This document shows positions 1-45,470 of a DNA stretch of 45,470 nt, in pieces (the stretch's first letter is position 1; each line of letters begins with the position of its first letter). The DNA lies in the NCBI GenBank assembly GCA_028577615.1, contig JAJSDU010000022.1, positions 1-45,470 on the forward strand. The letters run 5' to 3'. The notes below the pieces were generated by a model. It was not told where the DNA came from. It saw only the letters and a program-made list of their open reading frames with translations, and did not search any database. The translations under genes were made by a program, and so were the position numbers. The DNA is from Nitrosomonas sp. Lineage in GTDB: Bacteria; Pseudomonadota; Gammaproteobacteria; Burkholderiales; Nitrosomonadaceae.

Positions 1-1290
1 ATTCTGCAGAGCGCCTTTGGTAATCATCTGCACGGCCGTTTCGCCAGCGCGCGAGACGACAACACTCAAACGCTTGCGGACGAAGTCATACGGAATTTCA
101 TCTCGCTTTTGATAATCATCAACATCCAGTCCATTCTGCCGCGCTGCCGCAATCACGGCTTCATCCAAGGGGTTGACGAGACCGGTCTCGAAATGGGAGT
201 TGAGGTATGCCTGACGCAGCACCAGCTTGCTCGTCTGACCGGTAATATCCAAGGCCTTATCCAATTGCACCACGCCTCTGGTCAGGGTACCGGTCTTGTC
301 GGTGCAGAGCACATCCATGCTGCCGAGATTCTCAATGGCATTCAGGCGCTTGACAATGACGCCGTGCCCGGCCATGGTTTTCGCACCGCGCGACAGGGTA
401 ATAGTCAGTATGGCAGGTAACAGTTCCGGCGACAAACCCACCGCCAGGGCCATGGCAAACATCACCGTCTCGATGGTCGGATGATGCAAGACGATATTAA
501 TCGCCAGAATTGTGAGCACGATGATCATCATGATCTGCACCAGCAGCGCACCGAAGTGACGCAGGCCGCGCTCGAATTCTGTCTCCGGCGGTCGCAGGGC
601 GAGCGTATTGGCGATCTGGCCAAACTGCGTTGCCTTTCCGGTATGCACGATCACGGCAGTGGCGGTGCCACTGCGAACCGATGTTCCCATGAAGATGCAA
701 TTTGTACGTTCAACAAGGCCGGCGCCATCCGGCGAAGTACCCGGTTGTTTTTCCACCGGATAGGTCTCACCGGTCAGTAATGCCTGATTCACGTAGAAAT
801 CTTTCGCCTCGAGCAGGACACCGTCACCGGGAATCAGACTGCCGGCCGTGAGCAGTACGATGTCGCCAGGTACTACTTCTTCGGTGGGAATTGTCAGACC
901 TTGGCCATCGCGTAACACCGTTGTCTTGACCGTAACCCGTTTGCGTAACTGTTCCACCGCCTGGGTGGCACGATATTCCTGTATAAAACTGAGGACTGCG
1001 GTAATGAACACAATGCCAAGCACGATCAAGGCGTCCAGCCAGTCGTGCATAAGAAGCGCGACGACGGCTGCAAAGATCAGAATCAGCACCAGGGGGCTGC
1101 GGAAGCGTTCCAGGAAAAGCTGCACGACTCTGGTAGCGCCATGATTCGCCACCAGTGTATTGTGACCGTATTGTTGTATCCGCTGTTGCGCCGCTGTACT
1201 GTCCAGCCCATGGCGATTACTGTCCAGGGCCTGCAACAGCTCATCAACGGATCTGCTCCAGTAATTTACTGTTTTATCCAGGCTGTCCAT
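1..1290 (-). CDS. mgtA: Magnesium-type P-type ATPase (MgtA/MgtB family), C-terminus cut by window edge
   Basis: This frame is open from the ATG at 1290 to the window edge and gives the first 430 residues of a P-type cation ATPase. The phosphorylation motif DKTGTLT is visible with Asp331 as the likely phosphorylated residue. It is preceded by a GLSPELLPAI segment and followed by LNSHFETGLVNPLDEAVI, both close to the P3B (MgtA/MgtB) magnesium importers. The actuator TGE loop (LLTGETYPVEK) is also present. Two stop codons lie immediately upstream in frame, so 1290 is the earliest ATG; no clear ribosome binding site is seen. The family moves Mg2+ into the cytoplasm at the cost of ATP. The hinge and C-terminal membrane helices lie outside the window. 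Substrate is inferred from family resemblance. Confidence 0.87.
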   Translation of the reverse strand, partial: MDSLDKTVNYWSRSVDELLQALDSNRHGLDSTAAQQRIQQYGHNTLVANHGATRVVQLFLERFRSPLVLILIFAAVVALLMHDWLDALIVLGIVFITAVLSFIQEYRATQAVEQLRKRVTVKTTVLRDGQGLTIPTEEVVPGDIVLLTAGSLIPGDGVLLEAKDFYVNQALLTGETYPVEKQPGTSPDGAGLVERTNCIFMGTSVRSGTATAVIVHTGKATQFGQIANTLALRPPETEFERGLRHFGALLVQIMMIIVLTILAINIVLHHPTIETVMFAMALAVGLSPELLPAILTITLSRGAKTMAGHGVIVKRLNAIENLGSMDVLCTDKTGTLTRGVVQLDKALDITGQTSKLVLRQAYLNSHFETGLVNPLDEAVIAAARQNGLDVDDYQKRDEIPYDFVRKRLSVVVSRAGETAVQMITKGALQN

Positions 1291-1433
1291 GGTTTATCAG
1301 GAATTGCGTTCTCCGATGAGAAAGCCAGCTTCTCTTGTTTTTATACGTTCACAAAAAAATCTTAAATTGCTTCCTTGCAGGCTTGAAGGGAACCATTGCT
1401 CCTCTGTATAAACGATGAGCCATGCGATGGTGC

Positions 1434-2987
1434 TTACAGGGTAAAAACGATGCCGGTTTCGTATAGACCGGTCAGATTGATGTTTTCGGCATTGAACTGC
1501 GAGTCTGCCGCAAGCCATGTTAATCCGGTAATTGACATCGAGTTGTCGCCGAGTTGATCCATATAGGGCTGCGCCTGATCCGCGGTCGGCGCGCTGCTGA
1601 ACAGGTTATGCCACAACAGGTTGACGATTTCTTCCGATTCATGCACCTCCGCTGCATCAAGGGCGATTGAAACCAGCTGTTCCAGCGCCAGGCCGTCATC
1701 GACATAAACGAGACCGGCTTTTACGATTCCCGGATTGCGCAGTGATTCTGCGCCGAAAACCGCTCCAAGCAATTTGGCCAATATACCGGCGTTGCCGCCG
1801 ATATCGAGCGCAATTCCGGCATCGTCGAATAATAAACGTTCGATATCCATCAGCGTATCTTCACCCGCGTTGCCAGTCCGGTCAGAAACCAGAAAGCCAT
1901 TTTCTGTTCTGCGGAAGGTGTGATTGTGCCGTATGCCACTGAAGAGCGCTTTGTCGATGCCTGCTCCGCCCAGCAGAGCATCATTACCCGCCATACCGAT
2001 GAAGATATCGTCACCTTCGTTACCTGTCAGGATGTTGTCAAAAGTATTGCCGTGAAGTATGTCATCATGACGTCCGCCACTTGCGTTCTCGATGATCGTG
2101 TCAAAGGCGATCCAGATATTGGGTACGGAAATGCTTTCGGCAGCGCTGATTGCGTACACCGTGTTGCCGATATATGAACCTTCGCCTGACTGCAATTGAA
2201 TAAAAGCCGGCAGATCGCCATCGTAACGGATTGTGTCGGCACCGCCGCTGTCCCACAGTGTCTCATGGTAGGTCGCGCTATCGGAATAATGATAGGTGTC
2301 GTCATCCTTGCGGAAGTTGTTGTTGGCGCCATAAAGATACTGAATGGCCTGGACATCCAGTGGCATCGGCGTGGTTGGATGATAATCAAAAAAAGACAGC
2401 CGATTCCCGGCTATGGCGGAATAGCTCATAACCGTACGCGACATGGTGTCCTCGCTGATGGGGAAGTCAGGGTCTTCAAAAGGGTGTTCAAGTCCTAGTG
2501 CATGACCTATTTCATGCAGCATGGTCAGAAAGGAAAAACTGCCCGCCGTCCATTCCCTTGTCGCGCTGCGGCTCGATTGGTTGACCCATATATCACCGCC
2601 CCATGCGCCCGGGGCGGGTAAATAAGTCCATGCCTCGGCATCGTCCAGATCGCTGACTTCGGTATAAGCGACGCGTATATCGCCAACGATGTCCTGTGTC
2701 TCATCGATTTGAACGAACTGTATGTCCGCAACATTCTCCCATTGCTGCAGCGCCGTTCTGAAATCAGCCTGATTGGACGGGGAAATTGGTGTGTAGGATG
2801 GGCTCCAGGGTTCCTCGTCCGGGGCATATCCCAGATAAGGGTGAGGAGACCAGGGTGCGTCGTAATCCGGGAAACTGAAACTGATGAAATTGTCCGCCCA
2901 GCGCATACCTGAAATAATCGAATCGATCAGCCCCAGGCCGGGTTTGTCAAGATAATCTATTTCACTGGAATTAAAAGGTGTCGGCAT
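1434..2987 (-). CDS. Serralysin-like M10 metalloprotease with RTX repeats and DUF4214-like tail
   Basis: A 517-residue secreted zinc protease. The metzincin site HEIGHALGLEHP lies at residues 158-169 (zinc ligands His158, His162, His168; catalytic Glu159), and the Met-turn MSY follows at 187-189. Residues 300-348 carry calcium-binding RTX nonapeptide-type repeats (GNEGDDIF, GMAGNDALLGGAGID). The C-terminal ~110 residues, with IVNLLWHNLFSSAPTADQAQ, resemble DUF4214. There is no Sec signal peptide, which fits type I secretion through a C-terminal signal. No ABC exporter, membrane fusion protein or TolC gene is nearby, so the secretion machinery must be encoded elsewhere. Serralysins usually carry more RTX repeats than the few seen here. 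Protease assignment is firm; substrate is unknown. Confidence 0.88.
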   Translation of the reverse strand: MPTPFNSSEIDYLDKPGLGLIDSIISGMRWADNFISFSFPDYDAPWSPHPYLGYAPDEEPWSPSYTPISPSNQADFRTALQQWENVADIQFVQIDETQDIVGDIRVAYTEVSDLDDAEAWTYLPAPGAWGGDIWVNQSSRSATREWTAGSFSFLTMLHEIGHALGLEHPFEDPDFPISEDTMSRTVMSYSAIAGNRLSFFDYHPTTPMPLDVQAIQYLYGANNNFRKDDDTYHYSDSATYHETLWDSGGADTIRYDGDLPAFIQLQSGEGSYIGNTVYAISAAESISVPNIWIAFDTIIENASGGRHDDILHGNTFDNILTGNEGDDIFIGMAGNDALLGGAGIDKALFSGIRHNHTFRRTENGFLVSDRTGNAGEDTLMDIERLLFDDAGIALDIGGNAGILAKLLGAVFGAESLRNPGIVKAGLVYVDDGLALEQLVSIALDAAEVHESEEIVNLLWHNLFSSAPTADQAQPYMDQLGDNSMSITGLTWLAADSQFNAENINLTGLYETGIVFTL

Positions 2988-3112
2988 GGTTGTTCGCCTG
3001 GTGATTGCGTGTGTGGCACATATAATTTGGATGAAGTGGTCCGGAAAAATTCAGCGTGAGGTTTGCGCGATTTCTGTTTCATGCCATTAGTCATTGTCGG
3101 CAGTGTTCAGGT

Positions 3113-5935
3113 TCAATCTTCGACATACGGTTGTCCGATAAAGAACCCCTGCGCATAATCCACGTTCAGGTCTTTTAGAATGCGCAGCGTTTCATAGTCT
3201 TCGACGCCTTCCCCGACGACTTTTTTTCCAAACGTATGTACCATGGTGGTGATCGCATTGACAAAATCCCGCTCATCTTTATTGACCGCAATATGCTTGA
3301 CAAGAGAACGGTCAAGTTTGACATAGGCCACCGGGAGTTGCTTCAAATAATACAGTGAGCTGAATCCTGCGCCGAAATCGTCGACGGCAAATTTGAATCC
3401 ATGCTGAATGATGGTCTCAGCGATATTCGCCGCTTTTTCCATGTCCGCAATAATCGCCGTCTCGGTGATTTCAAATATCAACCGGCCTGGATCGAGATGG
3501 TAATCACTGACTGCTTTTGTCAGCAACTGAATCCAGTTGTCATTGACAAAAACCGAAGTTGAAAGATTGACCGAAAGCCGTTTTGACGGATTGGCCATCA
3601 GGGTTTTCAATGCCAGTTGAATGACATAGAGATCAATATCGTAGGATAAGCCTGAACGTTGTCCGCTGTCCAGGAACTCACAGGGCAAGACAATCCGACC
3701 GTCTCCCATGCGCAGCCTCAATAAGGCTTCGTGGTAGACAACATTGCCGGTTGGAATGTCAATGACGGGCTGCATGTGGAAGAATAAATGATCATCGTTT
3801 AGTGCATGAAGCAAAATATCCTTCCAGTAAATTTTTTGCGATAACTGATGCGCATGTCCCTGGTCATACGTAAAAAGCTGTACCTGTGAACGGCCGGCGC
3901 GTTTCGCTTCGAACATCGCCATGTCGGCATTGGCCATGAGTTCATGCACATCTGCACCATGGTGTGGTAGCAGCGCGACGCCGATACTGACGCCAAGCCT
4001 GTATCGATTTTCTCCGTATGGAAAAATCATGCTTCTGATACGTTCGATCAATTCTTGGGCGAATATTTTTGCGCCATTTCCACTGGTATGCGGCATTAAT
4101 ATACCGAATTCATCACCGCCCAGGCGCGCAATAATGTCGGATTTGCGCGTCCGTTTCTGTATTTCGCTGGTGATCAGACGCAGTAGCGCATCACCTGCGG
4201 CGTGCCCGCTGGTGTCATTAATCTCCTTGAAATGGTCCAGATCGAACAGTAACAACGCTGAAGTCTGGTGGCTGCGTTTGCTTTCCAGCATGGCGCGGGA
4301 AATTTCTTCCTGAAAGCGCCGCCGGTTGACAAGACCGGTCAGCTGATCGTGATCCGCCAGCCAGCGCATTCTGGATTCCGCTTCGACCCGTTTGGTCACA
4401 TCCAGGCCTACTGACAAAATCGCTGATCCGTCCGCATGTTCGATCATCAACGGCGCATGAACCCATACAATCTGGTGCTCTTCGTTATCGCCTGTGATCA
4501 GCGTATGTTCGTGCTCCAGCCGCCTCTGTCCGCTCTGGCTCAAGTTTTTGAGTTGTTTGTAGATCGTTCTGCTGACTTTCCGGTCGGGTATCAAATCAGT
4601 GAATTTAGTTCCCTGCAATTGACTGGCTGAGAATCCGGTTAATTGCAATGCGAACTCGTTGGCCATGCGGATGATCCCTTCGCGCGTTTGCGTTAGAACC
4701 AGTACCTGAGCTGAAGTTAACAAACCCTGGATGAAATCTCTCTCCATTTCAAGTTCCAGGTTTTTTTTGGCAATAGCCTGACTGTTTGCATCAAGTCGCT
4801 CGGAAAGCGTCAGCGCGCTGTCATATAGAATGTCAATCTCGTCATGCAATAGCTTTGATTTACGGTGAGCGGCGAAATAATCACGTACCTGACGGTAGTT
4901 CCCGGCGGCAAGCAGCGGAAGTCTGCGCGCAAGTTCTTTAATGCGCTGAGTTGGAACGCCAACGAGATAAATCAAGCCCACTTCGGCAATAAGCAGGAAA
5001 ATGATGGTTATGATCAATCCCTGCTGGACTGCGTGGTCGATCTCATTGAGACGGTCAGTGACATCCGAAACAAAAAAAATGGCGCCGTCTTCGACATTCA
5101 GAAAGCCGGGCAGTGGGGTATAGCGAATATCGTAACTGGCATTATTCCATTCGACGATCTGACCATCCTTGAAAGCGAGTGGACTATCGAAACGCGCCGT
5201 CAGATCATGCAACAGGGGTATCACTGTGTTTGCATTTGAAATGCCTGTAATGCGGGTGGACCACCGATCCAGAGTGTCACCCAGTATCCCCGGCTGAAGC
5301 GGCATGGTGAGTACAAAATTGGTATTGGTTACCACATTAAACTCAATGATAAAGTCGGCAATGGATTGGCTGATGACCATGACGCCCATATTGCGGCCCT
5401 GTTCCAGGATTGGAACAAATGCATAAAGAAGGCAGTCCGGCGTACAAACCAGAAGACTGCTGGGTTTTTCCTCGTTCTGCACTTCCGCCACTTTTTTATA
5501 CAACCAGGCTTCAACTGCATTAGTGCTGATATTGCCCGATTGTGTCCAGTACCAGGCCAGATTGATGTCGGTGGTGAAAAAGCCTATTTCATGAATATCC
5601 AGTTCAAAACCAAGCTTGGTATAGTTTGCATGCGGAGAATTGAGTTCGGTGGATTTTCTGGGTTCAGAGTGATCGAGTGCTTCATCGTCATCAAAAATAG
5701 ATGCGAGCGCCCCGCCCAGTCGTTCGAGGCGTTCTGTTGTACGGCTCAGTAAAACCTCCACCTGACGGTTGAGATACATGACTTCTGTTTGCCGCTGACG
5801 GAGAAACTGTGAGGTCAGATAGTAATGATTTAATATGTAGAAGGCGGAACTGAGTCCTATCAGAAGCAGGCTGACCCACAGGAAACCCTTCCAGTGCAGG
5901 CCCAAGAATGGATGTTTCCGTTGACTTTTAAACAT
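3113..5935 (-). CDS. Membrane sensor with PAS, GGDEF and EAL domains (cyclic di-GMP turnover)
   Basis: A 940-residue signalling protein. One membrane helix (about 18-40) and a second (about 307-327) frame a periplasmic sensing region of ~265 residues. After a linker come a PAS domain (~400-515), a GGDEF domain (~525-690) and an EAL domain (~705-940). The GGDEF signature (606-610) is intact, and an RxxD inhibitory site (Arg597-Asp600) sits five residues before it. The EAL motif (736-738), Asn790, DDFGAG (Asp852, Asp853), Lys873, Glu909 and Gln929 match the phosphodiesterase active site. Both synthesis and hydrolysis of cyclic di-GMP therefore look possible; which dominates cannot be told from sequence. 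Neighbours give no operon context. It may influence surface or secretion functions, but that is inference. Confidence 0.93.
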   Translation of the reverse strand: MFKSQRKHPFLGLHWKGFLWVSLLLIGLSSAFYILNHYYLTSQFLRQRQTEVMYLNRQVEVLLSRTTERLERLGGALASIFDDDEALDHSEPRKSTELNSPHANYTKLGFELDIHEIGFFTTDINLAWYWTQSGNISTNAVEAWLYKKVAEVQNEEKPSSLLVCTPDCLLYAFVPILEQGRNMGVMVISQSIADFIIEFNVVTNTNFVLTMPLQPGILGDTLDRWSTRITGISNANTVIPLLHDLTARFDSPLAFKDGQIVEWNNASYDIRYTPLPGFLNVEDGAIFFVSDVTDRLNEIDHAVQQGLIITIIFLLIAEVGLIYLVGVPTQRIKELARRLPLLAAGNYRQVRDYFAAHRKSKLLHDEIDILYDSALTLSERLDANSQAIAKKNLELEMERDFIQGLLTSAQVLVLTQTREGIIRMANEFALQLTGFSASQLQGTKFTDLIPDRKVSRTIYKQLKNLSQSGQRRLEHEHTLITGDNEEHQIVWVHAPLMIEHADGSAILSVGLDVTKRVEAESRMRWLADHDQLTGLVNRRRFQEEISRAMLESKRSHQTSALLLFDLDHFKEINDTSGHAAGDALLRLITSEIQKRTRKSDIIARLGGDEFGILMPHTSGNGAKIFAQELIERIRSMIFPYGENRYRLGVSIGVALLPHHGADVHELMANADMAMFEAKRAGRSQVQLFTYDQGHAHQLSQKIYWKDILLHALNDDHLFFHMQPVIDIPTGNVVYHEALLRLRMGDGRIVLPCEFLDSGQRSGLSYDIDLYVIQLALKTLMANPSKRLSVNLSTSVFVNDNWIQLLTKAVSDYHLDPGRLIFEITETAIIADMEKAANIAETIIQHGFKFAVDDFGAGFSSLYYLKQLPVAYVKLDRSLVKHIAVNKDERDFVNAITTMVHTFGKKVVGEGVEDYETLRILKDLNVDYAQGFFIGQPYVED

Positions 5936-6447
5936 AGCTGCGTTGTCGCTATAGCATGCCGTTTAAATTAAAATAATCCCGGTTTTGCTGGAAAAGTCTG
6001 CAGAAACGCGCGTTAATGGCAACCTGGTTTTCCTAAACATACGGGTTATCATTGCCGGCGAAATATTTTGCGTGAATGCACAAATTACCAATTGAAAATG
6101 ATCGTATCCAAATTGATTGTTCGCGGCAAAAGACCGTAGCACTTTCCGTTTTGCAGGCATCTGATCCGTTAAAAGAAATGGCCGATAATTCTTTTTTTTT
6201 GCAGGATGTTATGCCGATATTCGCCAGATTCTCGTTCGAGAAGTGTTCGGGTTTAAAGTAAGACTATAGCTGATTTTGGATTGTTCGACATGAATCTTTT
6301 TTATTGATGAATGCGCGGATAGAGCCGGGAATTTGCAACGATTTTTCAGTGGCTGCGAATCGGTGTCGCAGCGGAAAATCACATTTCATTATGGAATCGC
6401 AATGCGTTTCGAAACGATTGTTTCATCTGCAGACAGCCGATGCCAGC
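5936..6447. other. Intergenic region, 512 bp, with two small dyads
   Basis: No convincing gene is present; the short reading frames lack ribosome binding sites and family motifs. A 7-bp stem (GCTGCGA at 6352-6358 with TCGCAGC at 6366-6372, 7-nt loop) and a 12-bp perfect palindrome (CGTTTCGAAACG, 6405-6416) lie just downstream of the pgl stop codon. Either may help end the six-gene operon transcript, although neither is followed by a T-run on the minus strand. The rest includes the upstream region of the GGDEF/EAL gene. Confidence 0.4.
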
Positions 6448-7146
6448 TTAATCGCTCTCAAACACGATAACAGGCGACAGGCTGCGTTGTAACAGCCACA
6501 GAACGGGAAGTGCCGGGTCAGCTTGTTTGACGAGTTGATTCAATAACCGGCGTTTGTTGGCACCTGTTGCGACTAGGACAACCTGTTCGCTCCGTGCGAG
6601 CGTCGCCAATGACAGGCTTATGCGAGGCGGTTCCGTGGGAACGGGCTTCACGGCGAGGCATAGCGACTGCGCTGCGTTATCCGGTTTTTCTTGCAGTCTC
6701 AGGCATGGAAACAGCGAAGCAATATGTCCATCCTCGCCAAGACCGAGGATGGTGAGCGTAAAAGGTTGCGATATTGCTGCAAGGCGTTGTGACACTTCTG
6801 GGATTGCCTGTTCGGGTGTGCTGTGCCGTGTTTTGAGGCTGACAAAATGAGCCTCTTCCGGTAAGAGATCAAGCAGGTTTTCTCTAACGAGCCGTTCATT
6901 TGAGTGTTCCGAGTCGGTGTCGACCCAGCGTTCGTCGCTCAAGGTGATCGTGACACGGCTCCAGGGCAGTGATTGTTTTGCAAGAACAGGGAGATAAGCG
7001 CGTGGCGTCCGGCCACCAGGGACAACAAGGCTTGCAGTCTGCTGCTTTTCGATCGCAAGCGATAAAACATCCGCCGCGTATTCCGCGAAACCGTGCGCCA
7101 GTTCTGTACTATTGGCAAAAGCGATTCTTCGAAGCCTGTCGTGCAT
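6448..7146 (-). CDS. pgl: 6-phosphogluconolactonase family protein
   Basis: A 232-residue protein of the 6-phosphogluconolactonase/NagB-like family. The N-terminal VPGGRTPRAYLPVL phosphate-binding segment, TLSDERWV and GLGEDGHIASLFP are the three hallmarks of Pgl (DevB). Pgl hydrolyses 6-phosphogluconolactone in the oxidative pentose phosphate pathway in the cytoplasm. Its position is unusual: it is the last gene of a six-gene, tightly spaced operon for an apparent 2-ulosonic acid pathway, 11 bp after the HAD phosphatase gene. It could be an ordinary Pgl that happens to be co-transcribed, or a sugar-phosphate lactonase or isomerase serving the glycan route. Family confidence is high; the pathway role is uncertain. 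Confidence 0.88.
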   Translation of the reverse strand: MHDRLRRIAFANSTELAHGFAEYAADVLSLAIEKQQTASLVVPGGRTPRAYLPVLAKQSLPWSRVTITLSDERWVDTDSEHSNERLVRENLLDLLPEEAHFVSLKTRHSTPEQAIPEVSQRLAAISQPFTLTILGLGEDGHIASLFPCLRLQEKPDNAAQSLCLAVKPVPTEPPRISLSLATLARSEQVVLVATGANKRRLLNQLVKQADPALPVLWLLQRSLSPVIVFESD

Positions 7147-7157
7147 GCGACCGTCTG

Positions 7158-7802
7158 TCAGGTGATCAGCTTGCTGAAATCGGTAACTACCGATGTTCCG
7201 GGAGGAAACGGGTTGCTATCGCCGGAGCGGACGCGACCAAGGAATGCAGTGCCGTTGGCTTGCGCGCCGGCGTAATCCGCCATGGCGTCGCCGATCATCA
7301 GGACATGTCCGGGATTGAGCGCATGATCAGCCAGAATTTCCGCGATCAATGTTTCTTTGAGCTTGGGTGCGCCGCGCACCTGTTTGAAATAGCCGGTTAG
7401 ACCACGGCGTTCAACGATGATCCTGAGCTCTGTTTCAGGCGTGCCTGAAGCCACAAACAGCGGCATTCTGCTGTGCTGCTGACGGATGAGCTCATAGGCA
7501 CCGGGAACAGCTTCGGCTGCGATGACGGCTTCCACGACGAGCTCGGAAAAACGCCAGTCAAGCGTCCGCTCTTCTTCGAGTGTCAGTGGCGGTCCGCTCA
7601 ATAACTGCTGCTGGAAATAGCGGAACTTGTTGTAGCGCGACAAACCGCCATTTTGCGTATGGTATTTAACGACTTCGGCAACGACTTCCGCGCCATAGGG
7701 GCGGTAAAGCGCCGCAAAAGCCTGCGTTTTAATATCCCCGGATTCCGCGATAACCCCGTCAAAGTCAAAGATGATGGCTTGGAAAGCTGTCAGATCAAAC
7801 AT
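7158..7802 (-). CDS. HAD-superfamily sugar phosphatase/phosphoglucomutase-like hydrolase
   Basis: A 214-residue HAD hydrolase. Motif I is FDFDGV with nucleophile Asp13 and acid/base Asp15, the motif II-like VASGTPE follows, then a conserved Lys in APKLKE and motif IV MIGDAMADY. The start is placed at 7802 (MFDLTAF) because the longer in-frame extension runs into the upstream epimerase gene and has no HAD resemblance; this leaves 13 bp to the epimerase stop. The length and helical cap suit the beta-phosphoglucomutase/Gph subfamily, which acts on sugar phosphates. In the operon it sits where KdsC, also a HAD enzyme, would act in the canonical Kdo pathway: removing phosphate from the ulosonic acid before CMP activation. 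That role is inferred. Confidence 0.85.
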   Translation of the reverse strand: MFDLTAFQAIIFDFDGVIAESGDIKTQAFAALYRPYGAEVVAEVVKYHTQNGGLSRYNKFRYFQQQLLSGPPLTLEEERTLDWRFSELVVEAVIAAEAVPGAYELIRQQHSRMPLFVASGTPETELRIIVERRGLTGYFKQVRGAPKLKETLIAEILADHALNPGHVLMIGDAMADYAGAQANGTAFLGRVRSGDSNPFPPGTSVVTDFSKLIT

Positions 7803-7815
7803 GCGGTCAGTTCGA

Positions 7816-8778
7816 TTATGCCCGGTTATCCGACGAGGAGGGTGTGGCGTCATCGTTTTCGTCCGCATGTTCCAGGTCTTGATGAATTTCGCGGATGCAG
7901 TCGAGCAGTCCCTGGCCAAGGTCAACATGTTCGTTGAGTACCAGCTTGCGGCCGATGCGCGGCTGGAATGCGTAGGGCGTAATTTCGTAGTGGTGAACGG
8001 CATTCGCTTCGTCAAAATGGAGTGTTATCGGCCACGGCATGATTTCAGAAATCATCGTCATGACATCGCGGATGCGCAGTTTTTCCTGGCCGGTCAGGAT
8101 GAGATGCCGGTTGGCATATTCCGGTGCAAGTACCTGTACGCTCAGACGCGCGGCGTCCTCGACATGAATATATTCACGCATTGCATTGCCGCTGCCTTTG
8201 TAGGTGATGGTGTGATGCATGATGGCCTCGCGCAGCATGCGGTAGATACCGTTGCGTCGGTCGCTGCGGCGGCCATACAGCGAGCCGTAGCGCAGAATGT
8301 TGTATTCGAGGCCGTAGCGGTCATGATAGGTTTCCGTAAAGCGTTCGGCTGCCTGCTTGCTGGCGCGGTAAAAAGAACCGGACTCCGAATAGACATATAC
8401 GCTGCTGGCAAAAATAAAGCGCCGTGCATGGGCCAGGCGCGCAGCCTCAAGCACATGCGTATTGCCGAGGACGTTAATCGCGGCGGTTGCCACCGGTTTG
8501 TTATGCGCTTCATCGATATCGGCGATGGCGGCGAAGTTGTACACAATATCAGCGCCTTTGACGGCATCAATGACCTGTTGCAGATCCATGATGTCGCCGA
8601 CGATCATATCCTGATCTCTTTTTTGAAAAGGAGAGGGGCTGCGGTCGAATAAGCGTACCTGATAACCTGTCGCCGAGAGTGCATCAGCGACATGACTGCC
8701 CAGAAAGCCACTGGCGCCGAATACAATAACAGTCTGACTGGCAGGTGGAAAATCAGGCGCTGTTTTGCTGTGCGTCAT
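7816..8778 (-). CDS. NAD-dependent sugar epimerase/dehydratase (extended SDR)
   Basis: A 320-residue extended short-chain dehydrogenase. The nucleotide-binding motif GASGFLG is at residues 21-27, and the catalytic pair is Tyr137 and Lys141 (YRASK), with Ser125/Ser126 just ahead. Such enzymes oxidise a nucleotide-sugar or related sugar at C4 and then epimerise, dehydrate or decarboxylate it. The start overlaps the end of the dehydrogenase gene upstream by 26 bp, showing translational coupling. A strong polypurine segment is not obvious at the start. The operon context suggests that it shapes the precursor of an unusual glycan sugar. The exact substrate cannot be read from sequence. Confidence 0.87.
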   Translation of the reverse strand: MTHSKTAPDFPPASQTVIVFGASGFLGSHVADALSATGYQVRLFDRSPSPFQKRDQDMIVGDIMDLQQVIDAVKGADIVYNFAAIADIDEAHNKPVATAAINVLGNTHVLEAARLAHARRFIFASSVYVYSESGSFYRASKQAAERFTETYHDRYGLEYNILRYGSLYGRRSDRRNGIYRMLREAIMHHTITYKGSGNAMREYIHVEDAARLSVQVLAPEYANRHLILTGQEKLRIRDVMTMISEIMPWPITLHFDEANAVHHYEITPYAFQPRIGRKLVLNEHVDLGQGLLDCIREIHQDLEHADENDDATPSSSDNRA

Positions 8779-9706
8779 GAATTATGCCTGTTTTGATGAG
8801 TCCGTGAAGTAAATTTTCCGCAGCTTCCAGTTCCATGCGCTGACGTGATTCGCGCGCCAGTGATCCAACGTGAGAAGACAGGATTAGGTTGTTGCATTGG
8901 AGTAATGGGCCCTGATAAGGTTCCTGTTCAAATGCATCCAGTGCTGCTGCAGCGAGTCGGCGATTGTCAAGCGCTGCCTTGAGCGCCTCTTCGTCGACCA
9001 GGCCGCCGCGGGCGGCATTGATGAGTAAAGCGCCAGGCTTCATCCGGGCTATCGCCTGAGCGTCGATCAGGTGGTGCAAATCAGGGTTGTATGGCGTATG
9101 CAGGCTGATGATATCGGCGGTTTCAAGCAGCTGTGTCAGCGGTTTTAGCGTAACACCCGCTGGCGCCTGGTCAATGCCGGGGTCATAGGCAATGACATCG
9201 GCTTCAAATGCCTGGCACAGTTTTGCGACGCGCTTGCCGATGTGGCCGAGACCGATCAATCCGACAGTCTGGGCGGCAAGCAGTCCGCCTTGCGTGCGCG
9301 GCCATTCGCCTTTGCGGATTTGCCGGTCTGTTTCGCAGATCCGTCTCAGGCTGGCCAGTATAAGTCCCAGAGTGAGCTCGGCGACAGCCTGTGCGGGGGC
9401 TTCCGGCGTGTTGTAGACGGCGATGCCATGGCTCCGGGCGGCAGCCAGATCGACGCTATCCATACCCGTGCCGCAGCGCGAAATGACTTTGAGGTTTTTT
9501 GCGCATTGGATCACGCGCGCCGTGAGCGGTTCAACGCCGGCAATCATGCCGATTACGTTTTCTTTCAGCAGTTCCGCGGCTTCGTCTTCGGTCAGCTTGC
9601 GGCTGTAGGGGTTGGTTACTGGCTGCAGGCCTGCCTGGATGAGGCGCTGGATGGCCGGGTTATTGGTAATATCAAATGATGATGTGGAAATGATAAATGT
9701 ATACAT
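8753..9706 (-). CDS. D-isomer-specific 2-hydroxyacid dehydrogenase (phosphoglycerate dehydrogenase-like)
   Basis: A 317-residue NAD-dependent dehydrogenase of the SerA/GyaR family. The Rossmann motif GLGHIG lies at 152-157, followed by NAARGGLVDEEAL with the catalytic Arg and by LSSHVGSLA with the catalytic His. The N-terminal RCGTGMDSVD segment is typical of phosphoglycerate dehydrogenase. It lacks the C-terminal ACT domain of long SerA forms. Its start lies 5 bp after the aldolase gene and its end overlaps the epimerase gene. In this operon it could make or reduce a 2-keto or 2-hydroxy acid that feeds the aldolase; a plain serine-pathway role is less likely given the neighbours. The substrate is inferred only. 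Confidence 0.86.
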   Translation of the reverse strand: MYTFIISTSSFDITNNPAIQRLIQAGLQPVTNPYSRKLTEDEAAELLKENVIGMIAGVEPLTARVIQCAKNLKVISRCGTGMDSVDLAAARSHGIAVYNTPEAPAQAVAELTLGLILASLRRICETDRQIRKGEWPRTQGGLLAAQTVGLIGLGHIGKRVAKLCQAFEADVIAYDPGIDQAPAGVTLKPLTQLLETADIISLHTPYNPDLHHLIDAQAIARMKPGALLINAARGGLVDEEALKAALDNRRLAAAALDAFEQEPYQGPLLQCNNLILSSHVGSLARESRQRMELEAAENLLHGLIKTGIIHDAQQNSA

Positions 9707-9711
9707 AACAC

Positions 9712-10473
9712 TTACAGAAATTCCCGTATTCGTTGCATGTGGCTGCGGCAGATGGAATCCAGAATGCGGATATCCAGACTGTAGCCCAGAAAGTTAAAGC
9801 CCGATTGAATGCGTTGCTGCAATGCTTCAATATCGGGTTCGATAACATGGATGCCGCCGGGCTTGCCGGCGCGTTTTCCAGCCTCGAGTATACGGTTGAT
9901 GGCTGTCTGCACATCGGGGTGATCCAGATCGCCAGGGCGGCCCATGGAGCCCGAAAGATCATAGGGTCCGATGATATAGGCATCGATGCCGGGCACTGCA
10001 AGAATCGAGTCAATGGCATTGACGGCGTCAATATGTTCGATCATGACGACAATCACGGCATTCTGCTCAAGCCATTGCTGGTAGCTCCGGAAGCTGGCAC
10101 CAAATCCCTGTGCGCGAGCGAGTCCGACGCCGCGTTGACCGCGCGGCGGATAGTAAACCGCGTCGACAGCTGACCGGGCGTCTGCCGCTGACTTGATCAT
10201 GGGCACCATGACGCCTGTTGCGCCGGCATCCATGACGCGCTTGATCTGGTCGGGATGGTTGGACGTCAAACGCGCAATCGCCGGGCACTGCCTGCCGTCC
10301 AGCACTTGGATGATTGTTTGAACTTCGTTGAGTTCTAGGACGCTGTGCTCCATGTCGAGCACCAGCCAGTCGAAGCCCGCCGAAGCCATAATTTCCGCAA
10401 TCGCGGTATGCCCCAGCGTTATCCAGGAACCGATGGTGATTTCAGATTGTGCGAGTTTTGTTTTGAGTTGCAT
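9712..10473 (-). CDS. HpcH/HpaI family class II aldolase
   Basis: A 253-residue metal-dependent aldolase of the HpcH/HpaI/GarL family. The family residues line up well: His43 in DMEHS, Arg68 in ARLTSNHP, metal ligands Glu146 (MIEHIDA) and Asp172 (GPYDLSGS), each offset by two or three from E. coli HpaI numbering. These enzymes reversibly join pyruvate, or another 2-keto acid, to an aldehyde to give a 2-keto-3-deoxy (or 4-hydroxy) acid. It lies 18 bp after the KdsB-like gene. Adjacent placement of an aldolase making 2-keto-3-deoxy acids and a cytidylyltransferase activating such acids suggests that it makes the sugar acid backbone in place of a PEP-using KdsA. This direction of reaction is an inference. 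Confidence 0.88.
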   Translation of the reverse strand: MQLKTKLAQSEITIGSWITLGHTAIAEIMASAGFDWLVLDMEHSVLELNEVQTIIQVLDGRQCPAIARLTSNHPDQIKRVMDAGATGVMVPMIKSAADARSAVDAVYYPPRGQRGVGLARAQGFGASFRSYQQWLEQNAVIVVMIEHIDAVNAIDSILAVPGIDAYIIGPYDLSGSMGRPGDLDHPDVQTAINRILEAGKRAGKPGGIHVIEPDIEALQQRIQSGFNFLGYSLDIRILDSICRSHMQRIREFL

Positions 10474-10491
10474 GACTTCCAGATATCAGGA

Positions 10492-11241
10492 TTAATAGCG
10501 GGACAACAATATATCGTTTTTCATGAATTCGGCAACCCGCGCCAGATCAGCTTCGGTATCGACGGCCTGTGTATTGAATTCGGTCGGCACCATTCTGACT
10601 TTGTAGCCGTGTTCAAGCAGCCGCAGCATATCCACGGATTCCAGCTGTTCCAGCGGTGTCGGCGGGAGGTGTGTGTAGCGGAACAGCATGTCGCGGCGAA
10701 ACGGAATAATGCACACCTGTTTGTATGCTGCGGTTTGCGGGAAACCGGCCTTGGCCAATGTGGGTATCGGTTGGCGTGACATGTAAATGGCGTTATTGGA
10801 TCGATCCATGACGACTTTGATTGTGTTGGGATCACGAAAATCCGATTCCTGTTCGATGCGGCGTACCAGATTGACACAGCCGATTTCGGGATCATCCGCA
10901 AAAGGTTTGACTGCGGCGTCAATCATGTCCGGGTGCGTCATCGGTTCATCGCCCTGCACCATGACAATCAGATCGGCTTCCAGTTGATCAACGGCTTCGG
11001 CCACCCGGTCGCTCGCGCGTTCATGCGTGTCGGCAGTCATGATAACGGGCGCGCCGAAATCTTCGGCAGCCTGACGTATTTCTTCGTCACAGGTTGCAAT
11101 ATAGGTTGCATCTAGCACTGTGCTCAGTGCGACACGCTTGTAAATATGCTCTATCATGGGACGGCCCAGAAGCGGCGCGAGCGGTTTGCCGGGATAGCGT
11201 GTTGATCCCATCCGGGCGGGTATGACAGCGATTGTTTTCAT
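10492..11241 (-). CDS. KdsB-like cytidylyltransferase (CMP-ulosonic acid synthetase), divergent
   Basis: A 249-residue nucleotidyltransferase. The N-terminal PARMGSTRYPGKPLA CTP-binding segment and VQGDEP (95-100) match KdsB, which activates Kdo as CMP-Kdo. Two places known to face the sugar in KdsB differ from the E. coli sequence as I recall it: HQSGTER is HERASDR (73-79) and HLGIYGYR is QVCIIPFR (~175-182). The C-terminal TQAVDTEADLARV matches the usual VDTPEDLERV. It heads the six-gene minus-strand operon, 355 bp from the divergent glycosyltransferase gene. It is probably a paralogue for a different 3-deoxy-2-ulosonic acid, with the housekeeping kdsB elsewhere, but it may still act on Kdo. 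Confidence 0.85.
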   Translation of the reverse strand: MKTIAVIPARMGSTRYPGKPLAPLLGRPMIEHIYKRVALSTVLDATYIATCDEEIRQAAEDFGAPVIMTADTHERASDRVAEAVDQLEADLIVMVQGDEPMTHPDMIDAAVKPFADDPEIGCVNLVRRIEQESDFRDPNTIKVVMDRSNNAIYMSRQPIPTLAKAGFPQTAAYKQVCIIPFRRDMLFRYTHLPPTPLEQLESVDMLRLLEHGYKVRMVPTEFNTQAVDTEADLARVAEFMKNDILLSRY

Positions 11242-11596
11242 CAGATTGTTATATCAGTAGGGTATAGGTGGTACATGTGATAAGGTTTTTTTGAGCATCT
11301 TTTTGAGATGTCCGGGCGCAGCAGTTTTATTATCCGATTTATCCATCAATCAGAGCAAGTTTATTCGGATGAATAGCGCAGTATCGATGCATTTCAAAGA
11401 ATGAAGTTGTTTGGTTGCGACAGTCTCACACAGAATTTAGCGTAGTATCTGTGGCTGCTGGCGTAGTGACCGGCGCGCGTGTAGAATTGGCGGGAATTTT
11501 CTTGCGGACATCAATGCAGGTGGCTGTTCGTGCGGCGAAAAGCGGTATAGTTCGTATTATTTTTTTAATCATCAAACTTACGTTTATGTTCAAGGG
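11242..11596. other. Divergent intergenic region between ulosonic-acid operon and transferase cluster
   Basis: This 355-bp stretch lies between two divergently transcribed sugar gene sets and must hold promoters for both. No gene or family-level motif is visible. A TATAGT hexamer (11546-11551) could be a -10 element for the plus-strand gene, but no good -35 lies 16-18 bp upstream. The last bases before the plus-strand gene are AAGGG, directly abutting the ATG. Confidence 0.35.
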
Positions 11597-12871
11597 ATGA
11601 AAGCCCTTTTTTTTCTTCGTCATTATAATGACATCGATCACATTGCACCGGTGATCTATAAATGGGCAATAACAGGCCATCAATGTGATGTCGTGCTGCT
11701 CGGCTCGGCCAGATTTCGCTACGATTACCGTATTCAGTATCTTAAGCAGCTTTCCGGCGTGCGTGTTGCGCATATCAGGGAGGCGCTGGGCTGGCGAAAT
11801 TTCCTTATGTGGCGTCTGCAGACGTACATGCTGACCGGTAATGTCAGGCGCATACCGGTGCTCGGATTATTAGCAGCGCGATTGTCGGAACGGTATGATC
11901 AGGCCTGGCGCGAGCAATTGTGGCAAAAAACAACTGCTATGTTGCTGACGCGCTGTTTCGGCGATGCCGATAGCGGAGTGATCACATTTGACTGGGTGGA
12001 AAGGAACTCGGTTATCAGCGTTGAATGGATAAAAATATTGATAGCGATGGCGCATGCCAGAAAAATGCGCGTGATCTCATTGCCGCATGGAGACAGTCCG
12101 CATATCAATCAGTTGATCCGCCGTGGCGAAAGAAAGGTGGGGCCGGATACCGTGTTTTCCAATGCGGATATTTTTGACCGGCTGGTTGTGCCGAATGAAT
12201 TGTGCGCAAAACGTTTCCGTCCTTTTCTGGATGAAAAAAAGATTGCCGTCCTGGGTTCGCCGCGTTTTTGCGCGGAATGGCTTGCCAGATTGAATGAAAT
12301 TTTACCGCCGTCACCGATCAAGTGTTCGGACAGCCGGTTAAAAATCGTCATGTTTCTGAGAAAGGCGAATTTCACGACGTTCTGGGAAGAGGTTGCCGAA
12401 GTCGTTCATCTGATCGCCGAGCTGCCGGGAACGGAAATCATCATAAAACCGCATACCCGCAGTGGATGGAAGCAGTCGCTGACTAAGGACAAATCAATTA
12501 AACAGTTGCCGAATGTCAGTATCGCCGACGACAATGCGCATTCCGCGCACTTGATGAACTGGTCCGATGTCATTATCGATCTCGCCACTTCGGTGATTTT
12601 TGAGGCCGTGAGAACGAAAAAACCGGTGCTGGCCGCGGATTATCTGATTGCGGGACGCTCGACGGTTGCCTGCTACATGCCGGAGACAGAACTCCGTTGC
12701 CGCGATGATGTGTATGAAAAAATCAATCATTTTCTAAACAAAGGTTGCGATGATTTTTATGTCGAGGCGCATCGACAGCGGTTTTTGCGGGAAATGCTCG
12801 ATGTGCCGGATGAGAACGTTCTGCAGCATTACGTGACACTGCTGGAAGAATCCGCTGAAGAAACGGACTGA
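11597..12871 (+). CDS. Putative GT-B glycosyltransferase / CDP-glycerol glycerophosphotransferase-like protein
   Basis: A 424-residue protein with no signal peptide or obvious membrane helix. The C-terminal half has the layout of the CDP-glycerol glycerophosphotransferase and capsule Kdo-transferase folds: a KIVMFLRK strand, EIIIKPHTR, a NVSIADDNAHSAHLMNWSDVIID segment and a SVIFEAVRTKKPVLAADY loop. This pattern marks the donor-nucleotide half of a GT-B fold. The first ATG is used; AAGGG touches it with no spacer, so the true translation signal is unclear, but no other in-frame start is better. It starts the plus-strand cluster opposite the CMP-sugar operon and is a natural candidate for the transferase of that sugar. 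The subfamily call is tentative. Confidence 0.62.
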   Translation: MKALFFLRHYNDIDHIAPVIYKWAITGHQCDVVLLGSARFRYDYRIQYLKQLSGVRVAHIREALGWRNFLMWRLQTYMLTGNVRRIPVLGLLAARLSERYDQAWREQLWQKTTAMLLTRCFGDADSGVITFDWVERNSVISVEWIKILIAMAHARKMRVISLPHGDSPHINQLIRRGERKVGPDTVFSNADIFDRLVVPNELCAKRFRPFLDEKKIAVLGSPRFCAEWLARLNEILPPSPIKCSDSRLKIVMFLRKANFTTFWEEVAEVVHLIAELPGTEIIIKPHTRSGWKQSLTKDKSIKQLPNVSIADDNAHSAHLMNWSDVIIDLATSVIFEAVRTKKPVLAADYLIAGRSTVACYMPETELRCRDDVYEKINHFLNKGCDDFYVEAHRQRFLREMLDVPDENVLQHYVTLLEESAEETD

Positions 12872-12942
12872 ATGAGACAGTTAACACATTACTTTATATG
12901 GGGATTCCTAAAAAACACATTCGCGAACATCCGTTTCGCGGA

Positions 12943-12970
12943 TTGTCAGCCTGTTCCATCGCGTTACAAT
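12943..12970 (+). promoter_or_regulatory. Candidate sigma-70 promoter for the FkbM methyltransferase gene
   Basis: TTGTCA at 12943-12948 and TACAAT at 12965-12970, each matching five of six consensus bases, are 16 bp apart. A start near 12977 would give a leader of about 100 nt before the FkbM gene. Confidence 0.45.
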
Positions 12971-13080
12971 ACACCGCTGTTTAAAAAATATTTTCCTGCC
13001 TGTCCACCCATGCTGTATTAACAATTTTTGTCCTCGTCTCATTTTTTATTTAAAACACTGAATTTTTAGGGATGTCCTTT

Positions 13081-13863
13081 ATGCCGTTAAATGCGCTGCT
13101 GAATTTTTTTAAGAATTGTGTTGTCGCGTTTTATCAGTTAATCGGCGGTTTTACCCGGACTACTGTCAGGGGCTTGCCTATCCGTATTGCCATTGATCAC
13201 TGGCGAGTGCTCAAGCGCGCCAGAACCTATGCAATCAAAGAGCCGGATACGCTGGACTGGCTCGATCAATTCAAACCGGATACCTGCTACTTTGATATTG
13301 GAGCGAATATCGGCCAGTATTCGCTGTATCCGGCAAAAAAATATGACGGGGCTGTGCGGGTGTTTGCTTTCGAGCCACAGAGCAACAACTATTATTCCCT
13401 GAATAAGAATATTTTTATCAACAATCTGGCTGAAATTATTGCCTCGTATTGCATTGCGGTTTCCGGTAAAACCGAGTTTTCCAAATTGTATATCCCGAAG
13501 TTCATTCCGGGCGGGAATCGTTCCCAGTTTGGCCGCGAAGACGTCCGAAACATGAAAATGCCCGCCACCCATATTCAAGGCATGTTTGGCGTCACGCTGG
13601 ATGACTTATGCGGTCAGTGGGGATTTCCTTATCCCAACTACATGAAAATTGATGTGGATGGAATAGAGATTCCGATTTTGAAAGGTGCCGAAAGGGTATT
13701 GCGAAATCCGCAGCTTGTTTCGGTCATTATCGAACTGGGAACGGCTGAGGAACAACAGGAAGCGGTGCAATTAATGCAAGCGGCTGGTTTCCAGGTTAAG
13801 CATAAGACCACCCGGAACTGGGGTGAAACCTGTTTTATATTCGAGCGTCAATCATTGCGATAA
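13081..13863 (+). CDS. FkbM family SAM-dependent methyltransferase
   Basis: A 260-residue methyltransferase of the FkbM family. The SAM-binding motif FDIGANIGQYSL is followed by the acidic FEPQ and later by the family mark YMKIDVDGIEIPILKGAE. An ATG at 13072 is also in frame, but AGGG (13068-13071) directly abuts it, whereas the ATG at 13081 has a 9-nt spacer; 13081 is therefore preferred. FkbM enzymes O-methylate sugars or polyketides, and are common in polysaccharide loci. Here it lies between the transferase and the O-antigen ligase-like gene, so methylation of the glycan made by this locus is the likely role. Substrate is unknown. Confidence 0.87.
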   Translation: MPLNALLNFFKNCVVAFYQLIGGFTRTTVRGLPIRIAIDHWRVLKRARTYAIKEPDTLDWLDQFKPDTCYFDIGANIGQYSLYPAKKYDGAVRVFAFEPQSNNYYSLNKNIFINNLAEIIASYCIAVSGKTEFSKLYIPKFIPGGNRSQFGREDVRNMKMPATHIQGMFGVTLDDLCGQWGFPYPNYMKIDVDGIEIPILKGAERVLRNPQLVSVIIELGTAEEQQEAVQLMQAAGFQVKHKTTRNWGETCFIFERQSLR

Positions 13864-13872
13864 TGTGTCCTT

Positions 13873-15114
13873 TTGATATCCGGCATTTTTATTAATCGAA
13901 TCGCTTTGTCAGGTTTTATACGGTCAAGCGCATCGCATCGGGAAATTCTGATCAGAGTCGTTCTGATCGCTTTTTGTCTTGGCCTGTGGTTTGGCATACT
14001 GTACGCATTTCTTGTTGTTCTGCTGGTGCTGGCATGGCTGCTGGATGGCGGGCACAAAAAATTATGGCTATTGCTGAAAGAACCATTAGTGCAGGCTATC
14101 GGTATTTTTTGCTGCCTTTTGTTGTTGGGACTCTTCTGGGCTGAAACATTTCTGGAAGGACGGCATAAGTGGACAAAATACCTGCTGTTGCTGATTTATA
14201 TCCCATTCCTGAGCCTGCTCAATCAACAACGCTTGCCTTGGGTCATGGGTGCCGCAGGCGCGGGGTTCGGCCTGGTGCTGCTAGGCGGGCTTTATGCCTG
14301 GCTGGTTGAGCAGCAACAGGGCATACCGCTGTTTAATATGACTTATCTGACATTTTCAGCTTTATTGGGCACCGCCAGTGTTTTTTTATGCTGCTGCGCA
14401 TGTATGAGCCGGAATCGAATGTTACAGATACTGTTTTTTTCGCTGGCGCTGGTGTTTCTATATCTGCAATTCCAGCAAAGTGCGCGTAGCTTCCTGCTGG
14501 CGACACTGGCAACTCAGGTGATCGTATTAATGATTTACTTTCGCGTATCGTTACGTACCCTGGCACAGATTACCGGATCAGTATTGCTGGTGGTGATCGC
14601 TTTTGCCTACACCAGTCCGGTTATTTCGGAAAGATGGCTGCAGGCCAGACTTGATTTCGAAAACATCCGGTTGGGGCAGTACAACAATAGTATCGGCTAT
14701 CGCCTCGCGTTGTGGGATGTGGGGTTGCAAGGCATCGCGGAAAAGCCTTTTTTAGGTCATGGCACGGGAATGCCGGAACGGTATTTTGACCAGGCTGTTG
14801 TGCATTATAAAAATGGAATTTATGCGAATCTGCCCATGTTTCAGCAGACATCGCATTATCATAACGACTGGATAGAAATCGGCATGCATTTGGGCGCTTT
14901 GGGGGTAACGTCATTCATGTATTTGCTATGGGCATGGTACAGAGTGCTGGCGCAGAATCGGCTGGATCTGCCGGCGGTGGCAATGGTCAGTTTTGTGTTT
15001 TTTTCAGGATTGACAGAAACGTTTCTGGTTTTTGCGCGCATGCCGGTTTTTTTGCTGGTGATTACGGCAATCGCGGTCAGCTGGCAAAGATTGCGATTGA
15101 ATCCTGTTGCATAG
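13873..15114 (+). CDS. O-antigen ligase / Wzy-like polymerase membrane protein
   Basis: A 413-residue integral membrane protein with about ten to twelve hydrophobic segments. A large periplasmic loop near residues 250-330 contains GHGTGMPERYF and HYHNDWIEIGMHLGALG, the signature region of the O-antigen ligase (Wzy_C, PF04932) family. Such proteins polymerise or ligate undecaprenyl-linked glycans on the outer face of the inner membrane. The start is uncertain: the frame opens with TTG at 13873, ten bases after the FkbM stop, and no ATG lies close by. Ligase (WaaL) and polymerase (Wzy) cannot be told apart from sequence alone. It supports a surface-glycan role for this locus. Confidence 0.85.
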   Translation: MISGIFINRIALSGFIRSSASHREILIRVVLIAFCLGLWFGILYAFLVVLLVLAWLLDGGHKKLWLLLKEPLVQAIGIFCCLLLLGLFWAETFLEGRHKWTKYLLLLIYIPFLSLLNQQRLPWVMGAAGAGFGLVLLGGLYAWLVEQQQGIPLFNMTYLTFSALLGTASVFLCCCACMSRNRMLQILFFSLALVFLYLQFQQSARSFLLATLATQVIVLMIYFRVSLRTLAQITGSVLLVVIAFAYTSPVISERWLQARLDFENIRLGQYNNSIGYRLALWDVGLQGIAEKPFLGHGTGMPERYFDQAVVHYKNGIYANLPMFQQTSHYHNDWIEIGMHLGALGVTSFMYLLWAWYRVLAQNRLDLPAVAMVSFVFFSGLTETFLVFARMPVFLLVITAIAVSWQRLRLNPVA

Positions 15115-15160
15115 ATAATGAATGAAAAAGTAGTGGAGACAATTTCCGAGCGAGGTAGAG

Positions 15161-15850
15161 ATGACTGATTTAAAAAACCCAACATCCGAAAATACGAATA
15201 GCATTATTCCGGTACACCCCGCGATAGAAGCCTATATGCGAGGTCTGGTCGGAAAAACGGATGATCCGGTTCTGTTGGCAATGGAAGAACTGGCGAGGCA
15301 GAAGAACTTTCCGATTGTTAACAGGCTGGTCGGTATCTTTCTTGAAACACAGGCAGCTATGGTGGGCGCAAAGCGCGTTTTCGAGTTTGGCAGCGGGTAT
15401 GGTTATTCGGCATACTGGTTTGCACGTGCGGTTGGTAGCGATGGACGGGTGATCTGCAGCGATGGCAAACAGGAAAATAAAACGCGCGCGGAACAATTTT
15501 TGACATCAGCAGATCTCTGGGAGCGGATTACGTTCAATGTCGGCATGGCGCAGGATGTTTTTGCGCAGACCGATGGTGTTTTCGATATCTGTTATAACGA
15601 TGTCGATAAGGGTGGTTATCCTGAGGTGTGGCATATGGCTAAAGAGAGGATTCGTCCAGGCGGACTTTATATTGCAGACAATGTGCTTTGGCATGGTCGT
15701 GTGGCTGCTGAAGTGTATACAGACGTCGAACTGGGCTGGACAGAAGCTATCGTGGAGCATAACAGGCTTATTTTTGACGATCCTGAATTTGATGCGTTTA
15801 TCAATCCAACGCGTGACGGCGTTCTTGTCGCGCGCAGGAGAAATGATTAA
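15161..15850 (+). CDS. Class I SAM-dependent O-methyltransferase (family 3-like)
   Basis: A 229-residue cytoplasmic methyltransferase resembling the metal-dependent O-methyltransferase family 3 (COMT/YrrM type). The SAM motif VFEFGSGYGYSAYWFA is at residues 73-88; the metal-site region FDICYNDVDKGGYP (~141-154) and PGGLYIADNVLWHGRV (~166-181) give Asp147, Asp173 and Asn174 as candidate ligands. GAGGTAGAG just before the ATG at 15161 is a good ribosome binding site. It is the last gene of the plus-strand glycan cluster, 46 bp after the ligase-like gene, but members of this family also act on small catechol-like molecules, so glycan methylation is only one option. Confidence 0.85.
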   Translation: MTDLKNPTSENTNSIIPVHPAIEAYMRGLVGKTDDPVLLAMEELARQKNFPIVNRLVGIFLETQAAMVGAKRVFEFGSGYGYSAYWFARAVGSDGRVICSDGKQENKTRAEQFLTSADLWERITFNVGMAQDVFAQTDGVFDICYNDVDKGGYPEVWHMAKERIRPGGLYIADNVLWHGRVAAEVYTDVELGWTEAIVEHNRLIFDDPEFDAFINPTRDGVLVARRRND

Positions 15851-16104
15851 AGTCGGTTTCTTCTTCTGGAAACTGTTTAAGTGTTCATTCAAGGCATGCG
15901 GTGCAAGAGAAATTGAACAGAAAAGCAATGCCTGCTCGAAGTGTGTGAGCGCCTTTGGGTTCAATTTTATCGTGGCAGTACGATGGATTAATTGATATAG
16001 TAACTCTCGTTCTGATAGTTAAGGCGGGCGTCATTAAGTTGTTGTTCAGACCGTATCGCCGTTATGATTGAGTTTTGAAATTTAAATTTGAGGATTTAAC
16101 AACA

Positions 16105-16368
16105 ATGCAAATTCATGTTTATGATACCTATGTAAAAGCCAAAGACGGGCATATTATGCACTTCGATGTATTTACTGCTGTAAAGGACGATCAGAAGGCT
16201 ATTGAGTATGCTAAGGCATGGCTTTCTTCCATCAATGAAGAAGAGGCTGCGGTGACCAGCAAGGAATGCAGATTCTGTCATACGGATAGCCGGGGTATGC
16301 CGCAGGAAATTGTTGATGCAATTAATCAGAATGGCTATTACATCTATAAAATGGAAGGGTGTGTATAA
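16105..16368 (+). CDS. DUF2024 family protein
   Basis: An 87-residue small protein beginning MQIHVYDTYVKAKDGHIMHF, which matches the DUF2024 family start. A longer frame from a TTG at 16075 exists, but the ATG at 16105 fits the family and has TTGAGGA 9-10 nt upstream. A CRFCHTDSR segment holds a CxxC-like pair that could bind metal or form a disulfide. The function of the family is unknown. The gene stands alone between the glycan cluster and the IalB-like gene. Confidence 0.85.
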   Translation: MQIHVYDTYVKAKDGHIMHFDVFTAVKDDQKAIEYAKAWLSSINEEEAAVTSKECRFCHTDSRGMPQEIVDAINQNGYYIYKMEGCV

Positions 16369-16462
16369 TCAGTTTGATTGAATTCTTATTTTTTAGAATT
16401 TCAGAAGAGGCGGGCATTTTTCCAAGTGCCCGGCAATCTTATATAATTTCAAGGTTTGCAAT

Positions 16463-16990
16463 ATGAAGTATCGACAAGTGAGTAAATTATTACTGATGGG
16501 CGCTGCAGCGATGTTAAGCGGTATTGCCGGTGCAGTTCAGGCTTCAGAGCCAAGATTACTGGGTGAGCATGGTGACTGGAAGGCTTATGTGTTCATGGAA
16601 AATAATAACAAAGTCTGCTATATGGTCAGTCAGCCTAAGAAGGATGAGGGGAACTACAGCAAGCGCGGTGATATTTTTGCATTGATCACGCACCGTCCGG
16701 CGGAAAACAGTAGAAATGTTTTTAGCTATATCGCTGGTTATGCTTATCAGGCGGGTAGCGAAGTGACTGTTAAAGTGAATAACCAGACATTTAAGCTTTT
16801 TACTCAGGACGATTCCGCCTGGGCTCCGGATCAGAATACGGACAATAAACTGGCTGATGCGATAAAACGAGGCAATGCATTGGTGGTGCAAGGAACTTCC
16901 TCGCGCGGTACATTAACAACGGATACTTATGGCTTGAAAGGATCATCGGTTGCACATAAGGCGATTTCCGATGAGTGTGGTGTCAAATAA
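16463..16990 (+). CDS. Periplasmic IalB-family (invasion-associated locus B) protein
   Basis: A 175-residue exported protein. A signal peptide with core LLLMGAAAMLSGIAGA ends near AVQA-SEP. The mature part shows the IalB pattern: a Trp-containing start (GDWKAYVF), a first Cys in KVCYMVSQP, a central NQTFKLFTQDDSAWAPD segment and a closing YGLKGSSVAHKAISDECGV with the second Cys. Family members are periplasmic or outer-surface proteins of uncertain function; the name comes from Bartonella and does not imply virulence here. CAAGG lies 8 nt before the ATG, and a TATAAT hexamer at 16442-16447 may be its -10 element. Confidence 0.8.
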   Translation: MKYRQVSKLLLMGAAAMLSGIAGAVQASEPRLLGEHGDWKAYVFMENNNKVCYMVSQPKKDEGNYSKRGDIFALITHRPAENSRNVFSYIAGYAYQAGSEVTVKVNNQTFKLFTQDDSAWAPDQNTDNKLADAIKRGNALVVQGTSSRGTLTTDTYGLKGSSVAHKAISDECGVK

Positions 16991-17041
16991 TAAATAGAGT
17001 AGTCAGGCTGTTTTTCTTTGCAGGAGCGAAGTACTTACCGT

Positions 17042-17389
17042 ATGACCGACAAGATAACAATTTACCAAAAGCCTACCTGCAGCAAGTGCAGGGGTACATT
17101 GGCGATACTCAATGAAAGTGGCCAGGAGTATGAATCGGTTAATTACTATGAAGCCCCTTTAACCGCAGATGAGCTATGTGAATTAATACAGAAGCTCGAC
17201 CTGTCGCCACGCGATGTTCTGCGTAAAGATGAGTTGGCCGCACGCCATCTGAAGCTGGATTCCATGTCGGATGATGCGCTGATTCAGGCCATGATCGATA
17301 ATCCTGATTTAATGCAGCGACCTATTGTAGTACGCGGCGATAAAGCAAAAATATGCCGTCCGCCGGAAAATGTTCGGGAGTTGCTCTGA
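17042..17389 (+). CDS. arsC: ArsC/Spx-family thioredoxin-fold reductase-like protein
   Basis: A 115-residue protein of the glutaredoxin-linked ArsC family. It has QKPTCSKCRGTL (Cys13, Cys16) at the active site, LSPRDVLRKDE, RPIVVRGDKAKICRPPE and three arginines in the places that bind oxyanion in E. coli ArsC. Where classic ArsC has a single Cys followed by Ser/Thr-Arg, this one has CxxC, so it may act as a general thiol reductase. The ATG at 17042 is preferred over a TTG at 17018 because the family begins there, although the AGGAG at 17022-17026 is rather far away. No ars operon genes are near, so arsenate specificity is uncertain. Confidence 0.8.
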   Translation: MTDKITIYQKPTCSKCRGTLAILNESGQEYESVNYYEAPLTADELCELIQKLDLSPRDVLRKDELAARHLKLDSMSDDALIQAMIDNPDLMQRPIVVRGDKAKICRPPENVRELL

Positions 17390-17426
17390 AAAGGGCTTTG
17401 ATTAAAAACCGGAGATGATCTATTGA

Positions 17427-17475
17427 TACCGCCTTTGCTATTCATATTGTGACACCAATCTTAGCAAGGGCGGTA
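17427..17475. terminator. Hairpin between convergent arsC-like and rplS genes
   Basis: The arms at 17427-17440 and 17462-17475 pair over 14 bp with a single G-T wobble around a 21-nt loop. It lies between the two convergent stop codons, as expected of a shared terminator, but neither strand has a T-run after it. Confidence 0.4.
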
Positions 17476-17590
17476 GTGCTATGTTTTAAAGCGTGTAATA
17501 CTTTTTATAATACCTGTCTAAATCCAGGCATCATATCTTCTGCCGCTGCATTCTAATGCAATGCCAGCCCCGTTTTTCTTAGGAAGAAAT

Positions 17591-18016
17591 TTACTCAGCA
17601 GCTCCATTTTGTTCTACAGGGCTCTCGATTGAGGCGCTGGTTGCTGACGACTTGTTTACTCGTGCAGGAAGTTTTTCACGGATTCTCGCAGATTTTCCGG
17701 AGCGTGCTCTTAGATAGTATAATTTTGCGCGTCGTACGTCGCCGCGGCGTTTCACTTCTATTCCTGCAATTAAGGGAGAGTAGGTTTGGAATGTTCGCTC
17801 TACGCCTTCGCCGCTCGATATTTTTCGAACGGTAAATGCGGAATTCAGGCCGCGATTACGTTTTGCAATAACAATACCTTCATAAGCCTGTACACGTTTA
17901 CGGTTGCCTTCCACTACATTGACATTCACAATGACTGTATCGCCTGGCGCAAAATCGGGTATATTCTTATTCAGGCGGCTTATTTCTTCAGCTTCTAATT
18001 GATCTATTATGTTCAT
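17591..18016 (-). CDS. rplS: 50S ribosomal protein L19
   Basis: A 141-residue protein with the full L19 pattern: [52 protein letters not shown] and [15 protein letters not shown]19 sits at the interface of the two ribosomal subunits. The C-terminal ~25 residues form a Ser/Ala/Glu-rich extension typical of betaproteobacterial L19. It is the last gene of the rpsP-rimM-trmD-rplS operon, 9 bp after trmD. Confidence 0.97.
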
Positions 18017-18025
18017 AACATTTTC

Positions 18026-18829
18026 CTATTCAAAGTCTGTGTTTTCATGATCCTTGCAGGCTTTTTTAAATTCCTCAAGAAGAATCTTTTCTTCCTCAGT
18101 CATGCCTTGCATCATTCTCAATTCCAGCAAGTCCGGGCGTTTCAGCCATGTTTTGCCCAGTGCCTGCTGCAGACGCCAGCGGCGTATATTAGCATGATTC
18201 CCTGATAATAGTACTTCAGGGACGGTATTGTCGTAGTATTCCTCAGGGCGCGTGTAATGCGGGTAATCGAGCAACCCGCTGGCGAATGAATCCTGAGATG
18301 CCGATTCCGGGTCGCCTAACGTGCCTGGAATCAGCCTGACTATGCTGTCAATCAATACCATTGCGGCCAGTTCGCCGCCTGACAAAACATAATCTCCAAT
18401 TGAGATTTCGGTATCAACCTGCCGTATAATCAAACGCTCATCAATGCCTTCGTAACGACCGCACAGCATAATGATGCCAGGAGTTTTGCTTAACCGTGCA
18501 GCCATTTGATGATTTAATCGCTGTCCTTGCGGAGAGAGATAGATCACTTCCGGTTTCGCGATACCGATCTGTTGTTGCCTTTTTCTTGCACTTATAATTG
18601 CGTCTTCAAGAGGTTGCGCCTTCATCACCATACCGGGCCCGCCACCATAGGGGTGGTCGTCCACTGTGCGATAACGATCCGCAGTAAAATCACGCGGATT
18701 CCATGTGCTCACGTGAAAAATATTGTTTTCGCAGGCCCTTCCTGTTACGCCAAACTGCGTGATGGCGTTGAACATGTCTGGAAACAATGTGATGACATCG
18801 CACTCGTAAGGTATAGGACGTTGCTTCAA
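18026..18829 (-). CDS. trmD: tRNA (guanine37-N1)-methyltransferase
   Basis: A 267-residue SPOUT-class enzyme that methylates G37 of tRNAs to prevent frameshifting. It has [11 protein letters not shown] at the start, [26 protein letters not shown] and the trefoil-knot SAM site [21 protein letters not shown]. The protein has about eight residues before the usual start (MKQRPIPYE), but no better start is seen. It lies 9 bp after rimM in the usual operon order. Confidence 0.97.
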
Positions 18830-18838
18830 TGCGTCGCT

Positions 18839-19354
18839 CTAGTAATCCTTTTTCCAGTCAACAACAATCCGCTTGCGGTCTACTTCAACTTTTATTATAA
18901 ATTTCTGTTCGATAAACGGAATTAACAGTTCATTTTTATTGTCGCTGCCGTCTTGAACGCGCAGCACATCATTTGTGCCTGTTTCAAGCAAGTTAGTGAC
19001 AGTACCGAGTGTTTCATTATTTAAGTTTATAACCTCAGACCCGATCAGATCAGACCAATAATATCCTTCTTCCCCGTTATCCGGCAGTTTAGGCAAATTC
19101 TTTCGTGGAATCGCAATTTGTAAACCTTTATACAAGAGCGCTTGATTCCGATCATTACAGTTTTTCAGTTTGGTATCCAAGAGAGGCCCATTGGAACGGC
19201 CCTCAACTAACTGCACTTGTTGCCAGGACTTGTTTTCATTCCCGAGCCACCAGATCCTGTGGTTCAGCAAACTATCGACATTTTCGGTATAAGGATAAAT
19301 CCTGATCCAGCCGTGAATACCATAGGCATTCATCACATGACCCATAATAACCAT
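18839..19354 (-). CDS. rimM: 16S rRNA processing protein RimM
   Basis: A 171-residue ribosome assembly factor for the 30S head. The N-terminal half opens with MGHVMNAYGIHGWIRIYPYTE and the PRC-barrel half begins with GYYWSDLIGSEVIN and ends with IPFIEQKFIIKVEV and the closing IVVDW strand. Length is normal. It sits 22 bp after rpsP and just before trmD, the standard order in proteobacteria. Confidence 0.96.
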   Translation of the reverse strand: MVIMGHVMNAYGIHGWIRIYPYTENVDSLLNHRIWWLGNENKSWQQVQLVEGRSNGPLLDTKLKNCNDRNQALLYKGLQIAIPRKNLPKLPDNGEEGYYWSDLIGSEVINLNNETLGTVTNLLETGTNDVLRVQDGSDNKNELLIPFIEQKFIIKVEVDRKRIVVDWKKDY

Positions 19355-19376
19355 GGACCCGTTCAGTTCATTCTTG

Positions 19377-19643
19377 TTAACTATTGATCGATGCTTCCTG
19401 GGTTTTTGCGGATTGCTTGATCAGTCTGCTAACGGTTTCCGATAGCTGTGCGCCTTTTGACTGCCAGTAACTGACGCGGTCCATGTGAATGCGTAGCTTG
19501 ACTTCCCCGCCTGTTGCCCGTGGGTTATAAAAACCCACGCGTTCAATAAATCTGCCGTCCCTGGCGTTGCGCGAGTTGGCTACAACCATGTTATAAAAGG
19601 GGCGTTTTTTTGCACCACCGCGTGCCAATCTGATAATGACCAT
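19377..19643 (-). CDS. rpsP: 30S ribosomal protein S16
   Basis: An 88-residue protein with the S16 start [18 protein letters not shown], then [20 protein letters not shown] and [22 protein letters not shown]. It is a primary 30S assembly protein that binds 16S rRNA. It is the first gene of a four-gene minus-strand operon whose promoter lies in the divergent region shared with metK. Confidence 0.97.
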
Positions 19644-19695
19644 ATTTTACTCGTTTGCCTTTATTTTTAAATAATGCGAATCTAAGAAACCTTTA

Positions 19696-19725
19696 ATTAT
19701 ACAGAATATTTTATGTCGAAGACAA
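19696..19725 (-). promoter_or_regulatory. Candidate sigma-70 promoter for rpsP operon
   Basis: On the minus strand TTGTCT (19725-19720) and TATAAT (19701-19696) are 18 bp apart. The -10 matches the consensus fully. It lies about 53 bp before the rpsP start. Confidence 0.5.
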
Positions 19726-19963
19726 GTGAAAGGCGAATAATTGTTGCTGTTCGCTGATGACGGTGTACATTGATCTTAAAATCAATTGATTATATTTTAA
19801 ATCAAATGTTGTCGATGGCTTGGTTATGACTACAGGTCGTTGCTGGTTGGATCAGGTTCGTTTGGGAAATAAATTGAGAGGATATGCTGATGAGAGATAT
19901 GAGTGAGTATCGTCAAAAACAGCTTCTATAAAACAGTTCCTCGGTGAATTTTTCGTTACGGTG

Positions 19964-19992
19964 TTTTTAAGATCAAGGGGGTTTGCTATAAT
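19964..19992 (+). promoter_or_regulatory. Candidate extended -10 promoter for metK
   Basis: A perfect TATAAT at 19987-19992 is preceded by TGC, giving an extended -10 element. The -35 place (TTTTTA, 19964-19969) is weak, as is common with extended -10 promoters. The predicted leader is about 24 nt, with AAGGATAA as the ribosome binding site. Confidence 0.5.
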
Positions 19993-20022
19993 AAACAGTT
20001 TTTTAAATCAATAAGGATAACA

Positions 20023-21186
20023 ATGAGTAATTATCTGTTTACTTCCGAGTCTGTATCCGAAGGACATCCGGATAAGGTATCTGACCAGATTTCAGATGCT
20101 GTTCTTGATGCAATTCTTAATCAGGACGAAAATGCCAGAGTTGCTTGTGAAACCATGTGCAGCACCGGGCTTATTGTATTATCCGGTGAAATTACAACAC
20201 ATGCAACTGTCGATTACAACATGATAGCGCGCGAAACAGTTCGTGGTATCGGTTACACGAGTTCTGAGATTGGTTTCGATTCAACGACATGCGCGGTATT
20301 GACGGCTTTTAATAAACAATCTCCTGATATCGCTCAGGGCGTAAATCGCTCGAAAGAGGAAGAAATGGAGCAGGGAGCCGGTGATCAGGGGTTGATGTTT
20401 GGTTATGCCTGTGATGAAACACCGCAGCTGATGCCGATGCCGATTTATTATGCGCACCGACTGGTTGAACGTCAGGCGTCTCTGAGGAAAAGCGGCAAGC
20501 TGGCATGGCTGCGTCCGGATGCGAAGTCACAGGTCTCGGTCAGATATCAGGATGGAAAGCCAGTTCACATTGAAACAGTTGTCATTTCAACGCAGCACGA
20601 TCCTGATATCGCGCACAAGGATTTGACCGAAGCCGTGGTCGAGGAAATGATCAAGCCGGTATTGCCGCAAGCAATGCTGAATGAACAGACACGATATCTG
20701 GTCAATCCGACAGGGCGTTTTGTAGTGGGTGGCCCAATGGGGGATTGCGGCTTGACTGGGCGCAAGATCATTGTGGATACTTATGGCGGAATGGCGCGAC
20801 ATGGCGGCGGTGCTTTTTCTGGCAAAGATCCTTCAAAAGTCGATCGTTCGGCGGCTTACGCAGGTCGATATGTGGCCAAAAATATAGTTGCGGCCGGCCT
20901 TGCCAGTCAATGTGAAGTCCAGGTTGCTTATGCGATCGGCGTGGCGAAACCGGTTTCACTAATGGTGAATACATTTGGTACCGGACGGATTTCTGATGAA
21001 AAAATTATTCACTTAATTGACAAGCATTTCGATTTGCGCCCAAGAGCGATTATCCATTTACTGAATCTGCTGCAGCCTATTTATACAAAAACAGCAGCGT
21101 ATGGTCATTTCGGCCGCGAGGAACCTGGTTTCACCTGGGAAGCGACAGATAAAGCGGAACAGCTGCGCGCTGACGCGGGTGTCTGA
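20023..21186 (+). CDS. metK: S-adenosylmethionine synthetase
   Basis: A 387-residue enzyme that makes SAM from methionine and ATP. It shows SEGHPDK (~12-18), the ATP-binding hexapeptide region [15 protein letters not shown] (~118) and the phosphate-binding [16 protein letters not shown] (~262). Length is typical. AAGGATAA before the ATG is a good ribosome binding site. It is the first gene of the metK-ahcY-metF methyl cycle cluster; the SAH riboswitch lies in the 164-bp gap to ahcY, so metK itself is not under the riboswitch. Confidence 0.98.
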
Positions 21187-21249
21187 TATCGATAAATAAG
21201 CTCGATTCTGATTTAAATTTTCACCGTGATGTAGAGTTTTTCCACCGTG

Positions 21250-21325
21250 CTGAGGAGCGCTGCAACGGGATGTTCCGTGAGGCTCAGTGGTGTGGAGTTG
21301 TGTGATTAAAGTAACAACGGCGCTC
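21250..21325 (+). ncRNA. SAH riboswitch upstream of ahcY
   Basis: The segment holds the conserved core GAGGAGCGCTGCAACGGG (21252-21269) and the distal CAACGGCGCTC (21315-21325), as in the S-adenosylhomocysteine riboswitch (Rfam SAH_riboswitch). CTGAG (21250-21254) pairs with CTCAG (21283-21287), ACGGG (21265-21269) pairs with TCCGT (21274-21278) inside that helix, and GAGCGC (21255-21260) pairs with GCGCTC (21320-21325) to make the pseudoknot. The ahcY ribosome binding site AAAGGAG starts 11 nt after the aptamer. In known cases SAH binding turns the downstream SAH hydrolase gene on, giving feedback relief when the toxic product of methylation builds up. Confidence 0.92.
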
Positions 21326-21350
21326 TTTCCAAGTTAAAGGAGATAGATTA

Positions 21351-22784
21351 ATGAGTGCTGTGCTTAATGCTGATAAAAGAAGTTTCACTGATTATAAGGT
21401 TGCGGATATTGCACTGGCTGAATGGGGGCGCAAGGAAATTGCTATAGCCGAAACTGAAATGCCCGGTTTAATGGCTGTGCGAAAAGAGTATGCTGATGAA
21501 AAGCCGCTCGCCGGTGCGCGGATTGCCGGTTCTTTGCATATGACAATTCAGACGGCGGTGCTGATTGAAACGCTGGTGGCGTTGGGTGCGGAAGTTCGCT
21601 GGGCATCGTGCAATATTTTTTCCACGCAGGATCATGCTGCTGCTGCAATAGCCGCTCGCGGTATTCCGGTTTTTGCGTATAAGGGTGAATCGCTTGACGA
21701 TTACTGGGATTACGCACATCGGATTTTTGAATGGACTGTCGATGGTGAGCCGGGCAATGCCAATATGATTCTTGATGATGGCGGCGATGCAACTTTGCTG
21801 TTAATTCTGGGCAGCAAAGCCGAACAGGATGGCGGAGTTATTGCTAATCCTACCAATGACGAGGAGCGTGCTTTGTATGCTTCGATTAAAAAGAGACTTG
21901 CCAGCGAACCCGGTTGGTATTCAAAAAAACTTGCGGATATTCATGGTGTAACCGAAGAAACTACTACTGGCGTGCACCGTCTCTACGAGATGCATAAAAA
22001 AGGCGAATTACCATTTCCGGCCTTTAATGTGAATGACTCTGTGACCAAATCAAAATTTGATAATTTGTATGGTTGTCGCGAGTCATTGGTTGACGGCATC
22101 AAGCGCGCCACTGACGTGATGATTGCCGGAAAAATCGCGGTGATCTGTGGTTACGGTGATGTGGGTAAGGGGTGTGCGCAATCATTGCGCGGTCTTGGCG
22201 CAACAGTGTGGGTAACCGAGATTGACCCAATCTGTGCACTGCAGGCGGCGATGGAGGGTTATCGTGTTGTGACGATGGATGATGCCTGCGATAAAGCTGA
22301 TATTTTTGTCACAGCGACAGGGAATTTGAGAGTGATTACGCATGATCATATGCTGAAAATGAAAAATCAGGCGATTGTGTGCAATATTGGGCATTTTGAT
22401 TCGGAGATTGATATTGCAGCTGTACAAAAATATCAATGGGAAAATATTAAACCTCAAGTTGATCATATTATTTTTCCGACAGGACGCAGAATTATTGTAT
22501 TGGCGCAAGGCAGGCTGGTTAATCTGGGGTGTGCAACCGGTCATCCATCGTTTGTCATGTCAAATTCGTTTACGAATCAGGTACTGGCGCAAATCGAGCT
22601 TTGGTGTAATGGCAATAATTATCAGAAGGCTGTGTATGTGTTGCCCAAGCATCTGGATGAAAAAGTTGCTAGGCTGCATTTAAGTCAGTTAGGTGTGAAA
22701 TTGACCGAGCTGACTGATGAACAGGCCAAATACCTTGGACTGGATAAAAATGGTCCTTACAAGCCGGAAATGTATCGCTATTAA
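21351..22784 (+). CDS. ahcY: Adenosylhomocysteinase (SAH hydrolase)
   Basis: A 477-residue NAD-dependent enzyme that splits S-adenosylhomocysteine into adenosine and homocysteine. It has [20 protein letters not shown] and [18 protein letters not shown] in the catalytic domain, [16 protein letters not shown], the NAD site [13 protein letters not shown] (~267-279) and the C-terminal KPEMYRY. The length includes the ~40-residue insert typical of proteobacterial forms. The gene lies directly behind the SAH riboswitch, which probably controls it, and has the strong ribosome binding site AAAGGAG. Confidence 0.98.
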
Positions 22785-22822
22785 CAGCGGAAACAGTTTG
22801 TATTAAGTATGTTTTGATCATG

Positions 22823-22870
22823 CCGGGCATATGCGGTATATGCGAAGCAGCATATACCGCATATGCCCGG
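22823..22870. repeat. Perfect 21-bp inverted repeat (hairpin) between ahcY and metF
   Basis: The arms at 22823-22843 and 22850-22870 are exact reverse complements, starting CCGGGCATATGC, with a 6-nt GAAGCA loop. G-T and A-T pairs extend the stem by three more at the base. No T-run follows, so it is not a standard intrinsic terminator. It lies 38 bp after the ahcY stop and 178 bp before metF. It could end or trim the ahcY transcript, act as a REP-like element, or be a protein-binding palindrome. Confidence 0.85.
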
Positions 22871-23048
22871 TGTTTCGTAGCAATCATGTAACATGATGAG
22901 TGCCTGTTAGGACAAACGCTGCTGAGACATTTAATTTAATTAGCCTTGAATTCACCTTGAGCAGTGAGCCATGCTTTTTTAATATGTTCGGATCAAGTTC
23001 TATATCTTTCATTGTGTACATTCAAGTGTTTAGGCAATCATTCACAAA

Positions 23049-23906
23049 ATGAAGTCACAAAAAAAATTCAACCCCACTTTCAGTTTTGAACTCTTCCCGC
23101 CGCAATCTGAGCAAGGTATCGAAAAGCTTCGGCAAACGCGTCAGCAATTGGCAAAGCTTCACCCGAAATATTTTTCGGTTACGTTTGGCGCGGGTGGTTC
23201 AACGCGTGAACGGACGCTCGAAACCGTTCTCGAAATGCAGTCGGAAGGTTACAGCGTTGCTCCGCATTTATCCTGCATTGGATCAACCCGGGAAAAGATT
23301 TACGCGCTACTTGAAAAGTATCATGAAGCAGGCATTCAACAGATTGTGGCCTTGCGTGGTGATCTGCCATCAGGGATGGCACAGGCGGGGGAATTTCGCT
23401 ATGCAAGCGAACTCGTAGCGTTTATACGTGCGTCTTTTGGACACGAGTTTCATATCGAGGTTGCTGCGTATCCGGAGTATCATCCGCAGGCGCGATCCGT
23501 GCAGGCCGATCTGGAGAATTTCATGCGTAAAATTGAAGCTGGCGCAAATTCAGCGATTACGCAGTATTTTTATAACGCCGATGCGTATTTCCATTTCGTG
23601 GATTCTTGCGAAGCAATGGGGCTTTGTCTGCCGATAGTTCCAGGCATTATGCCGATCAAGAAATTTTCACAATTAATGCGGTTTTCAGATACCTGTGGCG
23701 CCGAGATTCCACGCTGGATACGAAAAAAACTGGAAGGTTATGGTGATGACACAGCTTCAATTCAGGCTTTCGGTCTTGATATAGTAACCGATTTGTGTGA
23801 GCGCCTGCTCAAGGAAGGTGCGCCGGGTTTGCATTTTTATACGATGAACAGCGCAGACCTGACTGCTACGATCTGGAGAAGACTGAACATTCATAGTAAA
23901 GCGTGA
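23049..23906 (+). CDS. metF: Methylenetetrahydrofolate reductase
   Basis: A 285-residue FAD-containing TIM-barrel enzyme that makes 5-methyltetrahydrofolate for methionine synthesis. Marks include the start NPTFSFELFPPQSEQG, YFSVTFGAGGSTRERTLE, PHLSCIGSTREKI, ALRGDLPSGM and VAAYPEYHPQA. Length fits bacterial MetF. It closes the methyl cycle with metK and ahcY. The 264-bp gap with its strong hairpin suggests that it may have its own transcription start. Confidence 0.97.
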   Translation: MKSQKKFNPTFSFELFPPQSEQGIEKLRQTRQQLAKLHPKYFSVTFGAGGSTRERTLETVLEMQSEGYSVAPHLSCIGSTREKIYALLEKYHEAGIQQIVALRGDLPSGMAQAGEFRYASELVAFIRASFGHEFHIEVAAYPEYHPQARSVQADLENFMRKIEAGANSAITQYFYNADAYFHFVDSCEAMGLCLPIVPGIMPIKKFSQLMRFSDTCGAEIPRWIRKKLEGYGDDTASIQAFGLDIVTDLCERLLKEGAPGLHFYTMNSADLTATIWRRLNIHSKA

Positions 23907-23938
23907 TGGGTTTGTTGAAGCAGTTCAGCGTGTGATTT

Positions 23939-23964
23939 GGAATGATCTTGTTCAAGATGATTCC
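23939..23964. terminator. Hairpin downstream of metF
   Basis: GGAATGATCTTG (23939-23950) and CAAGATGATTCC (23953-23964) pair with one G-G mismatch and a 2-nt loop. It lies 32 bp after the metF stop. No T-run follows. It overlaps the -35 area of the next gene's possible promoter, so it may instead be an operator dyad. Confidence 0.35.
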
Positions 23965-23978
23965 AGCCGGTATATAAT
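23948..23978 (+). promoter_or_regulatory. Candidate promoter for the unknown membrane protein gene
   Basis: A perfect TATAAT lies at 23973-23978, with a weak TTGTTC at 23948-23953 (19-bp spacer). The predicted transcript begins about 28 nt before the ATG at 24014. Confidence 0.35.
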
Positions 23979-24013
23979 GCCTGGAAAGTAAAAAGTTATG
24001 AGGTGGCAGCGCA

Positions 24014-24733
24014 ATGAGTAATAAAGAGCAGGATTCAGCTACAACAGCTGAACAGATTTCAATTCAGAACGAATCAGCGGAAACTGTAAGCGCGGAGAAA
24101 ATGGTTATACCGGACAAGTCGCCTGTTGATGCCTGTGTGGATTACGCGCGTGGTATTCTGTCTGAACAATTGGTATCTGTGAAAGCGAAAAATTATGATT
24201 ACGCACCCGAATTCAGGGACCTGACGATACAACATTATTTGATTGGTGTTATGTGGAGGTTTGCTGAGGGCTTGGAAAACGTGGAGGATCCCCGGAAAAC
24301 AGCCTTTGTTGCAATTGAAACCATGCTGACGCGTGATGGTATGAATCCAAAGAAAGTGATCAATCGCGTTGAATTCCTAGAAAAAATGTCAAGAATGGAA
24401 GACGGCACGAATGCACTGGCGGTGGCCATCGGCTATGATTCCCGGCCGGGAGACCAAGGCCTGGTGGAAGTGTTTGATCATTATGTGGATGACACCCGGG
24501 TATCCGGTGCATTGTGGCGGCTCTATGATCGCGGGAAAAAGACCATGCTTTATGGCGGGCTTTTTGTCGCGTTTGTAGTGATATGGTTTATTACTTTATT
24601 TATGCCAGGAAATACTACGCTGTCAATACTGGCGGCCGGATTAATTTCAGCTGCTCTGTTTGTTATTCCGGTATTTTTGATCGGATTGTTGATTTATTAT
24701 CTTAAAATCAAGAAAGCCAATCAACCTGATTAG
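24014..24733 (+). CDS. Unknown membrane protein with C-terminal double transmembrane anchor
   Basis: A 239-residue protein of no recognised family. Residues 1-35 are acidic and Ser/Thr/Gln-rich and probably disordered. Residues 36-175 look like a soluble, mainly helical domain with YDYAPEFRDLTIQHYLIGVMWRFAEGLE and GYDSRPGDQGLVEVFDHYVDD. Two hydrophobic helices follow (~179-198 and ~202-230) and the tail KIKKANQPD is basic, so the soluble part is likely cytoplasmic. GAGGTGG lies ~8 nt before the ATG. It sits between metF and folD, two folate genes, with its own possible promoter; a link to folate metabolism is not shown. Confidence 0.8.
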   Translation: MSNKEQDSATTAEQISIQNESAETVSAEKMVIPDKSPVDACVDYARGILSEQLVSVKAKNYDYAPEFRDLTIQHYLIGVMWRFAEGLENVEDPRKTAFVAIETMLTRDGMNPKKVINRVEFLEKMSRMEDGTNALAVAIGYDSRPGDQGLVEVFDHYVDDTRVSGALWRLYDRGKKTMLYGGLFVAFVVIWFITLFMPGNTTLSILAAGLISAALFVIPVFLIGLLIYYLKIKKANQPD

Positions 24734-24831
24734 ATTGTCATCGAGTAATTTCGATTCATTGTCTGAAGTGATTGATGCGATTTGAGACATTGCATAAAAA
24801 AGAATTTGATCCCATATGTACTTGATATAAC

Positions 24832-25695
24832 ATGAATGCTCAAATCATAGATGGCAAGCTGCTGGCAGACTGCGTGCGCGCCGAATGGAAGCAGCGAGCC
24901 GCCAGGCTGACAGCGCAGGGATTGCGTCCCGGGCTTGCGGTCATCATGGTCGGCGATAATCCTGCATCAGAAATATACGTGCGCAATAAGGTGAAGGCTT
25001 GCGGTGAAATCGGTATACATTCCGAGGTGCATCATTTTTCCGGTAATACGCACCAGGATGAAGTACTCGATTGCATTAGAGTTCTTAATCAGAATCAGCA
25101 TGTTCACGGTATCCTGGTGCAGCTGCCGCTACCGCTGCATTATGCAAACAATCAGGTTATTACTTCGATCGCCATTCAAAAAGATGTCGACGGTTTTCAT
25201 TTGTATAATGTCGGCGCACTGGTTACCGGCAATACCAATTTTGCGCCATGCACCCCTTTTGGAGTGACGATGATGCTGGAGCAGCATCATATTGCAGTCG
25301 AAGGCAGGCATGCGGTGGTTATCGGCCGCAGTAATATCGTCGGCAAGCCCATGGCCATGATGTTGCTGGAACGCGGTGCGACAGTGACAATCTGCTCATC
25401 AAAGACCAGGGATTTACCGTATTTTACCCGTTCGGCCGATATTCTCGTGGTGGCAACAGGGCAACCTCGCATGGTAACAGCAGAAATGGTAAAACCCGGA
25501 GCGGCAGTCATCGATGTGGGTATTAACCGGTTGCCGGATGGTCGACTGTGCGGTGATGTGGATTTTGATTCAGTCAAAAATGTCGCGGGTTATATCACCC
25601 CTGTTCCCGGCGGCGTAGGGCCGATGACGATCACGATGTTATTATGTAACACCATACTGGCGGCTGAGCGCTATCAGAAGAACATATCACTTTAA
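24832..25695 (+). CDS. folD: Bifunctional methylenetetrahydrofolate dehydrogenase/cyclohydrolase
   Basis: A 287-residue FolD that interconverts 5,10-methylene-, 5,10-methenyl- and 10-formyl-tetrahydrofolate with NADP. It has [17 protein letters not shown] with the catalytic Lys, [33 protein letters not shown] and the closing [15 protein letters not shown] and [11 protein letters not shown]. Length is typical. aceE begins 24 bp after its stop, so the two may share a transcript. Confidence 0.97.
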
Positions 25696-25719
25696 ATTAT
25701 TTCTCTCGGGTTAAGCACC

Positions 25720-28380
25720 ATGGAATCGCAACCGGATATCGATCCACAGGAAACACAGGAATGGCTGGATGCGTTGGAATCTGTATTGGTCAGTGAAGGT
25801 CCAGAACGCGCCCATTTTCTGCTGGAAAAGCTTGTCGAAAAAGCGCGACGATCGGGTGCTTATCTGCCCTATAGCGCAAATACCGCCTATATCAATACGA
25901 TTCCGACAGGCAGGGAAGCACGTTCGCCTGGCGATAATGCCATAGAACATCGCATTCGTTCATATGTGCGCTGGAACGCCATGGCGATGGTGCTGAAGGC
26001 TAACAGAGAGACAAACGTGGGCGGACATATTGCCAGTTTTGCTTCTGCCGCCACGCTTTATGATGTGGGCTACAATCATTTTTGGCATTCGCCGGGCGAA
26101 AATCATGGAGGCGATCTGGTTTACGTGCAGGGGCATTCGTCACCGGGCATTTACGCGTATGCATTTCTGGCAGGCGAGCTGACCGAAGCGCAATTAAACA
26201 ACTTCCGTCAGGAAGCGGACGGAAACGGTCTGAGTTCGTATCCACATCCCTGGCTGATGCCCTCGTTCTGGCAATTTCCAACGGTTTCCATGGGACTGGG
26301 GCCTTTGATGGCCATATATCAGGCGCGCTTTATGAAATATCTCGGCAGCCGTGGACTCGTCAATACCAAAGCCCGCAAGGTATGGGCCTTTATGGGTGAT
26401 GGGGAAATGGACGAACCTGAATCACTGGGTGCCATCACGCTTGCGTCACGCGAAATTCTCGATAATCTGATATTTGTAATCAACTGCAATCTGCAGCGCC
26501 TGGATGGGCCGGTTAGGGGTAACGGAAAAATTATCCAGGAACTGGAAGCGGCATTTCGCGGCGCCGGTTGGAATGTGATCAAGGTGATCTGGGGCTCTTA
26601 CTGGGATCCGTTGCTGGCCAAAGATACCAAGGGATTGTTGCAAAGGCGGATGATGGAGTGCGTTGACGGCGAATATCAAAATTTCAAATCCCGTGATGGC
26701 GCCTATGTGCGCAAGCATTTTTTCGGCAAGTATCCCGAGCTACTGGAAATGGTTGCCACGATGTCCGATGACGATATCTGGCGCTTGAATCGTGGTGGCC
26801 ATGATCCTCACAAGGTTTATGCGGCCTACGCGGAGGCAGTCAAGCATCAGGGACAGCCGACTGTTATTCTGGCCAAGACGATCAAGGGCTATGGCATGGG
26901 TGAAGCCGGTGAGGCGCAGAATATAACGCACCAGCAGAAAAAAATGGGTACGATTTCCCTGAAGGCTTTTCGCAATCGCTTTGGCCTGGAAATACCGGAT
27001 GACAGAATCGATGAAGTGCCGTATCTGAAGTTTGACAACGATTCGCCTGAATATAACTATATGCGTGAACGCCGTAAGGCGCTGGGCGGATTTTATCACC
27101 GCCGGAGAAAATGTGCTGAGCCACTGTCGGTGCCGCCGTTGGATGCTTTCGAATCGATATTGAAAGCAAGCGGCGATGGTCGTGAATCATCAACAACCAT
27201 GGCCTTTGTTCGTATTCTGAACATCCTGGTCAAAGATAAACAGATCGGTAAGCATATTGTACCTATCGTTGCTGATGAATCGCGTACATTTGGTATGGAA
27301 GGCATGTTCCGCCAGCTTGGCATCTGGTCATCCGTGGGACAGTTGTATACACCGCAGGATGCGGATCAACTGATGTATTACAAGGAAGACAGGAATGGCC
27401 AGATTCTGCAGGAAGGCATCAATGAAGCAGGCGCTCTGTCATCCTGGATTGCTGCTGCGACATCATACAGTACGCATAATATCCAGATGCTTCCTTTTTA
27501 TATTTTTTATTCCATGTTCGGCTTTCAACGCGTCGGCGACCTGATCTGGGCGTCCGGAGACATGCGCTGTCGCGGTTTTCTGCTCGGTGGAACCGCTGGT
27601 CGTACCACGCTGAATGGTGAAGGATTACAGCACGAAGACGGGCACAGTCATCTTGCCGCTTCGACCATACCAAATTGCATTTCGTATGATCCGGCTTTTG
27701 CTTATGAGCTGGTTGTTATTATTCAGGATGGTTTGCGCCGCATGTGTCAGGAGCAGGAGGACGTATTTTATTACATTACAGTAATGAATGAAAACTACGC
27801 CCATCCTGCAATACCCAAAGGCGCTGAACAGCATATTCTGAAGGGCATGTATCTATTCAGCGAATCGGGTAAGCGTGCGAAGGGGCTGCGGGTGCAATTG
27901 CTGGGTTCTGGAACGATATTGCGTGAAGTGATTGCGGCTGCCGGAATACTGAAAGCGGATTTCAGCATTAACGCGGATATCTGGAGCGTGACAAGCTTTA
28001 CCGAATTAAGGCGTGAAGCTTTGAGCATCCACCGATGGAATATGTTGCATCCCGAGGAAAAAAACAAAATCTCGCATGTGGAAAACTGCCTCATGGGAAG
28101 AGATGGTCCCGTAATTGCCGCGACAGATTATATGAAGATTTACGCGGATCAGATACGTGAGTTCGTGCCGGGAAATTATCGTGTGCTGGGTACGGATGGT
28201 TTTGGGCGCTCAGATACGCGCGAGAAATTGCGCAGGTTTTTTGAAGTCGATCGCTATTATATTGTTGTTGCAGCGTTAAAAGCGTTATTCGATGAAGGAA
28301 AGATTGAAAAACAGAAAGTAATGCAGGCAATCAGGCAGTTTAATATCGATCCGGAGAAACCTGATCCGGTAACGTTGTAA
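25720..28380 (+). CDS. aceE: Pyruvate dehydrogenase E1 component (homodimeric)
   Basis: An 886-residue thiamine diphosphate enzyme that decarboxylates pyruvate and passes the acetyl group to the lipoyl domain of E2. It matches E. coli AceE: GGHIASFASAATLYDVGYNHFWH, QGHSSPGIYAYAF, the TPP/Mg site GDGEMDEPES (~227-236) with INCNLQRLDGPVRGN, and the C-terminal TDGFGRSDTREKLRRFFEVD. Full length. It is followed 42 bp later by aceF. Confidence 0.98.
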   Translation: MESQPDIDPQETQEWLDALESVLVSEGPERAHFLLEKLVEKARRSGAYLPYSANTAYINTIPTGREARSPGDNAIEHRIRSYVRWNAMAMVLKANRETNVGGHIASFASAATLYDVGYNHFWHSPGENHGGDLVYVQGHSSPGIYAYAFLAGELTEAQLNNFRQEADGNGLSSYPHPWLMPSFWQFPTVSMGLGPLMAIYQARFMKYLGSRGLVNTKARKVWAFMGDGEMDEPESLGAITLASREILDNLIFVINCNLQRLDGPVRGNGKIIQELEAAFRGAGWNVIKVIWGSYWDPLLAKDTKGLLQRRMMECVDGEYQNFKSRDGAYVRKHFFGKYPELLEMVATMSDDDIWRLNRGGHDPHKVYAAYAEAVKHQGQPTVILAKTIKGYGMGEAGEAQNITHQQKKMGTISLKAFRNRFGLEIPDDRIDEVPYLKFDNDSPEYNYMRERRKALGGFYHRRRKCAEPLSVPPLDAFESILKASGDGRESSTTMAFVRILNILVKDKQIGKHIVPIVADESRTFGMEGMFRQLGIWSSVGQLYTPQDADQLMYYKEDRNGQILQEGINEAGALSSWIAAATSYSTHNIQMLPFYIFYSMFGFQRVGDLIWASGDMRCRGFLLGGTAGRTTLNGEGLQHEDGHSHLAASTIPNCISYDPAFAYELVVIIQDGLRRMCQEQEDVFYYITVMNENYAHPAIPKGAEQHILKGMYLFSESGKRAKGLRVQLLGSGTILREVIAAAGILKADFSINADIWSVTSFTELRREALSIHRWNMLHPEEKNKISHVENCLMGRDGPVIAATDYMKIYADQIREFVPGNYRVLGTDGFGRSDTREKLRRFFEVDRYYIVVAALKALFDEGKIEKQKVMQAIRQFNIDPEKPDPVTL

Positions 28381-28422
28381 TCTAACTCATTCTTCGGTGT
28401 GGATTTGTCATAAGGAAAGTAT

Positions 28423-29817
28423 GTGGGAGAGCTGAAGACAGTACTTATTCCTGATATCGGTGATTTTTCCGATGTGCCTGTAATTGAGGTATTTGTTCAG
28501 AATGGAAATCAAGTCAATGCAGAAGATCCATTGATTGCGCTGGAATCGGACAAGGCAACCATTGATATTCCGGCGCCTTTCACTGGAAAGATTCGCGAAA
28601 TCAAGGTCAAGCCGGGTGATAAGGTTTCAGAAGGTTCACCGATAGCGGTTATTGAAATAGCTGACTCAAGCGGAAACGCTGACGCGGAATCCGTTTCCAA
28701 AAAGCCTGGCAGCGAAGCTGATAGCACTGAGCAAAATAAACGGATTGAAGAAGTCGCTTCTGAGGATGCATCACGGGTGATTGCGCACGCGGCGCAAGCC
28801 GAGTCGAACAAGGATGTCATCGAAGCAGAGGCGAAGCAGCAAATATATCCTGCTTCGCCCCCGATTCCGTCCGTTCCGGTTAATGTAGCAGTCAAGGCGC
28901 ATGCAGGTCCAGCGGTACGTCGTTTTGCCCGTGAACTTGGCGTCAATCTGGATCTGATAACCGGGAGCGGACCTAAACACAGGATACTGAAAGAAGATGT
29001 TCAGGCTTTTGTAAAGGCCGGATTGTCCCGGATGCGCACGAATGGTAAACGCGTGTCTGCCGAAGTGGGACTGGATTTGTTGCCTTGGCCTCAAGTGGAT
29101 TTCGCCAGGCATGGGCCGGTAGAAATCAAATCGCTGTCCCGTATCAGGCAGATCGCGGGTGCAAATCTGCATCGGAACTGGGTTATGATTCCCCATGTAA
29201 CGCAGTTTGATGAAGCAGATATCACCGATCTGGAAGCGCTGCGGAAAGAATCCAATGCCGCGGAAAAGCAAAATACAGTCAAATTGACGCTATTATCGTT
29301 CCTCATGAAGGCACTGATTGCGCCGTTGAAAAAATTTCCTGAGTTTAACGCTTCGTTGGACAAAAACGCTAACGGAGAAACCAATCTGATCATTAAGCGC
29401 TATTATCATATCGGTTTTGCTGTTGATACGGCCAATGGTCTCGTCGTGCCTGTGATTCGTGATGTCGATCAAAAGGGGGTCGTGGCGATTGCCCGCGAGT
29501 TAAGTGAATTGTCTGCATTGGCGCGCGAAGGAAAATTGAAACCCGAGCAGATGCAGGGCGCTGGCTTTACTATTTCCAGCCTGGGCGGAATCGGTGGTAC
29601 GGCCTTTACACCCATCATCAACGCGCCCGAGGTGGCCATTCTTGGTGTTTCTAAAGCGGATTACAAACCTGTCTACCGTGATGGACAGTTTGTGGCGCGT
29701 TTAGTATTGCCGCTTTCATTATCATATGATCACCGTGTTATCGATGGTGCCGCTGCGGCACGATTCACCTCGCATCTTGCGGAAGTATTGACCGACATGC
29801 GGCTGGCTTTGTTGTGA
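28423..29817 (+). CDS. aceF: Dihydrolipoamide acetyltransferase (PDH E2)
   Basis: A 464-residue E2 with one lipoyl domain (Lys44 in ESDKATIDIP), a Ser/Ala/Glu-rich linker, an E3-binding domain (AGPAVRRFARELGVNLDLIT, ~166-200) and a catalytic core with SYDHRVIDGAAAARF (His437, Asp441). The start is GTG at 28423 with AAGGA 6 nt ahead; an ATG two bases earlier is out of frame. E. coli AceF has three lipoyl domains, so this is the short form. The E3 gene (lpd) does not follow in this window and must lie elsewhere. Confidence 0.97.
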   Translation: MGELKTVLIPDIGDFSDVPVIEVFVQNGNQVNAEDPLIALESDKATIDIPAPFTGKIREIKVKPGDKVSEGSPIAVIEIADSSGNADAESVSKKPGSEADSTEQNKRIEEVASEDASRVIAHAAQAESNKDVIEAEAKQQIYPASPPIPSVPVNVAVKAHAGPAVRRFARELGVNLDLITGSGPKHRILKEDVQAFVKAGLSRMRTNGKRVSAEVGLDLLPWPQVDFARHGPVEIKSLSRIRQIAGANLHRNWVMIPHVTQFDEADITDLEALRKESNAAEKQNTVKLTLLSFLMKALIAPLKKFPEFNASLDKNANGETNLIIKRYYHIGFAVDTANGLVVPVIRDVDQKGVVAIARELSELSALAREGKLKPEQMQGAGFTISSLGGIGGTAFTPIINAPEVAILGVSKADYKPVYRDGQFVARLVLPLSLSYDHRVIDGAAAARFTSHLAEVLTDMRLALL

Positions 29818-29857
29818 TCATTAAAGTTGTTGATCTGCGGATTTTTCACTGATTGTT

Positions 29858-30556
29858 ATGACTAGTTTGGCGCTGATTGGTATTTATGGCGGAACGTTTG
29901 ACCCAATCCACTTTGGACATTTGCGCGTTGCCGAGGAACTGGTCAGTGACATCGCTTTTAACCGGTTCTTTTTTGTCCCAGCAGGTACGCCACGTTTACG
30001 TGACATACCGTTTGCATCAAAAACGCAGCGTGCCGGAATGGTGGCGCTGGCGATACAGGATAATCCTGATTTTCTTCTGGATACCCGGGAAATTAAACGC
30101 GAAGGTGTCAGCAAGACTGTGGAAACGCTCAGGGCGTATCGGTCGGAATATGGCGAAAATGTTGCACTGTGCCTGATCATAGGTGCCGACACTTTTTTAA
30201 AAATCCATCAGTGGTGCGATTGGCACGAGGTTTTTGAGCTTTGCCACGTGGTCATCGTCAATCGTCCGGGCAGTCCGCTGATTAAACACAAACAGGGTTT
30301 TCCCGAAGAAATACAACAGGCATGCGGTTCGCGATGGATAACGTGTTCGGCCAGCTTGGCGAGTCAGCCGTATGGATTGATTTACGCGGCGCCAACCACT
30401 TTGCTCGATATCTCTGCGACGCAGATACGCGCCTTGGTTGCGGCGAAAAAAAGTATACGCTATTTGCTGCCTGACGCTGTTTCCGACTATATTAAAACTC
30501 ATCAGCTTTATACAGGAGAATATGAATTCAAAAAAACTGGTCAGCATTGCAGTTGA
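29858..30556 (+). CDS. nadD: Nicotinate-nucleotide adenylyltransferase
   Basis: A 232-residue enzyme that forms deamido-NAD from nicotinate mononucleotide and ATP. The ATP site GIYGGTFDPIHFGHLR, LIIGADTFLKIHQW and the ISATQIRAL motif near the C-terminus are all present. It starts 40 bp after aceF. Its last 35 bases overlap the start of rsfS, a common pairing in proteobacteria, which indicates coupling. Confidence 0.96.
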   Translation: MTSLALIGIYGGTFDPIHFGHLRVAEELVSDIAFNRFFFVPAGTPRLRDIPFASKTQRAGMVALAIQDNPDFLLDTREIKREGVSKTVETLRAYRSEYGENVALCLIIGADTFLKIHQWCDWHEVFELCHVVIVNRPGSPLIKHKQGFPEEIQQACGSRWITCSASLASQPYGLIYAAPTTLLDISATQIRALVAAKKSIRYLLPDAVSDYIKTHQLYTGEYEFKKTGQHCS

Positions 30557-30842
30557 TGCTCTTGAAGAAGTCAAGGCGGCGGATATTAAAGTTCTGGATG
30601 TTGCCAGACTTACATCCTTGTTTGATTATGTCATTATTGCGAGTGCGGGCTCATCACGCCAGACAAAAGCATTGGCCGAAAATGTACGTGAGAAGGTGAA
30701 AGAGGCCGGTGGCGTCATTCTGTGTTTTGAAGGTGAGCAAACCGGTGAATGGCTGCTGGTTGATCTTGGTGATGTCATCGTGCATATCATGCAACCGGAA
30801 GCGCGGAAATATTACAACTTGGAAGGGCTCTGGACGGAATAA
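30522..30842 (+). CDS. rsfS: Ribosome silencing factor RsfS (Iojap/YbeB)
   Basis: A 106-residue protein that binds ribosomal protein L14 and blocks subunit joining in starvation. Its marks are AVDALEEVKAADIKVLDVA, LFDYVIIASAGSSRQTKALAENV and GEWLLVDLGDVIVHIM. The start is the ATG at 30522, behind the ribosome binding site ACAGGAGAA; an upstream in-frame extension into nadD is not family-like. It overlaps nadD by 35 bp. Confidence 0.95.
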   Translation: MNSKKLVSIAVDALEEVKAADIKVLDVARLTSLFDYVIIASAGSSRQTKALAENVREKVKEAGGVILCFEGEQTGEWLLVDLGDVIVHIMQPEARKYYNLEGLWTE

Positions 30843-30934
30843 TAGTTACGGCAATTTTTTGCTTTTGTTTTTTATGGCCGTTCCTGAGAGGTCGTTATAG
30901 CAATCATCGTGTTGAGATAGCCGGAGCGTGAATC

Positions 30935-31762
30935 ATGTTGGTGCAAGACAGCGGAAAATTGGACAAATGGGTCGATCATTTGACAAAGGTTGAAATACCT
31001 GTTCTGAGACAGACTGCCCGTAAACTGTCCGATCTGTCCAGTAATATCGAGAATCAGACACCGCGGAGCATTGCTCAGGTGATAAAAAGCGATCCTCTGA
31101 TGATTGTCAAACTCATGCGGTATCTGCAAGCGAATAAACAAAGGGCGCAGGAACATGAAATCGTGGAAGTAGAGCAGGCTCTGATGATGCTTGGACTTGA
31201 GAATGCTTTGGAAAAAGTACCGGCCAGACCACTGGTTGAAGATGTCCTGGGACACGAGCATAGAAATGCGCTGGTGTATTTGCTGAAAGTTGCTCAACGT
31301 GCTAAAGCTGCATCAAACTATGCGTTTGATTGGGCGGTTCGCCTACATGATTTGCATTATGAAGAAGTGCGGATCGCTGCTTTATTGCACGATATCGCAG
31401 AAATGCTGATGTGGTGCTTTTCTCCAAAGGAAATGCTGATGATCAGAATGTTGCAGACCAGGGATAAAGCGCTGCGCAGTCATCACGCGCAGGAGAAGAT
31501 ACTGGGATTTGCATTACACGATTTGCAACTGGCGTTGACAATCAAATGGAAATTGCCTGAGTTGCTGGTTCATTTAATCAATGATGAGTATCGCAATCAG
31601 CAACGTGTCCGCAATGTTTTTCTGGCAGTCAATCTGGCGCGGCATTCCGCCAATGGCTGGGATGACGCGGCGCTGCCGGATGACTATGTGGAAATTGGCA
31701 ACCTATTGCATTTAAGGCCTGAAGAAGTGACCGCGATTGTCGGGGTGGATAAAAAAACGTGA
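30935..31762 (+). CDS. HDOD-domain signalling protein
   Basis: A 275-residue protein with an HDOD domain (~35-230): PRSIAQVIKSDPLMIVKLMRYLQANK, EVRIAALLHDIAEMLMWCF, and VFLAVNLARHSANGWDD near the end. HDOD proteins are cytoplasmic, usually lack hydrolase activity, and link to signal transduction or stress. Here an HD-like LLHDIAEM is kept but other metal ligands are not clear. GGAG lies 8 nt before the ATG. The target is unknown. Confidence 0.82.
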   Translation: MLVQDSGKLDKWVDHLTKVEIPVLRQTARKLSDLSSNIENQTPRSIAQVIKSDPLMIVKLMRYLQANKQRAQEHEIVEVEQALMMLGLENALEKVPARPLVEDVLGHEHRNALVYLLKVAQRAKAASNYAFDWAVRLHDLHYEEVRIAALLHDIAEMLMWCFSPKEMLMIRMLQTRDKALRSHHAQEKILGFALHDLQLALTIKWKLPELLVHLINDEYRNQQRVRNVFLAVNLARHSANGWDDAALPDDYVEIGNLLHLRPEEVTAIVGVDKKT

Positions 31763-31975
31763 TACTCAAGTAGATTATCCACATGAATATCATTGATTAC
31801 AATACGTTAATTTCCAGGTTGCGGCATCTGGGATGAACTGCTGTAGCGAGTATAAATTGGTTGCCGTGTAGCTTTTGCAGAATGTGCAAACACCTGGAAA
31901 TGAAAAATACCGGCGATTTTGATAGAATCTCCGGGTCTGAAAATCCCATGAGCCACAGATGCAGAGCGATTTTTA

Positions 31976-32605
31976 ATGTCTGCCCCTTGTCTTTTTTATA
32001 TTTATGACCCGATGTGCAGCTGGTGTTACGCATTTGAGGCTGGCTGGCGAAGGCTGCAGAACAGGTTGCCGGAGCGTGTTCAGGTAACTTATGTGCTGGG
32101 TGGGCTTGCGCCGGATACGAATGAGCCTATGCCTGAAGATTTGCGTGTCATGATACGGCAGACCTGGCGGAAAATTGAAGAAACAGTCCCGGAAGTTCAT
32201 TTTAATTACACTTTCTGGACAAGCAATACGCCAGTGCGCTCCACTTATCCTGCATGCCGGGCGATTCTCGCTGCGCGGAAACAGGATGCCGCCGCCGGGA
32301 CTGAAATGCGGCGGGAGATACAGAAAGCTTATTATCAGAATGCTTTAAACCCGTCCAGGTCGGGGACATTGATACAATGCGCACGTGAAATTGGGCTCGA
32401 TGTTGCGCTGTTTACAGCAGATCTAACCAGCGTGGATATCCAGACGGCACTGGAAGAAGAACTCAGGCTGGCGGGTAGATTGAATGCATTTGTATTCCCT
32501 TCGTTGCGATTTCAGTATCAGGATAAGTTGTATTCAATCCACGTAGACTATATTAGTGATGAGAAAATGCTGAACGAAATCGAAACAATCATAGGTGGAA
32601 GGTAA
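31976..32605 (+). CDS. DsbA-family thioredoxin-fold oxidoreductase (cytoplasmic)
   Basis: A 209-residue DsbA-fold protein with the active site PMCSWCYAF (Cys14, Cys17) directly after the first beta strand and no signal peptide, so it is cytoplasmic, like FrnE and related proteins. The late segment FVFPSLRFQYQDKLYSIHVDY fits the cis-proline region. It probably reduces or isomerises disulfides or binds a glutathione conjugate. It lies 214 bp after the HDOD gene and 36 bp before the thioesterase gene. Confidence 0.85.
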   Translation: MSAPCLFYIYDPMCSWCYAFEAGWRRLQNRLPERVQVTYVLGGLAPDTNEPMPEDLRVMIRQTWRKIEETVPEVHFNYTFWTSNTPVRSTYPACRAILAARKQDAAAGTEMRREIQKAYYQNALNPSRSGTLIQCAREIGLDVALFTADLTSVDIQTALEEELRLAGRLNAFVFPSLRFQYQDKLYSIHVDYISDEKMLNEIETIIGGR

Positions 32606-32641
32606 TTTGTCACGCAATACAAAAAACAAGTGAGGAATGTG

Positions 32642-33121
32642 ATGAGCAGCAGCATCTGGTTTAAAGATTATACGGTTGAATATCTGGAAGGTTTGCGCAA
32701 TGCCAACATGGGTGAGCATATAGGCATTCACTTTGTCGACGTTGGACCAGATTTTTTGAAGGCACGTATGCCGGTGGATAAACGTACAACACAGCCTTTC
32801 GGCATTATGCATGGCGGAGCCAGTTGTGTGCTATCCGAGACACTGGGCAGTGTCGCTGGTTGGATGACTATTGATCCTGATCAGTATCGCGCTGTCGGAT
32901 TGGAACTGAATATCAATCATATCCGCGCCGTGACGGCGGGCCATGTCATCGGTACCTGCACGCCATTGCATACCGGGAGGCGTACGCAGGTCTGGCAGAC
33001 CGATATCACCGAAGAGACCACGGGTAAGCGTGTGGCAATTTCACGATTGACATTGGCTATTATCGATCATGGTACCTTGAGTGCCCAGAAAGACCGCGTT
33101 GTGGTGGAGAGAGAAAAATAA
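32642..33121 (+). CDS. Hotdog-fold acyl-CoA thioesterase (PaaI/YdiI-like)
   Basis: A 159-residue hotdog protein. The motif FGIMHGGASCVLSETLGS with the catalytic Glu, and GHVIGTCTPLHTGRRTQVWQTDI in the second half, match the PaaI/YdiI (MenI) group, which hydrolyses aryl- and acyl-CoA. An earlier in-frame GTG exists at 32630, but the ATG at 32642 has GAGGA 5 nt upstream and begins where the family does. Physiological substrate is unknown. Confidence 0.88.
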   Translation: MSSSIWFKDYTVEYLEGLRNANMGEHIGIHFVDVGPDFLKARMPVDKRTTQPFGIMHGGASCVLSETLGSVAGWMTIDPDQYRAVGLELNINHIRAVTAGHVIGTCTPLHTGRRTQVWQTDITEETTGKRVAISRLTLAIIDHGTLSAQKDRVVVEREK

Positions 33122-33239
33122 ATAAATTCGGTTTTCTGGATAGAAGATTGCCGGATTGGTTGTTGGAGCTTTTCCGCCTACGTGAAACGGGAATCCATTA
33201 GGCTGTTGGGTTTTGTCCACTCAGGCCGACTGAAACTCG

Positions 33240-34289
33240 TCATTGGTCTGAATGTGTGTGTATTTGCTTTTTATCCGCTGCAACCGGTACCACCATTTCC
33301 GCATTTGTATCTGAATTCATAAATTCAGTTGTACAGGTTGTGGTTGTATCGGCTTGAAGGGGCGCCGATTGCAGAGTGGGTGTCACAGCGCATGATTTCT
33401 TTTGCCCGATCAGTGCTGCAATGCGTTTCCCGGCTTGCAACGAACCGGCGCGGAACGCTTCAATCATCGCATTGACAGCATGTGTAATAAACCATTCGCC
33501 TTCCGCAGTTTCATAGAACCGGATGTATTCACCTAATTCCGGATCGGTAAGTTCATGATATGAATACGCCATCATGATAATTACATTCTGATAAGTGTTA
33601 TCATTCATTTCTGCTTTTAGCGCAGCAATGCTCGTATCCAGTATTTGCATCGTTTCGTTGTCACCGTTATTCATCACACCCATCAGCAAAGCGCGTTTGG
33701 TGCCTAACGCGATTTCGGTTACAAATTCGGTGGTTCGCGTAACGGCTTCCAGATCCTGCAATAATCGTACACGATTTGCCGGCAGGGGCGTTCTGACGAT
33801 GTCTTCGATAAATGTTTCGAAGGTTGCGAGAATGAAGTCACGATTTTCCATTTCAGTGATTCTTTTCATCAGCGGCGAATTGTACATCTGGATCAAAGTT
33901 TTCAGCCGATCGCTATCCGGGTCCTGTTTAAATGTGCTTCGCAATTGTTGATTAAAAAATTCCGGACGGTAGATATCCAGAACAATTTTCTCGATATGTT
34001 GGGCGATGACTGGATCGTCAGGTTTCTGGGGAGACTGATGAATGCTTTCCAGCATTTTGTCACCGATTTGATCAATCTGTTTTTGCAAACCGGAAAGTAT
34101 GACTACTTTGTCGATCAGCGCATCGGGCGATGCGTCAGGCAGGGTAAACGGATTAGGAACAATGGCCGCTTCAGCTATGGGCAGGAAAAACAACTGTGAT
34201 TCGCGCATCGGGTTTTGCCAGACAATCCAACCGGTGCATAGCAGTATGATTCCGCTCAATTTCAGAATGATTCTTTTATGGAGTTTCAT
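33240..34289 (-). CDS. Unknown envelope protein with N-terminal membrane segment
   Basis: A 349-residue protein of no recognised family, faintly like DUF2059 proteins. Residues 8-24 (ILKLSGIILLCTGWIVW) are a signal or anchor helix; a PNPFTLPDASPDAL linker leads to a helical domain with repeated leucines and IRFYETAEGEWFITHAVNAMIEAF, similar in feel to the DUF2059 end. The last ~50 residues are Thr/Ser-rich and low-complexity with two cysteines. It is probably periplasmic. It stands alone, convergent with the thioesterase gene. Confidence 0.75.
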   Translation of the reverse strand: MKLHKRIILKLSGIILLCTGWIVWQNPMRESQLFFLPIAEAAIVPNPFTLPDASPDALIDKVVILSGLQKQIDQIGDKMLESIHQSPQKPDDPVIAQHIEKIVLDIYRPEFFNQQLRSTFKQDPDSDRLKTLIQMYNSPLMKRITEMENRDFILATFETFIEDIVRTPLPANRVRLLQDLEAVTRTTEFVTEIALGTKRALLMGVMNNGDNETMQILDTSIAALKAEMNDNTYQNVIIMMAYSYHELTDPELGEYIRFYETAEGEWFITHAVNAMIEAFRAGSLQAGKRIAALIGQKKSCAVTPTLQSAPLQADTTTTCTTEFMNSDTNAEMVVPVAADKKQIHTHSDQ

Positions 34290-34468
34290 GAAGATTCCTC
34301 GTCAGAAGGTGTAATGTCGGGATACTGGCTTATGCCAATTTTTGGTTAATTGAGTACAGAACAGTCCGCTGACAATGATTGTACTGAATGTTTTAGAACT
34401 AACGGCTGGCAGAGCGTCAAGCTGTAGGTCTGTATAGGCTGAAGCCAGGAAGTAAGATGGATAAAAAT

Positions 34469-34490
34469 GTCTGAAAAAATTTTTTCAGAC
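34469..34490 (-). terminator. Intrinsic terminator of the blc gene
   Basis: An exact 22-bp palindrome of the form GTCTGAAAAAA/TTTTTTCAGAC lies 5 bp past the blc stop. On the minus strand it is followed by ATTTTTATCC, giving the hairpin plus T-run of a Rho-independent terminator. Confidence 0.65.
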
Positions 34491-34495
34491 GATTC

Positions 34496-35020
34496 TTAAT
34501 GCTGGGCTGGAAAGATGAGGGTGTCCGTTTTAAAACCAAGTTCTTTTGATTTTTGAATAAACTGTTCTTTCAATGCATGACTGACAATCGGTTCTCTTGA
34601 TAGAAACCATAAAAATGATTTGTTGTAACCAGTAATATAAGCATATCGATAATCATCCCTATCCAGGTCGAAAATAATGTAAGAACTATAAAATGGGCCA
34701 AAAAAAGAAACCTTCAGATGTCCAACATTGCGTTTCCCGACAAAATAAGCTTTTCCTGATGCTTCTTTCCACTTGTTTTCTGTAATGGAAAATCCTCGAT
34801 TGGTAACTCCGATGCCGCCATCACTGCGCAAATGATATTCAGCCGTCACATGACTTAATCCGCGCTCAAAGGAATGGTCCAGTCTGGCGATTTCATACCA
34901 TTTTCCAAGATATCTGTTTTCATCGAAGCTTCTAACCGGATTGATGTTCTTCGGGATGCTCGTGCAACCGCTTAGAACTGTATAGAAAAGAAACAGTGAC
35001 AGTAAACGTGTGATCTTCAT
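34496..35020 (-). CDS. blc: Outer membrane lipocalin (Blc family) lipoprotein
   Basis: A 174-residue lipoprotein. The signal peptide ends in the lipobox LSGC with acylated Cys19. The lipocalin GxW motif is YLGKWYEIARLDHSFERGL, followed by YITGYNKSFLWFLSREP and the C-terminal IFPAQH. Blc proteins bind fatty acids or lysophospholipids at the outer membrane and are linked to envelope stress. It is divergent from the L,D-transpeptidase gene, with 187 bp between. Confidence 0.95.
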   Translation of the reverse strand: MKITRLLSLFLFYTVLSGCTSIPKNINPVRSFDENRYLGKWYEIARLDHSFERGLSHVTAEYHLRSDGGIGVTNRGFSITENKWKEASGKAYFVGKRNVGHLKVSFFGPFYSSYIIFDLDRDDYRYAYITGYNKSFLWFLSREPIVSHALKEQFIQKSKELGFKTDTLIFPAQH

Positions 35021-35207
35021 TTCAGGCCTTCAAGTACTTAGACTTCTGGATAAAATCTCTGCGGCAAATAGCAACAGTATAGAAAAAACGCTTTATTCTT
35101 TCTTATTCATTCGCTGATTTTCGCGTATATTGCCTATTTAAGCGCAAATTCGCTATGATTGGACGAATTTAGAATGATAATGAGAGTACTACGCAACGAA
35201 CAGATCG

Positions 35208-36851
35208 ATGATCTTAGCCTGTTTTGATACCATTTGGAGAAAGTTTTGTATTGCAGGCTGTGTACTGCTGCTTACAGCGCCAGCTTGCGCATTTTCATAC
35301 GAAGCTGAAGCGCTGCGCACAGAATTTGATACACAATTAAACAGGATTCTGGCCGAAGACGGGCTGGATGCAAATGAAACAATCGCGTTGCGTGAGTTTT
35401 ATAGTCAACGTGACTATCAACCCGTTTGGATAATATCCGGACAGCCCACGCCTCACTTCAATACTGCTTTGGCATTTATAGCGGGCGCGGAAGATCATGG
35501 TTTGGAACGCAGTCACTATCAGCTGGATCAGTTAATACAGCTATCCTCAGAATTGACACCCGGGAATAAATTTGTATTGGAGTTGCGAACAACCCGGTCA
35601 CTGCTGAAATTTATGCGCGACCTGTATCGCGGACGTTCTACTGCCATTGAAATGGATCCTGACTGGCATATACCTCAGCCAGACTTTGACGCGATAGAAT
35701 TTTTACAGAAAAGTCTGGTTTCCGGTGATTTTCAGCAATCACTTGAAAGTCTGGTATCGACCAATCCGAGTTACCGGCACCTTAAACACGCACTGGCTAA
35801 ATTCCGGGATTTGGTCGAGCGGCAGGTGGCATGGACACGACTCCCCAATGGGTTACTGTTGAAACCGGGCAATTCGCATGTCGCCGTTCCATTGGTACGA
35901 GAGCGCATTATCCAGGCTTATGAAACGCACGGTTTGTCCGAATATGATCTTGTTTCCAGATCAGGCGCGCAAAATGACTACTACGATGACGCGCTGGAAA
36001 ATGCAGTCAGGGCATTTCAGCGGCAACATGGACTCAACGCGGATGGCATTATCGGCGCAAACACTGTTGAAGCGATGAACAGGACGCCGGCGGAGAAGCT
36101 GCAGCAGCTTCGTATCAATCTGGAGCGTTTGCGCTGGCTGCCCAGGGATTTGGGTAAACGCTATCTGCTGGTGAATATAGCCGGATTCCAGTTGACGGCC
36201 ATAGAAAATGGCCAGTATATGTTTGATATGCGCATTATTGTCGGACGGGAATACCGTTCCACACCGAGTTTTCACAGCCGCATTACACACATGATCCTCA
36301 ATCCTTACTGGAATGTACCGGCCAGCATCGCGCGCAAGGATCTGTTGCCAAAACAACAGGCAGATCCGGCTTATTTCACTTCGCAGAATATCCGGGTTTA
36401 TGAGGATTATACTTTTAGTACAAGTCCTATCGATCCTGAAACAATAGACTGGAATGCAATCAAAACCCGGTTTCCATATGCTCTGCGTCAGGAACCGGGC
36501 AGGCAGAATGCACTGGGAACAATCAAATTTATGCTGCCCAATGATTACAGTATCTATTTGCATGATACCCCCGCAAAATCTTTGTTCAACAAAGACATCA
36601 GAACATTCAGTTCAGGATGTATCAGACTGGAGGCTCCATTGCAGCTTGCGGACTTTGCTTTACGCGGTCGAATATCGCCAGAAGAATTAAAAGAACAGAT
36701 TGATTCAGGTGAAACCAAGCAGATTAATTTATCCGAGCCGTTGCCTGTTTATATTGTTTATCTGACAACGTGGATAGACAGCGATGAAAATATTCATTAC
36801 TCACTGGATACTTATGGCAGAGACGAGCGCGCTTTGAGTTGGGCGCGCTGA
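35208..36851 (+). CDS. L,D-transpeptidase (LdtD/YcbB-like)
   Basis: A 547-residue periplasmic enzyme. An N-terminal signal peptide (core IAGCVLLLTAPACAF) precedes an LdtD-like scaffold. A peptidoglycan-binding domain with AVRAFQRQHGLNADGIIGANT lies near residues 262-288, and the YkuD catalytic domain holds MRIIVGREYRSTPSF, LNPYWNVPASI, His452 in HDTPA and the nucleophile Cys471 in SSGCIRLE. Such enzymes make 3-3 cross-links in peptidoglycan or attach proteins. The MepK-like endopeptidase gene follows 73 bp later, the same pairing as ycbB-ycbK in E. coli. Confidence 0.94.
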   Translation: MILACFDTIWRKFCIAGCVLLLTAPACAFSYEAEALRTEFDTQLNRILAEDGLDANETIALREFYSQRDYQPVWIISGQPTPHFNTALAFIAGAEDHGLERSHYQLDQLIQLSSELTPGNKFVLELRTTRSLLKFMRDLYRGRSTAIEMDPDWHIPQPDFDAIEFLQKSLVSGDFQQSLESLVSTNPSYRHLKHALAKFRDLVERQVAWTRLPNGLLLKPGNSHVAVPLVRERIIQAYETHGLSEYDLVSRSGAQNDYYDDALENAVRAFQRQHGLNADGIIGANTVEAMNRTPAEKLQQLRINLERLRWLPRDLGKRYLLVNIAGFQLTAIENGQYMFDMRIIVGREYRSTPSFHSRITHMILNPYWNVPASIARKDLLPKQQADPAYFTSQNIRVYEDYTFSTSPIDPETIDWNAIKTRFPYALRQEPGRQNALGTIKFMLPNDYSIYLHDTPAKSLFNKDIRTFSSGCIRLEAPLQLADFALRGRISPEELKEQIDSGETKQINLSEPLPVYIVYLTTWIDSDENIHYSLDTYGRDERALSWAR

Positions 36852-36924
36852 AAATTTCACCATACTTGTTGTTCCTAAAGAAAAATCATGGTACGGTGCA
36901 GGCACCAAGAAAGGAGGATTCTTA

Positions 36925-37524
36925 ATGGCATTACATTTTCTTAACCAACGTCAATCTGTTTTAGTCAAAATGGACACGTCGCCTGATCTTAAGCGGCGGA
37001 ATATGTTGAAAGCCGGGGCTGGCGCCTGCGCATTGTTCGCATTTTCCGGTGCGCATGCCGGTATGCTGCATATGCACGAAAGAAAGTTGTCTTTTTTAAA
37101 TCTGCACACAAACGAACATACTCAAGCGACTTACTGGGCTGAAGGTGATTATCAGGCCGACGGGCTCCTGGCGATTGAAAAAGTTCTGCGTGATCACCGT
37201 ACCGGTGAGGTTTATCCGATTGATTATAATCTGCTCGACCTGCTTCAGTTGCTGCAGCATAAGATGGGTTCCCAACGGGAATTTCATGTCATTTCAGGTT
37301 ATCGCTCGCCCAAAACTAATGAGCAATTGAATGCTAAAAGCAATGGTGTTGCTAAACGCAGTCTGCACATGCAGGGTAAGGCTATTGATATTCGCCTGCC
37401 CGGCCATGCGCTGACTGATTTGCGTGATGCCGCGCTTTCGCTTCAGGCCGGCGGTGTAGGGTATTACCCAAGTTCGAATTTCATTCACATCGACACAGGA
37501 CACTTCAGGCAGTGGCATGGCTGA
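36925..37524 (+). CDS. DUF882/MepK-like murein endopeptidase with Tat-type signal
   Basis: A 199-residue M15-like metallopeptidase. AAAGGAGG is a strong ribosome binding site for the ATG at 36925. A twin-arginine motif KRRNMLK (Arg24-Arg25) precedes a hydrophobic core, suggesting Tat export, as in E. coli YcbK. The zinc residues are His148 and Asp155 (HMQGKAIDI) and His188 (IHIDTG). MepK cuts 3-3 cross-links made by L,D-transpeptidases. Its place next to the L,D-transpeptidase gene fits a make-and-cut pair for cell wall growth. Confidence 0.92.
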   Translation: MALHFLNQRQSVLVKMDTSPDLKRRNMLKAGAGACALFAFSGAHAGMLHMHERKLSFLNLHTNEHTQATYWAEGDYQADGLLAIEKVLRDHRTGEVYPIDYNLLDLLQLLQHKMGSQREFHVISGYRSPKTNEQLNAKSNGVAKRSLHMQGKAIDIRLPGHALTDLRDAALSLQAGGVGYYPSSNFIHIDTGHFRQWHG

Positions 37525-37549
37525 TTCGGGCCATAAAACCAGCTGGAAT

Positions 37550-39769
37550 TCAAAACTCGATCGGGTCTACATCCAGTATCCAGCGTATCCTGGACGACGA
37601 CAGCGTATTGAGTTGCCGGTACCAATCCGTAAGGAAAAACTGAAGATTTTGACGTGAACCTGATTGAATCAGTAGATGCGCCCGCTCCATACCTTTCAGG
37701 CGTGTCATGGTGGCAGAAACCGGATCAAAAATTTCGATATTTTTATGCTTCAGGCTACCGACTATTGAGCGGGCCAATTTATGCGCAGCGTGCAGAAAAT
37801 CAGTGACCGTGTTAACGCTGTGCGCTTCTGCGCGTAAAAGCGCCTGAAAAACATAAGGCGGGAAACCAGCGAGCTTTCTTTCCGCGAGAATGTTTTGCGC
37901 CAACGCATCATAGTTGTGCTGTTGCAATGCCTGATAGAGGGGGTGATCAGGATATTCAGTCTGGATCAGTACCCGGCCGGCGACTTCAGCCCGGCCTGCG
38001 CGACCGGAAACTTGCATCAGTTGCGCAAAAAGGCGCTCTCCGGCTCTGAAATCTGTGCTGAACAATGAAATATCCGAATCCAGAATACCGACTAGCGCAA
38101 GATTCGGGAAATCATGTCCTTTCGCAAGTAATTGTGTACCGATCAGAATATCAACTTCACGGCGATGAATGGTTTGCAGTATTTGCTGCCAGGCATTTTT
38201 GCGGCTGATGCTGTCACGATCGATGCGAAGAATACGTGCTGCTGGAAACAATTCGGATAAAGTTTCTTCAACACGTTGCGTTCCGCGGCCAAAAGGCTTT
38301 ATGTCCGGATCGCCGCACTGCGGACATGCGTATGGAAAGCCTTCACAATGGCCACAGTGATGGCAGGATAGTTTTTTATCCTGGAGGTGCACGACAAGAC
38401 GGCTGGAACAACGTCGGCAGGTTGCCGTCCATCCGCAGGAGCGGCATAGCAAAACCGGCGCATAACCGCGCCGATTGATAAAAATGAGTGATTGTTGTCG
38501 CTGCGACAGACAATTTTTGATCGCATGAATCAGTTGTCCTGTCAAGCCAATTCTGGGTTTTCCGGAACGCATATCAATGCAATTGATCTGGGGTAAAGAT
38601 GCATTTTTTACCGCGCGATGATTCAGGCGTAAATGGTGATAACGTCCGGTCAACGCCTTATGATAACTTTCCAGTGAAGGTGTTGCCGATCCGAGAACAA
38701 CAGGTATTTGCGCTTGCTTTGCACGGAAAACAGCCAGATCCCTGGCTGAATAGCGCAAACCGTCTTGCTGTTTGAACGAGCTGTCATGCTCTTCATCAAC
38801 GATAACAAGCCCCAGATCAGGCAGAGGGGTAAATACAGCCAGCCGCGTGCCCAGAATAACACGGGCGATACCCTGTTGCGCCTGCAGCCAGCCGCGCAGG
38901 CGTTCGGTATCGTTCAATCCGCTGTGTAAACTGACTATTATTGCTGTTTTCATAAAACGAGCGCGAAATACAGCTTCCAGTTGGGGCGTCAAGTTGATTT
39001 CCGGAATCAGAATCAGTGTCTGTTTGTTTTCTGACAACGCTTTTTCAATCAGGCGCAAATAAACTTCGGTCTTGCCACTGCCAGTCACGCCGTGTAAAAG
39101 CCAGGTATTGAATTGATCGAATTGCATGACAACCGAGCTTACGGCGGTTGACTGTTCCGGCGTCAACTTGGGTAAAGACATTTTTCTGGCTGAATCACTG
39201 GTATCAAAGAAGATTTCATCATGTTTCTCTTCTACCCATCCCTTTGCTGTCCATTGCTTTAAAAGCTTTACTGCACGCACTGAAATTTTCCGAGCCTGCT
39301 GAGAATCGAGTTGTGTATTTCCAGACAAGGCCTCAAGCAGCTTATGCATGACTGTATTGCGCGCCGGAATCGACGATCTGTCAATTTGCCGGCCAGATTC
39401 CGTCAGCAAATAAACTACATTCTGTATTTCAGATTTAAGAACTGGCGGTTTGATACGGCGTATTTTTGCGGGCAAACTATTGATTACAACCATGCCAAGC
39501 GGGTGATGATAGTACTTGCTGCAAAATGAGAACAGTGCCATAAGATCTGCGGGCAGCGGCTGAATGTCGCGGAAAACAGCAATAGCCGACTTCAACTTGT
39601 CGACGGGTATTGCGGTTTCCGTGCAAACACCCCAAATTACACCGATCAGTTTTCTGGCGCCAAATGGGACGCAAACGCGCAGACCAATATCTGACAGGCT
39701 TGCCTCGGTTATTACATAGTCAAATAACGTGTCGATTGGAACGTTAAGTGCGACACGCAAAATGGGCAT
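37550..39769 (-). CDS. priA: Primosomal protein N' (replication restart helicase)
   Basis: A 739-residue PriA that reloads the replisome at stalled forks. It has the N-terminal 3'-DNA-binding domain, Walker A GVTGSGKT (227-234), Walker B VIVDEEHDSSF, the zinc cluster CRSCGWTATCRRC and CHHCGHCEG plus CPQCG, and RAGRAEVAGRVLIQTEYPDHP (motif VI). Full length. It is convergent with the MepK-like gene, 25 bp apart. Confidence 0.97.
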   Translation of the reverse strand: MPILRVALNVPIDTLFDYVITEASLSDIGLRVCVPFGARKLIGVIWGVCTETAIPVDKLKSAIAVFRDIQPLPADLMALFSFCSKYYHHPLGMVVINSLPAKIRRIKPPVLKSEIQNVVYLLTESGRQIDRSSIPARNTVMHKLLEALSGNTQLDSQQARKISVRAVKLLKQWTAKGWVEEKHDEIFFDTSDSARKMSLPKLTPEQSTAVSSVVMQFDQFNTWLLHGVTGSGKTEVYLRLIEKALSENKQTLILIPEINLTPQLEAVFRARFMKTAIIVSLHSGLNDTERLRGWLQAQQGIARVILGTRLAVFTPLPDLGLVIVDEEHDSSFKQQDGLRYSARDLAVFRAKQAQIPVVLGSATPSLESYHKALTGRYHHLRLNHRAVKNASLPQINCIDMRSGKPRIGLTGQLIHAIKNCLSQRQQSLIFINRRGYAPVLLCRSCGWTATCRRCSSRLVVHLQDKKLSCHHCGHCEGFPYACPQCGDPDIKPFGRGTQRVEETLSELFPAARILRIDRDSISRKNAWQQILQTIHRREVDILIGTQLLAKGHDFPNLALVGILDSDISLFSTDFRAGERLFAQLMQVSGRAGRAEVAGRVLIQTEYPDHPLYQALQQHNYDALAQNILAERKLAGFPPYVFQALLRAEAHSVNTVTDFLHAAHKLARSIVGSLKHKNIEIFDPVSATMTRLKGMERAHLLIQSGSRQNLQFFLTDWYRQLNTLSSSRIRWILDVDPIEF

Positions 39770-39948
39770 ATCCGGGTTGTTTTAGATCTAAAATGTACAG
39801 GTAGGCGGATGAGGTGAAAAGGATTTTATTAATGTAATCATGCACAAGCAGGCTTTCTCTCAGTATAAACCGAGCTGCCGGTCCCAAAAAACCAAAAAAG
39901 CATGGCTTTCAGTGGAACCAGCAGTTTCTGCGTACGCAATAACTGATC

Positions 39949-41367
39949 CTAGCCGGAAACGCGATAAACCGTTACAGGTTCTTCGCCTTGTTTTTCCAGT
40001 TTGGCAGTCCTGCCATTCGGATTGATGGTGAAACCATGTGCACCATCGTTTCCTGAGAATCCGATACAGCCATCGGTGTTATAGGTGAAACTGGATATTC
40101 TTAACTGATTGCTACCTTTGTTGTAGTCATACGCGGCAAATTCCACGCCGGGCTTGGCGCATCTCGCCTGGTTCTCTCTTGTAGCTTCGCCGACCGGATC
40201 AATGAGCAGCATGCGATTATTCGGAAAAAACACCAGTGTTTTGGTTTTGATCGCATCGGCATCATAAGCCCAGGCGCCAACGATACCGGTGGGATCGTTA
40301 TCTATTCTGGTGAAGCGGGTTTCCTTGATTTCTTTCTCTACAACTTCATTTTCATCGCTGAGTTCAATCGGCTTGGCGATATGGAACATTTCACCAAAAA
40401 CGCTTTTCTGTGCTCTTTCCCGCTGAACTGTCACAATATCTGAATTGATCATGTCAAGACCATCGGTGCGGATGCGTCGGGTTGGACCCGGATCGGACAA
40501 TCCTGCCTTTAGATTAGTGTCTATGGTCGTTTCACCAACAATTTTGAAACCACGGGTATCAAATTCAGTTGCTTTTGCAACACCGTGTTCAACGCCTGCC
40601 TGAATGATAGTACGTCCGCCACAAACGCGATTTTCATCGCAGGAATCATCAGGCGTCGCCTGTCCCTGCAAATATTCGCCACTGTCGTCACCGGCTACAC
40701 GAAGAACGTACGCAGTACTGTCATTATAATTAACCCACAGTTGCGTACTCAATGTCGTTACACCGGAAATCATGAAATGTTTGCGTGCTTCATCGACAGA
40801 TTTGGCTGCATGCTCAATACCGGCTGCTTCCAGTGTGCTTTGCAATTCCGGCGAACTTGCGAATGCTTCAGGATCGCTGTTGAGTTTGATTGCGGTATTG
40901 ACCGCTGCCGCAGCTGTTTCGGTAATGGTAATGCCGTTTGACGCATCGCCATCTGTATCAAGTGATTGCAATAAAACAAGCAGGTTCAGTAATTTTTTCT
41001 CATCGCCTTCGGCCAGATCCATTGGTGTCACTACGGGGGCGGCTTTAACTTTGCCGAGTGTCAAGCTGCCGAGTTTAAATTCAACCGTATCGCCATAATT
41101 AAAATCAAAATGTCCGTTTTCGTTCGTGATGCCTTTTTTGCCGGATGAAGCGCTATATGAAACACCGGATACCGGGCTGTCCATTAAAACGCCGGTTCCG
41201 GCGCCTGTTGGCATGGCACGTGTACGCGTAACAGATGCGGATTCGCTACCACTTCCGCTCCCGCTGCTAATGCTGCCATCATCACACGCAGTTAAACCCG
41301 CCGCGACTGCCGCGGAAACCATGCAGGTACGCAGATTTATTCTGATCTTTTGATTTAGTCTCATCAA
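39949..41367 (-). CDS. Unknown lipoprotein with inner-membrane-type sorting signal
   Basis: A 472-residue lipoprotein of no named family. The signal peptide ends with the lipobox LTAC (Cys28), and Asp at +2 would keep it in the inner membrane by the E. coli rule. A Ser/Gly-rich linker is followed by a domain like the cell-surface beta-sandwich TGVLMDSPVSGVSYSASSG...GDTVEFKLGSLTLGK (~55-110). The rest has many acidic stretches and a late GIVGAWAYDADAIKT segment and CIGFSGNDG. It stands alone, opposite the hydrolase pair. Confidence 0.82.
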   Translation of the reverse strand: MMRLNQKIRINLRTCMVSAAVAAGLTACDDGSISSGSGSGSESASVTRTRAMPTGAGTGVLMDSPVSGVSYSASSGKKGITNENGHFDFNYGDTVEFKLGSLTLGKVKAAPVVTPMDLAEGDEKKLLNLLVLLQSLDTDGDASNGITITETAAAAVNTAIKLNSDPEAFASSPELQSTLEAAGIEHAAKSVDEARKHFMISGVTTLSTQLWVNYNDSTAYVLRVAGDDSGEYLQGQATPDDSCDENRVCGGRTIIQAGVEHGVAKATEFDTRGFKIVGETTIDTNLKAGLSDPGPTRRIRTDGLDMINSDIVTVQRERAQKSVFGEMFHIAKPIELSDENEVVEKEIKETRFTRIDNDPTGIVGAWAYDADAIKTKTLVFFPNNRMLLIDPVGEATRENQARCAKPGVEFAAYDYNKGSNQLRISSFTYNTDGCIGFSGNDGAHGFTINPNGRTAKLEKQGEEPVTVYRVSG

Positions 41368-41746
41368 AATACTCTCTTTTCTAGTTAATTAATCAATCGA
41401 TTGGTTGTTCTATTATCGTGCAAATAAAAATATTTTAGTGTTTTTAGCTGTTAGAAGGTTAATGAAGTTTCATTTTAATAACCAGCTTCTAACCACGCTG
41501 GTTAAATCAGTTAATTTTGTCTTGCTTTTTGTTACTGTGTAGATCCTGAAAATTTTGCCCGAGGATTTATGGTATATATATTGTTCTCAGAACAAATTTG
41601 ACTATGATTCTAGCACTAATGTATATTCGATTTTCCAAAAGTTAAATTTCCTGATTACCCTTTCAGATACTCATGCCGTTATTTTTTTCAGCATTTAGCA
41701 ACAAGCAATGTCAATTTTAGTGTAGTCAATTTTTCTCATGACTTAA
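41368..41746. other. AT-rich divergent intergenic region with dyads
   Basis: A 379-bp AT-rich region between the lipoprotein gene and the hydrolase pair, with no gene in it. It holds a near-palindrome around AATCAATCGATTGGTT (41390-41405) and an 8-bp stem, TAACCAGC (41479-41486) with GCTGGTTA (41497-41504). No strong promoter was recognised. Confidence 0.4.
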
Positions 41747-42592
41747 ATGAGACAGTCGATGACAACTCCTCTTAATCGTAAAGCTGAGCCGTTTTATCTT
41801 GATGGTCCGCATGGAAGATTGTTTGCGATTTATCATCCCCCGCAAAACGGTATCGAGATAAAGGGCTGTTTTCTGTATATCCAGCCATTGGCTGAGGAAA
41901 TGAATCGATGCCGTCAAATGGTTGCAATTCAAGCGCGTGAGTTCTCAAAACTGGGCTATGGTTGCCTGTTGCTCGATCTTTACGGAACAGGAGACAGTGA
42001 AGGTGAATATCAAGATGGTAACTGGGACATTTATCTGGCTGATTTAAATGCAGGACTCCGGTGGATCGCGGCGAAGGGTTATGATCATGTCAGGTTATGG
42101 GCGCTCAGGCACGGCGCATTCCTCGCGCTTGATCTTGCACGTACAGTGCCAACGTTGCGCAGAATTTTGCTCTGGCAGCCTGTTTTGAACGGAAAAGCGG
42201 CTGTTACTCAAATATTGCGAATCGCTCTTGCCGGTTCTCTGTCGGAACAGGACAAAATCAGTATGACTGAACTCAGGAATCGAATTCAGGAAGATAAAGC
42301 CGTTGAACTCTCCGGATACGAAACATCGGCTTCGCTGCTCTCCGTTCTGGAAACGAAGCATATATCCAGCTACTATGGACTGACGGATCTCGAAATTCAA
42401 TGGTTTGATGTTCTTGCCTCACAGGAGCAGAATCGCAGCAAAGAGAGCATTCAGGTTGAGCAGAACTGGAGGGATGCGGGAGCGCGGATTCACTATGAAG
42501 CAGTTATCGGACCAGCTTTCTGGCAGGTCTGGGAGCGTGTTGTGGCTGATCATCTTATCGAGCACACCAGCGCGTGGGCGCAAAAAACTTAA
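41747..42592 (+). CDS. Exosortase A system-associated hydrolase 2
   Basis: A 281-residue alpha/beta-hydrolase-fold protein that matches the exosortase-linked hydrolase 2 group (TIGR03101): FYLDGPHGRLFAIYHPP at the start, the oxyanion/FAEEMN-like PLAEEMNRCR and LLLDLYGTGDSEGEY. The nucleophile elbow reads LWALRHGAFLAL, with no Ser in the usual GxSxG place. An ATG at 41759 is an alternative start. The role in the PEP-CTERM/exosortase pathway is unknown. hydrolase 1 follows 15 bp later. Confidence 0.87.
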   Translation: MRQSMTTPLNRKAEPFYLDGPHGRLFAIYHPPQNGIEIKGCFLYIQPLAEEMNRCRQMVAIQAREFSKLGYGCLLLDLYGTGDSEGEYQDGNWDIYLADLNAGLRWIAAKGYDHVRLWALRHGAFLALDLARTVPTLRRILLWQPVLNGKAAVTQILRIALAGSLSEQDKISMTELRNRIQEDKAVELSGYETSASLLSVLETKHISSYYGLTDLEIQWFDVLASQEQNRSKESIQVEQNWRDAGARIHYEAVIGPAFWQVWERVVADHLIEHTSAWAQKT

Positions 42593-42607
42593 TAGGGACA
42601 AATATAA

Positions 42608-43474
42608 ATGGAAACCCCTGTTACTTTTCAATGTGAAGGCAGCACGTTAATGGGGATTTTGAGCACCCCGGATACGCCGCCGAGGCGGGGTATTGTCTTT
42701 GTCGTGGCTGATGGTCCGCAATATCGGGCAGGTGTTCAACGTCAATTTGTTACGCTGGCGCGCGCCATGGAGCAGGCTGGTTATGCGGCGTTACGCTTCG
42801 ATTACCGTGGGATGGGAGATAGTGAAGGCGTACACCGTGGGTTTGAACATGTGGACATGGATATCAAAGCTGCAATAGACGCATTGTTGGTGCATTGCAG
42901 CAGTATTGAAGAAGTGGTGCTATGGGGTGAGTGCGACTCATCGGCCGCAGTACTGTTTTATGCTTACAAGGATAAACGCATAAAAGGCATCAGCATTGCA
43001 AATCCATGGATAAGAACGGAAGAAGGGCGCGCAAAAACGATTGTAAAACATTATTATTTGAAACGTCTGTTCGAGAAAGCGTTCTGGAACAAGCTGTTTT
43101 CAGGACAATTCAGATTCAAAGCTTCACTCTATTCATTATGGCAGAATGCGATGAAAATTTTCCGTGCAAGCAGTCATTCGGCTCCGGCACAAAATATGGT
43201 TTCTGATGTATCTGATCAGAATCAGCCACTTCCTGTCAGATTGGCGCACGGATTGAAAAATTTTGATGGTAATGTGCTGCTGATTTTGAGCGGGAATGAC
43301 TGGATCGCGAAGGAATTTAAGGAAGTTGCGGATGCATCGCCTGTGTGGCGGAATCTTTTAAGCGATCAGCGGTTGAAGCGTCATGAAATTGCTGATGCCG
43401 ATCATTCCTTTTCCAAAAAAAGCGCGCGCAGTGAAATGGTGCGCTTAAACCTTGAGTGGTTGAAATCGTGGTAG
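42608..43474 (+). CDS. Exosortase A system-associated hydrolase 1
   Basis: A 288-residue alpha/beta-hydrolase matching the exosortase-linked hydrolase 1 group (TIGR03100): TFQCEGSTLMGILSTP, VVADGPQYRAGVQRQF, LRFDYRGMGDSEG and the elbow LWGECDSSAAVLF, where Cys stands in the nucleophile place (GxCxS). DADHSF near the end gives the catalytic His. It is 15 bp downstream of hydrolase 2, so the two form an operon. No exosortase (xrtA) or EPS gene is next to the pair here, although they usually are. Confidence 0.88.
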   Translation: METPVTFQCEGSTLMGILSTPDTPPRRGIVFVVADGPQYRAGVQRQFVTLARAMEQAGYAALRFDYRGMGDSEGVHRGFEHVDMDIKAAIDALLVHCSSIEEVVLWGECDSSAAVLFYAYKDKRIKGISIANPWIRTEEGRAKTIVKHYYLKRLFEKAFWNKLFSGQFRFKASLYSLWQNAMKIFRASSHSAPAQNMVSDVSDQNQPLPVRLAHGLKNFDGNVLLILSGNDWIAKEFKEVADASPVWRNLLSDQRLKRHEIADADHSFSKKSARSEMVRLNLEWLKSW

Positions 43475-43499
43475 CGGGTATCGGTTTTTAATACTCGCT
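43473..43499. terminator. Hairpin between convergent hydrolase 1 and rdgC
   Basis: AGCGGGTAT (43473-43481) pairs with ATACTCGCT (43491-43499) with one G-T wobble and a 9-nt loop. It overlaps the hydrolase 1 stop codon and precedes the rdgC end. No T-run follows directly. Confidence 0.4.
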
Positions 43500-43517
43500 T
43501 GCTGGGGGATTTGATTT

Positions 43518-44408
43518 CTAATTTTCACCGCCCAGTGCATGGACCAGGTCAGGCAGCAATTGGCTGAGCTCTCCGGTCATCATGACAAAATCACTGTCAA
43601 AAATATCATCAGCAGATTCTGAGATGTCGGTGGATTCTTTGACGATATCCAGTGGCGCAATACGTCTGATTTGCAGATTATCCTGTAAAATAAATGAAAT
43701 TTTGTTTGCCCAGGTTAATGCCAGCCGGGTGACTTTTTTACCCGCCCTAATATGGCGGCTTGTTTCATCAGCTTCCAGTACATGATGCGCATAACGCACT
43801 ATGGACTTTTCATCACTTGCGCTTTGCAACTCACAATCACGATCAATGGTAAAGGCGGCGGGCGGTTCGTCACCCGATAACCATCGCGTCATAACGGCTG
43901 AAGGTGAGATTTTGGTTGTAAATGGAACTATTCTTAGTCCGTGAACCGTCTTGATAAGCAGTTCTATCAGTTCTTCAGCTTTTCTAAGATTGGCTGAATC
44001 GATGATCAGCAGCTTTTTTTCTGTATCAATCCAGGCGTAAGTCGTTTGTTGCTGCACGAAAGCGCGCGGCGTTAATTCAATCAATACTGCTTCCTTTATA
44101 TCCCTGATTTGTTTTTTACCGGGCTTGTAGCCTTGATGTTGTTCCATAATCGTGATGCGGTCTTTGGCATACTGATTAATCACTGTTGCGGGCAGCAGTT
44201 TTCTTTTCATGCCGAAAGCAATGAGCAGATGTTCATTGTAGCTGTGCACAAACCGGCTTTGATTTTCTTTGGGTAAAATCCAGCCGCGGCTTTGCAGTTC
44301 CATTTGCAGGCAATCTCGCAATACATGTTCAGCGAGAGCTGATTCCAGTTCTGGAGCAGTGAGATCGTTACTTGTAATTCGATAAATCAGTAAATTCTTA
44401 AACCACAT
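43518..44408 (-). CDS. rdgC: Recombination-associated protein RdgC
   Basis: A 296-residue RdgC, a ring-shaped DNA-binding protein that limits RecA action. It starts MWFKNLLIYRITSND and has RGWILPKENQSRFVHSYN, QHQGYKPGKKQIRDIKEAV and LALTWANKISFILQDNLQIRRI, all family marks. Full length. It is convergent with hydrolase 1 and divergent from the DUF2007 gene. Confidence 0.96.
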   Translation of the reverse strand: MWFKNLLIYRITSNDLTAPELESALAEHVLRDCLQMELQSRGWILPKENQSRFVHSYNEHLLIAFGMKRKLLPATVINQYAKDRITIMEQHQGYKPGKKQIRDIKEAVLIELTPRAFVQQQTTYAWIDTEKKLLIIDSANLRKAEELIELLIKTVHGLRIVPFTTKISPSAVMTRWLSGDEPPAAFTIDRDCELQSASDEKSIVRYAHHVLEADETSRHIRAGKKVTRLALTWANKISFILQDNLQIRRIAPLDIVKESTDISESADDIFDSDFVMMTGELSQLLPDLVHALGGEN

Positions 44409-44495
44409 AAAATTTGGTGCTGCAGTATGGCCATGTTAAAAAAAATGGATGAGAATAATGTAAAATTCTTCGCCGAACTTGGTTTGTCTAGGATC

Positions 44496-44834
44496 ATGAA
44501 AAAACTTTATTCCGCCAATAATCTGATGGAAGCGCACATTGTACTGGATATGCTGGAACATGCGCTTATACCGGCGCAACTCTTTAATCAGCATGCTCAG
44601 GGTGGTATGGGCGATATTCCGTTTACACACGCTTATCCTGAGGTATGGGTGATTCGCGATGCAGATTATGAACGCGGTCGAAAAATAGTTCAACACTATG
44701 AAACCATGCCGCAGTCCAATCAGGTCATCAATTGCCTGGCATGCGGTGAAGAAAATCCGGCTAACTTTCAAATATGCTGGCAATGCGGTGGCGGACTGGA
44801 GAATATCATTTCGCAAACACCGCAAACAGAATAA
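44496..44834 (+). CDS. DUF2007-domain protein with C-terminal zinc ribbon
   Basis: A 112-residue protein. The N-terminal MKKLYSANNLMEAHIVLDML and the following IPAQLFNQHAQGGMGDIPF match the DUF2007 fold (PII-like, 'putative signal transducing protein'). The C-terminus has a zinc ribbon CLACGEENPANFQICWQCGG with four Cys. The ATG at 44496 is chosen to match the family start; a longer frame from 44427 exists but its extra 23 residues look unrelated. The ribosome binding site is weak. Function unknown. Confidence 0.8.
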   Translation: MKKLYSANNLMEAHIVLDMLEHALIPAQLFNQHAQGGMGDIPFTHAYPEVWVIRDADYERGRKIVQHYETMPQSNQVINCLACGEENPANFQICWQCGGGLENIISQTPQTE

Positions 44835-45150
44835 CAGTGATAGCTGTAAAAATTACACGAAAAAACAGAAAATTATTTTCACCAGTATATTTGTCGATCG
44901 AGCAACATGTATTCTCGAGGGCGCATGGGTTTGTTGCATCTCAGAATCTGGGGGGAAGTTTCTGAATCAAGACTGTTTGAATTTAACCGCGGAGCGAGTC
45001 GTAAGAACGATTATGTATTTGTTTAATAGATTAATTCTTGAATTAAACAACTTTTTCTGTTGTATTCTGAACATGAAGAAAGAACCGGCACCGTCATAAT
45101 GATTTTGTAGCGTTAAGCAACTACACTTATTTCTTCAAGAGAAACAATCT

Positions 45151-45179
45151 TTGACTATGGCACAATTTACAGTTGAAAT
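45151..45179 (+). promoter_or_regulatory. Weak candidate promoter upstream of the small reading frame
   Basis: TTGACT (45151-45156) and TGAAAT (45174-45179) have a 17-bp spacer, five and four of six consensus matches. It lies about 20 bp before the small membrane-peptide frame. Confidence 0.3.
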
Positions 45180-45201
45180 TTTATAGCGATTAAGGAAGTC
45201 G

Positions 45202-45273
45202 ATGATTTATAAAAGAATCATTTTTATTTCTTTTTATTTAGTGTTTCTGTTTATTCTGCAGTTTTTTATCTGA
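45202..45273 (+). CDS. Possible 23-residue hydrophobic membrane peptide
   Basis: A 24-codon frame, ATG to TGA, starts 5 nt after AAGGA. It encodes a start MIYKRI followed by an almost unbroken run of Phe, Ile, Leu, Tyr and Val to the end, the form of a single-pass small membrane protein with a positive cytoplasmic start. AT-rich DNA yields such frames by chance, so only the ribosome binding site and possible promoter favour it. No homologue is recognised. Confidence 0.3.
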   Translation: MIYKRIIFISFYLVFLFILQFFI

Positions 45274-45390
45274 AGCTTTCACTGAAATAGTGCTTCAATT
45301 TATTAATGACAAAACAATCTGTTTGTATCATTAATCCACAAACTTTATTTGTGTCATAGTGTTAGAGTTAATTAACAGAGGCAATCCGAG

Positions 45391-45470
45391 ATGCGCAAAT
45401 TTTCGAAGTTAAAACTTTCTGCAATACTATTTATTTTTTTATTGCTGAGCGGGATCAATATCGCGGCGGC
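45391..45470 (+). CDS. Exported protein, N-terminal signal peptide only (cut by window edge)
   Basis: The first 26 codons of a gene running off the right edge. It begins MRKFSKLKLSAILF, a positive start and hydrophobic core with a likely signal cleavage region in INIAA. AGAGG sits 9 nt before the ATG. The product is unknown; being near the exosortase hydrolases, a PEP-CTERM protein is possible but the needed C-terminus is outside the window. Confidence 0.6.
   Translation, partial: MRKFSKLKLSAILFIFLLLSGINIAA

What the first reader, a model, noticed from the sequence alone, without database searches (positions are those of the whole stretch)
6448..11241. Six-gene operon that may build a CMP-activated 3-deoxy-2-ulosonic acid by an aldolase route
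Seen: six minus-strand genes with gaps of 18, 5, -26, 13 and 11 bp: KdsB-like cytidylyltransferase, HpcH/HpaI aldolase, 2-hydroxyacid dehydrogenase, SDR epimerase, HAD phosphatase, Pgl-family protein. Known: Kdo is made by KdsD (isomerase), KdsA (PEP condensation), KdsC (HAD phosphatase) and KdsB. Inference: here a pyruvate aldolase takes the KdsA step, the HAD enzyme the KdsC step and a divergent KdsB the activation step, with the dehydrogenase and SDR shaping the precursor. No KdsA, NeuB or KdsD is in the window. I know of no described pathway with this gene set.
Basis: partly seen in the sequence, partly recalled or inferred. Interest (0 to 1): 0.7.

Follow-up and report, generated by a model that had tools for sequence, protein, structure and literature searches.

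The report
Gene cassette for unknown surface sugar
A conserved set of genes, found in nitrifying bacteria that lack the genes for ordinary endotoxin and in scattered bacteria of other groups, appears to build and activate an acidic surface sugar that is not the usual Kdo, probably with an aldolase; the sugar itself is not yet known.

Summary
The six minus-strand genes at 6448-11241 are real, in the stated order and with the stated gaps. The genome is Nitrosomonas-like. All six genes stand in order in 27 of 32 Nitrosomonas loci, and the first five, without Pgl, in 13 of 14 other Nitrosomonadaceae loci; five of the six shortfalls run off a contig end. Outside the family, KdsB lies near the aldolase in 29 of the 34 other loci of a capped 80-locus list, from several phyla, mostly MAGs. 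This KdsB is not an ordinary one: substrate-pocket motifs differ without overlap in 108 typed rows, and a 100/99 branch separates it from housekeeping KdsBs. KdsA passes its cut-off in 0 of 61 genus genomes and WaaA matches 0 of 61; LpxC matches 0 of 120 family genomes, yet LptD 61 of 61. Best reading: a cassette for a CMP-activated ulosonic acid other than Kdo, with an aldolase in place of the PEP-dependent synthase. The product, the step order and the link to an Lpt-exported glycolipid are inferred. Pgl is an optional addition. Structure prediction failed and was then switched off.

The parts
10492..11241 (-). KdsB-like cytidylyltransferase, divergent non-Kdo type (pocket motifs KQVCIIPFR and ESVDMLR)
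   Evidence: PF02348 165 bits; NCBIfam PRK13368 310.3 bits over cut-off 255 but TIGR00466 149.8 under cut-off 155.2; motif table; tree
9712..10473 (-). HpcH/HpaI-family aldolase, own subfamily
   Evidence: PF03328 124 bits; below the HpaI, GarL and rhamnonate-aldolase equivalog cut-offs; subfamily motifs and tree
8753..9706 (-). D-isomer-specific 2-hydroxyacid dehydrogenase, phosphoglycerate-dehydrogenase-like
   Evidence: PF02826 188.5 and PF00389 84.7 bits; best PDB relatives are phosphoglycerate dehydrogenases; invariant R233, E262, H279 in alignment A6
7816..8778 (-). extended SDR, NAD-dependent epimerase/dehydratase family; linked to the C-type cytidylyltransferase
   Evidence: PF01370 149.8 bits; YxxxK and glycine motif invariant in alignment A2
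7158..7802 (-). HAD-family phosphatase, beta-phosphoglucomutase/phosphoglycolate-phosphatase-like
   Evidence: PF00702 and PF13419; D13, D15, S119, K149, D172 invariant in alignment A4
6448..7146 (-). 6-phosphogluconolactonase (Pgl) family protein, optional member
   Evidence: TIGR01198 165.9 bits over cut-off 124.45; in the Nitrosomonas loci but not in the other Nitrosomonadaceae loci
11597..12871 (+). divergently transcribed putative glycosyltransferase; candidate user of the CMP-sugar (inferred)
   Evidence: weak BFO_1060-family match (29.5 bits, cut-off 200); divergent neighbour of the cassette in 42 of 44 assessable Nitrosomonadaceae loci but in only 6 of 11 long-flank loci; homologues in two far cassette loci, L202 and L207
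13072..13863 (+). FkbM-family methyltransferase in the divergent surface-glycan gene group
   Evidence: PF05050 and TIGR01444
13873..15114 (+). O-antigen ligase/polymerase family membrane protein (Wzy_C)
   Evidence: PF04932 54.4 bits; near the cassette in 10 of 11 long-flank same-genus loci, not seen in L113
15161..15850 (+). O-methyltransferase near the Wzy_C gene
   Evidence: PF01596 91.7 bits

Best explanation
The operon makes and activates a 2-ulosonic acid that is not Kdo. Proposed order: an aldehyde precursor is prepared with the help of the SDR (and Pgl where present); the HpcH/HpaI-type aldolase joins it to a C3 2-oxo acid (pyruvate, or hydroxypyruvate supplied by the phosphoglycerate-dehydrogenase-like enzyme); the HAD enzyme removes a phosphate; the divergent KdsB couples the free ulosonic acid to CMP; a neighbouring glycosyltransferase puts it on a surface glycan. 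Shown here: gene identities, conserved linkage, the changed cytidylyltransferase pocket, and the absence of KdsA and WaaA from the genus and of LpxC from the family. Inferred: every reaction, their order, the product, and the acceptor. A second subtype in other bacteria (G-type cytidylyltransferase) lacks the SDR and HAD and mostly has a Gfo/Idh/MocA oxidoreductase instead, sometimes a GmhA-like isomerase, so the cassette probably makes a small family of related sugar acids.
For: Linkage: six genes in order in 27 of 32 Nitrosomonas loci, five in 13 of 14 other Nitrosomonadaceae; KdsB within 4.7 kb of the aldolase in 29 of 34 other loci chosen by aldolase alone. Negative control: 9 HpcH-family loci from weaker aldolase hits have no KdsB homologue in the fetched stretch. 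Pocket: 81 module-type rows carry Q where 27 housekeeping rows carry H, and D-M where these carry E-Q (26) or E-L (1); the motif RHIGVYAYR is named substrate-binding in PMC7717453 (passages, from docking). Tree: 27 housekeeping rows on one side of a 100/99 branch. Subtype coupling: C-type loci have the SDR in 18 of 19 and HAD in 14 of 19; G-type loci 0 of 12 and 0 of 12; a Gfo/Idh gene in 0 of 19 against 10 of 12. Not for Kdo: KdsA 0 of 61 against 23 of 24 in other families of the order, WaaA 0 of 61, LpxC 0 of 120; elsewhere 25 of 34 genomes have KdsA and at least 21 a housekeeping-type KdsB as well.
Against: No enzyme was assayed and no product is known. NCBI subfamily models call both types KdsB, and two of four other module KdsBs pass TIGR00466. 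The coupling of subtype and SDR is not significant once relatedness is allowed for: 2 to 3 independent pairs, none contrary, median sign-test p 0.5. One KdsB inside a cassette locus (L126:10098) is of the housekeeping type, on a very long branch. Five of 34 outside loci show no KdsB (L144, L153, L157, L186, L214), two of them well inside a contig. Many outside loci are MAGs; L143 (Bacteroidia) is nearly the same as two betaproteobacterial loci and may be mis-binned. HpcH/HpaI aldolases usually serve degradation (recalled).
Confidence: 0.7

Rival explanations
1. An alternative Kdo pathway: the aldolase makes Kdo from pyruvate and D-arabinose, and the divergent KdsB activates ordinary Kdo.
For: It is the only KdsB above cut-off in the genome and KdsA is missing from the genus, so a bypass could be imagined.
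Against: WaaA is missing from 61 genus genomes and LpxC from 120 family genomes, so no lipid A acceptor is expected; the pocket differs from housekeeping KdsBs in all 81 module-type rows; 25 of 34 other genomes with the aldolase locus also have KdsA.
Confidence: 0.08
2. Oxidative route: the SDR oxidises an aldose (phosphate) to a lactone, Pgl opens it, and the 2-hydroxyacid dehydrogenase oxidises C2, so that the 2-ulosonic acid arises without the aldolase, which has another role (for example retro-aldol trimming).
For: 2-Ketogluconate reductase is among the PDB relatives of the dehydrogenase; a Pgl-family gene recurs beside the cassette in 5 of 39 outside loci, three of them close kin, where about 0.2 were expected on an assumed density of one per 3.3 Mb.
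Against: Outside loci were found through the aldolase, and KdsB sits next to it more closely than to the other genes in many of them; the G-type loci have no SDR of this family; Pgl is missing from most loci.
Confidence: 0.12
3. The activated molecule is a CMP-linked acid that is not an ulosonic acid, the KdsB fold having been turned to a wholly different substrate.
For: The pocket is changed at several positions and the product is unknown.
Against: The FSR motif named substrate-binding in PMC7717453 is kept in most module rows, as FSR, YSR or MSR; aldolase products are 2-oxo acids, which is what KdsB-type enzymes use (recalled).
Confidence: 0.07
4. The genes are only loosely associated neighbours with no common pathway.
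For: Accessory genes vary between loci.
Against: The conserved order and its recurrence in distant bacteria.
Confidence: 0.03

Closest known systems
Kdo biosynthesis (KdsD, KdsA, KdsC, KdsB; WaaA transfer)
   Same: A KdsB-family enzyme activates a 2-keto sugar acid with CMP; a HAD phosphatase is present.
   Different: No KdsA over cut-off in 61 genus genomes, no WaaA; an HpcH/HpaI aldolase stands in the operon; the cytidylyltransferase pocket motif differs.
Nonulosonic acid pathways (NeuB/NeuA, legionaminic, pseudaminic)
   Same: CMP activation of an ulosonic acid for surface glycans.
   Different: The operon holds no NeuB; PseF profile match is only 40 bits against a cut-off of 205.7. That these pathways condense with PEP is recalled.
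Kdo8N pathway of Shewanella (KdnA, KdnB, KdsB)
   Same: A KdsB with a changed sugar (recalled).
   Different: That route modifies finished Kdo with an oxidoreductase and an aminotransferase (recalled); no aminotransferase is in this operon and KdsA is absent.
HpaI, GarL and YfaU (RhmA) aldolases
   Same: Same Pfam family; about 150 bits to their solved structures.
   Different: Well below the curated equivalog cut-offs (187.1 of 368.8; 175.6 of 406.75; 146.7 of 441); a distinct C-terminal H-x-x-E-P motif common in module rows and in 0 of 9 non-module rows.
Loss of lipid A in Nitrosomonas europaea and sphingolipid genes in N. eutropha
   Same: PMC3087551 (passages): N. europaea has only lpxK of nine Kdo2-lipid A genes. 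PMC11324152 (passages): N. eutropha has orthologues of ceramide and phosphosphingolipid genes.
   Different: In the passages seen, neither mentions this operon; a term search of PMC3087551 gave no KdsB or KdsA. The universal LptD and the cassette are added here.

Membership tests
KdsB (CMP-Kdo synthetase) | cytidylyltransferase domain with the QGDEP motif and paired metal-binding aspartates | tested here: met
   PF02348 165 bits; D98 and D228 invariant in alignment A3; the two conserved aspartates of KdsB are described in PMC3149649 (passages)
KdsB (CMP-Kdo synthetase) | kdsB equivalog score | tested here: not met
   TIGR00466 149.8 bits under the cut-off 155.2; the subfamily models PRK13368 and PRK05450.1-5 are passed. 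Of four other module KdsBs two pass and two do not
KdsB (CMP-Kdo synthetase) | Kdo-pocket motifs RHIGVYAYR-like and ELEQLR-like | tested here: not met
   KQVCIIPFR and ESVDMLR instead; 81 module-type rows against 27 housekeeping rows, no overlap
KdsB (CMP-Kdo synthetase) | activity on Kdo | not testable with these tools
   needs an assay
Kdo pathway | KdsA (Kdo-8-phosphate synthase) in the genome | tested here: not met
   0 of 61 genus genomes over the cut-off; weak matches in 45 of 61, of which the two checked fit DAHP-synthase models
Kdo pathway | WaaA Kdo transferase in the genome | tested here: not met
   0 of 61; controls ring in 3 of 14, E. coli among them
Kdo pathway | KdsC and KdsD in the genome | not tested
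Nonulosonic acid pathway | NeuB-type PEP-dependent synthase in the operon | tested here: not met
   the six genes are of other families; the genome as a whole was not searched for NeuB
HpaI/GarL equivalogs | curated equivalog score | tested here: not met
   187.1 and 175.6 bits against 368.8 and 406.75
HpcH/HpaI superfamily | Pfam domain and catalytic/metal residues | tested here: met
   PF03328 124 bits; D40, H43, R68, E146, D172 invariant in 11 rows; that these are the catalytic and metal residues is recalled from HpaI

The most novel reading that the evidence does not exclude
Nitrosomonadaceae have replaced lipid A-Kdo lipopolysaccharide with a lipid A-free glycolipid, perhaps sphingolipid-based, that is still exported by LptD and whose inner sugar is a new ulosonic acid made by this aldolase cassette; relatives of the cassette make related acids in many other bacteria, where they are annotated as Kdo enzymes.
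Probability: 0.3. Interest if true: 0.92.

Novelty: new variant of a known kind. Interest (0 to 1): 0.75.

Why it matters
If right, a set of genes labelled kdsB in public genomes does not make CMP-Kdo, and a bacterial route to CMP-ulosonic acids runs through an aldolase and not a PEP-dependent synthase. It gives a concrete handle on an open question: what covers the outer membrane of ammonia-oxidising Nitrosomonadaceae, which have no LpxC or, in the genus, WaaA, but keep LptD. The cassette, its neighbouring glycosyltransferase and the Wzy_C protein are candidates that can be deleted and assayed.

Tried and rejected
Considered and rejected: the KdsB being a housekeeping Kdo enzyme; the 100-bit KdsA-profile matches being KdsA (two checked, both fit DAHP-synthase models; one lies between hisC-like and prephenate-dehydrogenase-like genes); Pgl as a core member (absent from the other Nitrosomonadaceae loci). 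The same-order aldolase homologues (L098-L102) are not cassettes, nor are L130, L131, L132 and L134. The neighbouring glycosyltransferase has no PDB relative by profile even at E 5, so it could not be tied to a Kdo-transferase fold. Plasmids: one 42% aldolase and no KdsB at E 1e-50; phages: four KdsB relatives at 34-37%; viral contigs: one aldolase relative at 39%; none followed up. Literature: searches listed no paper that, by title, abstract start or opened passages, describes this gene set; the one paper holding KdsB, HpcH and cytidylyltransferase together is a Halomonas genome paper (listing only).

Rows dropped or limits: alignment A6 left out L103 and L107 after one search failed on a stop codon in the range that I gave for L103. 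One search typed 108 of 111 KdsB hits (three of 200 aa or less dropped); L243 and L244 repeat the genes of L163 and L193. In one search nine of the 46 Nitrosomonadaceae loci were kept, plus the window. Thresholds were my own. One search is a quick tree with several long branches.
Full report
Observation. The ORF list gives six minus-strand genes at 10492-11241, 9712-10473, 8753-9706, 7816-8778, 7158-7802 and 6448-7146, with gaps of 18, 5, -26, 13 and 11 computed from these coordinates. Pfam and NCBIfam identify a KdsB-family cytidylyltransferase, an HpcH/HpaI aldolase, a phosphoglycerate-dehydrogenase-like 2-hydroxyacid dehydrogenase, an extended SDR, a HAD phosphatase and 6-phosphogluconolactonase.

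Genome and conservation. The window is contig 14 of a 2.6-Mb, 90.5% complete genome. Named relatives with the same operon are Nitrosomonas and Nitrosospira, and the nearest KdsB row is from a Nitrosomonas sp. (93% identity), so the genome is very probably Nitrosomonas. The aldolase is present in 37 of 37 genus genomes searched and a KdsB-family match in 60 of 61 (G072, 90% complete, has none). In 11 same-genus genomes fetched with long flanks the six genes stand in order in 10; in L110 the SDR is truncated and HAD and Pgl are missing. In named loci all six are in order in 27 of 32 Nitrosomonas and the first five in 13 of 14 other Nitrosomonadaceae, which have no Pgl in the stretch; five of the six shortfalls end at a contig end, the sixth is L203, apparently the same genome as L110.

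No Kdo and no lipid A. KdsA passes its cut-off in 0 of 61 genus genomes but in 23 of 24 genomes of other families of the order. Below the cut-off 45 of the 61 have weaker matches; two representatives fit DAHP-synthase models. WaaA matches in 0 of 61 genus genomes and LpxC in 0 of 120 family genomes from four genera. LptD, in contrast, matches in 61 of 61 family genomes. The named control genomes ring where expected, E. coli included, in each of these searches. PMC3087551 (passages) already reports that N. europaea has only lpxK of the nine Kdo2-lipid A genes; PMC11324152 (passages) reports orthologues of ceramide and phosphosphingolipid genes in N. eutropha. A search for Nitrosomonas with LptD listed three papers, of which one was opened. 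KdsC, KdsD, LpxK and NeuB were not searched for in the genome.

A cassette beyond the family. A scan of 84,980 species genomes with the aldolase alignment kept the best 80 of 525 relatives: 46 Nitrosomonadaceae and 34 others. In 29 of the 34 others a KdsB homologue lies within 4.7 kb of the aldolase, among them Desulfarculus, Thermodesulfovibrionia, Magnetococcales, Achromatium, Omnitrophota, Elusimicrobia, Acidobacteria, Nealsonbacteria, Peptococcaceae and Dehalococcoidia records. Most are MAGs and single assignments may be wrong; L143 (Bacteroidia) is nearly the same as two betaproteobacterial loci. In a sample of 398 genomes of the phylum 12 had a strong aldolase match; apart from the window and G006, five of the ten fetched have KdsB beside it, one (G297) has the dehydrogenase, SDR and HAD but no KdsB in the stretch, and four have none of the partners. 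Nine HpcH-family loci from weaker hits, the negative control, have no KdsB homologue in the stretch.

The cytidylyltransferase is not of the Kdo type. 108 KdsB-family rows were typed. 81 carry Q in the motif KQVCIIPFR and D-M in ES[VI]DM; 27 carry H in [RKGL]HxG and E-Q (26) or E-L (1) in ExLEQLR. The motifs FSR and RHIGVYAYR are called substrate-binding in PMC7717453 (passages, from a docking study). A careful tree of 71 rows puts the 27 housekeeping rows on one side of a branch with 100/99 support. One exception must be told: L126:10098 lies in a cassette locus but is of the housekeeping type and on a very long branch. NCBI subfamily models name both kinds KdsB, so public annotation will not show the difference.

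Two subtypes. Outside the family, loci whose cytidylyltransferase has C in the fourth place of the motif have the SDR in 18 of 19 and HAD in 14 of 19; those with G there have them in 0 of 12 and 0 of 12, but a Gfo/Idh/MocA oxidoreductase in 10 of 12 (0 of 19 in the other set) and a GmhA-like SIS protein in 6 of 12 (0 of 19) (families named). Fisher tests give 9e-8 and 9e-5 for SDR and HAD but ignore relatedness; only two to three independent pairs exist, none contrary, p 0.5. I read this as pocket and pathway changing together; it is suggestive, not proven.

Mechanism. The aldolase has D40, H43, R68, E146 and D172 invariant, which match catalytic and metal residues recalled from HpaI; it is outside the HpaI and GarL equivalogs, and its commonest C-terminal motifs, of the form G-I/L-H-x-x-E-P, were seen in 0 of 9 non-module rows. 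The dehydrogenase keeps R233, E262 and H279 and is closest to phosphoglycerate dehydrogenases; with hydroxypyruvate as a possible aldolase donor (a PDB relative is named hydroxyketoacid aldolase) it could supply the donor. The HAD keeps its aspartates and the SDR its YxxxK. From this I infer aldol formation of a 2-ulosonic acid, dephosphorylation, CMP activation and transfer. None of these reactions is shown.

Use of the product. A putative glycosyltransferase is divergently adjacent in 42 of 44 assessable Nitrosomonadaceae loci, but in only 6 of 11 loci, where the N. europaea-like group lacks it; homologues occur in two far cassette loci. An O-antigen-ligase-family protein and methyltransferases follow. 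No solved structure matches the glycosyltransferase by profile, and its structure prediction failed and was then unavailable. A Pgl-family gene lies beside the cassette in 5 of 39 outside loci (three of them close kin), which hints that a lactonase can be useful.

Verdict. The boldest reading that stands is a lipid A-free, LptD-exported surface glycolipid carrying this sugar.

Noticed in passing
window 21246-21332: SAH riboswitch (56.5 bits) just upstream of the adenosylhomocysteinase-like ORF at 21351; an ordinary arrangement.
   Followed up: no
L110 (G028) 7123-7284 and L203 10678-11244: In one Nitrosomonas chromosome the SDR is truncated and HAD and Pgl are missing, although the first three genes are intact; a real deletion or an assembly fault.
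   Followed up: no
L126 10098-10952: A second, strongly divergent housekeeping-type KdsB lies close to the cassette in G163, a genome that also has KdsA.
   Followed up: partly
L143, L146, L150: A locus titled Bacteroidia is nearly the same as two betaproteobacterial loci; probably a mis-binned contig. All three have a Pgl-family gene next to the dehydrogenase.
   Followed up: partly
whole family, LptD loci L245-L247: LptD is present in 61 of 61 family genomes although LpxC is absent from 120 of 120; what the Lpt system exports is unexplained.
   Followed up: partly
L138 157-1905 and six further far loci: A LIC12162-family transferase clusters with 7 of 39 far loci; a candidate transferase of unknown specificity.
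   Followed up: no
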